Assembly (NCBI RefSeq): GCF_021155765.1
Contig: NC_060111.1
Coordinates: 10,849,981-10,913,980, forward strand
Direction of reading: 5' to 3'
Origin: Diprion similis
Taxonomy: Eukaryota; Arthropoda; Insecta; Hymenoptera; Diprionidae
Length of the DNA stretch: 64,000 nt
Positions 1 through 64,000 of this stretch are shown here, piece after piece. Under the pieces are notes generated by a model. It was given only the letters and a program-made list of their open reading frames with translations, was not told the DNA's origin and made no database searches. Position 1 is the stretch's first letter; each line of letters starts with the position of its first letter. Both the position numbers and the translations under genes were made by a program.

Positions 1-2566
1 AAAAAAACACCCCTACGTTACGAAACAACATAAATGAAGATAATTCAACTTATCAGATTCAACAGATAATGAGCACGTTCACGATATGTTCGTCATGTGA
101 TATATTTAAAGGAATCTTTTATGCACCAACAGTCCGAAATATGCACGGCCACTGTTTTGATTTCAATTTTTTCACAATTCCAGCTGTTATAAATCATGGA
201 AAGAAAGCATGAGGGCAGTCGTTTGTATCATTAGTTTGTGTTTCAGTAATTGAACGTTGCACATTCATTTATACATTCGACCTGTCCTGATGCACGACCA
301 TCTTATGTATATATACTTATTAATGAATTGTCTTTTGATAATGAATATATGTGTTTGTGTCTATTTGTGTTAGAAGATTTTACTAATATTTCACGTGTAG
401 AAATCCGACCGAAATAATAAAAATAATATTTTATTCTTTTAATTATCAATTCGTAGTTTCATGTTTGTAAACATAATACATTTTCGTGTCTGTACTTCAA
501 TTTTCAAATTACATATGTACATAGTTACTCTGATCCTGATACGGTTTTTTATTTCAGATGTGTATACTTCGTTTCCATTTTGTTTTCGAACAGTCTGCTT
601 TATTGCTAGCTTCTATACTTATTTCCTCTTTCAGCATTCTTTCCACCTTATCCCCGACATGTCACCTTTTCTCTCATCCATCAATATTTTACAGGGTTTC
701 ATCAAATCTAATCAATCCGTACAACACGAAGGGCAATCGCGCAATATGGGCTGGCACGTTTTTTTTTTTTGTAATGGTGGACCAACAAATGCCTCCAATA
801 GTTGTTATTAACAAATTTGACAAACAAGTAGAAATTTACTATATTTCATTGTGAAAAAAATTGCTTCGTATATTTCTTAGGCGAAGACAGTGTATCTATA
901 AAAGCTTTTCTGTAAAATGCATATAATTTCAAAACCGCAACTTTGGTCATTTTTACTTACTATCACATGGAAAAAAGGGCATTTTTGTAGAAAACAATGG
1001 CATGAAATTTTACTTTCATTGTTAATTTCAACCTTACGATTATGTTTGACATATATTAATCACGACTTAGCTTTGTATCTAGCGCCTGATTACGTCACTC
1101 TTGCGGTCCGAATCGCAGCACTCTACAGTCGATTTAAGCGTCGCGTTGTATACCTACGCGTAAGCCAGAGTTGTGTAAGTAAACGTTACACATAAGACCA
1201 AAGCCTGATTATTCGATATAAAAAATAATCGTCTGGTTGGATTGTATGGTTAGAGAAAGAATTGTAGACATTGTTTATTGAAAATACCCTTATGTTGCCA
1301 GTAAAAGACGTTATGCCGATAAACACGGAAATCAAGTATTTGTAAACTTTGCCATTTGAGAAATGAAAAATTCTTATATTTTACGGAAGACTTATTTGTT
1401 ACATTTGTTGTTCAAAATAACCTAAACAAAATTCGAAGGGATTTTTTCCAAAGCAATACATGGAAAATTTCGAGTTATCCACAAATTTTTTTTTTAACCA
1501 CAATTGAAGGTATTTGTCGGCCATCCATCCGGAAAATATATGTTCAGCAGCTCAAAATCTGTAGAACACTGCTCAGGAAACCAGTAGACATACAATGGAC
1601 GTGATGTGCAAAGCTGGGTTTTGGACTAGCGGATTGAACCTACGGGGGAGACCACGAGGAAAAGGCACCAATAATTTAACCTCAACACGGATGTGGACAG
1701 AAGTTCACTGTGAATAATGTGAAGTTGGTAATATAAAATAATGATACAAATGATAATAACTACCAACTGATCATAAAGTGTTAGTCGTTAGTCATAATGT
1801 GTTGAAAAAAAAGTTGAAAGAGAAAATTAGAAATTTAGTAATAGTCTAAACTGTTGAAAATTATAACAACATAGTTGCTGCGTTGAAAGATGCTCTTATA
1901 TAATGTAAAATTTTTGTAACTACGCACAATATAATTTGACTGTTGATCGAATTGTGTTAATATGATCTAGGGAGGCATTATCTCATATAATTTGTTGAAT
2001 ACCTTCAAATGTTTTATTTCCTATTTTATTCTATTAGATCTTTTTTATTTTATCTATTTGTAATTAGGATGACGTTGAAGTTTGCATCGTTGCGATGCTA
2101 CGAAATTCGATCTTAATAAAAAAAAAATAAATAAATAACTGACCAAAACTAAATCTGATCGGTACAAATATGTGAAATACTGAGATATTATGACGTGAAA
2201 AATATTTACCCTACAAAACGCACCCTCGGAAGGGGTGTGCTCTTAGACTATTCTATCTATTTTATAGTAACAGCATTACCAAAATTTTTTTTTCGTTTCA
2301 ATTTTTTTTACGTCTTAACGAACCACGATACGAACTATCACAACTCCCCGACCTTCGGAAACCACCCCTTAGCGAGAGAGGTAACTTTTTTTTATTCAAA
2401 AATCACAGAAAGATCACGTATACTCAGATAATTAAATTATAAACAATTCGGATTGAAAGAAATCAGTTTTGTAAACTAACGTCAAAAAATGACTATGAAG
2501 CTTGATGCTATCATTTCATCAATAATGATTCGAAAGTTTACAATGAGCAGGTAGAGATAACTAGCA
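1..2566. other. AT-rich stretch with no recognisable gene
   Basis: Only short reading frames without recognisable protein motifs are present on both strands. Homopolymer A and T runs are frequent. I see no RNA gene, no transposon terminus and no splice-delimited coding exon that I could defend. Confidence 0.5.
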
Positions 2567-3017
2567 TGACGTGATTCTGAGGTGGTCCGAATGTGGCCAA
2601 ACTTTTCGTTAATTCTGATTTATTTCATATTTTAATCGAAAGGGTTGCAGGTAAAGGGTGGCTTCCGACACATCGATTCGGATGAGGATTTTTTTGGTCG
2701 TTCGGGGTGAATATTGACGTGATTCCGAGGTGGTCCGAATGTGGCCAAACTTTTCGTTAATTAGTTATGATTTATTTAATTTGTTAATCGAAAGGGTTGC
2801 AGGTAAAGGGTGGCTTCTGACACATCGATTCGGATGAAAATTTTTTTGGTGATTGAGGTTGAATATTGACGTGATTCCGAGGTGGTCCGAATGTGGCCAA
2901 ATTTTTGGTTACCGAGATATAATTTATTCAACCACGCCCGCGATGAGGGGTTGCAGGCAAAGGGTGGCTTTTGGTACATAGATACGATCGAAACTTCAAG
3001 TACTTGATGAGGTGGAA
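2567..3017. repeat. Three-copy tandem repeat, unit about 150 bp
   Basis: A unit beginning TGACGTGATTCTGAGGTGG starts at 2567, 2715 and 2867 (periods 148 and 152 bp). Each unit contains the phrase AAAGGGTTGCAGG or a near match, followed by a second phrase AAAGGGTGGCTT. The third copy is the most diverged. No sustained coding frame runs through the units; a minus-strand frame of 86 codons across them is a by-product of the repetition. Confidence 0.8.
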
Positions 3018-3249
3018 TTCCAAAATGATTATTCAACCTATGAGTGTGAGAAAGTCGATTTTACGATTGTGACTTGTCATGTAGTACAAGGGTCATTTTT
3101 AGGGGTTGTAAACTTGAAACAAAAATTCATTTGTGAAATTTAGGCAATACTGGACCGGCCTGAACCTCCTCGAAGGCCGTCAAGTCATGAAAACTCGAAA
3201 TTTTTTTTTTTATATTCTGTGATAGTAACGTTATTAACTTCAACCACAT

Positions 3250-5076
3250 CGAAAATCGACTGGGATCGTCAGGATCGCCGCTCGTCTCTCCACACTCTAA
3301 GTCCAGCTATTAGTCTCGCCAGACGTGCTTTCGTACCTTGTAATATCGCTCTCTCTATATCACTTTTATACTCTAACTTCAGTGCTTCTACCTTTTCGCT
3401 ACTACCTGTCTCTACGCTTTCTTCTATCTTCTATCTTCGTAAGTGAGGTTTTTCTTCTATCTATTTTGTGAAGCCACGAATTTACTTGCTTTATATCTTT
3501 TTCTCTCTTTTCTTACCTATTATCGATTTTCTCTCTTTTATCTCGCAGTTTGCTCTGTGTGAGCCACGTGGGCTCGTATCGTATTCTCTTCTTATCTCTT
3601 ATCTTATTCTCTCCCTTATTATCGAATATTGCAAGTAATTTCGCGACTGGTTAGTTTACTATTATTTGTAGTGACTATTATCTATTTCCTTGATTTATCT
3701 TGTTTGAATGATTTTCCTGATATCGCTGAATAGCAACGCCTTACTTATGCTTTCGTAGAATATCTCTGAATACCGTATCTTATTTGAATCTCTGATTTAT
3801 TGTTCTCAGTAGTGATTGTTGAATCAATTAGCTTATAAAGTCTCTAATTTTGTCTCTTATTTCGTTTCTCGCTATCTGATATCTATTTTCTCTCTGTATC
3901 TCTTTTATAATTTCTCAAATATCGTTTCTTTGATTTCTTAATATTTTGCTGATTTGAATATTATCGAATATCTTTCTGATTTGAATATTATCGAATATCT
4001 TGGAGGAATTATATCGTAAGCGTACCGCGTGCGCGATCTTATATCGCTGCGCTATCGCTGCCGTTGTTCTCTTTTGACATTGGAGTATTGTGCCGTACCG
4101 AATAACACCTTTTTCACCGCTTTCTTTGCTAATACCGCTGTTACGTAGTTTGTCCGTAGATCTCTAGTTTGTAATATATCGCATTATAATATTTTGCTCT
4201 CTATAATACCTGTTCTTGACACGTCAAGATTCCTATTTCTTGTTTATCGTAATTATAATATTTCGTCGTATCGAATATATCGCAAGCTAGAACCTATGTA
4301 TTTCTCTAATTTCTCTTGTAATTTCTATCGTAATTTCTCTTGTAATTTCTATCATATCTGTTTTATATTATTTCGCTATACTTGATTATTTCTGACTTCG
4401 CTTCAAGTATCGAATTATCTCACTGACTTGTAATCCTTGCCTTGTCGATTAATTGCAATATCTCTTGTTCTCGATTAATTGTAATATCTCTTGTTTCTCG
4501 ATTAACTATAATATCTTTTACTTTTCGACTATGCTATTTGATTTGAATTGTAACAATTAGTTTAAGAACCTTATATTGTGCATTGCATGCTAGCCTATTT
4601 CTTATCTGCTTTGTAAACTTGCTGATTGTTATACCGAGTAATAGTATCGCGATCACCCGCTTCATATCGCTAAATTACTTGAATAATTGTATCGCTACCG
4701 TGTTATCCTTGAATTCAACTTTCTCTCTGGCTGTACCTGAATTTCTCTGCTTGTCTTATCAATACAATCGATACTATTACCATTTTCTTTAATATTGTGT
4801 TTAATAGAATTGGATATGACCCATCCCCTCTACCATTATCTTCACCTGCTGAGTGAGCTGTGCAAAACCGTCGTAGAATCTGATCTATTTCGTTATATCG
4901 TATTCCCTAATTATCGTATCTCTGACGCTACTGCGTCTGGCGCCCAACACTCATCTCTTTTTCTAATTATCGTTTTATTTAGTGATCAGGTCAGTAACTG
5001 CGCCGCAGGGTAGCGTGATTATCCCTCCCTCAAGAATTATCTCTAATTTCCTTATTAAATAATAATCACGTTGCAA
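3250..5076. repeat. Long dispersed AT-rich repeat, copy A
   Basis: This 1.8-kb stretch is closely similar, in the same orientation, to 45727-47692. Shared text begins CGAAAATCGAC at 3250 and ends TTGCAA at 5076. The flanks differ, so this is a dispersed repeat. It is non-coding, rich in TATCG, ATATCT and TTTCTCT words, and contains short internal tandem steps around 4440-4530. The other copy continues leftward with sequence absent here, so this copy looks 5'-truncated or is a solo terminal repeat. The transposon class is unknown to me. Confidence 0.75.
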
Positions 5077-5232
5077 AGCATATCGTCATATCTCAGGAAC
5101 GCGTGAATATTTTTAAACGAGACTCACACGGCTGGTACTCCCGGCCGATATAACCTTAGTGTGAAAGTCCGATCAAAATCTGTCATGTGGTTTCCGCAAT
5201 ATTAGCTGTCAAAGATGATGAAAATGAGAATT

Positions 5233-5290
5233 ATTTTTCTTTTTCTTTTTCTTCTTCTTCTCCTTCTTCTTCTTCTTCTTCTTCTTCTCC
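5233..5290. repeat. CTT-type microsatellite
   Basis: A near-pure pyrimidine run of CTT and CTTTTT units on the plus strand. Confidence 0.85.
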
Positions 5291-6490
5291 ACGCCAGAGC
5301 ACCTCGTAGACACGATTCCGCCCGAACGCGTGTATGAATCGACTTTAAGTTTTAAACACAGCATTCTGGCATCGAAATCTCGCCCACTATTGATTTTGAT
5401 ATAAATCTGAATCCGTATTCGACCGATATAATATCATAAAGTTCCGAAGTGGGTCGATAAAAGATAATAATAAAAAAATGCCCGCTGGTTAAGGCAATTA
5501 TTAATTTAATTAATAATACAACAGTTAGATGGCGCTGCCCGCGCTACGAACCGTCTAGTAACCAAAATGGCCGCCTCATGACGCTGTCACGCCGTTGTTC
5601 GTAATATTTGTGACAAATTATTATTTATTCATTCTTATGTTATCGAATCTTGAAATCAATTTGTAAAGTTCGTGAAAATGGGTCATGCCCATGGTCTTAT
5701 GAGATAAGTGAGTGAGTGAATCAGTGATTATTAGTGGTATCTGCTTTACGGGCTCTTGTAATTTTACGAAACGGATCGTCCGAGGTAGGTGTAAAAAATC
5801 AGAATCGAACCAAAGAAAAGATGAGATATACTGCAATCAGATACACATTCGACAGACAGCTTGACTAACAAACAGAGTTCGCTTGTCATGAATCTCAGAT
5901 AAAACAATGCTAACAAAAGCTGTTGGAAAAATACTCACGATGCTTCAATCAAATCAGACGGTATGTTCCTTCGTTAATTCACATTAGATTAGAATATAAA
6001 TTTATGTACCGAACATTTAATATATGAATAGCTTAGCCTCAACCTCTTCTCTATCAATTGCATGACTTTTTTGTTTATTAAATTGTATGTTTTGTCCGTA
6101 TTTGTACAATACATTACTTTCATTCAGTGTCCTCCTGTGTGTGTTTTCCTTGCTTTTTTGTGGTTTCGTTTATTTGACAATCATTCGTACCCCTGGAACA
6201 TGTAAAAAAATATTACACTCCAGCAAGCCGACATTCCAAAGAGTACGTAACTGACAGCTGTACAAAACTCAACACTCTACATATCTTGTTAAAACAAGCC
6301 TATTGTCATCAAAGTTCTAAGCATCTACTTTATTGACCGAATCACCTAACCTTCTACGATGTGTACAAACGCAATGATAAGATAAGAATGAAGTTAATAA
6401 TGGTGCTGTAACGATTCTTATGTGAGAAAAATCGTCACTTTGCACCTTTGAGAATGTTCAATATTTAGTAAACCATGTAAAATATACTAG
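5291..6490. other. Intergenic, nothing recognised
   Basis: AT-rich sequence without a supportable gene, RNA or transposon end. Confidence 0.45.
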
Positions 6491-7590
6491 CCTCATGTAG
6501 TAAGCTAACGTTGCTTCTATTGTTTTAACTATATACATAATATAACCCTAATGGTTTTTCGTTTTATGTTTTACAGTCATCTGTCCTATTCTTATTCGAG
6601 TGTTGATCTGTCAAACTCACCAACATTACGCTGCGGCATCACTACGTCCTAACACAAAAGGGCAGCTACTCGGAAATTGGCACTCTATGTTTCACTTATT
6701 TTCTCGAGCCGGCTTTCCTCGACTTGCCAATCACTGACTTCATCTACCTATCCATCAGCACTATTGACTTTCCAGCAAAAAGCAGTATGCACTGACCACA
6801 ATACTATTACTAATAGACAACCTTTTACCATATGTAACAAACTGTGAACTTCATATACACAAATTGTATTATGACAGCATGAGTAGTTGAATGTTGTTAG
6901 TTTTCTATGTCATTGTTGTTCTTTACGTTTTATTCAGACAGTACCGTTGTTATTACTAACACACTCGTCACAGAAATTACTCTCAGTCTTAACGACAGCA
7001 AAAATCAAGCGTTTCGTGACAATAACACGACTGAATTCAGCCTCATATAATAAGCTATAATCATTTCCTATGTTTGAACTACGTACATAATGAAATCCTG
7101 ATTGCTTTTTATTTCATGTTTCACAGTCACCCGGCCCATTCTTGTCCAACCATTGATCTGTTGAACCCATTAATAACATTGTACTGTGGCAACTACATCC
7201 CAACACGAAAGGGCAGCCACTTGGAAAATGGTGCTCTGGTATCACTCAACTCTTCGAACCGACTTTTGTTGACACACCAATCACTAACTTCATGTACCTA
7301 CTCATCAGAACCATTCACCTTCCAGCAACAGGCGGTATGCATTCGGCATTACACTATTACTAACAAACCACTTGTTACTATATGAAACAAACTATAGACT
7401 TGATAAACATATAATTGTAGTACAAATGCATGATTAATTGAATGTTTTCCGTTTTGTATGTGATTGTTGTTCTCCCTTTCCATTACAGATACTTCCGTTG
7501 TTCTTACTAACACGTTTGTGATAGAAATTGAACTTAGTAAAACAAAGATATGAACTAACCGGATACTTTGATTGATAGACTCGAACACCC
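6491..7590. repeat. Old tandem duplication, unit about 550 bp
   Basis: Two adjacent diverged copies start at CCTCAT (6491 and 7041). Matching landmarks in the same order include a polypyrimidine-AG block near 6575 and 7125, an AAAGGGCAGC word near 6657 and 7207, ACTATTACTAA near 6804 and 7355, and CCGTTGTT..TTACTAACAC near 6943 and 7494. I estimate roughly three-quarters identity. A frame of 103 codons (7074-7385) exists in the second copy but is broken in the first, so it is probably not a conserved exon. Confidence 0.7.
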
Positions 7591-9436
7591 ATGAAATATG
7601 GTGAATTCCCCACTGAGAACTTCTGAATTTCTGTGTGGATCGTCACTTCTTTCGAAATTATACCTCTCAAGCATGTATATCTGGTTCGCTATTGCAGTAC
7701 ACAAGGCTGTAGCTAACAGCATGAATTTAAGATTTTAATGTTCATTCAAATAAGGTAGTGAAATATGAAAATTGAAATGTGGTGAAATAACTAGAACTCA
7801 CTACATTTTTATAGCATCATGAGGATAAAACTGAACTACATTATTTTATTTAAAAAAACTTGAACACATTTGACTGCCAACTTTAGCTGCTACCTTCAGC
7901 TTCATTTAAAGTAGCAATACTGCATTACACAGTATAACACCCAATTTCGTAATCAAACTGGAATTAGTAATGTTAATGTAACGAAGTGTCAGACTAACAA
8001 ATCATCAGAGGATAATTTGATTTGAAATTGACTTTTATGAAGTTGGCCTGTCAAAATAAAAGTTTACTTTATTCATAATAGTTCCCTAAATGTCGGACGT
8101 TCCTAAATAAAGGTGCACAGTAGCAGGCTTTCTTAAGTATACATTGTTAAAACGTCACTCATTTCATCATCATCCTTGATAAATTGGTAAATCAAAAGAT
8201 ACAAGTACTAGGAAATACCTAATACCTAAACGAAATGAATACACTGTAAAGAGCTTCCAATTATTCATATTCTCATCAAATTGTTCAAATTGTTTGGAGT
8301 CTACAAAATCTTGTCACATTTAGAATCTACTGATGTCTTTTGTATTCGAAATAAAATATTTACAAGTGTTATATATCGCCAACAAATTTGCAAAATCGTT
8401 TGAAATCATGTAAAGCTTATGAAATCATGAGGTTGTTATACTGAGAAAAAAAATTTCAAATGTTATTTCCGTAAGAAACTTGGATCACAAAGCGGACTAT
8501 CTTAGAGTTAAGGTAAGAATCTGAAAAAATTAGGTAATATTTTTTCAATTATATTTGAAGTTGATTTGGGGGATGGAACGGCAAAAATTCGTAAACACAC
8601 TAAATAAAGATCACTCTTTACATGTAGCATTGATTAAGTATGTGACATATTAACTTCAGGTATACATAGGGGTAGTCCACACATAAGTCCTGGGTCATAC
8701 GAAGCGAACATACCGAGCCATTAATTTGGAACAAAATTTTATATAATTGAGTTACATTCAAATGTTATTATATTGAATGGTGGAGGGATATTGTAATAAA
8801 CTGAATTTGAATCCAATCGCAATAAACAACCAACCAATTGAGGTGTATATCCTCAAATACCTAATAACAAAACAATTGAAAACAAACGAGGTACAAACCT
8901 TGATTTTGTAAAATTATACCAAAGTTATGAATTTGCAACATGGCCCGATCATATATATATAAATGAATATGTAAAACAAACTGTCAATTAACTGATTATG
9001 ATACATAAGAGCAATACGCAACAGTAATGGAGAAAAATGTACAGCTAAGCAATAATATATACAAAGTGTGATAATAAGTGCTGTGAAAAAGAAAGACTGA
9101 TATAATTACTAAAGTAAAATACGTTACTTTAGTAAGCTTGTCCTTCAGTCAGCTGAAGTCAGAACAAACTCGAAAGCCCGTATCATAGGTATAATCACAA
9201 ATAATCGTGAACAGATGTATGGAAGAATTAGATCTGAATAAAAAAGTATCAAATTTATGTTGTACTATACCGATACCTGGTTCATATCGGGTGAAATAGG
9301 AATGGATCATACACATCATAAAGAAGGATATTAAAATACTATTTATGAAATGATTAGTTTACCCAATATTATATTATGAAGATTATAGATTTTATAAATT
9401 TACAGCTTAGAAAATTAATAATTAAAATAAAATTGT
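7591..9436. other. Intergenic, nothing recognised
   Basis: AT-rich DNA with no frame carrying recognisable motifs and no clear transposon end. Confidence 0.45.
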
Positions 9437-9770
9437 ATGGATCCCATATCCCGTCGTCCTCTTTCCCCTTCCCCACGTCCTCTTCCACCTCTCTGTCCTC
9501 TCCCTTGTCCTCTTCCGCCTCTTCCTCCTCTTTCTATCCATGCTCCTCTCCTCTGTCCTCTTACGCCTCTTCCTCTTTCTCCTCCTCTCGCTCCTCCATC
9601 TGTCCATGCCCCTCTTCTCTGTCCTCTTACGCCTCTTCTTCTTTCTCCTCCTCTCCCTCCTCTGTCTATCCATGCTCCTCTCCTCAGTCCTCTTCCGCCT
9701 CTCCCTCTTCCTCCTCCTCTCCTCTCTGCTCTTTGGCCTCGCCCTTGCTCGTCTTGATTGTCCCTCCGCC
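9437..9770. repeat. Strand-asymmetric pyrimidine-rich minisatellite
   Basis: More than 300 bp are almost purely C and T on the plus strand, built from diverged repeats of TCCTCTTACGCCTCTTC-like units (roughly 60-bp higher-order period). Low-complexity frames (Ser/Pro/Leu-rich forward, Arg/Gly-rich reverse) are consequences of composition. Such tracts can form triplex DNA; that is inference. Confidence 0.85.
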
Positions 9771-9799
9771 GGACCAACTCCTCCATCAGTTCTAGGATT

Positions 9800-11241
9800 C
9801 GTTGAATCTGTAGATCAAAGTATGAACCGTTGGTAACGAATATAATTCGATTTCAGTTACCAAGTACGGAGAGTATTAGATCATGATTGTTTTATCCTTG
9901 GTACAAAGCATACGAACAATCTAAAGTAAATAATTTGTTGCATGTTCATTAAAATCAACAGGTTAAAAAGATGAAATACAGAGGCATTGTGTAAGGTTAT
10001 TTCAAACAGATATACGTGCAAACATGAAACTATAGAGCTGTATGCATAGTTCGAAGAATCTATCGAAAGATCTGTTACAAACTAACTACGTAACGAAATA
10101 TGTTCAAAGTAAATGGTCCACTTGCATACGTTTTGTTGTTACAACAATTCGACATCAGATCATCTGGCTTATAGAACAGAAGGTTTGGTAACATTGCAAG
10201 ACTGTACGTACGTCGGCGTCGGGACGTCCATTTATACGCCGCACCACTGGTGCTGGTTCTGGTGCTGGTGCTGGTGCCAGAGCATTGTTGGCAACGGCAT
10301 CTTGAATTGCCTCGTCGATTTCTATATCGGCTACAATTGAAACACTATTAATTCATTCAATATAATAACAAGTAAAGTAAAACATATGCTAAATCACGCA
10401 CATTGAACACCACTAAACACAAATTAGAACAATAGATCAGATACATGAAGACATAAATAAGTAATTTGAACAATAGCTAACAATTTTGTACTTACACATT
10501 CTGCTCGAGCGGAATCGAATGGAAGAAGAAAGATTATCCCGCGCCTGGTTGCATATCAATTATGAAAAACATTTGAATTTTTGAACCAACCAATCAGGTT
10601 CTCAGTAGTTTCGACTTAGGACGAATCAAAATTCGTGTACACAGAAAGTTGACCAATCGCATGCCACTGACAGCAAAATCGATCAACACATTGACTACTG
10701 TATTCAAATTAATAATGTATTATATGCTATTCATGAAATATATCAAATAACTATTTATCGTACAGGATATAATTATTTGATGAATTTATTACAGAAAAGT
10801 CATGTATAAATTATTCGTATAATCACGAACGAGTAAAATCATGTTTTACTAATTCCGTGGTAATACGTAACGATTCACTTGACATTCTCAATCAGACAAA
10901 ATAGATGACTTTGAGAACGGCAGTTCAAAAAATCAAGACGGCGGCCAGCCGATTTAGGGTACGTTCCGATATTCCCTAGCAGCGCTCAAAACTCCCTAGG
11001 ACAAAGGCAGAGCAATCCACGAAGCCAGCAGCGCAAAAGAGATGAAAGATTGTTGGCATCACCCGGGAATTAATATCTGAACGCAACCTTAACAAGATTG
11101 CGGAAAAGATCTGACAGCTCAATCCCACTTGGAGATACATTGTGTGCACATATCGAACAGATATAATTTTCAATTATTCGACAAGTGAGCTGTGTTAATG
11201 CTAATTGGGAAGAATTCAAATTAACACGAGCATACGAAATT
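9800..11241. other. Intergenic, nothing recognised beyond a short GCTGGT run
   Basis: A short run of GCTGGT-type units lies at about 10249-10280. Otherwise no gene or mobile-element boundary is recognisable. Confidence 0.4.
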
Positions 11242-11425
11242 ATTGATATTGTCTTCAATAATATCGATATTAGACTTCTTTGAGTGAGCAATTGATATTG
11301 TCTTCAACAATATCAATATTTAATTTCCTTCCGTAAACTATTAATATTGTTTTCAACCATAGCAATATTCAACTGCTTTTAGTAAACTAGTGTTGATATT
11401 GTCTTCAGCAATATATTACGATTTC
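11242..11425. repeat. Four tandem hairpin units upstream of the Helitron gene
   Basis: Four units spaced about 50 bp (near 11242, 11290, 11341 and 11394) each carry an imperfect palindrome of the form TTGATATTG-TCTTCAA-CAATATCAA. The second unit is the most perfect, with 9-bp stems and a 7-nt loop. The units decay progressively. They lie about 350 bp upstream of the Helitron reading frame. Confidence 0.75.
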
Positions 11426-11617
11426 TTTTAGCGAACTAATGTCTTACGAAATAATAATTAAAGGACTTAAAATATTATCTTTCTCAACGTCAACTTCATT
11501 AGTACTAAACGACCGAGTGAAAAACTATAGGTCTGACACAGATACGAGTGGCGTATTTACAATTATATTAATCGTCGCAACGGGTTGGTTCTTTTTGATT
11601 CTCAATTAATAATTGAC

Positions 11618-11767
11618 TATAAAACAGTGTCAAACAACAGTTACATTATAAGAAGACGTCGACTGTAAGTAGACTTTTAACGTTTTTTTTTATATAACCT
11701 CAATAATACCATAGCATATTAAGCATATATTGATAAACATTACTTGTAGTCAATAGAATTATATCAG
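11618..11767 (+). promoter_or_regulatory. Putative TATA box and leader intron of the Helitron gene
   Basis: TATAAAA at 11618-11624 lies about 160 bp ahead of the first ATG (11784). A donor-like CTGTAAGTAG near 11668 and an acceptor-like TTATATCAG ending near 11767 could bound a short 5' leader intron. This rests on consensus words only. Confidence 0.35.
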
Positions 11768-11783
11768 GTTTTAATCCGAAAAA

Positions 11784-14700
11784 ATGCCGAAAACTAAAAA
11801 ACAAAGCTATACGAAACGTAAGGAACGAAAAACTGAGGCGATACGATCTGCGCGAATAAATAAGACCGCTGCTCCGAAGCCCGCTACGGTAGCTAGTAAA
11901 GATCTGCATTCGGTGCTACAGATTGCGGATGACAATGAGGCGATAGATGTGCAAAGTATAATACGTAAAAATCAGGCAGCGATCAGAGCCCGCATTTCAG
12001 ATACAAACGTGAGTTGACTGATGACTGTATAAACCCGTTCCTCAAAGTTCTTGAAAAACTGGAATGTCTGTAGTATTAATAAATCGTATCATAAACTAGG
12101 ACACGTGCAAAGTTGTTATACAGATCTGGTTAGTTGTACGTCAAAATTCTTACCGCTTCAAATATTACAGTATCACTTTCCACAAATCAGATACTTCACA
12201 AGAAGAATCTATGAGCTGATAAAATTGGTGGGAAAAATTAATTATATAGACAATGCTTTAACGTTGGGGAATGTAAGTATTTCAAAAGAAATATCAAACC
12301 AAACGGTCGAGCAAGCTTCCACCCATCAACTGTATTCCAAAGAAATCAGTTTAAACGAAGATGAAATTCAAAGCGAATATAAGCAGGCATTTAACGAACT
12401 ATGTAAACAGTCAATGAATACACCGATATTACCGTGCATGTCATGCGAAAAATTGTGTTATCGTAGGTATACGCGAGATATTAAAAAATTGAAAAAACCA
12501 TTAACGGGACCGTATTGGACTCAATTACTAGAACATATTGATGCAACTGGTTCTGATTCGAATTACATTTGTGATTATTGTATAGACCGATTCCGTCATA
12601 ACGAGATGCCACCTACTTGTATCTTGAATCGGCTGATTGTATATGAAGTACCCCGATTTCTGACAACCCTTAACGATTACGAAAAAATTCTTATTTAGCG
12701 AGCAAAGGCATTCCAAACTGTACAACGAATGGGTACAGTAGCGAAAAAAAATCTACCGCATAAGTTGCGAATACAGAAAGTAAGGGGTCGAACTTTCCAC
12801 TTGCCGCTACCTCTAGAAGAAACGTTAAAAAAATTACCCGCACAAACCGATGCACTTAACGCTAACCACGAGCTGTTCATGCTGGTCTGTGGGTTGCCAA
12901 ACTAATTAAAAGTAGTATGGAGTAATTTGGTAGACGTAAATAAAATTCACGAAACACTAATGTGGCTTGGACAAAATAATCCGTTTTATTCAGAGTTTCA
13001 ATTGCCTGCTGAACCAAATTCCTTACTAGATTCGCTGAAGCAGGATATAGAAATTCAAGTAAAATCAGATGAATTAGATTTAAAAGAAGAAAACAGATTA
13101 CCAGCAGAATGCAAAGGCAACGGATCAAATAAACGTCGAGCAATCTTGACGCAAATACTGGATAGTGAAGACTATTACGAACAGTATACTATATATCCTA
13201 TAAACGGTGATAGAGATAACAAAAGTGCAACAGCTCTATATCAGTTGCTCGAAGTAGACGAGCTGCCGTTAAGTAACTGGGAGACACATTTAGATGTCAT
13301 GTGTTTTCCCGATTTATACCCATACGGCAATAACGGCCAGCATCAGAAGCGTACATTTGTTTTGCGAGACTACGATCTTATCAAATGCAGATTAATGTCC
13401 AAACATCCCACCTACAGGCTAAATCAACAATATCTTTTTTACTTATTGCACGATTCGAACATACGTCAACTGAGGAGCGGTATATTTCACAAAATTAATG
13501 TGATCAACCCAGAAGAAAAGATGGAAGGAATTCTAACAACTGTTTTCGCGAGATTGCGTAACACAGACCAGTACTGGTGCACGCCTAGAATCGATCTAGG
13601 TTCCATGGTTCTTAATTACGGACCAGCGACATGGTTTCCCACACTAAGTCCAAGCGAATGGATGTGGGATGATTTAGCCGAATATATACGAAATATTAAC
13701 GGACCGAAAATGGCCCATATGTCTACAAGCGAACTTGTAGCAGCAGATCCGGTATCTACCTCGCGATATCTCGATAACAAATTTTAGGCGATGTTAAAAT
13801 TCATATGTTCGAAAGATAGTCCAATTGGGAAGATCGAGCATTATTTCTGGAGACACAAATACCAAGGCAGGGGTACGCAACATTTTCATTTGTTAATTTG
13901 GGTTAAAGACGCACCCACGATTGGTGAATCTTCGACGGAAGACGTGGGCAAATTTATATCCAAATACGTGACTTGCAGATTACCCGATAAGAATATCTCG
14001 CCCACGTTACATCGCCGTGTAGACCCGCATCAGAGGCATACGCATAACGATTACTGTATGTGAAACAAAAAGACAAAGAATGGATTTGTCAAAGTATGTA
14101 GATTCGGTTTCCCGTGACCGGTTACGGATTCGATAATAATGCGAGACGTGGCAGTGTCTATAGTGGGTAGAAAACAATTAAAAGCAAAAAGTCGACTGTA
14201 CGATCTGCCCCGGTCAGGCGAAAAGGCCTTTATCAATGATTACAATCCTGTTGTCCTGGTTGCATGAGAAGGCAATATGGACATACAATTCATGGGTGAA
14301 AAGTCAACAATACTGAATTGGTATTGTACTAGATATACGAATAAAACTGAAACTGGTAACACGACAGAAATGTTCGATAATATTAATTCCACCAAATCAT
14401 TGAGCAGTCGGCTTTGGAGTGTAGCCTTGCACAGTTTGAATAACAGAGAATGCGGAGCTTTGGAAGCTGCCGATACATTACTAGGGATTTCTTTGTACGG
14501 AAGTGACCCCGACTCAACTATTAAATGGTTAGATGTAAATCAAATTAGGAACAGAAAAGTTAAACCTTACAAAATTGTAGAAAATTGCATCCGGAATCGA
14601 CAGATCTTTTTTACCCGTCGCTTATAGACAATTACTATCCAGATAGACCGGTAGAATTAGAGTCGGTTAATTTGTACGATTTTGCAAAATGGTATGAAAT

Positions 14701-16064
14701 TACAAAAGTATATCCTACCAACACAGAAGTAGAAATATACGATCTTGGTCGTGGTTTGTATCTGAAAAAAAGGAAACGTGGTTATCTAATAAATCACTAT
14801 CAATATAATCCGAACGTAGAGCCCGAAAAATATTTCCATGCATTGTTGCTCTTTTTTAAGTCGTGGCGAGACACCGATGAGCTGAAAGGTACCTACGGTT
14901 CATACGCTGCGGCATTCGACAATGGCAAATCTGAAATGATAAAAGCACTCAAATATCACGAGCGATTGTTTGATATTCAAAAAGAATTCGAGCATGTGAA
15001 AGAATTAATTGTGCAGAAACTAGATGATCTATCAAGACAGTTCAGTCGCCTGAGCTCGCGCCTCACAATCAGCCAAGAATCGAATGGCAATAATAGGGAT
15101 AATCCATTAGGTTTTCAGCCGATCGAGGCTAACTTAGCTATGCAGGAATTAAATAATGCGGACGGACAAACAACGGAAGTCGATGTGACTGAAATGATAG
15201 TACAACTGAATAACGAACAGAAGTGTATATTTGATAGTGTAACAAACACCTTGCTTTCGAACAATAAAGATAAGGTATTGAGGATGTTTGTAAGCGGGAC
15301 GGGTGTACTGGTAAAAGCTTCCTCATAAAAACCATTCGATGCTGGACAAAGCAAATCCTTGGCCAGACAACGGCTGTTACAGCACCAACAGGCCTGGCTG
15401 CTTTTTAACGTCGACGGACTGACGGTACATAGACTGTTTCAACTACCAGTTGAGCATGGCGGTACGATCAAAAATAAAGAATTGTCCGACGAAGTATTAA
15501 AAATCTTGCGGACAGAATTGAAAAATGTAGTGTTGTTCATCATAGATGAAGTATCAATGATTTCCAATGTAATCTTGATCTACATTCACTTGCGTTTATC
15601 TGAAATATTTAATACTAAAAACACATGCGATGTTGGTTCAGCGGAAAACACATTATAGTTATGGGTGATTTGTTGCAGCTACCACCAGTTAACGCGGATT
15701 CAGCGTATTTAACGTTAAAAAAAGATGAAGTACAGAAATATCTCGGTTCGGTCGGTGCTGTTAATCTTTGGGCCGATTTGTTCGCGTACGATGAGCTTCA
15801 GATAAATGTACGTCAACAGAATGACTCAACGTACCAAGATATATTGTCTCGAGTACGGTTTGGAATTATGACAAGTGAGGATCAGATAGTTCTCGAGTCA
15901 AGAAAAATTAAATTCAGTGGTCAATCGGTACGTGCAAGACTCGAAGAGTTATGCAATTTTATCAATCAACTACCACTCGATACAGTCTGTTTGTTTCCAA
16001 CTCGTAATCAGTGTGATATTTTGAATACGGCTATGCCAGCTAAAATTCCAGACGAGGAAATACA
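11784..16064 (+). pseudogene. Helitron Rep-helicase, 5' and central part (decayed)
   Basis: Rolling-circle transposase of a Helitron, which nicks and unwinds single-stranded transposon DNA. A basic N-terminus is followed by a Cys-rich pair (CMSCEKLC and CDYC, 12434-12579), as in helicase-associated domains of insect Helitrons. The HUH nuclease motif is QHFHLLIW (about 13880). The paired-Tyr motif is WYCTRYTNK (14310-14350). Pif1 helicase follows: a P-loop destroyed by an indel near 15303-15306, APTG (15376), the DEXX-box FIIDEVSM (15539) and GDLLQLPPV (15665). In-frame stops sit at 12015, 12030, 12696, 12903, 13785, 14061, 14103 and 14262, with frameshifts near 14590, 15305 and 15650. The frame stops exactly at the Polinton TIR (16065). 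The remaining helicase motifs are at 49715-50178 on the other strand. The nuclease and helicase identity is firm; activity is excluded. Confidence 0.9.
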
Positions 16065-16553
16065 AGTAGCAATACAAGGGGGATTCTGCGTAGAAATACC
16101 TACTTTACCGGCAAAGCACCCTCCCCCCGCCGCCGCCCAGCCCGGACGCAAACCCATCAAGGTTATCCCCACTCCGGCGAGCCGTCAGCGTTCTGCGTTA
16201 CAATCACTTTGAGTCTTGTCGGTAAGGGGTTACCATCGTTTTGATCCTTGTCGGTAAGAAATCCCCTAGATTGGTGTGCCGGTCGGTAAGAAATCCCCTA
16301 GATTGGCGTGCCGGTCGGTAAGAAATTCCCTAAATTGACGTGCCGGTCGGTAAGAAATCATGCCGGTCGGTAAGAAGTGCTCTGTCAGTTACCTTAGATC
16401 TTACCCTTACCATGCTTATCGATCGTGATCGAGCGGGATCGAGAATCTGCCTTACCGAGCGCAACCGCGAACCCTCAAACGTTCGAGCGCACCCCCGTGA
16501 ATCCTCGCACGTGTCGCGTTGATAGCTTCCAGAAAGTTCTAGAAGATTCTCCA
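16065..16553 (+). repeat. Polinton terminal inverted repeat, copy 1
   Basis: Begins AGTAGCAATACAAGGGGG and is near-identical to 50185-50695. The flanking 6 bp are AATACA (16059-16064) here and TGTATT (50179-50184) at the other copy, reverse complements of each other. That is the 6-bp target duplication expected of Polintons, seen after one end was inverted. Five subterminal tandem units containing CCGGTCGGTAAGAAAT lie at about 16240-16380. Copy 2 has a roughly 22-bp internal duplication relative to this copy. Confidence 0.85.
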
Positions 16554-16983
16554 ACGATCGAGAGGTTTCGAGGCGGAAGTCCGACGTTGGGGAGGCTTAC
16601 GCAATGACTCCGACAAGTTTCGACTTGACGTCGCGATGCCCGAGGTCGAAGGATTGCGGTGCGACGTTGAATACGACGACCCTGAACGAATTCTCGGAAT
16701 TTTAGGCTGACAAACAGTTCTCGGAATCGGTCGACGAGTTTCGACTTGACGTCGAAAGGCCTGCGTCCATCGGTTTTCGGTGCAACGTTGAATTCTGGAA
16801 GGTTCCGGAGCCGTGAGAAAGATAACCTGCGACCCTGAACGGATTCTCGGAATCTTAGGCAGACAAACAATTCTCGGAATCGTCCGACGAGTCGCGACTT
16901 GACGTCGAGAGGCCTGCGTCCATCGGTTTTCGGTGCAACGTTGAATTCTGGAAGGTTCTGAGCGCCTGGTGGGAGAAATATGG

Positions 16984-16991
16984 TATAAAAG
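16984..16991 (+). promoter_or_regulatory. TATA box of the Polinton-end gene
   Basis: TATAAAAG lies about 200 bp upstream of the ATG at 17194. The leader between them lacks a long frame. Confidence 0.5.
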
Positions 16992-17193
16992 CCTGAATTT
17001 CAGAACGTTATTCTCACAACGATTCTTCAGCTCTCATGAAGAGAACCTCCGACAAAGCACAACTACGCCGGCGAATTGATCTGTTCTTAAAAAATCTTGA
17101 AGACTTGAAAAAAATCGTTCATTAAAAATCTGAACTTAACAAAGTGACAAAGAAGTTGGAAAGTTTGAAATTGTGAAAAAATTAACAACAACA

Positions 17194-17514
17194 ATGGATT
17201 TCACAAAATTAAACCAAATTGGCAAACTGCAAGAATTCCTACCAACGAGGAAGCTATCCGACTTGGAAGTTTTGAAAAATTACCGAATCACAAGTGTCAG
17301 GAGGGTACAGACTCGATTTGGTCAACGGCTGGTCGTCGATGTGGATGCGACGTTCAGCGTCTTTCTCCCGACACGCATGGCGAAGGTACTCTGCGAGGAC
17401 GACGGTCTGATGCAGAACTTGGTGCAGGCTGTCGAGGAGGATCGCTTGCTGCTGAAGTATCTGGGCGGCCAGTATAACCCGGTGGAATTCACCGATGCGT
17501 CGACTCTCGAATAA
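17194..17514 (+). CDS. Small Polinton-end protein, possible OB-fold
   Basis: A reading frame of 106 codons beginning at the ATG in ACAACAATGG (17194). A same-frame GTG at 17173 is less likely to be used. After a helical start, the core reads as alternating strands: YRITSVRRVQTRFGQRLVV, then a hydrophobic strand ending FSVFLPTRM, then an acidic tail with LKYLGG. This strand-rich pattern resembles a single-stranded-DNA-binding OB-fold, but no diagnostic residue proves it. It lies inside the Polinton end, downstream of the TIR and a TATA box, and has no stop or frameshift, in contrast to the Helitron beside it. I recall similar small proteins in arthropod genomes but cannot assign a function. 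Confidence 0.55.
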   Translation: MDFTKLNQIGKLQEFLPTRKLSDLEVLKNYRITSVRRVQTRFGQRLVVDVDATFSVFLPTRMAKVLCEDDGLMQNLVQAVEEDRLLLKYLGGQYNPVEFTDASTLE

Positions 17515-17772
17515 GTTTGCACTTAATTTAAATTTTAGACATTTAAGCAAAATTATGTGCATTATTGTTTTAAGGAATATATTTTTTCACAAAATTACAA
17601 AATACTACTACTACTACGACTGTACTACGACTGTACTACTACTCCACACATGATTATAATGAGGGGTCTGTTGAAAGCTGTTACATTGATCTGAAACACA
17701 CACAAACACAACAAAAACTGTAACTTCAGAAAATTTTAATATGCCCTAGAATCACGTAAGTTTTGTAGTTTT

Positions 17773-18214
17773 TGTTACGGTACAGGGGGACGGCAGTCCA
17801 TGTACCCACCCGATGGTGTTGGTTCGGGTGCTATTTTTGTAGGTTCGTAGTCGTCGCCGTTCTCGTTCAGGGAACGGACGGGAAAGAACAGTAATTAGAG
17901 AATGATTATAACTTTTATTTTGATTTGGAAATTGAGTGAAGTCGATGAAGAGTAGTTGAGACAATGGTTTTGGGGAACGGGAGTTGAAGTTGAATGTAAG
18001 AAGTGAGAGCGTTGGAATGAGAGTGAGTCTTTTGCATGAGAAAATGAGCGAGGATACAGGGTAGAGGGGGATCGAAATAGCTAGGTAAGCGCGATAGCGA
18101 GTGGTGTAAGCCAAGATGGAAATAGGATGACAAGATATGGAGTGTGGAAATGGTAGGTAAAGACAAGCGTCGAGGAAGGTGGGAGAGACGTGAGGCGGGA
18201 CGTCGGACGTAACA
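17773..18214 (-). repeat. 3' LTR of the macro-domain gypsy element
   Basis: This 442-bp repeat (plus-strand ends TGTTACGG..GACGTAACA) matches 35584-36025 and the solo copy 36434-36874. On the minus strand it is preceded by a purine tract, GAAGGGGGGGCG, the plus-strand primer site, so this is the 3' LTR. It differs from the 5' LTR at many positions, so the insertion is not recent. The base before it belongs to the Polinton end; 5 bp of flank (GTTTT) do not match the far flank (CATCC). Confidence 0.85.
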
Positions 18215-18465
18215 CGCCCCCCCTTCGGGAAGAACATTCGGTGAGGGTACAGAGCCGAATGTTCGAAGGAAAACCGAATTTTTGGGTAATGTATCGACTC
18301 ACTTACGAAAGATTACAATATAGTTTGCCTTAAAGAGTATAGCGCCTAGGGTTAATGCGCGTTTAAGCGGGTTAGTATACATTTTTAGCAGAAATGTTTT
18401 TTTTTTTTGTAACAATAGGTATGTTCTTATAGTTTAAGTGCGTAGTAGTTACATATTATAAAGAT

Positions 18466-18671
18466 ACAATTATAATTAAATTATAATTTTAGGGTTTTGA
18501 TTGTAGATAATATAGATACAATCAAAGTTAAATAACAATGTCAGGGGTATAATTGTAGATAGTATATATACGATTATAGTTAAATTATAATTTTTAAAGT
18601 TTTGATTGTAGAAAGTATAGATACAATCAAAGTTGAATGACAGTGTCAGGGGTATAATTGTAGATAGTATA
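18466..18671. repeat. AT-rich minisatellite, block 1
   Basis: Repeated unit of about 110 bp with the words TTATAGTTAAATTATAATTTT, GTTTTGATTGTAGA and AATGACAATGTCAGGGGTAT. It lies in the 3' untranslated part of the macro-domain gypsy and is split by the TIR element that follows. Confidence 0.75.
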
Positions 18672-21367
18672 CCGGGACCATCTCTAGAAACTAAACAGGA
18701 ACTGCGCATGCGCCAAATGATTCAATTTTATTGGTCAGCGAAATTGCCCCGCGGAGTAATTTTCGTCAGCTAACCAAGGCGACCAACGTACACGAAATGT
18801 GACAAGGCTCTGAATATCTCGCGCGTAAAGTAGCGTATTGAGGTTATGTTGATATTTATTCCTACTTATCGTGAATTTTCTACGAAAAGTGTCATTCAGC
18901 AATACCGTAGTTGATATTAGAAGATATTTAATCGACACAATAAAGGCGTCAATGGAGAAACAAATATCAAAAGCTACAGAAATTGGATCAGTTATTTATT
19001 GAAAGAAGAAATCTGAAATTAAATGTGGAACGTCATCAACGAGTAGGAGTCTAGACAAACTGAGGCAGGTAAGTAAAAATATTGTTTATTTCAAACAGAT
19101 TCTTTATTTACATAAAATTACAAATAAATGGATTGTTGAAACCCAGTAGAAGGTTGCTCCAGAGTAGATTTGTTACAGTGCAGTGCTCCGGAAGCCAGTA
19201 ATCAGTGCCAATGAACATGAAATATTAAAATAAAATCAGTAACAAGGAATAAAAGAAATAGTGTATCTTGAAACACAAAGCTTGGGAGTGCAAAAAGTAG
19301 CAATTCGTTTTTCTGTCGCAATTTATTGAAAATTAGTGGTATTCAAAACATTTAGAAGCTCTTGTCTGATGATAATATCTTTTAATATTTTCAGGTGGGA
19401 AACAACCATCATCGAAGCGAGACTAAAGTTGTCAGGCTTCGAAGCGTGTGAGTAAATTTCTGATACTATGATATTTGCATATTACAATATTTTCACATGT
19501 ATTCAATGATAAAATTCGTTTGTTCTGACAGATTTAAAGTTTCAAATTTGGATAATAGGATGAAAATCATACCTTACCTGATGGTCGAAACGTTTTGGTG
19601 GCTAGGACCCTAGTTTCTCGATTGGTGCCACCGTTCCAACCATCGAACCTGGTTGTTCCGTTGTTCCATTAGACAACAGGTTTTCGAAGGAATTTCTTCT
19701 GGTCATCGCCATCTTCTGAACATCAGTCGTGGCAAAATTGAAGAGCACGACACGCTACAGATCATGGTGTTTGAATATTCCATTATTTCAGATCTATCGA
19801 GCCAATAGTAATAAGTTTGTTATTCAACAATTGCTGCTAACTAATTTTACAGAGCAATCATTCCGTGCACCATTGTAATCCAAGCAGTATTATTGGCCCG
19901 CATTATTTTTCAAATTTTATTTTCGGCAGTTTTGATATTTTATTTTTCACTCTCTTGGTATTCAATTCAGATGAATAGTGTTTCAAGTGTTAAATCAGAT
20001 TCCAAGGATGAATTTTGATGTGTAAACTGAACCAATCGCAATCTAAAAATGTTGGATAACTTCAGTTGAAAATGTCTCTAAAGTCAATATTAATCGACAG
20101 TATCATCTGACTAGCTAGTTGCAGCTATCATCCGTGCTTGAGCCTCGTTCAACCCCGGCAAGGTCTAAGGAATGCATTCACTTACTAGTACACGTTACAA
20201 ATGATCACTTTGTCTACAATAGGACTTACTTGCTGGCTAACTTTTTTATGATGAATCTTTATCAGGGAGTCATCCGGTAACTTATTGAAAGCTTGAAACC
20301 AGATTCAATTTTATACTCTTACAATGGTCCTTCATTGAAACTGAGAGTTTGTGAATCTCCATTCATTACAATTAATTCTGCATTCCATGTTAACACTGTT
20401 CGAAACAAAAAATCTCATCCTAAGATTGGAAATGGAATCTGCAATGCAAAAGTTATCTAGTGGCACAAGTTAAAAACAAAGAACCTTATAACGGTTTCTG
20501 CGACAGAGGGATTCTTTCCGGATATTCATGTTACTGGATGATGTTCGGAGCACTATGAACAAGATATTGTATTGGATTTAGGTTTAAGTAAATATTTTCA
20601 TGAACTTCAGTGAAAATTAGATATTCATTTGTTTCAAAGGAACAAGGGGTACAATGTTGAACCCGATAAGTCAATATTTTCATATGAATGTTCCGAACAT
20701 TACTCTAAAACATGATTATCCTCAAAGTTAATTGTGACACTGAGGCACATTTTGAAAATGTTGATTTTCAACTTGTGTCACAGAATGTTTCTGAGTTTTA
20801 CTCTTCGGATTAGATTTCTTTAGATTAGATTTGAAATTGAAAGAAACCGTAAGATCTACAACTTCCTTTTCCAACCAATAAAAGTGGCCGATGATCTCTG
20901 CATGTGTCATGAATTGAATGGGAAGAGAAGACATCAGCGAACAGCAGAGATGCTATTATTTTGGCTGTATTTTCTGTTGAAAGAAAAAAATTTCATTGTT
21001 ATTCTTAATGTATGAAGTAATGAAAATGATTGAATAAATTGTCCCCACCTACCTGCTTCGTTTCTTCCAAGCACCCAACATCTGAACAGATTTCTTGTTT
21101 CAATCGAATAGGACGAATTTTCAAAGAGCATCAGCATTAAATTCCGACCGTTCTTTGCACAATCAATTTTCAATAACAAATGCTTCCCAAGCCTTTCCGA
21201 GTGACTATCTCAATAACTTGAGATTCTAACCTCAAAAATGCATGTGAACTACATCGCCGACAGAAACAGAGTTTGAGAGCAGGGTCTCGGGGTGGCCAGA
21301 CTGCACGGACGACGGATTTAAATTCGCGCATGCGCAGTTCCTGTTTAGTTTCTAGAGATGGTCCCGG
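18672..21367. mobile_element. 2.7-kb DNA transposon with 42-bp perfect terminal inverted repeats
   Basis: The 42 bp at 18672-18713 are the exact reverse complement of 21326-21367 (outer end CCGGGACCATCTCTAG). The element sits inside the minisatellite, which resumes directly after it. Comparison with the uninterrupted unit GATAGTATATATACG fits a 2-bp TA target duplication. The inner side of each TIR has TGCGCATGCGC, the consensus palindrome of NRF-1/erect-wing factors. The interior (about 2.6 kb) has no long reading frame. A broken stretch near 20280-20600 could be a decayed transposase, but I cannot place it in a superfamily. Confidence 0.8.
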
Positions 21368-21471
21368 TATATACGATTATAGTTAAATTATAATTTTGAG
21401 GGTTTCGATTGTAGATATCATAGATACAAGTCAAAGTTAAATGACAATGTCAGGGTTATAATTGTAGATAG
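21368..21471. repeat. AT-rich minisatellite, block 2
   Basis: Same unit as block 1, interrupted at 21472 by the TGTGACG-ended segment and resumed at about 27664. Confidence 0.7.
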
Positions 21472-22724
21472 TGTGACGAGGCAATCAGCAGTCGGGCCGA
21501 ACACCTGTTCACCCGTTAACCGATTCCTGAAATCAACCCGCTGCCGCCACCTCGTCACTAGGCCCCGAACCCTTCGGGCCGCGCGAAACCCCTACGAGCC
21601 GCGCGCAACCCCGCGAGCCGCACGCAACCCCTAAGGGCCCTAAGTGCCCGCCAGGCACGCGCGCTGCTCGCATCAAGGGTTCCGCGAGCCAACCCTTATG
21701 GAGGGCCGTTTGGCCCATTGTAAAGACAGTCTCTGCTACACCAGGCTCAGACTCATCCAGGTAACAGGCGCGACTGTTATCTCGTAGTTGGAAGTGTGAA
21801 TAGATTATGCTAGCCGCATATATCTATATCACACCATAGAATCACCTGTCCGGCCTTCCGCCGAAATATATACACCGTTCCGTCATATGTATAAATATAT
21901 ATACCATTCCGATATATATATATATATATACCATTCCGATACAAATACGTATCATTACCGGCCGTCCGCCGTTTACTAAATATTAGTATACCATAATATA
22001 TAGTATACCATTTACCTTGTTATAAATATATGTATACCATTCCGATACAAATACGTATCATTACCGGCCGTACGCCATTTACTAAATATTCATATACCAT
22101 AATATGAAGTGTACCTTTTTTTTTACCTTGTTATATATATATATATATATATCTATAAAGATATATAACATAAATATATAAACATATATATCCATTGTAC
22201 CGGCACCACCGATCTATTACCTGTCATACCTTGTCTAGTACATAAAGATATTTCTTGACCTTTTGTACATATATATATGTTAGTTATAATAATTTGTTAA
22301 AAACCAAGTTGATTGCGGCATACGCTTTTTGTATTTCTGTTTTTCCTAGCGATCCGAAGTGACGCTTGAATAAAACTACAATTATCAATTTAATAACGTG
22401 TCCAATTATTTACTTATCCTACTCCCTCCTATAAACTGACCCTGGTCGACTCCGAGCACCCGGCTGGGGGGGGGGGGGTGCAACCACCACCAAAGGGTAA
22501 TCCGACGCGGGCACTTAGGGCCCTTAGGGGTTGCGTGCGGCTCGCGGGGTTGCGCGCGGCTCGCGGGGTTGCGCGCGGCTCGCGGGGTTGCGCGCGGTTC
22601 GTAGGGGTTGCGCGCGGCCCGAAGGGTTCGGGGCCTAGTGACGAGGTGGCGGCAACGGGTTGATTTCAGGAATCGGTTAACGGGTGAACAGGTGTTTGGC
22701 CCGACTGCTGATTGCCTCGTCACA
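21472..22724 (-). repeat. 1.25-kb LTR-like segment with long inverted ends
   Basis: The plus strand starts TGTGACGAGGCAATC and ends GATTGCCTCGTCACA. The outer about 180-220 bp (21472-21651 and about 22507-22724) are inverted copies, including a GC-rich tandem of GCGCGCAACCCCGCGAGCC units. The middle is AT-rich with dense TATA runs and an AATAAA word on the plus strand (about 22369). On the minus strand the right end follows a purine tract (GGAGGAGGGGAG), exactly where the 3' LTR of the gypsy element at 22725-27660 should begin. It may be a single LTR with palindromic arms, or two LTR pieces in opposite orientation. Confidence 0.6.
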
Positions 22725-22791
22725 CTCCCCTCCTCCTTCGGGAAGCGTGATTTCACGCTATACAGACGGGTGTTGGGTGGTGATTTGAGGC

Positions 22792-23259
22792 TTACGGTTT
22801 GGGGGTGCTGATGAACGTTATGTTGCCGGTCCGGTCCAAACGGATGACCTGCACCACCCCGTGCCGGTGAGGACGCCATTTCCGGGTCCCGACCGGGATC
22901 TCTACCTCCCCGCCGTCGGGCAGCTGGTGGCAGGCTGTCGGCCTTGATGGGACGGGTTGGCCGGTCGAGTACCCAGAATTGGTAGCCGGCTGTGTCCGCT
23001 GGTGGACGGCGGTGCGGATGGGGGTGGTTCTTGCTGATCGAGGGGTGGTCAGGATTCGGAGCGTCCCTCGGTACCGGCTTATCAGCGGCGCCTTGATGAC
23101 CTCTAACTCTGGTGTCGGTGCTGTAGCTGGTGGTCTCGGTCGGTCGGCCAACGTCCGGGTGTTCGGGACGATGGCCGGCCTCCTCGGGCCATCTACCTCG
23201 GCCGTCGGTGGTCTGACGGCCGGGATGTATAGCACTGGCCTTGTTGCTTTACGTTCCAT
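22792..23259 (-). CDS. Accessory frame between pol and 3' LTR, unknown
   Basis: Reading frame of 155 codons starting at the ATG at 23257-23259, downstream of integrase in the gypsy element. The product is rich in Pro, Arg and Thr, with a more structured end (VGTRKWRPHRHGVVQVIRLD). It occupies the position of an env gene but has no signal peptide, no membrane segment and no Cys pattern, so I do not call it an envelope. It could be a short Gag- or integrase-tail-like accessory protein, or non-functional. Confidence 0.35.
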   Translation of the reverse strand: MERKATRPVLYIPAVRPPTAEVDGPRRPAIVPNTRTLADRPRPPATAPTPELEVIKAPLISRYRGTLRILTTPRSARTTPIRTAVHQRTQPATNSGYSTGQPVPSRPTACHQLPDGGEVEIPVGTRKWRPHRHGVVQVIRLDRTGNITFISTPKP

Positions 23260-23363
23260 GTTGTTTTTTTTTTTTTTTTTTACAAGTTGTATCTCGGTCG
23301 ATCCCCAAATATAACTGATTATCTCAGGCCTCGGTAAGTGCTTATATAGTGAATTGTTTACTG

Positions 23364-26300
23364 TTACGTGTCATTTGTTTCATGGACATACAGTTTCAGG
23401 TCCCGCACATGGATGTTTCTTATGATTTTTCCGTTTGTTGCTTGCAGATCGACGATAACGGGTGATACAATTTTATGTACCCGGTACGGCCCGTCATACC
23501 TCGGTTCAAGTTTGGCGTTTCTATTTGCGGCTTTGTTGGACAGTATGTGTGTTTTCCTCCACACATACTGTCCGGTCTGCGGACGCAAATCGCGGTGCCT
23601 CAGGTTGTAATACCGCTGTTGTGTTCGAAACGCACGGGCCAGGTTGATGCGGACGAGCTCGAAGGCTTCCCGGAGCCGTTTATGTCGGCACTCTAGGGGA
23701 AGTCCATCCTTGCTCTTCTGTACTCCCCCGGGGATGGGGAGTTCGCGTCCATAGTTCAGATAGGCAGGCGAGTACCCAGTCGTATCATGTTTAGACGTAT
23801 TATAGGCGAAGGCGAACTCGGATAAGTGTTCGTCCCAGGTCTTTTGTGTTTTTTTAATGTACTGCCTGACCATAGTCTTTATCACCCGGTTGACGCGCTC
23901 TACTGGATTACACTGCGGCGTGTACGGGGGGGGGGGGGGGGGGGGGTACGGCGGTGGCTGATGCCGAACTGTTGCAGCATCCCCTGGAATTCGTTGCTAA
24001 CGAATTGCTTCCCGTTATCGCTGGTGACGGTATTCGGACATCCGTGTCGGAGTATAGCCAATTCCCGTACGGCACGGGTTACGGCGGCGGCGGTTGCTGT
24101 ACGGAGTGGCCGCAGTTCGACCCATTTTGGGAAGCGGTCTTGGAGGACAAGCAGGGAAGAGTGCCTCGCTTTCGACCGTGGTAATGGGCCGACAAGGTCC
24201 ACGGATATGTGCTCCCATGGAGTCGAAACCGGTGTTGCGTGCATCTGCCCGGCTGTGGCTTGTTGCATTGCCTTGTGCTTCTGACAACTGGTGCACGTTC
24301 GCACGTACTGGGTAGCCTCCCTCAGCATGCCTGGCCAGTAATAATTTTGGGCGAGCCTACTGAGGGTTTTGGCGACACCTAGATGTCCCGCGGTTGGTTC
24401 ATCGTGGCTTTCTCGCAGTACGTGCGGCCGTAGCTCCTTGGGAACGCATCTCTTCCATTCTTCCTCTGGGCTGGTGTCGTTATAGTCTAGTGTGTGGAGG
24501 ATGTGCCGGTATAGCTTGCCGTCTCTTATGCAATTATCTGCATTAGCGTCAGGGTTATTCCTGGTGGTCCGGTATAGTTCCTTGTACCATTTACATTGTA
24601 CTGGTCGGCGCAGGGCGAGGAGGCTGTTCCTTGATAGCGCGTCAGCTACGAGGTTTTCCTCCCCTTTGCGGTAGTTCACCTTAAACTCGTATTGTTGGAG
24701 TTCGAGTGCCCATCGTGCGAGTCGGCCGGAAGGGGTATCTAATTTCTGTAACCACTTGAGAGACTGGTGGTCGGTAAGAACGGTGAATTTGTACCCTTCC
24801 AGGTATGCGCGCAGCTTTCGTATTCCCCAGACCACGGCGAGGCATTCTTTTTCAGTTACGGAATAATTCCTCTCGGCGTTGTTGAGAGTCCGACTTGCAT
24901 AAGCTATAACGCGCTCTTCTTCACCCTCCTGTTGCGTCAGGACTGCGCCCAGCCCGGTGGCGCTGGCGTCGGTCTGAAGGGTGAAGGGTTTGTTGAAGTC
25001 AGGGCAAGCCAAGATCGGTGTCGTCGTGAGGTGGACCTTCAATTGCTGGAAGGCCTCTTCCTGGGGTGTCTCCCAGCGCCACTAGGTCCGCTTTTTGAGC
25101 AGCTCGTTTAGCGGGCTGGTGACGGTAGCTACGTTTGGTATGAAGCGGCGATACCATGAGATGAGTCCCAGGAATCGGCGGAGTTCCCGGGTGCTGGTCG
25201 GTGGATTCATCTCTTTTATTGCCTCGAGTTTTTCGGGGTCGGTACGGATCCCGCGCTCATCGATTACGTGGCCAAGGTACCGAAGGCGGGGAACGCAGAA
25301 ATGGCATTTCTCTGGATTCATCCGGAGGTTTGCGTTCCGTAATCGGCAAAACACTTCGCGGAGGTGTTGCAGGTGGTCCTCGAATGTTTGACTTATAATG
25401 ATAATGTCGTCGAGGTAGGCGAAAGCGTGTGGCTCCATCTCAGGTCCAATGATTTGGTCGAGGAGTCGTTGGAAAGTAGCGGGGGCGGAATGAAGCCCAA
25501 AAGGCATTACGGTGAATTGAAGCAGTCCCCTCCCCGGTACGGTAAAGGCGGTAACTTTCTTGCTCTGATCTGTTAGAGGGACCTGCCAGTACCCGTTTTT
25601 GAGGTCAATGGTTGTTAGGACCCGGGCTCCTCTTAGTTTGTCGAGGGTGGCGTTTACCTGTGGCAGGGGATATGCATCTCGTTCCGTGACCTCATTGACC
25701 TTCCGGTAGTCAATGCAGAATCTTGGTTTCCCGTCCTTTTTCTTGGCGATTACCACTGGAGAGCTCCAAGGGCTGTCGGAGGGTTCGATTATTCCCTCCG
25801 AAAGCATCTTCTGAACCTCGGTATCGATGATCTCTTGCATCGCCGGGTTTCTAGGGCGGTACCTTTGTTTTATCGGCAGGTCGGTTTTTAGTCGGATATG
25901 GTGTGTAGCCAAAGGAGTCGGACCATTGACGCAGTCGAATCTGGGCAGTTCCCTGTCCAGAAATTGTTGGAGCTGTTTCTGCTCGTGTAGTGCCGCGGTG
26001 GCTAGACCCTCTGGGTGTCTGGTGTCCCGTACGGTGAACACGGTTGGGTCACATCCCTCAGGATGGAGTACGTGCCCATTCAGGTAGATTCGAAGGTCAA
26101 GCTGTCTTCGAAGGTCGGTACCGATCAAGACGTCATGGTCGAGGGTGGGTAGAACCGGAAAACGGTGATATAGTGTTCTGCCCGCCACGCGGATGTGGCC
26201 CCCGATACTTTCTTTCATGATGGCGGTGGTCCCGTCGGCCAATGTGGCATGGGATGGGTCATCGTGTCGGACCCATCCTGCCTCTAGGCACTTCAGGGCC

Positions 26301-26467
26301 ATCCTCTCATTAACATATGAGACGGCGGCTCCGGTATCCAGCAGGGCGGTAGTTGTATACCCAGCGATTTTTGTCTCTAGACTGAATCTCTCGTGGTTTG
26401 CCGGCCGGATCGGTCTGGGTGGTATCGTCCGGCCGGTACCTAGTTTTCCGGACGGGGGCATTCGCAA
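23364..26467 (-). pseudogene. Gypsy pol: protease, RT, RNase H, integrase (broken)
   Basis: Ty3/gypsy polyprotein overlapping gag in the -1 frame (26440-26467), the usual frameshift arrangement. Order: aspartic protease LLDTGAAVSYV (about 26340); RT with FCIDYRKVN, TIDLKNGYWQVPL, MPFGLHSAPATFQ and the catalytic YLDDI (about 25415); RNase H starting TLQTDASATGLGAVL; integrase zinc finger (H..H..C..C, about 24390-24280), then the first D in SVDLVGPLP and the second in TSDNGKQF. Two lesions: one in-frame TAG at 25082-25084 between RT and RNase H, and a run of 21 G (23926-23946) that shifts the frame inside the integrase core. The last part (23364-23885, RVNRVIKTMV..YNTSKHDTTGYSP) continues in another frame. 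Otherwise well preserved. Confidence 0.9.
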
Positions 26468-27459
26468 TTACAAAAATATACCCCATCTTTGCCGCAGTAC
26501 GAACAGAATAGCTTCGGAGGTCGGTTGCACTGGGTGCGCGCGTGCCCCCTTTGCTTGCACCGCCAGCAACACTCTTTGCGATTGTACTTGCTCGTGGGCG
26601 GCCCTACGGCCGGTTTCGTCACCACGAGAGCCTCGCTCCTGCATGATGGAGGTCTCGCCCGTGCCTCCTCTCGGCATATCTCCTCGTATTCGTCGGTCCT
26701 TTGGACGAGCTGGTTAAAGGTGGACACTGAGTCACGGAGCATATATTCCCGGTATGCAGGGCGAAGACCGTAGTACGCGGTCTCTAGCTGTTCTTCGTGA
26801 GGCATGCCGCCTCTACGCCGCATAAGTGTTTGCAAGTTCGTAACAAAATCTCTTGCCGGTTCGTGTTCGCCCTGGACACGGTTTCTAATTTGTTTGTCTA
26901 GGGCTCTTCTCTCCCCGGCTGGTAGGTAGTATCGTTTGAGGCATGTCTCGAAGTCTTCCCAGGTTGCCCAGGTGCCTTTGGTGTTACGGTACCATAGCAA
27001 TGCCTCTCCTTTTAATAATACCGGTAGACCGCGCAGCATTTGCTGGTCGGTAAGCTGGTACGACTCTCGCAGCTCTTCAGTCCGTTCCAGGAAGGCGAAG
27101 ACTTCCTTCCCATCACAGTGGCATCCCCACTTTCGGATTTGGTCCATTATCCTGACTTCGTCGGGTCTTGGGCGGTCAACCCCTGGTGCTTGCGGTGCGA
27201 CCACCGGGCTCGCAGTGTCAGCCATGTTGTTCACTACGGTTTCGGAAACGTTTGGTCTGGTTGTCTCGGTTGGGTTAACTGGTCCTTTTGGTTCGGTCGG
27301 CTCGGTGGGTTCGGTAATTACACCTGGATTATTTTTAATAAATGTAACCAGGCGTTTTCGAAGTTCATCCAGCGTTCCGGTACAGTCGATTTCAATTTGA
27401 TTGAGTAGCCCTTTCACCTCCTCTCTCCTGAGGTTGTATATCCGTGAGTGGCCGGGCAT
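26440..27459 (-). CDS. Gypsy Gag
   Basis: A 339-codon structural polyprotein that coats retrotransposon RNA. ATG at 27457-27459. The N-terminal half begins with a SAP-like segment (LRREEVKGLLNQIEI). The central region (WATWEDFETCLKRYYLPAGERRALDK and nearby) is the capsid-like retrotransposon Gag fold. The C-terminus has a CCHC knuckle, CWRCKQRGHARTQC, and a second partial C..C group. A TEPTEPTEPKG repeat sits near residue 56. The reading frame is complete and ends inside the pol overlap. Confidence 0.85.
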   Translation of the reverse strand: MPGHSRIYNLRREEVKGLLNQIEIDCTGTLDELRKRLVTFIKNNPGVITEPTEPTEPKGPVNPTETTRPNVSETVVNNMADTASPVVAPQAPGVDRPRPDEVRIMDQIRKWGCHCDGKEVFAFLERTEELRESYQLTDQQMLRGLPVLLKGEALLWYRNTKGTWATWEDFETCLKRYYLPAGERRALDKQIRNRVQGEHEPARDFVTNLQTLMRRRGGMPHEEQLETAYYGLRPAYREYMLRDSVSTFNQLVQRTDEYEEICREEARARPPSCRSEALVVTKPAVGPPTSKYNRKECCWRCKQRGHARTQCNRPPKLFCSYCGKDGVYFCNCECPRPEN

Positions 27460-27642
27460 CTTCGTGCAGGATTGCGGAGCAGGAAAATATATTAACGGTC
27501 TAACCTAACTTATGCTAACAGACTAATACTAAAAGAAATAATGGAGCTCGGAAATATCGGCGGTAAAGAAAATATATCACTCGTCCTGGGAATTAATTAT
27601 GTATATATGGAAACCAAGTTGACGGCTGTTTCAATAATCACG

Positions 27643-27660
27643 GTCCCTGTTCGGGCGCCA
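27643..27660 (-). promoter_or_regulatory. Primer-binding site, tRNA-Lys
   Basis: The minus strand reads TGGCGCCCGAACAGGGAC, the complement of the 3' end of tRNA-Lys(UUU). It should directly follow the 5' LTR, but on the right only about ten bases (TGTAACGG on the plus strand) separate it from the minisatellite. The 5' LTR is therefore missing. Confidence 0.85.
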
Positions 27661-27663
27661 TTT

Positions 27664-27890
27664 TGTAACGGTTGTATACGATTATAGTTAAATTATAATT
27701 TTTAAGGTTTTGATTGTAGAGAGTATAGATACAATCAAAGTTAAATGACAATGTCAGGGGTATAATTGTAGATAGTATATATACCATTATAGTTAAATTA
27801 TAATTTTTAGAGTTTTGATTGTAGATATTATAGATACAAGTCGAAGTTAAATGACAATGTCAGGGGTATAATTGTAGATAGTGTATACGG
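27664..27890. repeat. AT-rich minisatellite, block 3
   Basis: Two units of the same minisatellite as at 18466 and 21368. This shows that the gypsy element at 21472-27660 was inserted inside this array. Confidence 0.7.
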
Positions 27891-28488
27891 TTATTATAAT
27901 AGCGTAATTTGAGACATTTTTATTGAATGATATTTGGGCATAACAATGGATATGTTCTTATAAATATGTAGTAGAGGGCTTAGTCTGTCCAGATGAAGAG
28001 GCAGTCGGAGCTAGCGTCAAGGCTCTGATCGCGGGGCAGTTTACGTGGGTGTTGTCGTAGCTTGGACATTTCCATCATTTCAATTTCTGAATGAGCTCGG
28101 GGCAGCGACGAAGTGCGAGAAGACAGGTCCTTACGGAATGACCTATTTTCTAGGTGAGGGTGGGAAATGGCATGGTGGGAAAGGATTTGGGGTCTTGGAT
28201 GACGTGAGTCGAGGTTGTGTCGTATTCGCCTGGATTCACAGAAAGAGTATACTTTTGAGATTCTTCTAAATAATGAGAGTTTGTAGCAAACGAAAACTGC
28301 TGAGAGGGACGCGAAGACGATTCCGCCATAGCTGAGGTTTTGTGGTGAGGCGATGCATGTTACTTTGAGTACGATAGTGTGTGCTTAGATCGGCTGAGCG
28401 TTTGAACACGTCATTCAGGGCATGAGACGTAATATGATGCAGTTACGGGTAGATTGATAATATACGGCTGTTGACTTCTAAAGGTGGT
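27891..28488 (-). other. 3' untranslated part of the macro-domain gypsy
   Basis: No coding frame with recognisable motifs. The words ACAATGGATATGTTCTTATA near 27945 recur in similar form near 18410, beyond the nested insertions. This supports one continuous 3' region of the outer element. I see no env gene. Confidence 0.5.
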
Positions 28489-31251
28489 TTAATTTGAATC
28501 ACTTTCTTCCTGTGCTAATTTGAGTTTATTCAGATGGACAATTTTGGTTTTATGGGGGGTGATGAAAATTTCGGCATTGATATCGTCAATTATGCGCTTG
28601 ATCGTATATGCTCCTTTATAGTGGTCGTCGAATTTAGATCGGGTTTCGTTTAGTAGATAGACCTTTTGGCCTGCTTCGAAATTTTGGTTGTTGGTACGAC
28701 GGTCGTAGTACGTCTTGGAACGGTGCTTTGCTAAAATGAGGTTAGCCGCGGCGTTTTTTCGTATGCTGGATAGGTTGGAAATTAAATCTAGAAGGAACGA
28801 ATCGTAGGAACGGGTGTAAGCGCTGGCAGGGTTCGCGTCTGTCGGAAGTCTGGCATGGGAACCGAAAATTAGCTGATGGGGAGTGAAGTTAGTGCCTTCG
28901 TGCTTCGCGGTGTTATAACAGAAAATAGCAAAGCGGATGTATTCATCCCAGTCTTTACCAGCATTCGTGTAATGCTTGACGTGTTCGGTGAGAACAAGGT
29001 GACTGCGTTCTAGCGATCCGTTAGATTGTGGGCGGTAAGCTGTAGTTCGTAATTGTTTTATTTTAAAGAGTTTACAAAGTTGCTTAATGACTGTGCTCAT
29101 GAAATTCTGTCCTTGGTCTGTAAGTATTGCTCGAGGGGCACCGTAACGTGTAATGTATTCTTTCGCAAATGCTGCACCTATTGTTTTGGCAGTGGCGTCA
29201 GGTAAAGGGATGGCGTCCAGAAATTTCGTCAAGTTGCATTGTATCGTCAAAAGGTATTTGTTGTTTGATTTAGTAAGGGGGAGAGGACCAACGATGTCTA
29301 GTGCTACTTTGTCGAATGCATCGGCAGGAGTATCTGTTATCACCATCGGCAACCTGGTTTTTACTCTTACTAGTTTTTTCTTTTGGCAACTCTCACAAGT
29401 TCTTATAAAGTCTTGGATTTGCTCTTTCATGTGGGGCCAAAAATATTTTTGTCTAATGCGGTTGTATATTTTTGTGACGCCTTGATGACCGCCAATTAAT
29501 GATTCGTGGCATTCTTTAATTATTTCTTTACGTAAACATTCGTCTGGGGTGACAGTCGTGTTGCGGCAAAGCGTAATTTGAATTTGTAAGTCTGCGAAAA
29601 GGTGAGATAAGAGTTTTCGGATAACACGAGGATCGAGTCCACCTAAACTATCGTCCGTTATTGGGAAAGCGAGGGATTTCGGAATTGAATCGGTCAAGAC
29701 TGTTTCCAGTTTAGACAAGAGTTGAAAAATATCATATAAGTTGCTTTTATCTGATTCTTTTGATTTTAGTACTAGAGTAAAGATCCGTCGGCTGTTATGC
29801 TTGGATTCGATAATATCAAATTTCTGTGGACGGGGCGTCATAACTATATCTGGGTCAACGATATTATTGTGGGCAAGTTGTGATGATATGCCTTTAGTCC
29901 AAGAGCAGTCTGTTGATATAAAGTGTGCATAATTGGTTTTGAGCATCAAAAGACCATCATTGGTGTCTTTGACATTGTCAGCTACCGGTATGTCGTCCAA
30001 GTTGTCAACAAAGTTCGTGAAATCGTGGGAGGTATCGGTCAAATCGTCGTCGACATTGGGATTAATGTCATGGTCAGGGTGTGTGGTTTCCATATCGGAT
30101 TCGGATTGTCGGGCGCATGTATGGTATTCGGTATCCGTGAGCGAGTTGGAGCTGTTGTCGTTATCAGAGGCCAGTGTGGGTACTGAGGGAGGAGGCGGAG
30201 GGGGGTGAGTAGTAGAGTTCGCTGGCCTGGGGACAGCTGTTGGGCGTCTCTTAGCACGACGCGGGGGTCCTACAGGCGGGGGCATGACGACGTTCGCGGC
30301 TGGGAGGGGAGGTGGGGTCGCGAGAGGTGCGACTGATTTGGTCGGAGGTTGCGGTTTCTTACGCGGCGGACGAAAAGAGGGAGCGGGGTTACCAGATGTG
30401 GAAGGGATGGGGTCAGGTGAGGCGTTATCATCGGACACCGTTGTGTCGTCGTGGTGTGTGGGGGTTGAAAGCGGAGGATCAAGGCGACAAACGGTGATAT
30501 TCATTTTTGAATCTTTGAAAATATAGTGGATCATTTTGCGCACCGTGCTCCATTCTAGTTTGTCGAGTCCGCAGCCTATTAACGGGATTGAGACAGATCT
30601 TACACCATCTTCTTCCAAGGTTTTCCTAAAGTTGACCAACGTATCAAAAAACACGTGTGGTAAGGGTTTGTCATTGTACTTTGGCTTTGTCACTAGGTTG
30701 TGAATTTTTCGGTGTCCGTGAGTGGTAGAAATAACGTCAGTCACAGTCGGATTGAATTCTCTAAGTTGTTCGCGATTTATGAATTTACGTTCTCTTAGCT
30801 GTGACGCGATTCCTTTTGACATTTGGCAATCAGCTGATATGCAGTGAGCCAAATTATCTTTTTGCTGTAGTAGGTCGGCTTTTATTTCTTTAATATATTT
30901 ATTACGCATAAGAGGGAACGTGTCGCATTCTATAAGGAAATCGCTATAGGAGGGGTTGTGAATGTGAGGGGAGCTAGGTAAATCGGTAGACGAATTAATG
31001 TCATCAACTTCCGAGTTCGTCTCTGGGGTTTGTAGGTCATCTGAGCTAGTTGAAGTGTCCGAAAAGTAGCTCAGGTGTGGTCTCTTACGTGGTCCAGGGT
31101 TTGTAGAGGAATTCGTTTCTCGATGGCGTTTCGGGTAGGGATGAACCGGGTGCGGAGGTGGGATGGAGGGGGGAGGTTTAAAAGGCATTGCGGTTTCTTT
31201 GTCACTGGATTCGTCATCTGAGAGATCAGAAGAATCAGAGGGGTATATCAT
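28489..31251 (-). CDS. Pol C-terminal part: tandem macro domains plus integrase
   Basis: A 920-codon uninterrupted frame in the same register as the upstream RT/RNase H (one TAG between them at 31486). Residues 1-110 are low-complexity Ser/Asp/Pro. Residues 121-256 are a macro domain of TARG1/OARD1 type: NLAHCISADCQMSKGIA, then HNLVTKPKY, then IPLIGCGLDKLEW. Lys189 and Asp230 match the catalytic Lys and Asp of that ADP-ribosyl-glutamate hydrolase family. A Pro-rich linker (260-360) leads to a second, degenerate macro domain (434-562: YAHFISTDCSWTKGIS, with the GCGLD loop replaced by DSLGGLD). Integrase follows: H582, H589, C619, C622, then D652 (LDIVGP), D712 (TDQGQNF), E748 (NGSLERS), and a C-terminal LNETRSKFDDHYKGAY module. 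Integrase and first macro domain are firm; the second is likely; the role is inference. Confidence 0.88.
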   Translation of the reverse strand: MIYPSDSSDLSDDESSDKETAMPFKPPPSIPPPHPVHPYPKRHRETNSSTNPGPRKRPHLSYFSDTSTSSDDLQTPETNSEVDDINSSTDLPSSPHIHNPSYSDFLIECDTFPLMRNKYIKEIKADLLQQKDNLAHCISADCQMSKGIASQLRERKFINREQLREFNPTVTDVISTTHGHRKIHNLVTKPKYNDKPLPHVFFDTLVNFRKTLEEDGVRSVSIPLIGCGLDKLEWSTVRKMIHYIFKDSKMNITVCRLDPPLSTPTHHDDTTVSDDNASPDPIPSTSGNPAPSFRPPRKKPQPPTKSVAPLATPPPLPAANVVMPPPVGPPRRAKRRPTAVPRPANSTTHPPPPPPSVPTLASDNDNSSNSLTDTEYHTCARQSESDMETTHPDHDINPNVDDDLTDTSHDFTNFVDNLDDIPVADNVKDTNDGLLMLKTNYAHFISTDCSWTKGISSQLAHNNIVDPDIVMTPRPQKFDIIESKHNSRRIFTLVLKSKESDKSNLYDIFQLLSKLETVLTDSIPKSLAFPITDDSLGGLDPRVIRKLLSHLFADLQIQITLCRNTTVTPDECLRKEIIKECHESLIGGHQGVTKIYNRIRQKYFWPHMKEQIQDFIRTCESCQKKKLVRVKTRLPMVITDTPADAFDKVALDIVGPLPLTKSNNKYLLTIQCNLTKFLDAIPLPDATAKTIGAAFAKEYITRYGAPRAILTDQGQNFMSTVIKQLCKLFKIKQLRTTAYRPQSNGSLERSHLVLTEHVKHYTNAGKDWDEYIRFAIFCYNTAKHEGTNFTPHQLIFGSHARLPTDANPASAYTRSYDSFLLDLISNLSSIRKNAAANLILAKHRSKTYYDRRTNNQNFEAGQKVYLLNETRSKFDDHYKGAYTIKRIIDDINAEIFITPHKTKIVHLNKLKLAQEESDSN

Positions 31252-31485
31252 TTGATAGGTGGGTTGTGAGATTTTTGGGCATTTTAGCGGGGCCGGGTTC
31301 GTAGATTCGTCTGTGGTCTGTCGAGGGCGTCGGGGGTACTGATGGGTCTCTTTGGTGCGTTTTTTCGGTTTGCTGTCAGAGGATTCGGTCGTAGGACGAG
31401 GGCGTTTTGCATCTATAGGAAGGATTTGTGCGACGTCAGGCGGCGTGTTTCTTGATAGAGCATCGGCGTTGACATTCGCTTTTCC

Positions 31486-32538
31486 CTATTTATGTTTGGT
31501 ATCAAAATCGTATTCTGCTAGTTCTAGACTCCATCGTAATAAACGAGAATTAGGCTTCTTAACGCTTTTTACCCACTTGAGGGGCTCGTGGTCTGTAACT
31601 AAAGTAAATTTCTGACCGTAGATGTAGGGGCGAAAGTGGTTGATGCTCCAGTAGGCGGCTAAAAATTCTTTATCGGGCACCGAGTAATTTAATTCAGCGG
31701 ATTTGAGTGCTCGGGATGCGTACGCTACTGGTAAGTCGGCACCGTTCTTATCTTGACTCAGAACCGCACCGATGGCGAATTTTGACGCGTCGGTAGTAAG
31801 CGTAAACGGCTTACTGAAGTCCGGGTATTGGAGAATTGGTTCTTTGCATAAACAATCACGTAAGGTTTCGAAGGCAGATTGGTGTTCGGATGTCCAAATG
31901 AAAGGAGTATCCTTCTTGGTTAGGTTAGTGAGGCATTTTGCAGTTTTTCCGAAATTTGGGACAAACCTGGGATAATAACCCAAAAGACCGAGGAACTGTT
32001 TAACATTTTTGGGATTTTTCGGGACAGGATATTCTTTCACGGCTACTAACTTCCCGGGGTCAGGTCCAACTCCTGACTCAGTGATAAGGTGACCAAGGTA
32101 AACGACTTCTTTGCGCAGGAATTGGCATTTGTCTGGCTGCAGAGTCAAGCCGGCTTCAGTTAGTCTTTTCATCAATTTTCTGAATTTAATTTCATGTTCT
32201 TGTAAATTTCGAGCGTAAATAACTATGTCATCCAAATATACGAACATCTCGTTGCCTTGTAAGCCTAGCAGGACTTGATCCATGAGCCTTTGGAACGTGG
32301 CAGGGGCGTTTTTTAGTCCGAAGGGCATTCGGGAGAATTCATAGTGACCCCGGGGCGTCGAAAACGCAGTTTTTGCACTGTGATCGGGGTGCATGGGAAT
32401 TTGATGAAAGCCGGAAGCAAGGTCGAATGTAGAGAAATATTTAGCTGAGCCAAGTTGATCAAGAATTTCGGTGATGTCGGGCATTGGATAGGCGTCGCCG
32501 ATTGTTTTTTCGTTGAGCTTTCGGTAGTCGATCACCAT
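31486..32538 (-). CDS. Pol central part: reverse transcriptase and RNase H
   Basis: Same frame as the protease segment upstream (single TGA at 32758) and the macro/integrase segment downstream (single TAG at 31486). RT motifs: MVIDYRKLNEKT, TFDLASGFHQIPM, SRMPFGLKNAPATFQRLMD and the intact catalytic FVYLDDIVIYA. RNase H: FTLTTDASKFAIGAVLSQ, then ELNYSVPDKEFLAAYW and LVTDHEPLKWV. The open frame actually extends upstream to 32755, before the first Met. Sequence style is that of the 17.6/297-like gypsy group. Converts element RNA to DNA in the particle. The catalytic residues are all present; only the two flanking stops argue against activity. Confidence 0.92.
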   Translation of the reverse strand: MVIDYRKLNEKTIGDAYPMPDITEILDQLGSAKYFSTFDLASGFHQIPMHPDHSAKTAFSTPRGHYEFSRMPFGLKNAPATFQRLMDQVLLGLQGNEMFVYLDDIVIYARNLQEHEIKFRKLMKRLTEAGLTLQPDKCQFLRKEVVYLGHLITESGVGPDPGKLVAVKEYPVPKNPKNVKQFLGLLGYYPRFVPNFGKTAKCLTNLTKKDTPFIWTSEHQSAFETLRDCLCKEPILQYPDFSKPFTLTTDASKFAIGAVLSQDKNGADLPVAYASRALKSAELNYSVPDKEFLAAYWSINHFRPYIYGQKFTLVTDHEPLKWVKSVKKPNSRLLRWSLELAEYDFDTKHK

Positions 32539-32757
32539 GCGCCATCGTTTATTACCGTCAATATCGGGTTTTTTGGGGACGATCCAAACCGGAGAATTAT
32601 AAGGAGATGCGGAATGTTTAATAAGGTCTTGCCAAAGGAGTTTATTAACCTGGGATTCGATTTCATCTTTGTGGATTTTTGGAAAACGATATTGTTTGGT
32701 GTGAATTGGTGTGTCGTCTGTCGTGGGGATAGTGTGATGGGTTAGATTGGTATGGCC

Positions 32758-33735
32758 TCATTTATCTCCCGGGAGATAGAAAAGATAGTTAAATTCTGTT
32801 AGCAGGTCGAGTGTTGATTGTTTTTCGGTGTCATTTAGATGATCGAGGCACACACTATTCTTTAGTGTGTCCAATCTCTCTGACCTACTGTCAGTTAAGA
32901 GTACTGTTGCGGCGCCACGACGAGGTGCACTGTTATCAGGTATGCGGGGCTCAGGTTGCCGATGTGCGAGGTCAGTGAGCTGGCGGGGGTTGGAGGGGGG
33001 GTAATGGGGCGGACGGGATATGTGATTATTAGTGGAAAGAATTAATGAATTATTATGAGAAGTGGTTTGGGTAGGAAGGGGGGATTTTTGTCCATTATTT
33101 TTGTCAGAATTATTCGGCGGGGTAAACTTAATTTCGGGCATGGCTGTGCTCAGTGGTTCGTCGAATTCTTCCAGGGTTGCCGTTGGAGATGCTATCTCTA
33201 CGACAGATTCGTTGCAATTGAACACGTAGGAATAAGCGATGCCGTTCTGATTTCGAACTATTGCTTCACCACAAAGAACATTGTTGCCTAAATTAATGTG
33301 TTTAAGGTAGCCTACTTTGATATCTGGGTTTGCAACTATTATCGGGATGACCTTCGCGGTGCGGGCCTGTATTGTGATAACACGTGCGGTTTCAGGAGGA
33401 GGTTGTTCGATTTTGTTGAAGTGGATTGGCAATGAGGATCCAAGCATTACCGAGTTTGAGTTGAATGAGATAGTTGCTTTCTCTTTTCGTAAAAAGGGTT
33501 GGCTTAAAATACCGTCATGTGGGACTGGGAATGAATCAGGGACCAAGTGAAAGGTATGGGAGTTGTTATTAAAGCGTATTTCCGTTTTTGCGATGGTTTC
33601 CGTCTTTTCGTCCGTTATACCAGTCAATGTCAAACGTTCGTCTGTGGTGCGTCGTACGAAGGGCTTAACACAACTTTCTTTGATTAAGTTTACGTCTGCA
33701 CCGGTGTCGATAATAAATTTAGAGATCTTTGTCAA
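32758..33735 (-). CDS. Pol N-terminal part: aspartic protease
   Basis: The retropepsin motif FIIDTGADVNLI appears at residues 6-17 of this frame. A long linker with Pro/Ser/Asn-rich segments follows and runs toward the RT. The frame lies -1 relative to gag, as in most gypsy elements, and reads open above the first Met. It ends in a single TGA (32758-32760), after which RT coding continues in register. The protease would cut the Gag-Pol polyprotein. Confidence 0.8.
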   Translation of the reverse strand: MTKISKFIIDTGADVNLIKESCVKPFVRRTTDERLTLTGITDEKTETIAKTEIRFNNNSHTFHLVPDSFPVPHDGILSQPFLRKEKATISFNSNSVMLGSSLPIHFNKIEQPPPETARVITIQARTAKVIPIIVANPDIKVGYLKHINLGNNVLCGEAIVRNQNGIAYSYVFNCNESVVEIASPTATLEEFDEPLSTAMPEIKFTPPNNSDKNNGQKSPLPTQTTSHNNSLILSTNNHISRPPHYPPSNPRQLTDLAHRQPEPRIPDNSAPRRGAATVLLTDSRSERLDTLKNSVCLDHLNDTEKQSTLDLLTEFNYLFYLPGDK

Positions 33736-33809
33736 TTCAGGGGTATCGATTGAAATTAAAGGGGGATCAGCTGAAGCTGTTATTAAGATGTGTCTTGTGG
33801 ATCGGAACG

Positions 33810-34901
33810 CTAGTTGTTTGCATAGCTCGCGGGCGCGTTCTCCCCGCGGGCAGTGTTGCCGTTTAAATCTTGATTCGAACTTACATGGTTTTGGTTATCA
33901 CGCGGGGGAGATCTACATTGGTCTGATGTGTGGCCTCTGCGCTTACAGTTATCGCAGTACAGTTTGTCGCTTCTGCTGGGTTGGTTGCACTCATTGTAAA
34001 AGTGGCCCATTCTGCGACATTTGGTACAGTATCTTGTATTTTGCAGGCGATGGCATTCCGTGATCAGGTGACCTCGGTGGTTGCAGAATTGGCAAATAGT
34101 CGGCGAGGTCCTCGTTCGATCTGCGGGAGGTGCGAGGGTGCTTGCACCGAGCGCTTGCTGATGCGCGTAACCAGGTGTGGGCAATGACATTAGAGGGGGG
34201 ATGAGGGAGGGGGTTATGGACACCTGAGGTGGAGGGGTATCGTTTTGGCAGGCAGAGACGGAAATTGGGGGATACATAGGTGTAGGAGGAGTACAATATT
34301 GTGCAAAGCGTTGCATTTGACGGTTATTTAACTCTGTCTCCTCGCTTTCGGCGACGCTGACGGCGATATCAAAGGTAGGGAGTGGTCTGATGGTAGCTAT
34401 TCTCCACTCTAATTCTGGTCTAAGCCCTCTTATGAATGTTCTAGCAGTGTCTTTTCTTAAGTCATTTAGCAAAGCGCTTGCTATGTCTGGCGGGTATTTT
34501 TTTTCGATAGCTTTGCTTATTTCGTTAGATATTACTTTTATTCTGCATGAGTAATCGATGACACGCTCACGCGGTTGTTGGGTAATTCTATCTAATTGAA
34601 TTGATAATTGACGTACGGGGATGTCTGGACGGTATGCTCGGCTGAGGGCCGTTATAAGGTCTTCGACGTCGTTGCAATTAATGCCTACTAAATATTGGGA
34701 AGCGGGGCCGGTAATTTTTGATTGTGCAAATTTAGCAAGGGTCATTTTGTCTGAAGCTCTAATGAGGGTTTCCACGTGGCGCAATTGTTCCACAAATTGG
34801 TCAAAAGGCATGTTGTTGCCATCGAATGCAGGGATCGTCGGTAAGACGTCTTTTATTGACCAAAAAGATGGACCGGTCTCATTAGTTGGTGCCATATCGA
34901 T
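33810..34901 (-). CDS. Gag of the macro-domain gypsy
   Basis: The start is chosen at the Met opening MAPTNETGPSFW (34901); the frame is open upstream to 34994. The capsid-like region (PTIPAFDGNNMPFDQFVEQL, later IRGLRPELEW) is followed by three zinc knuckles in a row: CQFCNHRGHLITEC, CTKCRRMGHFYNEC and CDNCKRRGHTSDQC. Three CCHC boxes are more than the one or two usual for gypsy Gags. The frame is intact. It overlaps the -1 pol frame near its end. Confidence 0.85.
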   Translation of the reverse strand: MDMAPTNETGPSFWSIKDVLPTIPAFDGNNMPFDQFVEQLRHVETLIRASDKMTLAKFAQSKITGPASQYLVGINCNDVEDLITALSRAYRPDIPVRQLSIQLDRITQQPRERVIDYSCRIKVISNEISKAIEKKYPPDIASALLNDLRKDTARTFIRGLRPELEWRIATIRPLPTFDIAVSVAESEETELNNRQMQRFAQYCTPPTPMYPPISVSACQNDTPPPQVSITPSLIPPLMSLPTPGYAHQQALGASTLAPPADRTRTSPTICQFCNHRGHLITECHRLQNTRYCTKCRRMGHFYNECNQPSRSDKLYCDNCKRRGHTSDQCRSPPRDNQNHVSSNQDLNGNTARGENAPASYANN

Positions 34902-35259
34902 TTTCGTAGATGGGCAATGGGTACGGGGATGAAATATCAACTTATTACTAAGGATTACAACAAACTTACAGAGCAAAGATGAACACAAACGCAAGGTACA
35001 GCATGGTTGTAAGCGGCTGAAGGCAGGTGAGACTTGAAGATGTGATGCACGTCGTCCGTCGGCAAGAGGAGGGTGTAGGCGGGGAAGTCCGTTGCGTGTT
35101 GAAGAGTCTCGGTTTGGTGTTCCAGGTATCTGAGTGATGCCAATCTTGGGTCCAAATTCTTGTTCCAGCGTCGCAGGCGTCCAGAAACGGGTGGGGGCTA
35201 ATCACAATTTTGGGTTCCAAAAGGTGATGTGTGGTATAGATCGGCTGTCGTCCGTATAT

Positions 35260-35530
35260 TTAGTTCGTTGCGGGTTCTGAATTTGTCAGGTTCACACTTG
35301 ATTTGCCGGCGAACACTCTTGACGTGGCTATCACTTATTGATATGATATCGGGAGTTTTGCGTATTAACACTCTTCTTGCGTCGTATATTTCCACTCGTT
35401 GCACAGTTCGTTGCGAGTCCTGAATTTGTCAGGTACGCACTTGATTTGCCGGCGAACACTGTCTACGTGGCTATCACTTATTGATATGATATCGGAAGTT
35501 TTGCGTATTAATACTTTTCTTGCGTAGATT
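35260..35530. repeat. Tandem duplication in the 5' leader of the macro-domain gypsy
   Basis: Two copies of about 140 bp share CTGAATTTGTCAGGT, TTGATTTGCCGGCGAACACT and GTGGCTATCACTTATTGATA in order. They lie between the primer-binding site and gag. Confidence 0.75.
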
Positions 35531-35568
35531 TTCCGAAGCACTGAACAAAGGGTAGGTCGACGGCAAAA

Positions 35569-35580
35569 CCGCTGCCACCA
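35569..35580 (-). promoter_or_regulatory. Primer-binding site of the macro-domain gypsy
   Basis: The minus strand reads TGGTGGCAGCGG three bases after the 5' LTR end, beginning with the TGG that pairs with tRNA CCA. I do not name the tRNA. Confidence 0.55.
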
Positions 35581-35583
35581 GAA

Positions 35584-36025
35584 TGTTACGGTACAGGGGG
35601 ACGGCAGTCCATGTACTTACCCGATGGTGTTGGTTCGGGTGATATTTTTGTAGGTTCGTAGTCGTCGCCGTTTTCGTTCAGGGAACGGAAAGGAAAGAAC
35701 AGTAATTACAGAATGATTATAACTTTTATTTTGATTTCGAAATTGAGTGAAGTCGATGAGGAGTAGTTGAGACAATGGTTTTGGGGAACGGGAGTTGAAG
35801 TTGAATGCAAGAAGTAAGAGCGTTGGAATCAGAGTGAGACTTTTGCATGAGAAAATGAGCGAGGATACAGGGTAGAGGGGGATCGAAATAGCAAGGTAAG
35901 GGCGATAGCGAGTGGTGTAAGCCAAGATGGAAATAGGATGACAAGATATGGAGTGTCGGAATGGTAGGTAAAGACAAGCGTCGAGGAAGGTGGGAGAAAC
36001 GTGAGGCGGGACGTCGGACGTAACA
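35584..36025 (-). repeat. 5' LTR of the macro-domain gypsy element
   Basis: Matches 17773-18214 in the same orientation over 442 bp with scattered differences. A primer-binding site follows on the minus strand, so it is the 5' LTR. The whole element spans 17773-36025, about 10.4 kb without its two insertions. The right flank is the palindrome at 36026. Confidence 0.87.
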
Positions 36026-36963
36026 CATCCCTTATTTCCGAAAGAAAAAAAATTTTCAAAAAAAAAACGCCATTTTTTTTAAATCTGAAAAAATTCTCAA
36101 AAAACCGTGATAACATATAAAAATTTTCAAGCTATCACCCGTAGTGAGCAGATTTTTTTAAATGTGTTTTACGAGCTATTAACCTTCACAAAATTCCAAA
36201 AAAATTCTCAAATAGCTCACTTTGAGCAGATATTGAATTATTTCGGTACTCGAAATGAATATAAAATTCATAATTGATACTATAGAATTCATTTTGAGTA
36301 CCGAAATAATTCAGTATCTGCTCAAGGTGAGCTATTCGAGAATTTTTTGGAATTTTGTGAACGTTAACAGCTTGTAAAACACATTTAATAAAATCTGCCC
36401 ACTACGGGTGATAGCTGGAAAATTTTTATATGTTGTTACGGTACAGGAGGACTGCAGTCCATGTACCCACCCGTTGGTGTTGGTTCGGGTGCTATTTTTG
36501 TTGGTTCGTAGTCGTCGCCGTCTTCGTACAGGGAACGGAAGGGAAAGAACAGTAATTAGAGAATGATTATAACTTTTATTTTGATTTGGAAATTGAGTGA
36601 AGTCGATGAGGAGTAGTTGAGGCAATGGTTTTGGGGAACGGGAGTTGAAGCTGAATGTAAGAGGTAAGAGCGTTGGAATACGAGTGAGCTTTTGCATGAG
36701 AAAATGAGCGAGGATCCAGGGTAGAGGGGAATCGAAATAGCAAGGTAAGGGCGATAGCGAGTGGTGTAAGGCAAGATGGAAATAGGATGACAAGATATGG
36801 AGTGTGGGAATGACAGGTGAAGACAAGCGTCGAGGAAGGTGAAAGAGACGTGAGGCGGGACGTCGGACGTAACAATGTTATCACAGTTTTTTGAGAATTT
36901 TTTCAGATTTTAAAAAAATGGCGTTTTTGTTTTGAAACAAATTTTTTTCTGAGATAAGGGATG
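36026..36963. repeat. Long AT-rich palindrome (foldback or MITE)
   Basis: The left arm begins CATCCCTTATTTCCG and the right arm ends GAGATAAGGGATG. The arms match in reverse complement around a centre near 36265 (ATTATTTCGGTACTC..GAGTACCGAAATAAT). The right arm is split by a solo LTR at 36434-36874. The left arm abuts the gypsy LTR directly, so it may be cut there. Confidence 0.8.
36434..36874 (-). mobile_element. Solo LTR of the macro-domain gypsy family
   Basis: A third copy of the 441-442-bp LTR, flanked on both sides by ATGT (36430-36433 and 36875-36878), a 4-bp target duplication. It interrupts the right arm of the palindrome. Frames inside it are shared by all three LTRs and are non-coding. 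Confidence 0.88.
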
Positions 36964-37740
36964 TTTGAAAAAATCTAAAAAAAATATGAGGGTGTCTTTT
37001 AGGCTCAATGCGATCATATAAAAAAAAATTAAAAAAATTCGAGAGGGTGAGGGTCACGGGCTTACACACTTGGGATGGAATACCTCATATTTACTTTGAC
37101 TAATGTAAGTAACGTACAGATGTACCTTAAACTGTAAAGAAATCATGTCCACATGTTAAATAATGTTGCACTCGCGATTAATATGCACGAATTTCATAAG
37201 AATGTAAATGACGTCATTTGATATCCGAAGATTCCGAAAGTGATCATACACAATTCTCCCATCCAGTGTCGGGCATGCCAACTAATTCTATCGTATGATA
37301 ATTTCGTAACTTCTCTTCAGTTAAATGATTCAGTAATGATTCAGTATTGATTGATATGATATGATTGCAATCAGCAATCATACGTGTAGTACTGTGGCTT
37401 GCTGCACCATCATAAATTAATGTGATTCAAGATTTGAATCATAAGAAATTACTATGCTTGAATAATACAGCTAACTAAACCGGACATATGCTCGCGATAT
37501 AAACATTTTTATTTCACACATATATATATATATAAGAACACACCAGTTGATAATCTAACGAATGTGTTTGTATGAATGTTGACGAGTAACTAATCACCTA
37601 CTATTGTTTGTGACTCTGGTCACTCTGCAAAGTCTAACACGATTACAATCCAAATGTGATAACATCGTATTATAGAAGGAACGCTTATGAAGTACTATAT
37701 TCAAATATGTATTTCGAATATTAATTAGTTGACTCGAATT
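36964..37740. other. Intergenic, nothing recognised
   Basis: AT-rich; a short TA microsatellite lies near 37520. No gene recognised. Confidence 0.4.
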
Positions 37741-38310
37741 ACATTTTTCTAGCAAACCAACTTCGCAACTTTCGATATGAATTCTTCATATCTTCTTTGG
37801 AAGGCCGCGTCCGTCCAACAGGCTTGAGTAGTGATACCGAGTTACACTCTCAGTCATACACTTACTTGTCTCTAACATCTTACAGAAACATTCAAATTGT
37901 GCCTCTGCGACGAAATTCACATTTCTATATACAATACGGCACACGAAAACAAAACATTTCGAATACAGGTTGATGAGAGAAATTAATGACACTGGTGTCA
38001 GGGCGGCTAGGTGGTCTAGTGGAGTAAGTCTCCGGCAAAGTATCTCTAGATACCAGGTTCAATTCTTGGCTCCGTCGTTAATTTTTCGACTCAACTAATT
38101 AATATTCGAAATACATTTTTCTAGCAAACCAACTTCGCAACTTTCGATATGAATTCTTCATATCTTCTTTGGAGGGCCGCGTCCGTCCAACAGGCTTGAG
38201 TAGTGATACCGAGTTACACTCTCAGTCATACACTTACTTGTCTCTAACATCTTACAGACACATTCAAATTGTGCCTCTGCGACGAAATTGACATTTCTAT
38301 ATATTCAAAT
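37741..38310. repeat. Direct repeats of about 200 bp, 372 bp apart
   Basis: The block beginning ACATTTTTCTAGCAAACC at 37741 recurs at 38113 with few differences (for example GGAAGGCCGCG versus GGAGGGCCGCG). A tRNA-like sequence lies between the two. The arrangement suggests a tandem duplication, or a composite short element with a tRNA-related part. Confidence 0.8.
38004..38076 (+). other. tRNA-like sequence (pseudogene or SINE head)
   Basis: It contains a match to the internal A box (TGGTCTAGTGG) and the B box (GGTTCAATTCT) of RNA polymerase III genes at tRNA-like spacing, plus a pairing T stem (CCAGG/CTTGG). The acceptor stem pairs badly, so a functional tRNA is unlikely. A tRNA-derived SINE head or a tRNA pseudogene fits better. 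Confidence 0.5.
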
Positions 38311-38860
38311 AAACATATCCCTGTACAACGTGAACATGCACGAAGATTTCCCCCAAATTAATTTTTTGAACTCAGCTAGACGGCGTTCAGAGACGCAAAT
38401 GTATGCAGTTTTCGCAAACACATGCATCCGTGTACATCATTAATGTGAATGTAGTTATTTCACAAACGTGTAGTGACTTCCTATGACACCGTCCGACACT
38501 GGATTGGTGATATGAAACATATTAACATAATAAACATAAAATGTAAACACTCCTGTAAGAAAATATAAGATTAATGATTTACCCTCATTATGCGTTTGGA
38601 CACAATGTGTGTGTTCGGTCTTCGTTCAATGTATTTGACACATTCCTCTATATAGTGCCAACCAGTAGCTACATGGCTATACAAAATTATGCAAATTTTG
38701 TCATCCTGTTACGCATAAAGAGGTGTAGATCGAAGTGTAGATTGTAAAGCGATGTGATACATGTGGTAAAGTGTTGTCGATAAGCAAATTGACCTGTATT
38801 GGATAGTTAGTTCCTTTTTTGTTACTCCGGCTTTCACCGAACAATTTCGTGAATTAAAGC
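38311..38860. other. Intergenic, nothing recognised
   Basis: AT-rich, no supportable feature. Confidence 0.4.
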
Positions 38861-40867
38861 TGTAACGGGCTTTTTACTTCACCCGGGGGAAAGCGGGGTC
38901 GGCACAGAGGCTCGTTTACAAAAATGGCGTTGACCAACACGGCAGTAGAAAGATGGAAAAGTGATAATTGACGGCACTGCAGAACAGGTGTTGGGTGCCA
39001 GGCTCGAGAGAGCCGTAAGAGACTATACTCTTACCAGATTCAAAATTTACCGTCCTATAGCACTCGTTCGCCGACTCGAACGGCGAACCAAACTCACACA
39101 GATAAATTCGCAAGCAAAACTATAGCAGGGGCAAGCACGCAAAACAACCGACTAGCTAGCGGTGAGGGGAACGTGGGCGCGAAGGTGAAATAGTATAGAT
39201 GATAATCGAATGATTATAGATGTAATTACCAGCGTTTATTAACAATCAGCGCCGTTACGGCAAGGCAGAAGGCATAGACAATAAAATATATACACGGCAA
39301 GCGGTCTTATCGGTGGCGGTACGCTTCGATACAATTCAAAAACAAATAAAAATAAAATATAACACAGCAACAAAATTAAACAATTCAATATAACACGGCA
39401 AAAATCAAGCAGTATAAGCTAGAAGCGACGAGCGGCAAGCGACCAAGATAGGCAAATAATCAATGAAGCACAATCGTTAACAATTCAATAACTAATGCAA
39501 TAGCAGAATCGTTGTTAGGCAAATTCGTTAACAATTTCAAAACTCAGAACAAGGCATAACAATTCCAGAAACAAATTCGCTAACAATCGAACAGTTTCAC
39601 AAATACAAGATAATCCTTCGTCGCTTTTCTATAATATAACGGCACGGTCGCCTGTCGCTGCTTGATGGTGGTAGTTACGCTCGGCAACAACGGCACGGGC
39701 GCACAAACTCACTCACAGATTCTCTCTCTCTCTCTCTCACACTCACGTACTTGGTACGCGGCCGGGAAGCGGCACGGTACGCGATCTATTACAAGTTATA
39801 TGTTACGATAAAACAGCAGAAAATTACCGAATGAACAACCAGAGCATTTAATATTCGTTATAAAATAAGAATAGCGAATAAAATCAACAATAGAATCAAA
39901 TAGCAAAGCTTAGCTACCACGAGGCTCGCGGGTTTTCATACAAAATGGCCGACCAAAGCCGGCTGGCAAGCTGTTACTGAGGGAAAAATGCCCTGAGGTC
40001 GTTGAGAATCTATAGCCAGCGAGATTCGGGGTAACGGCAGCCTACCTTTTTACGGCACACGCGGCGTCTTTCCTTGAGAACAGCAGCTACTTGGTCTTAC
40101 AGGAAGTCTACCGTCGGCACAGATACAAAATACGCACTAAGGCAAAATGACAATACTAGTGATAAGCACAAGAAAAACTCAGAGCGAAGCAAATAGCAAT
40201 TGACTGGTTCACAGCGCAAGGGAGAGTGAGGTGGCCGCCGGCCCTCGACGATCGCAATCCCGCGGTGGCGTTACGGGGGGGGAGGGGGGGGTGGATGATA
40301 CGTAGATTTTGGTGATAGACCGGTGGGAGCCTAGGCAGCCGGTCTGTTCGCCGCGCTGTGCTGCGGGTTGCGAGGGTGGTCTGGCGAAGGTGGAAAGGTC
40401 CTTTCGGCATCGGCGAGCCCAGGGGGAGACTGAGTCCGGTTGTTTGTGGGTGCCAGGTAGCAAGGCCGGGCTTATCAGAGACTCAGGTGGAGGCAACTCG
40501 ACCCCTGGACGGCAGCAGCGGTATGTCCTGGGCGGCATCGAGGTTCGCGCAAGAAACAGCACGACTACTGGGTCCGGGGCTTCGAACTCCACGCCGGTCG
40601 TCCTGTGGTCCCTCCGGTTTCCCGCGACGGCAGCGCAGGGTGGTTGTTGGACGGCGTCGGCAGTGGCGGCGGCAGTGGCGGTCACCTCAGAGAATTTGGC
40701 GGGGGAGTAACAAAAGCATTAGCAATAATACATAAATCTTGAAGCTAACTCTGGTTGTTCATTGGCGGCACGACAGGACTCTCCCCTGCTCTTTAAGAGC
40801 GCTTGACGCGGCCGTCTGGGAGTTGAGGTGCGGGTCGGTGACGGGCTAGTAGACCCACCACGTCACA
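38861..40867. repeat. Possible 2-kb LTR-like segment, unclassified
   Basis: Starts TGTAACGGGC and could end CCACCACGTCACA, giving imperfect TGTAACG..CGTCACA ends. The interior is GC-skewed at the right (40200-40735), with a CT microsatellite at about 39720-39740. I find no target duplication. The long frames at 40156-40735 are composition effects without motifs. Class uncertain. Confidence 0.3.
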
Positions 40868-41104
40868 ACATATATATGCATCGTGATAATTGAAAATGTA
40901 AGTATTTTTGCTTTGGTTTTATGTGATGATTAATCTATCACAAGAATATCAGAAATTAATGATCATCAGATGGAATCATTGGTGCAGCGTATTTTACAAT
41001 TTTTGTCGTTCGCCTTAGGTAGTTGCGGTTTTTTCTGTTGATGCCTTAATGTATAGCTGACAGCGATTTCACACATATATGTTGTGACGTGGTATTTTAT
41101 ACCC
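40855..41104. repeat. Inverted repeat pair around a 210-bp AT-rich core
   Basis: ACCACGTCACAACATATATA near 40855 is repeated inverted as ACATATATGTTGTGACGTGG near 41082. It may be a small foldback element, or the facing ends of two LTR-like elements. Confidence 0.55.
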
Positions 41105-41602
41105 CGTCACATGGTTTGAATATCGCTCTCCTTATTTTCAGAATGTCGTAAAAAGTAACGAAAACACGTCTGGGGCCAATACTCCAAAAAGAACAACTAA
41201 TTAATTTCTAAGTTAGACTTAATTATTAAGCTAATTCCTGTCTTTTTTTTATCTTTGTATCGCACTACGAGAACTATCTTCAACGACACCGCTTCGAGGG
41301 AACTGAATATCGCGAAGCCGAGATCACGTACCGGGTCAACAGCCAACTATCGTCAATTGCAACAGATCGGATACCGCCAAGTCAACTTCAGATGGATGCC
41401 TACCTAGGTTGCGTACATGGTCGTGCGTGAAGCACAACGAAGACCTCCGATCGTTTAGACTTATCGGCCAGGAGCCGAACCATCGCTACAACGCCACTGC
41501 CGCATGGATGCATCGTAGACGGCGTACAGGGCTATGCGTCAAAAACACAATCAAGCCTCCCGTCGCGGTACTTATCAGCCTGGAGCTGAACCAGCATAAT
41601 AT

Positions 41603-41886
41603 TGTTACACTTTTTAGTGTAACGAATAAAACGAGGGTAAGAAGCTTAGTTAGGTGAGCAATTAAAAGGCGCTAAATGAGAAATATGCTTTGAGAAAAAT
41701 GTATTTGGGATAAAGAACGTGTTATCAGCTCAAAGTCTGAAACAGATCTGTTTTTACAATAATAGCGGTTGACGCAGCAACCTTATTCATTTGATGACAT
41801 AAGAAGACTTAGTTTTCTTGCGTCACATGCCGACTACTAGATCATTAGAAAAGGGGGTAAAACGGGTGATTTTATCCTTTGTAACA
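41603..41886 (-). repeat. 3' LTR of the Gag-only element
   Basis: 284 bp, plus-strand ends TGTTACAC..CTTTGTAACA, identical by eye to 44855-45138. On the minus strand a purine tract (CAGGGGGGAG) precedes it. The 4-bp flank ATAT (41599-41602) recurs at 45139-45142. Confidence 0.92.
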
Positions 41887-42830
41887 CTACTCCCCCCTGA
41901 GGAAAAGAGTCGTCCCGACTCGAACAAATTAAAACAATAACGATCTTGATCTAGCATACGACGCTCGAAGGTGAGTCGGAGCTGTGGCTCTAAAAATTCA
42001 AAGACTCCCTTTCTGCTATCTGGCATTTGCCCACAGTCTCAAGGTAAACCACAGAAAACCTTGAGCAGATAGTCGAGCATTGAACTGAATTTTCAAACTT
42101 TTATGTGCCGTGTTTTCACAAAAGTCAGTGTAAAAAGTGTGTAGTGTATAGCTTCGTGTAAAATCCAAAGGAGCGGCCAGTTTCCAAATTCCGGAAATCA
42201 GGAAAATCCAAATTTGGTCAAAATGATCCGGGAAAAGGACCACGGAAACAGGAGAGGTTCCAACAGAAGTCCAAATCGACAGTGGCCTTAGGAGGTTTTT
42301 AGGGCTTCTTCTCAACCTTCGGGAACGAGGGAGAGGAAAGGAGGCGAGCCGGTCCCGAATTCTTTCGGAAACTGCACACCCTAGATTGGGAGGACAAACG
42401 TGAGTGAAGGCAGACCAATCCGAATTCGCTAAGCGAATTTGAGAAAAGCACGGATCGTATAAATTTTATTATTTTTAAAAGAAAAAATAAACGATCTTAT
42501 CTGGATTATCGTTGAGTGTTTCTTTAAAATCGGGGCCTTCAGTCATCCTCAAATACCAGGAGAAGGTAAAGGAAAATCAGGTTACGTCATAAAACAACCT
42601 GAAAAAGTGCTGACAAAAACTGACACATGGGTTAGAAAAATGTGAAAATCAAATAATCGCTTATCGACCATGAAAAATAACAATCGTGGCTCTATTCAGA
42701 TTATAAAGTAATCAGAGCTGGTCCGACACAAAACTCGATTTCAAGAAGAATCTTCTAGAAAGAAACAAAAACTGACAAGAAAAACAAACAAAATTGTCTT
42801 CTGAGTTTTAAGTTTTTTTCTAAGTAATAG
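41887..42830 (-). other. Non-coding 3' part of the Gag-only element
   Basis: No pol motif in any frame; AT-rich. It may be untranslated sequence carried with the captured kinase fragment, but I cannot show that. Confidence 0.45.
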
Positions 42831-43226
42831 CTAAATTCGAGTTTTGATAGTTATGCAAAAATCTGAGTAAATTCGGTTAGCTTTAGTTCCGGCATTAATA
42901 ACCAAAACGGGGGCGGGTGAAGAAGAAAATGTGCCTCTAATCAACCAATCTTCATGAACTTCATGAATAGTTCTAAGCAATTGCAGAGGAATCTCTGTTT
43001 CTTCCTTGCGTGCACGAGAATTAATCCGAACAAAAGAGGTTTCTGGGGAAACTCGCAAATAAACAACGAGATCTACTCTGAGTTTGAACGCTTGAACGAG
43101 AGGAGCAGAATTCTCTCTGAGTAAATGAGACTCAAAGTCTCGAAAATTTCCTAATCTGCGACGAGCTTCAATAAAATAATCGCCGCTGGAAAATTGATGT
43201 TTCCATAATTTTGACAGGTAAAGAGG
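42831..43226 (-). pseudogene. Captured deoxynucleoside kinase C-terminal fragment
   Basis: An open frame of about 131 codons runs from just after a TAA (43227-43229) to a TAG (42831-42833), directly downstream of gag inside the retroelement. The stretch KLRVDLVVYLRVSPETS, then RINSRARKEETEIPLQ, then LRTIHEVHEDWLIRG and APVLVINA follows the C-terminal half of insect dNK / mitochondrial TK2. It includes the Arg-rich lid segment (R..RAR.EE) and the HE.HEDWLI helix. The N-terminal P-loop half is absent, so no nucleoside-phosphorylating activity is expected from this piece alone. The first Met is internal (43058). The upstream 40 codons (HQFSSGDYFIEARRRL) may come from the same host gene or from the element. 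Confidence 0.75.
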
Positions 43227-43269
43227 TTAATCCTAAGAGGTTAATTTGTTAGAGAGTTTTTTTGCTGAG

Positions 43270-44790
43270 TTAGAAGTTGGAAGAGGTACCTGCCTGTGGA
43301 GGATTATCTTCCCTGATCACTTCTCTATTTCGCCAATTATAAGCGTTTGAATCCGAGCTTTGCGTCTGAGACTCTGCTTTGCGTTTTAACGCGAAGCAGT
43401 GATTGGCGTCATGGCCTTTTTGGTTACAAAACAAGCAAGTGAGGGTAGTAAACCTATTGTCTACTCTCTCATTGACGTACTGAGGTCTTCTAATGTGGTT
43501 CTGAGAAGAACCGCGACTATTCTTATCTTTAATATTTCTATTATTATTGTAATTTTTATTATTTTTCGGGTTATGAGACTCGGTCTCTTCCGAGCGACCA
43601 CCTCTCTTTTCTATAGAGGTGTTATTATCCACCTGTACTTGGCGGAGTTTGCTCGCTCCAAAATATTGTTTTCGCATGGCCTCCACCTCGAGAGCTTTGG
43701 CCATTGCCTCTCGTAAGGAAGTTAAACCCGACGTTCCAACGGCCATTTTAACTTCCGGGTCGTTAATAGCGTTTAAAAAAGCTTGTGTCGCTAAAATATT
43801 ACGTGACGGTTCGTGGTCTGGCAAAGCTATTCGCGACAGTCGCTCTATGTCTTGTCCGAGAGAGGCAAGGTCTTCGTCTCGTCCTTGTCTCCTAGTTTGT
43901 AATTGAGCAGTATATAATTTTGTCAAATGATCATTACCGTATCTTAATTTCAACGCGGAGCTGAGCTTTTCGAAGTCAGAAATTTCTTCTTCTGACAAAG
44001 CTGTCAATACGTTCAAAGCTGGCGTTCTAAGACAAGAGGCAAGGCTATGAGCTTTCATGGCGGAGTCCCATTGATTATGTCTAGCAATTGTATTAAATTG
44101 TCTTTCATATTCTGCCCACGGAATTTTTCCGTCAAAAATAGGCGGTTTTAACGCACAGATAGGTTTTTCACATGTTTGAGAGGGGACTCGGAATACTCTC
44201 TGATTATCTATTTGATTTGATTGTGGGACATGAGGTTGAGCATTTGATGGTGGCTCGGGAAAGTAGGTCTCGGTTATTATTCTAGGTCTCGAAATCGGAG
44301 AACAGTCAAGTTCTCTAATAATAGGGACAGACCTTGAATCCTGGGGAGCCTGATCCGAAAAGATCTGACGAGGAGAAGGATGAGGCGTGGGGACAGGAGA
44401 ATTTTGAGGTGTGGCTGCAGACTGGTGTAACGACTGGAAGGTGGACATCGTTGTAGTAAATAGATCATGGAACCGTTCTTCTGAACGTGTCTGAGCCTCT
44501 TGTTGTCCCCGTAGAAGATCCATCAGATGTTGCTGATGACATTCAGCTGCTTCACGTTGTCGTTCAGCAGCTTCTCGTTGTCTCTCAGCTGCTTCCTGTT
44601 GAGCCTGAAGGACCTTCAGAAGGTCTAAAGCGGTGACGGTGGACGTCGAAGGTGTTGTAACAGGGGTCACCGTCGGTGCAGCTTCTGGAGCCGCAAAAGT
44701 TGGCTCGGGAACTTGTAGGTCTCCTCTCAGTGAGGGGCTATCTCCACAACTTTCCCGGCGGCGTGAGCGGGTCGAACGACTGACACTCAT
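43270..44790 (-). CDS. Gag of the non-autonomous LTR element
   Basis: About 506 codons. The start is taken at the Met opening MSVSRSTRSRRRE; a Met two codons upstream is also possible. After a Pro/Thr-rich lead comes a heptad-like coiled coil with three near-exact repeats (AAERQREAAERQREAAE). A retrotransposon Gag capsid domain follows (PPIFDGKIPWAEYERQF to LEVEAMRKQY), then a basic Asn-rich linker and one CCHC knuckle, CLFCNQKGHDANHC. The frame is intact. No protease, RT or integrase lies anywhere between the LTRs, so the element must use enzymes of a relative in trans (a TR-GAG type). Confidence 0.87.
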   Translation of the reverse strand: MSVSRSTRSRRRESCGDSPSLRGDLQVPEPTFAAPEAAPTVTPVTTPSTSTVTALDLLKVLQAQQEAAERQREAAERQREAAECHQQHLMDLLRGQQEAQTRSEERFHDLFTTTMSTFQSLHQSAATPQNSPVPTPHPSPRQIFSDQAPQDSRSVPIIRELDCSPISRPRIITETYFPEPPSNAQPHVPQSNQIDNQRVFRVPSQTCEKPICALKPPIFDGKIPWAEYERQFNTIARHNQWDSAMKAHSLASCLRTPALNVLTALSEEEISDFEKLSSALKLRYGNDHLTKLYTAQLQTRRQGRDEDLASLGQDIERLSRIALPDHEPSRNILATQAFLNAINDPEVKMAVGTSGLTSLREAMAKALEVEAMRKQYFGASKLRQVQVDNNTSIEKRGGRSEETESHNPKNNKNYNNNRNIKDKNSRGSSQNHIRRPQYVNERVDNRFTTLTCLFCNQKGHDANHCFALKRKAESQTQSSDSNAYNWRNREVIREDNPPQAGTSSNF

Positions 44791-44854
44791 CTTCAAATTC
44801 GCGCACTGAATTGACTCACGAAAGAAAAGCTTTAAATCCCGATTCTGACACCAG

Positions 44855-45138
44855 TGTTACACTTTTTAGTGTAACGAATAAAACGAGGGTAAGAAGCTTA
44901 GTTAGGTGAGCAATTAAAAGGCGCTAAATGAGAAATATGCTTTGAGAAAAATGTATTTGGGATAAAGAACGTGTTATCAGCTCAAAGTCTGAAACAGATC
45001 TGTTTTTACAATAATAGCGGTTGACGCAGCAACCTTATTCATTTGATGACATAAGAAGACTTAGTTTTCTTGCGTCACATGCCGACTACTAGATCATTAG
45101 AAAAGGGGGTAAAACGGGTGATTTTATCCTTTGTAACA
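44855..45138 (-). repeat. 5' LTR of the Gag-only element
   Basis: Identical by eye to 41603-41886, indicating a recent insertion. On the minus strand the next bases, TGGTGTCAGAATCGGG, form the primer-binding site. Flanked by the target duplication ATAT. Confidence 0.92.
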
Positions 45139-47692
45139 ATATCTACTGTCTCGCCTACTATACCGCAAAATCGTAGCTGTCTACAAACCTACGATTATCG
45201 AAGGACTGCATCGTGAGGACAAGCCCGAGAAACAGTGGTGGACCACGCCGGACTGATGGTCTTAAGGATGGGAACCCTGCGTGTAAATCACCATCAGGAA
45301 GGCTCGGTGCAACAGTGCCGTAGGGCCCGCACCGAGTTGCAATACCGGAGAGATAGTCAGCGCGGGGAGTACTAGCACTGCATAAGTTGACGACGCACCA
45401 ATCCCGAATTCTGCAAAGTATCGATACCGCAACAATGTGAGTAGGATCATTCTTCTCGTCGTCGTTCCTAGATCTTCTCGCACACATCGATACCGCAATA
45501 CCGTGAGGGGTAGACCTTCCCCTCTCGCGAGTACCGCAAGCAGTTGACCATAGCCCTCCCACATATCGCTCGACGGATCGATAATTCTCTATATGACAAC
45601 GTGGGAGGAGAAGACACCCAGGAATGGACTATCGCCCATCTACACCTGTTGACCCGTACCACGTGACCCTCTGGCCGAATTATCGATCACCGAACACCGG
45701 AAAAGGATCACGTGACGAAATCTTGCCGAAAATCGACCGAGATCGTCAGGATCGCCGCTCGTCTCTTCACACTCTACGTCCAGCTATCGCTAATTACAGA
45801 CGTGCTTTCGCTACACTCAGTGACACTTTACTATCGCTATTTTCCGCTTACGTATTCTAACGATTCAGTGCTTTCTACTTTCCGCTTTTCGACTACCTGC
45901 TTCTCCGCCTATCTCTGTTCTATCGTCGTAAGTGAGATTTTTCTTCTATCTATTTTGTGAAGCCACGAATTTACTTGCTTTATGTCTTTTTCTCTCTTTT
46001 CTTACCTATTATCGATTTTCTCTCTTTTATCTCGCAGTTTGCTCTGCGTGAGCCACGTGGGCTCGTATCGTATTCTCTTTTTATCTCTTGTCTTATTCTC
46101 TCCCTTATTATCGAATATTGCAAGTAATTTCGCGACTGGTTAGTTTACCATTATTTGTAGTGACTATTATCTATTTCCTTGATTTATCTTGTTTGGATGA
46201 TTTTCCTGATATCGCTGAATAGCAGCGCCTCACTTATGCTTTCGTAGAATATCTCTGAATACCGTATCTTATTTGAATCTCTGATTTATTGTTCTCAGTA
46301 GTGATTGTTAAATCAATTAGCTTATAAAGTCTCTAATTTTGTCTCTTATTTCGTTTCTCGCTATCTAATATCTATTTTCTCTCTGTATCTCTTTTATAAT
46401 TTCTCAAATATCGTTTCTTTGATTTCTTAATATTTTGCTGATTGGAATATTATCGAATATCTTTTGGATTTAATTATTATCGAATATCTTGGAGAAATTG
46501 TATCGTAAGCGTACCGCGTGCGCGATCTTATATCGCTGCGCGGTATAGCCGTTGTTCTCTTTTGACATTGGAGTATTGTGCCGTACCGAATAACACCTTT
46601 TTCACCGCTTTCTTTGCTAATACCGCTGTTACGTAGTTTGTCCGTAGATCTCTAGTTTGTAATATATCGCATTATAATATTTACTCTCTATAATACCTGT
46701 TCTTGACACGTCAAGATATCTATTTCTTGTTTATCGTAATTATAATATTTCGTCGTATCGCATATATCGCAAGCTGGAACCTAAGTATTTCTCTAATTTC
46801 TCTTGTAATTTCTATCGTAATTTCTCTGTAATTTCTATCATACCTGTTTTATATTATTTCGCTATACTTGATTATTTTTGACTTCGCTTCGAGTATCGAA
46901 TTATCTGCCTGACTTGTAATCCTTGCCTTTTCTATTAATTGTTATATCTCTTGTTGTCGATTAATTGTAATATCTCTTGCTTCTCGATTCCTATAATATC
47001 TTTTGCTTTTCGACTAACTATAATATCTCTTGCCTTCTTTTGCCAATTGTATTTTCGTATCTTCTATCTATTATCGTGCCTCATTATTGTTACACATTGC
47101 TGCGATTATTCTGTATTTCTATGTGATCATATTTTTCTCGCCATACTTTGCTATTTGATTTGAATGGTGACAATTAGTTTAAGAACCTTAGATTGTGCAT
47201 TGCATGCTAGCCTATTTCTTATCTGCTTTGTAAACTTGCTGATTGTTATACCGAGTAATAGTATCGCGATCACCCGCTTCATACCGCTAAATTACTTGAA
47301 TGATTGTATCGCTACCGTGCTATCTCTGAATTCGCTTTATCTCTGGCTGTACCTGAATTTCTCTACTTGCCTTTTCAATACAATTGATACTATTACCATT
47401 TTCTTTAATATTGTGTTTTATCGAATTGGATACGACCCATCCCCTCTACGATTATCTTTACCTGCTGAGTGAGCTGTGCAAAACCGTCGTAGAATCTGAT
47501 CTATTTCGTCATATCGTATTCTCTAATTATCGTATCTCTGACGCTACTGCGTCTGACGCCCAACAATTATCTCTTTTTCTAATCATCGTCTTATTCAGTG
47601 ATCAGATCAGTACCTGCGCCGTAGGGTAGCGTGATTATCCCTCCCTCAAGAATTATCTCTATTTTCCTTTTTAAATAATAATTACGTTGCAA

Positions 47693-48660
47693 TGTCTAGA
47701 TTTGATCATTTTTATGTTGATAACTACGTATGCTTATTATAATACATTTGTAATTGTGAATGGGCATATTATTATTAATTGGTTAGGTGTTAGGTGTAAT
47801 CAGTAGCACTAACAAATCGCGTATGTAGCTAAGGTATTCTTTCTAGTACAAAGATGTAAGCGTTTTTAGCTTGTGACGATATAAAGGCAAATCAAACTTC
47901 GGCGCCAAAATTCAACACCAATCACGACAAAACGTGATGAGCCAGAACAGCAAATCAGAGGTCGATAGCGGATCGCCTATCCGGCGGACAGGTGGATCTC
48001 GCTCTCTGCGAGAAGACGCCGAAGCGACAGGTCGCTAAATTTTTGCCTCGCGCGACCAAAGTATAAATTTTTCGTAAAACTCGTGCAATGAGTTTATAAA
48101 TCAAGGTAATTTGCTCATCAAGCGCATCAGCCGCCCATTTCAACATCCACCTTTGAGACTTATCATCGATCCTGGAGCAACAAGACGTCAAGATCGATAG
48201 TTGGTGACGACCAACTATTGATTCTTCCAACATTCTTTACCATCCAACATTTTCGGAGCCATCCACTTCACCAGGACGATCGTAGCTAAGTTAACAAATG
48301 AATGAATCGTAGGTGCCTGTGCCACATTCATTCATTCGTCATTTTACTGTATGCGAACAACTTATAATACTGTCTTTACTTTAAATAGATTACTTGCCGC
48401 AACTTAGAATCTTTCAATGTCGAGTCATTTTTCAACTTAGAGTCATTTGAACGGTAAGTAGTCTCATCTTTATATCTTTGACAATTTAACGTAGGCGTGT
48501 TTTAAGGAGTGTGAATAATTATTTATTTTTGTCTTATTTATTGAAATCTGCCCGCTGCTTTTTCTTGCATATACTTTCTCGGATCAAATTTAAATAAAGG
48601 GGATCCTTTCCAGTGAACATATCTTCGTAATTTCTGCATATTCATTTAATATTCTTACCA
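47693..48660. other. Between repeat B and the USP frame; nothing coding
   Basis: A TATAAAGGC word lies at about 47880, and a hairpin (GAATGAATCGTAGG..CATTCATTC) near 48298-48338. The hairpin could be part of a Helitron 3' end, but no CTRR terminus can be fixed. Confidence 0.35.
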
Positions 48661-48663
48661 TCC

Positions 48664-49699
48664 TTATATCGCATTTTCATTATAATAAATCTCGAAATCA
48701 TTTGTGGCGTGAAAGGTCGCAGCCCGAAAAGTAACGTCACAAGCTCCTCGTGGCCAGATTCGCTTACGAACCGCCGTATCACTAATATTTAACCAATTAT
48801 TGGCTTTGTCTTTTAGCATTGCCGTATAGTGTCCTTGATCGAGATTTTCCCCTTCGTGAAATATAGCGCTACTTATTTTGAATTTGACACCGGCAAGCGA
48901 CACTTTTGTTGTAGGTATCGCGTTTACCTTAAAATTAAGAATTTTCGTTGCATGCCCATCTTGATAAGAAAATACCATTAACTGCACGATAATTATGTAG
49001 TCTATCGTTTTTGTGGCAGTTTTCGCATTCACTGTCAATTCTTGACCATCGTGACAAAGTAGTATTCATTAAATCCTGTAGGTTTTTGGGAAACTTGGCA
49101 CCTGGTGCGTCTGTAACGGGTAGAGCTAATATGTGATTCGACTGTGTGTTGTCCGAGCTAGTGCCACAATTATTGCATCTAGTAGCTGTGATCAACTGAT
49201 GTTCGATTGCTTTACGTACAGTATTAGACTTTTCTAACAGTGCCATTAAAAATTCGGCTACGTCTCGCTGTGTTTCTTCTTGGAAATGTCCGCCCGCCAA
49301 CTCTCGAACTGCGAGTGAATTTAATTTAGTTCTATTTTTGACGTACGAATAGGCTAATTTCTCTAATGCATCGTTGTTATTCAGTTTGATCAGCTCGCAT
49401 AAAATATTTGGACAATGAAACAGGCACTGGAGAGTGGCGTTGGCGTAACAAGAAACACCGTCGACATTTTCGATGCCGAAAACGGTTTGCGAGGAGTCTT
49501 GTAATGCGTCACTATTTTGTCCTATTTGTATTTCTTGTACATACGTTGAAAGCGACCATACAGCGTCTTTGACTAATAATTGCAGTACACGTGTAATATT
49601 GATTTCAGCCAATTCCGGTTTATATAGCTTTCTGAGCCGATTGTACTCTATAAGTGCCGATTTCTGAACCTTCGCTGACCGCGGATTCAAATTTATCAA
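48664..49699 (-). pseudogene. Ubiquitin-specific protease domain following the Helitron helicase
   Basis: A family C19 deubiquitinase-like domain. Cys box VDGVSCYANATLQCL (Cys84 counting from the Met at 49699), then a QRDVAEFLMALLE stretch (as in the QQDA.EF region of USPs), a zinc ribbon (CNNC and CENC), and the His box GHYTAMLKDKANNWLNISD. The first 30 residues (LNPRSAKVQKSALIEYNRLRKLY) are the usual tail of Helitron helicases after the ALSRVK motif. The protease domain therefore reads as the continuation of the helicase, separated only by a short lesion at 49700-49717. One frameshift near 48960-49030 splits it into two frames. USPs cleave ubiquitin from proteins; what a Helitron would use it for is unknown. 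Confidence 0.8.
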
Positions 49700-49714
49700 A
49701 TTTAATCTTTCGAG

Positions 49715-50178
49715 TTATTTGACTCTTGACAAAGCGACGTATGCTTGTCCGGAAGTGAATATAGTCTCGCCAATGTCTACAACAACGCTGTTTAAAGTCA
49801 AGCCTTGACTTTTGTGAATGGTTACTCCGTAACTGAGAGACAGTGGAAATTGATCCCTGAATATATATGCACCGTTCATTATTTCAAACTTCGTCGATGC
49901 TCTTTCGATAGAATATTCTACTCCCGATGCTAAAGCAATTTTTACCGACTTTATTTCGCGCCCGTCGATATCTTGAGATACGGAAATTACGTAACCTATT
50001 GTACCATTATCAAGACCTATCGAGACGTCAATATTTCGTCTTATCATGCCCCAATCTTAATGGTTATAGTTTTTGCCAGTTCAGCTGTGCGAGTGCTATC
50101 CTCGTGTTCTTGGTTTAACAGTTTTGTTATTTTTTTTTCAAATATGGTATACAATCTACGCTATGCATTGCGTTGAGG
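49715..50178 (-). pseudogene. Helitron Pif1 helicase, C-terminal part (inverted)
   Basis: Contains the late Pif1/RecD-like motifs: a RRNIDVSIGLDNGTIGYV segment, then LSLSYGVTIHKSQGLTL, and finally FTSGQAYVALSRVK. Just upstream, IPYLKKK and ELAKTITIKIGA are recognisable in shifted frames (an A-run slip near 50140 and a shift near 50047). It starts at the Polinton TIR (50185), where the plus-strand half at 11784-16064 also stops, so the two are halves of one gene. Its orientation is opposite to the first half. Confidence 0.88.
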
Positions 50179-50184
50179 TGTATT

Positions 50185-50695
50185 AGTAGCAATACAAGGG
50201 GGATTCTGCGTAGAAATACTTACTTTACCGGCAAAGCACCCTCCCCCCGCCCCCGCCCAGCCCGGACGCAAACCCATCAAGGTTATCCCTACTCCGGCGA
50301 GCCGTCAGCGTTCTGCGTTACCATCACTTTGAGTCTTGTCGGTAAGGGGTTACCATCGTTTTGATCCTTGTCGGTAAGAAATCCCCTAGATTGGTGTGCC
50401 GGTCGGTAAGAAATCCCCTAGATTGGCGTGCCGGTCGGTAAGAAATTCTCTAAATTGACGTGCCGGTCGGTAAGAAATCATGCCGGTCGGTAAGAAGTGC
50501 TCTGTCAGTTACCGTAGATCTTACCCTTACCATGCTTATCGAGTGTGATCGAGCGGGATCGAGAATCTGCCTTACCGAGCGCAACCGCGAACCCTCAAAC
50601 GTTCGAGCGCACCCCCGTGAATCCTCCAACGTTCGAACAAGAATCCTCGCACGTGTCGCGTTGATAGCTTCCAGAAAGTTCTAGAAGATTCTCCA
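50185..50695 (+). repeat. Polinton terminal inverted repeat, copy 2
   Basis: Near-identical to 16065-16553. Outer flank TGTATT (50179-50184). The last Polinton gene ends 2 bp inside the TIR boundary. Confidence 0.85.
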
Positions 50696-50697
50696 TT

Positions 50698-50979
50698 CTA
50701 AACCGTTGACGCGTCACACAGCGACACGCATTCGACGGTGAAATTAAGCTTCTCGAGAGGTACATCACCGCCTTCCCAGGATAACCCGTGATAATTCCGT
50801 GACAGCCACAAATTTTCGCTCTTAAATGGAGCGAGTAAAGAATTCCAATCGTACGGCGGTTGGAAGAAAAAAATTGACGGGTTAGTTTCTTCGTTGACTG
50901 ATATAACTGCCAACTCTTTTGGCGTAAAACCAGGGCCTGGTCTGTTGAATCCTTGCACGTCAACTATGAACTCCATCGT
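50698..50979 (-). CDS. Polinton-encoded protein of unknown function
   Basis: The likely start is the internal Met opening MEFIVDVQGFNRP (about 50976); the frame is open to 51087 and overlaps the end of the capsid gene in another frame. Notable text: EFIVDVQGF, then ELAVIS, FFFQPPYDW and RNYHGLSWEGGDVP. The opening hydrophobic-Asp-hydrophobic pattern resembles RNase H-like exonucleases, but no full catalytic set is visible. I recall longer arthropod relatives from memory, so this copy may be truncated at its C-terminus by the TIR. Function not assigned. Confidence 0.5.
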   Translation of the reverse strand, partial: TMEFIVDVQGFNRPGPGFTPKELAVISVNEETNPSIFFFQPPYDWNSLLAPFKSENLWLSRNYHGLSWEGGDVPLEKLNFTVECVSLCDASTV

Positions 50980-51017
50980 GAATAAGACTGAATCGAAAAT
51001 CGCAGCCTTCAAGGTTT

Positions 51018-52235
51018 TTAGACCAATTTTCTCACCCCACCACTCAGCGGATTGTACTCGATTATACGATCGTGTAAAATTAAGCAATAGGCAGATGTAC
51101 CGGCGGGAAAGTTATTTTTAGCCTCAAATTCGATACGAATGTCAACCGGTCCAGATTTCAGAGCCTCGTTTTGTTTCGAACAGTCGATGAATATCAGAGG
51201 TTCGTACTGTAGAAATTCGGTCTTTGTCAACAAAGGTTCGGGTTCCTTGCCGTAGTACGTAGCCTGGAAGTTGGCATACATCTCGTACAGCAGTGCGAAG
51301 CGATTATGACTCATGTCCAGGTTCAGGTTACCGTACGGATAATAATCGGAATTCAAGAAGAGCTTGTCGTCGGTGATGTTACAGTGATCAAGATGGCTGG
51401 CATTTTTGTCGGCTTTGTTTTTTCGATTCGTTTGAAAACCGAGAATAACGAATCGCGGTTTCTCCAAATGAGTGGACGTTTTTACAGTCCACACGTGTTT
51501 CGTGGTTGCCGGTAGCAGAGGATATTCGTACATCTCCCAACTGCGGAAGCTCATGGAGACAGGTGTATCTTTCTCGATGAAATTCAACCGAGCAATTTTT
51601 CGTTGATCCGAAAGCTTCACGTACGGTACTAACCATTCCACTTGATCGATCACGACTCGAAAGTCTTCGTCTTGATTTTGAACAATGGCATTTGAATCGC
51701 TCTTTGATCTTGTGAGAATCAGCTCATGCTTCGAGTTGACGATGATCTTGCGATAGTCTTCGGCAAAGCCCAATATCATGCTCAAGGGAATAACCACATC
51801 GAAGTTACCACCGGCGTTAGTTAATTTTTTCGTTTCTCGAACATCGAGCCATCCAGCGTTTTCCATAAGCCAACTCTGACCAGGGTTGAGCGAGGCGAAA
51901 CCCTTCAGCAGACTGGTTAGACCAACGTTTTTGCATTTGTCAATCTCTACAGCGTTTAGCTCGTACCGTACGTCTTCGAACAGATGGCAGATGGCATTAT
52001 TGACCAGGGTTGTAACCGCTGCTGGACTGCCATCTGATTTGACCAATTTTCCCGAGATATGCAGCGAACTCTTGCTTGGTAATATGCATAAATCCTGATG
52101 CTGAACGGTGATGCGAATCTCGTCGCTGTTGTTAAAAGTTGATGACGCATACGGCTTGTGTGCATGTATTTCTTGGTGAGCGATCGACTCATCGAAGGCG
52201 ACGGGTGTTTGAATGCTCAAGATTTCCTCCTCCAT
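51018..52235 (-). CDS. Polinton major capsid protein (predicted double jelly-roll)
   Basis: About 405 codons from the Met opening MEEEILSIQTPV (52235); an in-frame Met 21 codons upstream overlaps the small neighbour gene. The protein is beta-rich with no low-complexity stretch. Landmarks: DEIRITVQHQDLCILPS, NNAICHLFEDVRYELNAVEI, FVILGFQTNRKNK and a C-terminal GTSAYCLILHDRIIEYN. Together with its position among the minor capsid, protease and packaging ATPase genes, this fits the Polinton/adintovirus major capsid protein. The frame is intact. The fold assignment rests on resemblance and context, not on a structure. Confidence 0.7.
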   Translation of the reverse strand: MEEEILSIQTPVAFDESIAHQEIHAHKPYASSTFNNSDEIRITVQHQDLCILPSKSSLHISGKLVKSDGSPAAVTTLVNNAICHLFEDVRYELNAVEIDKCKNVGLTSLLKGFASLNPGQSWLMENAGWLDVRETKKLTNAGGNFDVVIPLSMILGFAEDYRKIIVNSKHELILTRSKSDSNAIVQNQDEDFRVVIDQVEWLVPYVKLSDQRKIARLNFIEKDTPVSMSFRSWEMYEYPLLPATTKHVWTVKTSTHLEKPRFVILGFQTNRKNKADKNASHLDHCNITDDKLFLNSDYYPYGNLNLDMSHNRFALLYEMYANFQATYYGKEPEPLLTKTEFLQYEPLIFIDCSKQNEALKSGPVDIRIEFEAKNNFPAGTSAYCLILHDRIIEYNPLSGGVRKLV

Positions 52236-52272
52236 GGTACGTAGCAGACAACGAAACAGCAGAACCGCAGTT

Positions 52273-52446
52273 TTATTCGTTGGAAATTCCTCTTCCAAAA
52301 GGTGTCACTTTTAGACCCAGAGCTATCAGGAATTCCACGTTTTGACGTGTTAACGGTTTGGGAATCGATCGATGACTGACTTGATCGGGACATGCCGCCT
52401 TACTAATATAACTCTTGTTGGGTAATCTGTTATATACAATACCCAT
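52273..52446 (-). CDS. Small Polinton protein, 57 codons
   Basis: ATG at 52444-52446 (plus strand reads CAT), stop at 52273-52275. The product opens MGIVYNRLPNKSYISK and contains NVEFLIALGLKV. It lies between the major and minor capsid genes, 3 bp after the minor capsid stop. Compact packing and clean ends support a real gene. Function unknown. Confidence 0.5.
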   Translation of the reverse strand: MGIVYNRLPNKSYISKAACPDQVSHRSIPKPLTRQNVEFLIALGLKVTPFGRGISNE

Positions 52447-52449
52447 ATT

Positions 52450-52617
52450 TTATTGCGATTTGATGTGCTGTCTCACAGTTATAACTTCTCCGCGAAAATT
52501 AACCAAGTCTCCGTCTTGATCTACTAACCGAAGCTGTATGTGATCTATGGTCTTTACGGTGATCGGAAGATAAATGACGTGCGACGGCACTTCCACGATC
52601 TTATATCACGGTGGAAC
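52450..52617 (-). pseudogene. Minor capsid (penton-like) gene, 3' part
   Basis: Continues the gene that starts at 58290. Visible text includes IVEVPSHVIYLPITVKTID and HIQLRLVDQDGDLVNFRG, ending at a TAA at 52450-52452. It is separated from the 5' part by the Mag-type retrotransposon (52618-57766) and one copy of the GGAAC duplication. A TGA codon stands in frame near the junction. Confidence 0.75.
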
Positions 52618-52886
52618 TGTTATGTCCGTTACACTTCATCTTTTATTATATGTCTTTATCTCATAGCGTACATGCCGATCACATAGTTTTATTTAATATA
52701 TACAGTTTACATAGTTTATATTATGTACATACTAGGTACGGGTATTCTGAACGCGGCGTCTTGCCGGGCGCTCGGGAGACAACTGTCTCTCTCTCATCCG
52801 CCGTCCCATGCGTGCCCGAGGCACCTCACACACACTCATACACACCCCCACCCGCCACGCTCTCACACCATATCGGATATACTCCA
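52618..52886 (-). repeat. 3' LTR of the Mag-type retrotransposon
   Basis: 269 bp, TG..CA ends, identical by eye to 57498-57766. On the minus strand the purine tract GAAGAGGGGAGT precedes it. The target duplication GGAAC is at 52613-52617. Confidence 0.93.
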
Positions 52887-52941
52887 ACTCCCCTCTTCTA
52901 GGTTTTGAACTTAGTTGTATATTATATTTTTATTTTTATTT

Positions 52942-55900
52942 TTATAATTTTGCAATTCTTGTAGAGCGTCGCGGCTGCTCGCCTTGTATTTCATACTTGC
53001 GCTTTGAGTATCTGCGCTTCACTGAATCACTTTTTTCTGGTTGGCTTTTGGAATTTTCGTTTAAACACTTATCACTTTTTTCACTAACAATATTTCTCTC
53101 CTCGTCATTTAAGGTAGTATTCTTATCTCTACGGTGAGGTTCATCACAATTTACACCTTCCCCTCTTCTAAGATCATGACCTAAGCTGGTCTGAAAAATC
53201 TGATTTTTATGACGCTTTGTTACAAATCCGTCGTCAAATCGTACATTATAACTGACAGGTGAACGCTGTTCAACTATAACGGCTTTCGAGTTTTTACTTG
53301 TGTCTTTGCGATAATCTTTGGCATAAATTATTTCGTTAACAGAGAATGTGCCTTTTCTATTGCCGTGTTTGAATCGTTTTTGGTCAAATTGATTTTTTTC
53401 TACTGTGCCTACTATGTCGGATCTTAATAAATCGAATCTTGTGCGTATTTCCCTTTTGAACATCAATTCTGATGGTGTTTTATTAGTAGTAGCGTGTGGG
53501 GTGTTACGGTAATCGATTAAAAATCTGTTTATCGCAGAGTCTAGAGGATATCCGTCTTTGATCATTTTGTCAACTTTCGTTTTTACGGTTTTAACGAAGT
53601 TTTCCGCTGCGCCGTTAGTGGCTGGATAGTAGGGCGGAGAAAACGTGTGTTTGATTTTATACATTTTCAAGAACTTTCTGAACTCATCACTTGACAATTG
53701 CGGACCGTTGTCTGACACCAAATGCTTTGGGATACCGTATCTAGAAAAAATTTCGTCTAGTACTTTAATCAGCTTATGTGCGGTTGTGTCTTTTTTCATG
53801 TTTATCACTTCAGTCCATTTTGAATGCGCATCTACTACTATCAAAAACATGCAATTGTGGAAAGGCCCCATGAAATCGATATGTATTCTTGACCACGGGG
53901 TACTCGGCCATTGCCAGGGTGTAAGTGATGTTTTCGTCGGTTCTGGTCTATTCTCTAAGCAGATTTTACAGCTATTTGCTAAATTTTCGATATCTTCATC
54001 TAAGTACGGCCACCAGAAATAATTTCTGGCTAGCTGCTTCATTTTAACTACGCCCATGTGTGACGAATGTAATTCTTTCAAAATGTCTTTTCGCAATGAC
54101 TCTGGTATGACAATTCTATAGCCCCATGTTAAACTGCCATTTTCTATTTCTAATTCGTGGCGTTTTTTAAAGAAATTATTCTCTATGCGAGACAAGTCCG
54201 CTGTTTTTGGCCACTCGTTTCTTACGTAATGAACTATTTTCCTCAGAGTTTTATCGTTAGATGTCGCTGTAGCTACTGTCTTAGAATCAATGATTGAACA
54301 ATTATTTTGAATGTAATTAATGCAGGTATATTCGTTTTCGAAAACATGTGTCTTGTCTTTTATTGGCAGTCTGGATAATGCATCGCAGTTTCCGTTGGAT
54401 TTTGATTTAATTACCTCGATTGTATATTTATAACCTGATAAGAAATATGCCCAACGTTGAAGTCGGCTGTGAATCATAGTTGACATATTCTTATTACCGA
54501 AGATGAACTTCAAGGGTTCGTGATCAGTCTTTAATATAATCTCGTTGCCGTAAATGTACTGATAAAATTTTTTGAAGCCGAATATTATTGCCCCTGCCTC
54601 TTTATCTATTATGGCTCTGTGACGTTCATTTTTTGGGATGATTTTTGACGCAAATGCGATTGGTCTTTCCGAACCGTCGTGGAATCTGTGTGATAGGATG
54701 GCTGATAAGCCGATATCGCTTGCGTCGCATGCAAGTATCAATTGCACATTAGGGTCGTATAATGTTAGTATCTTATCGGATATTATTTGCTCTTTGACCC
54801 AGTCAAAGCCTTTTTGACACTTATCTGTCCATAACCATTTTTTACTTTTAACCAGTTCGTATAATGGCCATATGTAGTCTGCTCTATCTTGCAGGAATCT
54901 CTCATAAAAATTTACTAATCCTAGGAATGCTTCTAATTCTTTAACGTTAGTAGGTGTTGGCGCTTTTTCTATTGCTTCGATTTTTGACGGGCTTGCGTGT
55001 AATCCTTTTTCGCTTATCTTGAAACCTAGTATTTCTATTTCGTTTTTAAAAAAATCACATTTTAGCAAATTAACCCGTAATCCGGCTTTTTCTAACCTCG
55101 AAAAAATTTCTGTAAGTATGTCAATGTGCTCTTGTTCTGTTCGGCCGGTACAATAAATGTTGTCTATGTAAATTTCTGTGTGCGGAACTCCGTTTAGAAT
55201 TTCCTCGAGTATATCTTGGCATTCCGCGGGACTTGACGCTGCACCTTCACCTAGGCGCGTGTATCGGTGTAATCCCTCGTGTGTTATTATTGTTAGTGCA
55301 TCTTTCGACTCATCGTCTAATTCAAATTGCATAAACGCGTGTTTTAAATCAATTTGCGACCATTTGTGACCTACTTGCAGCGTGTTGAAAATCTTTTCTT
55401 TTAAAGGTATAGGGTGCCTCTTGATAATTAACTGAGGATTTACTGTTAATTTGAAGTTACCGCAAATTCGAACTTCTCCGTTTTTTTTAAGCACCGGAAT
55501 AATGGGTGTTGCCCAGGCGCTGCATTTTACCGGCTCTAAGTTGCCTAGTTTGACTAGACGTTTGATTTCGTCGGAAATTTTTGAAGTTAACGCAAATGGC
55601 GCGTGATGCGGTTTCATTTGTACTGGCTTCACCTCCTCTTTAAATACTAAGTGAATTTTTCTACCTTTGTATGTACCTTGAGTGTTCGAAAACAAAATTG
55701 GGAACTTTTCTAGCATTTTTTGCCTGATATCTTCGCTGCAAATGCTCAAAACTTTGTGATTTTGTACTTCTGGAAAGAGTTTGATAGGCCATAAGTCGAA
55801 TGCGGCTAACCATTGTCTGCCCAGCAATATAGGGCCTTTGCCTTTCATAATGTATAAGTCGAGAGTTTTCGTGTTATCTCTCCATGTGACTTTTAATGAA

Positions 55901-57216
55901 TTTAACTTGCCTATTGGTTGTAAGGGAATGCCCCCGTAGCATGTTAGCATGAGGTCGCATTTCTTGAGTTTAAGATTTGGGAAAAATTTTTTTTGATCAA
56001 ATTCTGAAATTGCGGAAACGTATGTGCCGGTATCGATTTCCATTCCAATCAAAACATCTTGAACAAAGATTTTCTCACTTAATGGTTCGGCTACGATTTT
56101 ATTCATGTTACTTGATGTTGGCATGCGTTTAAAGTCTATCATGTGAAAATCGCTATCATTGTCCGAAGTTTCTGCTTCTGACTCGCTATCATTTTGCAAC
56201 AACTGTACTTTTTTGTCGTTATTATGTGATTTTTTGTTTGAATTGAAAATGTTATTCTTCCCGTGTTTGTTTATGCATGCTTTTTCTAAATGACCAACTT
56301 TTTTACAATAATTACATGTTTTGTCTCGATATTTACAGTCTCGTGTGTAGTGATCATTCACTGATCCGCAACAATAGCAACGTTTTATCTTTTTTTCATT
56401 CGCATTTTTGTTATATTTACTGCCCGACGGTGAAGATCTCTGTTGATCCCTCATGTGGTTGACTGGTTGATTGTGCTGTGGTCGGCTTGTGGCAGCTGCA
56501 TTTTTCACTGCTGCCTCTCGTGCTGTGGCAATCTCCATCGCCTTCTCGTACGTCAGATCCGTTTCGCTGTAGAGTGCGATTTTTGTATCGTGGTCCTGGA
56601 TCCCTGCTGCTATTTGTTCGCACAGATTGTCCTTGAGTGTTGTGCCGAAATCGCATTTTATCGACTTTTCTCGTAATCGTGCTACGAAATCGGCTACCGA
56701 TTCCCCTGACCTTTGGTATGTTTTTCTGAATAAAGAGCGCTCCACTTTTGCACTCTTTTTTGGACACAGATGATTTTCGACTAGCTTGATGATATCGTCG
56801 TATTTTTTGTCCTTTGGCTTGTCAGGCAGTGTTAACTCTCGAATGAGCCTGTATGTATCTGCTCCGGCCATCGTTAGTAAGTGTGCGACCTTCAGATTAT
56901 CCTCTGTTATTTTCTTCATTATAAAATACAGTTCCATTCGTTCTGTATATTCGTCCCAGCTATCCTTATTTTTGTTGAATTCTAGCGATGTCCCCAGTGA
57001 TTCCGCCATTTCGTATTGCGTGTCTGATTCTATTTCGCGAATGTTTTCTTTTTGCTTCTTTTTTTCTAGTGGGGTTCTTCGTATGATACGTAAGACAGCT
57101 CGTATGTCATCTAACGTTATCAAATTGTATATTGATTCTGGTTCAAATGTACATAAGATTTCGATAGCTTCGATTTTATTTAATTTCTGTATGTCGATGT
57201 TTTTCAAATCGTCCAT
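52942..57216 (-). CDS. Mag-type gypsy Gag-Pol polyprotein
   Basis: A single 1,424-codon frame without stops. Gag (1-330) ends with two zinc knuckles, CYCCGSVNDHYTRDC and CNYCKKVGHLEKAC. Protease: MEIDTGTYVSAI (about 395). RT (about 530-750): QIDLKHAFMQF keeps the first catalytic Asp, but the usual YxDD box reads YIDN (683-686), the usual LPFG reads LGEG (656-659), and VRICGD reads VRICGN. RNase H: LILACDASDIGLSAIL. Integrase: HSSHMG, CKIC, then D in HIDFMGPF, D in VSDNGPQL and E in NGAAENF. A basic C-terminal tail ends RRSTRIAKL. One fused gag-pol frame is typical of the Mag lineage. The insertion is recent (identical LTRs), yet the RT substitutions suggest this copy is enzymatically weak or dead. 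Confidence 0.93.
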   Translation of the reverse strand: MDDLKNIDIQKLNKIEAIEILCTFEPESIYNLITLDDIRAVLRIIRRTPLEKKKQKENIREIESDTQYEMAESLGTSLEFNKNKDSWDEYTERMELYFIMKKITEDNLKVAHLLTMAGADTYRLIRELTLPDKPKDKKYDDIIKLVENHLCPKKSAKVERSLFRKTYQRSGESVADFVARLREKSIKCDFGTTLKDNLCEQIAAGIQDHDTKIALYSETDLTYEKAMEIATAREAAVKNAAATSRPQHNQPVNHMRDQQRSSPSGSKYNKNANEKKIKRCYCCGSVNDHYTRDCKYRDKTCNYCKKVGHLEKACINKHGKNNIFNSNKKSHNNDKKVQLLQNDSESEAETSDNDSDFHMIDFKRMPTSSNMNKIVAEPLSEKIFVQDVLIGMEIDTGTYVSAISEFDQKKFFPNLKLKKCDLMLTCYGGIPLQPIGKLNSLKVTWRDNTKTLDLYIMKGKGPILLGRQWLAAFDLWPIKLFPEVQNHKVLSICSEDIRQKMLEKFPILFSNTQGTYKGRKIHLVFKEEVKPVQMKPHHAPFALTSKISDEIKRLVKLGNLEPVKCSAWATPIIPVLKKNGEVRICGNFKLTVNPQLIIKRHPIPLKEKIFNTLQVGHKWSQIDLKHAFMQFELDDESKDALTIITHEGLHRYTRLGEGAASSPAECQDILEEILNGVPHTEIYIDNIYCTGRTEQEHIDILTEIFSRLEKAGLRVNLLKCDFFKNEIEILGFKISEKGLHASPSKIEAIEKAPTPTNVKELEAFLGLVNFYERFLQDRADYIWPLYELVKSKKWLWTDKCQKGFDWVKEQIISDKILTLYDPNVQLILACDASDIGLSAILSHRFHDGSERPIAFASKIIPKNERHRAIIDKEAGAIIFGFKKFYQYIYGNEIILKTDHEPLKFIFGNKNMSTMIHSRLQRWAYFLSGYKYTIEVIKSKSNGNCDALSRLPIKDKTHVFENEYTCINYIQNNCSIIDSKTVATATSNDKTLRKIVHYVRNEWPKTADLSRIENNFFKKRHELEIENGSLTWGYRIVIPESLRKDILKELHSSHMGVVKMKQLARNYFWWPYLDEDIENLANSCKICLENRPEPTKTSLTPWQWPSTPWSRIHIDFMGPFHNCMFLIVVDAHSKWTEVINMKKDTTAHKLIKVLDEIFSRYGIPKHLVSDNGPQLSSDEFRKFLKMYKIKHTFSPPYYPATNGAAENFVKTVKTKVDKMIKDGYPLDSAINRFLIDYRNTPHATTNKTPSELMFKREIRTRFDLLRSDIVGTVEKNQFDQKRFKHGNRKGTFSVNEIIYAKDYRKDTSKNSKAVIVEQRSPVSYNVRFDDGFVTKRHKNQIFQTSLGHDLRRGEGVNCDEPHRRDKNTTLNDEERNIVSEKSDKCLNENSKSQPEKSDSVKRRYSKRKYEIQGEQPRRSTRIAKL

Positions 57217-57482
57217 GTGTATACTGGAAATTCGTTGAGGTGTTGATGTTATTGTACGGGTGCCCAGAGTTTACCTTCGCGTGACCGCCCGTGTCGTCGG
57301 TTTTATTTACTATTCGACTTGCCGAATTATTCGATGCCACGGCTTCCTCTCGCGATATAGTGCTGCGTAGATTGCTCGTACGAATCCACTTTGATTGCTG
57401 CTTCTCGTGTCGTTCAAGATGAGGTGTATTGCTTCACTTTTTATTTGCACTACTTTTTCGCTCCCCGCACTTTTTCCGATTT

Positions 57483-57495
57483 GTCCTCGTCGCCA
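57483..57495 (-). promoter_or_regulatory. Primer-binding site of the Mag-type element
   Basis: The minus strand reads TGGCGACGAGGAC two bases after the 5' LTR, the form I know from Mag-lineage elements (tRNA-Ser). Confidence 0.65.
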
Positions 57496-57497
57496 AA

Positions 57498-57766
57498 TGT
57501 TATGTCCGTTACACTTCATCTTTTATTATATGTCTTTATCTCATAGCGTACATGCCGATCACATAGTTTTATTTAATATATACAGTTTACATAGTTTATA
57601 TTATGTACATACTAGGTACGGGTATTCTGAACGCGGCGTCTTGCCGGGCGCTCGGGAGACAACTGTCTCTCTCTCATCCGCCGTCCCATGCGTGCCCGAG
57701 GCACCTCACACACACTCATACACACCCCCACCCGCCACGCTCTCACACCATATCGGATATACTCCA
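57498..57766 (-). repeat. 5' LTR of the Mag-type retrotransposon
   Basis: Identical by eye to 52618-52886; followed on the plus strand by the second copy of the duplication GGAAC (57767-57771). Confidence 0.93.
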
Positions 57767-57771
57767 GGAAC

Positions 57772-58290
57772 GATGGGGAAAAATTCGTGAATAGTATGAA
57801 CTTTGCGCTCATTGACGTAGGCACCCGTTGTAATGCTACATTCGACTCGCAACGCGTTGACCTTGAGAATGGCTACAGGCATATCCGATTGGTGAGTTTG
57901 GTTAGCCGTCAATACACGCAGTGTAAATCCAAGAAGCTGACCAATAGAATCACTAGGCTCAAAATTCACGACGTGGTTACATTTGATTTCGCTGCATAAC
58001 GTATTATTGTTAGGTTTGATGCTGATTTCAATGTCTGCATTCTTCACAGCGTGTTGAACATACTTTTCGATATCCTCAATTTCATAGCTGCCGGTAGATA
58101 TGGTGACTACCTTATCACCTATGTACAATTTATTGTGGCCAGCGTCAACGTTGGGAATGGAATTGAAGGTTAACAATTCAACGAGACCGAGAGTGTAATT
58201 TTTGTCTGAAGCAAGTTCGATCGGGGGGAAATATTGCGCTTCGAGAATCGAAGACGTTCCCGATATCGTTAACGTAAACGAATCATCCAT
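57772..58290 (-). pseudogene. Minor capsid (penton-like) gene, 5' part, split by a retrotransposon
   Basis: ATG at 58288-58290, product opening MDDSFTLTISGTSSILEAQY. Landmarks: NYTLGLVELLTFNSIPNV, GSYEIEDIEKYVQHAV, IGQLLGFTLRVL and ALRVECSITTGAYVNERKVH. Small beta-rich proteins of this kind accompany the major capsid protein in Polintons and adintoviruses and are predicted to form the vertex. The coding sequence stops at the Mag-type LTR; the remainder lies at 52450-52617. The original gene would be about 230 codons. Confidence 0.75.
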
Positions 58291-58320
58291 GGCTGCAAGT
58301 GTTAGACTGCCTTCACTAAA

Positions 58321-58690
58321 TTATGTACGAAGTTTATATAGCTCACCGCTCAGAAATTTCAGACACAAGCGTCCGCAATCGAACGTACCGTAATCTTGAT
58401 ATCTTTCATCGTTATATTTCACGCTACCAACACCGAGATATTGCACGAGGTCCAACGGATGTTGAAGATGACCGAAACTGTCAAAATAGATGACATCGTT
58501 GCCACGTTTCTTATACGCAACCCAGTGTGTCCCAGGACCGTCTTTATCGTCAAGACGGCTGCCTCGTTTTTACGCGGTCCGTTTTGGGCATTTCGTTTCG
58601 CATAAAGATACCTCGGAAATACGGAATTTTCATAAGTTTTGCATATTTCAACAAATCTTAATTGGTTAACGCTCGGCGTGGTAGCGTCAC
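58321..58690 (-). pseudogene. Adenain-like cysteine protease (maturation protease), broken
   Basis: Read in pieces on the minus strand. The N-terminal motif YFRGIFMRNEMP ends at a frameshift near 58565. In the next frame come GPGTHWVAYKK and VIYFDSFG, holding the catalytic His and the Asp region, and then YGTFDCGRLCLKFL with the catalytic Cys, before a TAA at 58321-58323. A TAA also precedes the first piece. This is the pattern of the adenovirus-type capsid maturation protease found in Polintons. The gene is between the minor capsid gene and the PLA2-like gene, as expected. The lesions make it non-functional. Confidence 0.8.
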
Positions 58691-58692
58691 AT

Positions 58693-59487
58693 TTAGTTTT
58701 TTGAAAGATGAAGACCAAAACCTTTCTTGTACGGTTTGAGATGGAGACCTTTACCCAATGCGATCGCTTCCATTGTTTTGTTGTGCCGATTACTTTCCTC
58801 TCATTCTCGTTTAGCCGCGCTCGCATCGTTGACAGCTTTTGCTATACCTGCAATACCCCCCGCTAATGCACCCGTAGCGCTTAGACCGGCAAAAATTAGT
58901 ATGAGAAAAGGTAGAAATCCACCAACTTTTGAGGGTACCGGTAGAATGCGCGGTGATCGCACGTTATGTTTACCACCTTCTTTTTTCACAGCTTCTCGAG
59001 CACCTTTCAGTGCAGATTTGATGCTTGTTTTCGCGTTGTGGCTCGGTATCATGGATTGCTTTGCCGCGCGTATGATTTTGTTCAAGGGAACGCTCTTGGG
59101 TTTTCGACAACCCATGCCTAACTTTGTTTTTACCTTCATCGTGTTCGCTACAGCCCAAGCGGTTGCTTTTTCACCTAAATTTGCGTCTTTTGCTAAAACC
59201 CGTTTCCAGGCTTTCTCGGCTAATATTTTATCCGCGACGTTTCTAGCCTCGAGATTTTCACGATTTTTCGAATATGCTATATCGTGTTCCTTACACGCTG
59301 CGTCGAGAGGATTGATACCAGGATCGCCTCTCGCGAGTCTTTTCGTCAACTTTGTACCAGGACCGCAGTATTGGTAACCGGGAACATGTAGCTCGATAGG
59401 GAGTTTGTTGATGATGCTATTCACCAATCCTCTCCCACGTGATCGTTTTTTCGAGGATCGCTTACGATCGCGTGGGTGCACAATCAT
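58693..59487 (-). pseudogene. PLA2-like virion protein with one internal stop
   Basis: ATG at 59485-59487. A basic N-terminus (RSSKKRSRGRG) is followed by a phospholipase A2 core: the calcium loop GYQYCGPGTKL and the catalytic DAACKEHDIAY (His-Asp), as in the VP1-unique region of parvoviruses and in Polinton capsid-associated proteins. After a basic Lys-rich region comes a hydrophobic segment (FLPFLILIFAGLSATGALAGG), probably membrane-inserting. A TGA at 58801-58803 interrupts the frame. The same register continues as MEAIALGKGLHLKPYKKG and ends at 58693-58695, so the gene originally had about 264 codons. The catalytic residues are intact. Presumed role: breaching an endosomal membrane on entry. 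Confidence 0.78.
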
Positions 59488-59558
59488 GTTCGCTCTTCGA
59501 CTGAGGGAAAGTCCTTATAAACGATGCATTTATAGAAAATCGAGCAGTCACGTTCGAG

Positions 59559-60263
59559 ATGAAGTTTGAGACACAATCGATCAAGCTACCTGTGGTGAAC
59601 TTTGACAAATATACGCAGCAAAATGAAAAACCGAAAAAACGCCACGGTGAACTGTTACCGAGTAGTGTACGTGCGGTATTTTGTGGACCTTCTAACTGGG
59701 GCGAAACCAACGCATTGTTCTCATTTATAACGCATCCGAACGGTTTGAGGTTTGAAAACCTGTACGTTTACTCAAAATCTCTCAATCAACCGAAATACAA
59801 GTTTCTCAGTCAAGTGCTTGAAAGCGTCGACGGTGTTGAATACTTCCCCTTTAACGAGCATGAGCACGTCATCGCACCGAAAGAGACGCAACCTAACTTA
59901 ATCATGATATTCGATGACGTAGCGTGCGAGAAGCAGGACAACGTACGCGCATACTTTTGCATAGGTAGACATCATGACATAGACTGTTTCTATCTTTGTC
60001 AGACGTACGTGCGGATCCCCAAGCATCTCGTACGCGATAACACTAACCTGCTGGTCTTATTCAAACAAGACGAAATGAACCTGAGACACGTATACAACGA
60101 TCACGTAAACACCGATATCACGTACACAGAGTTTAAAGACTTGTGTGTGGCATGCTGGAGCGGTGACAAATATGGGTTCCTCGTGATCGACAAGGATCGA
60201 GAGCTCGACAACGGTCGATATAGGAAGGGATTCGACAATTTTATAAACATGAGAAAGGAATAA
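59559..60263 (+). CDS. Polinton genome-packaging ATPase (FtsK-HerA type)
   Basis: 234 codons from the ATG at 59559, divergent from the PLA2-like gene across a 71-bp gap. A P-loop ATPase that pumps DNA into capsids: Walker A region AVFCGPSNWGETN, Walker B LIMIFDDVAC, then FYLCQTYVRIPKHLVRDN with the family's Gln, and a LFKQDEMNLRHVYNDH tail. The Walker A Lys of GKT is Glu here (GET), one base change, which should abolish nucleotide binding. Length and reading frame are otherwise intact. The first gene of the plus-strand cluster. Confidence 0.85.
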   Translation: MKFETQSIKLPVVNFDKYTQQNEKPKKRHGELLPSSVRAVFCGPSNWGETNALFSFITHPNGLRFENLYVYSKSLNQPKYKFLSQVLESVDGVEYFPFNEHEHVIAPKETQPNLIMIFDDVACEKQDNVRAYFCIGRHHDIDCFYLCQTYVRIPKHLVRDNTNLLVLFKQDEMNLRHVYNDHVNTDITYTEFKDLCVACWSGDKYGFLVIDKDRELDNGRYRKGFDNFINMRKE

Positions 60264-60320
60264 AGTACACGGTCATCGAGGGAAACGAAACAGTAGCGTT
60301 GCTGAGCTAGTTGTGTCAAC

Positions 60321-61229
60321 ATGCAGGAAATTCGGAAGGAAAAAGAAGTCTTGCGCCGTATTGCTCAAGCGAGTAATGCAATTCGACGGAAGCATAAAAT
60401 CCTCAAGACGGGAAAAGAGTCGCTGCAGGAAACAATGAAGGATGTCTTCAAACCTGTGGTAACCCCGCTGCAGGAATTAGTCAACGTCTCTCGAGACACG
60501 AAACCTGTAAAGCAGGAGGTGAAGGAAGAAATCAAAACTGAAACGATGGATGAACCGAAGAACGAAATGGAATCTGAAGCTGAAGATTCTTTTGCAACTG
60601 CAGATGAAGAGGATCAAACAATCACAGAATCATCTGCAGGATTAGAAGATGAATATCTTATAACGCTCGAGGATAAAAACAGACAGAACGAGCTGGATAC
60701 TTTATACGGGGTACGGAACCTTTCTACCGCCGGGCTGATGGTTGGTGACTAACCGATAAGCTTCGAGCGCAATTCCATTCGCATAGGGAGTACAGTCTAC
60801 CCGAAAACTCAAGGTTTGCTGGAGTTGTTGTTCAAGAAGATGCCGAACAGCGTTCACGTTACCCCCAACGACAAGAAGAATTACAAGAACATCCTTCTCG
60901 CAACAAATGCTCACAGAAAGTATTACAGCGCCACCGAGCCTATCCGAAACACCCCCAGCGCCAAATTCAAGCACCTAATTGCAGAGCTACTCAACATCAA
61001 TATATCATCACCATCGTCATCGAAGCGTACGGGCAAAGGTGTTTTGCTACCTCAGGCTTGGGTTACGCGACAGGGTGTTAAAACAGATTACATTTTCTGG
61101 GACGACGCAAACGAGTTGGTGGAACGTCTTCGTTTGCTCACGGCATCTCAAGCGGCTGGGAATACAAGTCACAACAACGAAATTATGTCGATTCTCGAAG
61201 AATTGCGGGAAGCTGGAATCATTTATTAA
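60321..61229 (+). pseudogene. Polinton protein of unknown function with one stop
   Basis: ATG at 60321. The N-terminal half is charged, with a Lys/Arg helix and an acidic middle (KQEVKEEIKTETMDEP). A TAA at 60750-60752 interrupts, and the same register continues with PKTQGLLELLFKKMP, NILLATNAHRKYYSA and GKGVLLPQAWVTRQG, ending at 61229. The C-terminal module, with LLELLFKK and TNAHR words, is one I recall as recurrent beside Polinton ATPases in insects; no biochemical function is known to me. Original length about 302 codons. Confidence 0.6.
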
Positions 61230-61262
61230 TCAATTCACGCCGTTTCTGCAATCATTTACGAG

Positions 61263-61660
61263 ATGAGCGTCGACGTGTTTGGACGTCAGCTGAACAAAAA
61301 CACAGCTGCGAGCACTCGAGGTCCTCCGGGTGTCGGATTTCACGTAACAGCGGACGGGCACTACGATATACGCAACAAAAGACTGTGCAATATAGCTGAC
61401 CCCGTGGAGCCAAACAATGCTGTAACTTTGAAAATCTTTCGTCGTAAATTCCACTTGCTGCAAAAACAACTTGACAATCTTGATCAAATGATCAAAGTAT
61501 TGGATACCACCACAGGGAAAGCCTTGGACACCTTCTACACAGATTTTAGAACAGACAGAACCTGTCGATTCGAAACGCTGAAATTCTTTCCAAATTGGAT
61601 ACCAGACTGAGAGCATTGGAAGATGAACGGGGAAAAGCTAGCGCTGGTGACGGAACTGCC
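61263..61660 (+). pseudogene. Polinton-associated hypothetical protein, frameshifted end
   Basis: ATG at 61263, 34 bp after the previous gene. The opening MSVDVFGRQLNKN, then GPPGVGFHVTADGHYDIRNK and a helical FRRKFHLLQKQLDNLDQM region, suggest a small virion protein with a coiled C-terminus. A shift near 61590 moves the likely continuation (DTRLRALEDERGKA) into another frame. This is the last Polinton-like gene on the right; the element's remaining genes are not in the window. Confidence 0.5.
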
Positions 61661-62469
61661 CACACAGCACAAAACGTCCATGGGATATGCCACTTGTGTC
61701 TTATACAGCCCATATATATCCTGGACTATAACGATATCCTAAAGATATCCTACATAAGTCCAGGATCACGTCAATGTCTATAGGATATCCTATTGTTGGA
61801 CTTGGACATGCAGGACATTTATAGGATGTGTGTGTATGTGTCGTGTGCATATTATACGTATGTGTATGTGCATAACATAACAGTTCATTCTGACATTGTA
61901 TATAATGTTGTTACTATTTTTGACCGGTGATATACATTTTTTTGTGAATATTATTTCAAAATTCGCGCGACCGTTCCGCGTTCGGCGATATGATTCGTGA
62001 TCAGATCAGTGTTGTGATACATATACTTGGCACTGCCTTTAGGCACTGCCATGTAGAAATTGGAACGCGCGGCAACGCGCGCTCTCTTGCTACCCGGCTT
62101 TTGCGCGCGTTGCACGTGCTTTCCAATATCTCGGACATGGAAGCTGCAAAAAGCGGTAAGCATGCATTTTTAATATCGAATAAATAATTAAGGCAATTAT
62201 AAAGTTGAATATCAATTACCTGAATAGGTGAAGGCATTGATAAAATTGTTATTAGATTTATTCTCACTTTCAATTCAACATAACCTCAAATCACACACGT
62301 GCAGCATCGGCAGTTGAATAATTGCCCGTAGAATTCTGTTGTACAGAGAAGTTGGAAATCTACATTAGCGATATAAATATTTATTAGATTTGCTTGGATC
62401 GAAATGAGATATAAAGTACATAGTGATAAACCAATTTTGACCAATACTTGTAGCTAAATCACGATCGAT
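61661..62469. other. Between Polinton remnant and TNP2-like gene
   Basis: Holds an imperfect inverted repeat around 61717-61763 (TATCCTGGACT..AGTCCAGGAT) with several GATATCCTA words, and a GC-rich, CpG-rich stretch (about 62055-62130, GGAACGCGCGGCAACGCGCGC) that could be promoter sequence for the gene at 62470. No coding frame supported. Confidence 0.4.
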
Positions 62470-64000
62470 ATGCCAAAAATCAATAGAACCCACAAGCACA
62501 TTTCTGATGTCTCAAATCAGCATTTGCGACGATTTGTAGCCAAAGAGGTCTCGGTACAGAAATCCTTATTATTATCAAACTGTGTTTCATCCACAAGTCA
62601 GAAGAGATGTGATTTCATAGAAGTACAGGGTGAGGCTACACAAAGTAATGAAAGTAGCGCGTGCGATTTTCCCGATGGTATTGTCAGTGAGGAGGAACAA
62701 TGCGTTACGAATAGTACAGAATTTCTTGATGCAGACAACAGTAGTTCGACAGGCGATGGCACGTCAGATACTCATTCTAATATTTCCGAACATGTAGTGC
62801 AGATTCGTGTTGAAGAAAACCTCAAGGATAATGAAAATTTTGAAACTTCACTTAGAAATTGGGCAATTAGTGAAAATATTACACATTCTGCATTATCTGC
62901 TCTTTTAAAAATCTTAAAGACTCATAATTGTCACGCGTATTTACCAAAAGATCCACGAACTCTTCTTCATACGCTAAAAAGCACCAATATTAGAAATGTT
63001 CCGCCTGGATCATATTGGCATTTAGGTTTCCGCACTGCTTTAATTCAGTACATTGAGGAATATGCCAATGATTTGATAGCTAATGTGAATACTCTATATG
63101 TAGGTATAAATGTCGATGGGTTACCGTTATCTACATCATCTACCCATGCATTGTGGCCAATTTTATGTTCCATTGATCCGTCAAATTCTGTTTATTTAAT
63201 TGGAGCATATTATGGTAACGAAAAACCAAAAGACGCAAACATATTCCTAGCAGATTTTGTAAACGAAGCAGTTGATTTAGTTGCGAATGGTTTGATTCAT
63301 AATGGTAAGTCATATGAGATCCGGATTCATAAAATTATATGTGACGCTCCCGCGAAATCTTTCATTATGAATGTAAAAAGTCACACAGGATATAGCAGCT
63401 GCACGAAATGCATAACTGAGGGAGAATATCGAGAACGTAGAGTATGTTTTCCAGACATTCGGGCAACTACACGAACTGACGCTGATTTTAGAAACCATAG
63501 TGATGAAAATTATCATTTAGGAAATAGTATATTGGAAGCGATTCCACATTTCAAATTTCCTGCTAATATACCATATGATTTTTTACATCTGGGTTGTTTC
63601 GGTGCGATGAAAAAACTGTCATTGAATTGGGTGAGTGGTGATCACAATGTTCGCCTTCCTTACAGAAACTGTGACTTGATATCGGTATGTTTAGAAACAA
63701 AAATCAAACCAGTTGTTCCATTAGAATTTGCTAGAAAACCTCGATCGCTTCGCTATCTTAAGCAGTGGAAGGCAACTGAGTTTCGGCAGATATTATTATA
63801 CACAGGTCCTGTAGTACTCAAACCCGTTTTGTCCAGAGATATATATAATCATTTCGTTACGCTCCATGTTGCATTTCGAATATTATGCTGTCAAAGTTTA
63901 TCACAACAATACTTGAACTACGCCCAAGAATTACTGGACCATTTCGTAATAACTTTCAAAATTCTGTATGGAGAACATCAGATTTCTCATAATATTCACG
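62470..64000 (+). CDS. TNP2-like (EnSpm/CACTA-type) transposase-related protein, partial
   Basis: An uninterrupted frame of 510 codons from the ATG at 62470, running off the window. After an acidic Ser-rich N-terminus, the body shows the TNP2/Transposase_21-like order. GINVDGLPLSTSS has Asp216 in the first catalytic region. KIICDAPAKSF is followed by a Cys pair in SSCTKC (Cys311, Cys314). IPYDFLHLGCFGAMKKL (Asp370) and a helical YAQELLDHFVITFKILYG region follow, as seen ahead of the NIH motif at the very end. Such proteins derive from EnSpm-like DNA transposons and are widespread in arthropod genomes. No lesion is visible, unlike almost everything to its left, so it may be recent or under selection. 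Assignment is by motif memory. Confidence 0.7.
   Translation, partial: MPKINRTHKHISDVSNQHLRRFVAKEVSVQKSLLLSNCVSSTSQKRCDFIEVQGEATQSNESSACDFPDGIVSEEEQCVTNSTEFLDADNSSSTGDGTSDTHSNISEHVVQIRVEENLKDNENFETSLRNWAISENITHSALSALLKILKTHNCHAYLPKDPRTLLHTLKSTNIRNVPPGSYWHLGFRTALIQYIEEYANDLIANVNTLYVGINVDGLPLSTSSTHALWPILCSIDPSNSVYLIGAYYGNEKPKDANIFLADFVNEAVDLVANGLIHNGKSYEIRIHKIICDAPAKSFIMNVKSHTGYSSCTKCITEGEYRERRVCFPDIRATTRTDADFRNHSDENYHLGNSILEAIPHFKFPANIPYDFLHLGCFGAMKKLSLNWVSGDHNVRLPYRNCDLISVCLETKIKPVVPLEFARKPRSLRYLKQWKATEFRQILLYTGPVVLKPVLSRDIYNHFVTLHVAFRILCCQSLSQQYLNYAQELLDHFVITFKILYGEHQISHNIH

What the first reader, a model, noticed from the sequence alone, without database searches (positions are those of the whole stretch)
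30484..30891. TARG1/OARD1-like macro domain fused ahead of a retrotransposon integrase
The Pol frame carries NLAHCISADCQMSKGIA, LVTKPKY and IPLIGCGLDKLEW in the order of TARG1, the hydrolase that removes ADP-ribose from glutamate. The residues aligned with its catalytic Lys and Asp are kept (Lys189, Asp230). I know macro domains from coronaviruses, alphaviruses and cellular proteins, but not as a standard part of Ty3/gypsy Pol. Reversal of PARP-type host ADP-ribosylation at integration sites or in element particles is an attractive but unproven role.
Basis: partly seen in the sequence, partly recalled or inferred. Interest (0 to 1): 0.87.

Follow-up and report, generated by a model that had tools for sequence, protein, structure and literature searches.

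The report
Retrotransposon carrying two ADP-ribose-removing domains
A family of sawfly jumping genes carries, inside its replication polyprotein and ahead of the integrase, a well-preserved copy of an animal enzyme type that removes ADP-ribose tags plus a second, altered copy, which suggests that the element edits a host tag linked to DNA damage and defence.

The parts
30484..30897 (-). macro1: TARG1-type macro domain, Lys189/Asp230 of the 920-aa ORF kept
29974..30483 (-). linker between the macro domains, proline-rich, fast evolving
29566..29973 (-). macro2: diverged second macro domain; in this copy Gly at the place of Asp125, Lys kept, GCGLD loop lost
29374..29544 (-). integrase zinc-binding domain (PF17921), starts 8 residues after the end of the macro2 match
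29029..29301 (-). integrase core (PF00665)
31486..32538 (-). reverse transcriptase + RNase H; ORF ends in an in-frame stop at 31486-31488
32758..33735 (-). protease part of pol (RVP E=0.004, below Pfam cut-off); ORF ends in an in-frame stop at 32758-32760
33810..34994 (-). gag ORF with zinc-knuckle motifs (Pfam matches all below cut-off)
35584..36025 (-). 5' LTR (TGTTA...TAACA in copies with both LTRs)
27675..36025 (-). extent of the element copy; similarity to the fuller copy L050 stops at 27675, before a 3' LTR

Best explanation
An insect Ty3/gypsy-like lineage carries in Pol, between RNase H and integrase, a captured TARG1/OARD1-type mono-ADP-ribosylhydrolase (macro1) and a paralogous, probably non-catalytic macro domain (macro2) fused to the front of the integrase. 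Shown by computation: homology, fold of macro1, retained catalytic pair, presence in several families with long open pol frames, purifying selection. Inferred: the domain came from a spliced animal-type TARG1 transcript (the sawfly's own genes have an intron there, the element copies do not) and the pair arose by tandem duplication. Inferred mechanism: macro1, made with Pol and packaged with it, removes ADP-ribose put by host PARPs (most likely PARP1-type, activated by DNA ends) on the element's own proteins, its linear cDNA ends or chromatin at the integration site, so that integration or later expression is not blocked. macro2 serves as an integrase-side scaffold or weak reader. My probabilities: macro1 of TARG1 type 0.98; catalytically active in intact copies 0.8; macro2 inactive 0.7; role against PARP signalling 0.5.
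For: Sequence. Fold. Lys and Asp both kept in 18 of 18 family A copies compared (19 rows, one being the same place twice; 18 of the 35 counted) and in 13 of 13 RNaseH-side macro1 rows from A, B, C, D, E, G, two Neodiprion proteins, Athalia P0126 and P0127. Selection on macro1: C against D omega 0.07 at dS 0.47 (RT 0.02), C against L012 0.09, E against L028 0.18; 0.17-0.46 in the 26 family A pairs that set L051, L052 or L053 against other copies, or L052 against L051/L053 (dS 0.21-0.57). macro2: 0.16 and 0.15 for C against D and L012, 0.17-0.21 for L052 against the ten others. macro1 and macro2 match each other at about 1e-20 inside one element; family B macro2 matches TARG1 itself at 9.9e-10. 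Controls: two gypsy-type elements outside the lineage (L070, the window's second element) give no macro match better than E 1 with either of two profiles. Host OARD1 pair with GT-AG intron. In PARP-1-null Drosophila 5 of 8 significantly changed mobile elements rose, and ten more rose without passing the significance limits, nine of these of the gypsy superfamily (PMC7712786, passages). TARG1 acts on proteins and on ADP-ribosylated nucleic-acid ends (PMC7050489, passages).
Against: No biochemical or expression data. The window copy itself has two stops in pol upstream and lacks a 3' LTR. Family H (L069) has no macro1 between RNase H and integrase and keeps only a macro2-like domain, so macro1 is dispensable in at least one related lineage. 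macro2 is not plainly dead: in 5 of 10 macro2 rows (Athalia, C, D, E, P0127) Lys and Asp are both present in the aligned columns although the loop around the Asp is changed. Close copies show omega up to 1.38 (L003-L054) and 3.13 (L051-L053, 1 synonymous and 11 nonsynonymous changes), and E-L023 0.41, L022-L035 0.43, as expected of decaying copies or noise. The PARP-1 effect on mobile elements may be indirect, as its authors say. The donor is not resolved: macro1 rows do not form one clade in the free tree.
Confidence: 0.6

Rival explanations
1. The macro pair works as an integration-targeting reader: macro domains bind ADP-ribose on damaged or PARylated chromatin and bring the integrase there, much as chromodomains are thought to do in chromoviruses (recalled); hydrolysis is secondary.
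For: macro2 lies directly before the integrase zinc finger (residues 562 and 570) and is kept in family H where macro1 is gone. ALC1-class macro domains include readers (PMC7050489, passage).
Against: macro1 keeps the catalytic pair in 13 of 13 rows, which a reader would not need; macro2 has lost the GCGLD loop in 10 of 10 rows, B having GSGFD with Lys changed to Thr, so ADP-ribose binding by macro2 is doubtful.
Confidence: 0.2
2. The macro domain serves a metabolic step, such as O-acetyl-ADP-ribose hydrolysis or clearing ADP-ribose from nucleic acid modified by a non-PARP enzyme, unrelated to host defence.
For: TARG1 has O-acyl-ADP-ribose and nucleic-acid-end activities and, with DarG and SCO6735, removes thymidine-linked ADP-ribose (PMC7050489, PMC9411070 passages). 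The position between RNase H and integrase recalls the dUTPase of some lentiviruses (recalled).
Against: No element-specific evidence for such a substrate.
Confidence: 0.15
3. A passenger: an OARD1 retrocopy that landed in one element and has no function.
For: One copy alone could look like this; close copies have high omega.
Against: Present in-frame in many copies and several diverged families with long open frames and under purifying selection between them.
Confidence: 0.03

Closest known systems
Human TARG1/OARD1 (C6orf130), ALC1-like macrodomain hydrolase
   Different: stand-alone cellular enzyme; here a domain of a retroelement Pol, with a second copy
Fish epsilon-like endogenous retroviruses with macro-domain ORFs (Basta 2009, as described in PMC4977317; one passage seen; a DOI I recalled for the original is not held)
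   Same: retroelements that picked up a macro domain
   Different: vertebrate retroviruses; described there as additional open reading frames; macro class and position not seen by me
MacroD-type macrodomains of coronaviruses, Togaviridae and Hepeviridae (PMC7050489 passages)
   Same: virus-encoded eraser thought to act against antiviral PARPs
Chromoviruses and dUTPase-bearing lentiviruses (recalled)
   Same: extra host-type domain in Pol near integrase
   Different: chromodomain or dUTPase instead of a macro domain

Membership tests
TARG1/OARD1-type macrodomain hydrolase (macro1) | specific sequence similarity to TARG1 | tested here: met
   E 3.6e-19 to TARG1, next chains at 0.0016 or weaker
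TARG1/OARD1-type macrodomain hydrolase (macro1) | macro fold closest to TARG1 | tested here: met
TARG1/OARD1-type macrodomain hydrolase (macro1) | catalytic Lys84/Asp125 pair | tested here: met
   18 of 18 family A copies compared; 13 of 13 RNaseH-side macro1 rows
TARG1/OARD1-type macrodomain hydrolase (macro1) | ADP-ribosyl hydrolase activity | not testable with these tools
   needs an assay
TARG1-type hydrolase (macro2) | intact GCGLD loop | tested here: not met
   0 of 10 macro2 rows; homology itself is met
TARG1-type hydrolase (macro2) | catalytic Lys/Asp pair | tested here: inconclusive
   both letters in the aligned columns in 5 of 10 rows, not in the other 5, the window copy among them; the alignment is unsure around the changed loop
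Ty3/gypsy LTR retrotransposon | PR-RT-RNaseH-integrase order with flanking LTRs and short target duplication | tested here: met
   LTRs of 442 nt, identical within L045 and within L047, with 4-bp duplications TTAG and CGTT; L050 (LTRs 97% alike) shows none
Ty3/gypsy LTR retrotransposon | placement among named Ty3/gypsy clades | not tested
   no named reference elements at hand
Errantivirus (env-bearing insect gypsy) | env gene between integrase and 3' LTR | tested here: not met
   in L045 and L047 the longest listed open frame lying between integrase and 3' LTR has about 150 codons; env-like stretches do occur in family F, P0129 (weak) and P0139

The most novel reading that the evidence does not exclude
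A widespread lineage of insect Ty3/gypsy-like elements carries an eraser-plus-pseudo-eraser pair of TARG1 class beside its integrase as a dedicated answer to host PARP signalling at DNA ends, and macro domains of this class have been recruited or moved repeatedly to other positions in retroelement polyproteins (before RT, after integrase), making ADP-ribosylation a general battleground between retroelements and animal genomes.
Probability: 0.35. Interest if true: 0.9.

Novelty: new variant of a known kind. Interest (0 to 1): 0.78.

Why it matters
The viral macrodomain erasers in the review passages I saw are of MacroD type in RNA viruses. A TARG1-class eraser built into the polyprotein that also holds reverse transcriptase and integrase would tie ADP-ribosylation directly to cDNA integration, a link that can be tested with a small soluble domain. 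The altered copy next to integrase is a natural experiment in turning an eraser into something else, and family H, which lacks macro1, is a built-in contrast.

Tried and rejected
Passenger or chance: rejected by copies, families and selection. Pfam Macro alone as the test: too insensitive for family A (0.0034, below cut-off) and blind to B. All macro1 rows as one clade without macro2: rejected (p-AU 0.008); macro1+macro2 as one clade is not rejected (p 0.11), nor with P0139 and P0017 added (p 0.19), so one capture is possible but not shown, and a later re-acquisition in families E and G is possible. The clade test was misnamed by me (it left out E_L028 and P0139), so I do not use its p of 0.009; the tree rebuilt, without P0140 and E_L028, separates the 11 rows of this lineage from the two rows without macro domains at 100/99, with only those two outside rows. 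IMG/VR contigs: 23 TARG1-like loci, none with a match to this RT or integrase within the stretch held. Four long or odd rows were dropped from the second macro tree: F_L029_mRHINT, F_L029_m3, P0140, P0136. On writing up I first called macro2 plainly non-catalytic; one search shows Lys and Asp in the aligned columns in 5 of 10 rows, so I now say probably. In print: ten full-text searches, seven pairing macro, OARD1, TARG1 or Appr-1-p terms with retroelement terms and one with endogenous retrovirus and fish; the listings showed no Ty3/gypsy macro report; one search listed only 20 of 99 papers, and only open-licence papers are covered.

Full report

A second macro domain. Residues 427-562 (window 29566-29973) are a diverged paralogue: in tblastn macro1 and macro2 of the same element match at about 1e-20, and a profile built from the 60 TARG1-like sequences scores it at 3e-12. 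Its direct match to TARG1 is weak (0.63), but the family B counterpart reaches 9.9e-10. In this copy macro2 has Gly at the Asp125 place, keeps the Lys and has no GCGLD loop. Across 10 macro2 rows none keeps GCGLD, but 5 (Athalia, C, D, E, P0127) have both Lys and Asp in the aligned columns, so loss of activity is likely, not shown. macro2 ends just before the integrase zinc finger (residues 562 and 570).

The copy. Upstream in the same frame lie RT/RNase H and a weakly matched protease, interrupted by two in-frame stops. The 5' LTR is at 35584-36025; similarity to the fuller copy L050 ends at 27675, next to another gypsy-type element with a primer-site-like match at 27643-27660. L050, about 49 kb away, shares both stops and is 99.1% identical over 6.5 kb; no collinear flanking match was seen in the few hundred bases compared. 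A pol-broken lineage has multiplied, by duplication or with help in trans.

Copies in the same genome. G000 (269 Mb, 60 contigs; nearest named proteins are from Neodiprion sawflies) gave 150 scored macro matches out of 242 candidates, so counts are lower bounds. By my count of that table, 35 (the window copy included) cover at least 150 of 152 residues at 83-100% identity, 31 of the 35 without a stop inside, and eight lie in open frames of 1801-1802 codons. Copies with both LTRs read here (L045, L047, L050) are 9.1-9.2 kb long with LTRs of 442 nt; the LTR pairs of L045 and L047 are 100% identical with 4-bp target duplications, which means recent insertion; L050's are 97% identical, without a clear duplication.

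Further families. Loci of families that I call A, B, C, D and E carry two macro domains between RNase H and integrase; G has macro1 with a weak second match in L035. In the table family C has six copies in 1841-codon frames and family E six in 1676-1724-codon frames. Family F (L029, partly L030) has a very diverged domain there (0.032 with the TARG1-like profile; 3.6e-12 with a macro2 profile that did not hold it) and two further macro domains after the integrase, the last one cut by a stop, with a protease-like stretch (by eye) between them. Family H (L069) has a long linker and a single macro2-like domain (2.1e-12 with the TARG1-like profile, which did not hold it). A more distant gypsy-type element (L070) and the window's second element give no macro match better than E 1 with either profile, and have about 125 and 78 residues from the RNase H end motif to the integrase zinc finger. 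In an RT tree the 11 rows of this lineage, aphid protein P0139 included, separate from those two at 100/99.

Other species. With the family E macro1 as query, 15 proteins reached E <= 0.001; 6 of the 15 carry RT, RNase H or integrase domains: Athalia rosae P0126 and P0127 (unnamed source) with the same two-macro layout, P0129 (integrase, chromodomain, macro, a stretch weakly like a rhabdovirus glycoprotein), Carabus P0135 (integrase, then macro), Uroleucon P0139 (RNase H, macro, Baculo_F) and P0140 (macro ahead of RT). Of 120 listed hits (5777 in all) of the profile search, two carry integrase domains, P0017 and P0072. A first search with the window's macro1 gave two proteins, both Neodiprion with RT. 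So macro domains sit at three positions in retroelement proteins: before RT, between RNase H and integrase, and after integrase.

Selection. Nei-Gojobori omega for macro1 is 0.07 between C and D (32 synonymous, 11 nonsynonymous changes, dS 0.47), 0.09 between C and L012, 0.18 between E and L028; RT gives 0.02, 0.03 and 0.17 in the same comparisons; macro2 gives 0.16 and 0.15 in the two C comparisons; two close pairs give 0.41 and 0.43. In family A the 26 deeper macro1 pairs give 0.17-0.46 and the ten macro2 pairs with L052 0.17-0.21, the linker mostly higher; close pairs are noisy and reach 1.38 and 3.13. The Lys/Asp pair is kept in 18 of 18 family A copies compared and in 13 of 13 RNaseH-side macro1 rows.

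Origin. The sawfly genome has two neighbouring OARD1-like genes (contig C2, 13.509 and 13.512 Mb) split by a GT-AG intron at the same place; element copies have none, as expected after passage through RNA. In the trees macro2 rows form one group (99/91), and E and G macro1 lie near insect OARD1 rows without firm support. A single origin of macro1 and macro2 is not rejected (p 0.11); macro1 without macro2 is (p 0.008). Long branches make these trees weak.

How it may work. TARG1 removes ADP-ribose from proteins and from nucleic-acid ends (PMC7050489, passages) and, like DarG, from thymidine in DNA (PMC9411070, passages). In PARP-1-null Drosophila 5 of 8 significantly changed mobile elements rose (3 of the 8 are gypsy-superfamily LTR elements), and ten more rose without passing the limits, nine of them gypsy-superfamily; the authors note that this may be indirect (PMC7712786, passages). 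Linear cDNA is a DNA end, so an eraser packaged with integrase is a sensible counter-measure; this step is inference. macro2, constrained but without the loop, is best seen as an integrase-side scaffold or weak reader.

Novelty. Fish endogenous retroviruses with macro-domain ORFs are mentioned in PMC4977317 (one passage). My searches (listed under Tried and rejected) showed no macro domain in Ty3/gypsy Pol. I therefore file it as a new variant of a known kind: retroelements with a captured host-type domain, here of a class and in an arrangement I have not found described.

Noticed in passing
L029 (C14:3852500-3862000), family F: Element with macro domains after the integrase and, downstream, a fragment of a Monjiviricetes-type fusion glycoprotein (PF24664, E 8.4e-28).
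   Followed up: partly
window 27675-36025 and L050 (C7:10923500-10933400): Two copies share the same two pol stops; only L050 has a 3' LTR; a pol-broken lineage seems to have multiplied.
   Followed up: partly
L051, L053, L052 against the window copy: macro1 and macro2 of one copy can have very different dS (L053: 0.32 and 0.05; L052: 0.26 and 0.82), which suggests mosaic elements made by recombination between subfamilies.
   Followed up: no
window 22000-27660, minus strand: A second, frame-broken gypsy-type element with a primer-site-like match (tRNA-Lys type, recalled) at 27643-27660 abuts the truncated end.
   Followed up: no
window 36434-36874: A further copy of the element's LTR lies about 0.4 kb beyond its 5' LTR.
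   Followed up: no
P0136, P0137 (Cloeon dipterum): Mayfly proteins with helicase and Tudor domains and a TARG1-like macro domain, a cellular fusion worth a look.
   Followed up: no
L063 (C1:16469400-16470600): Two macro-like stretches closest to family E in one locus, one with an altered loop.
   Followed up: no
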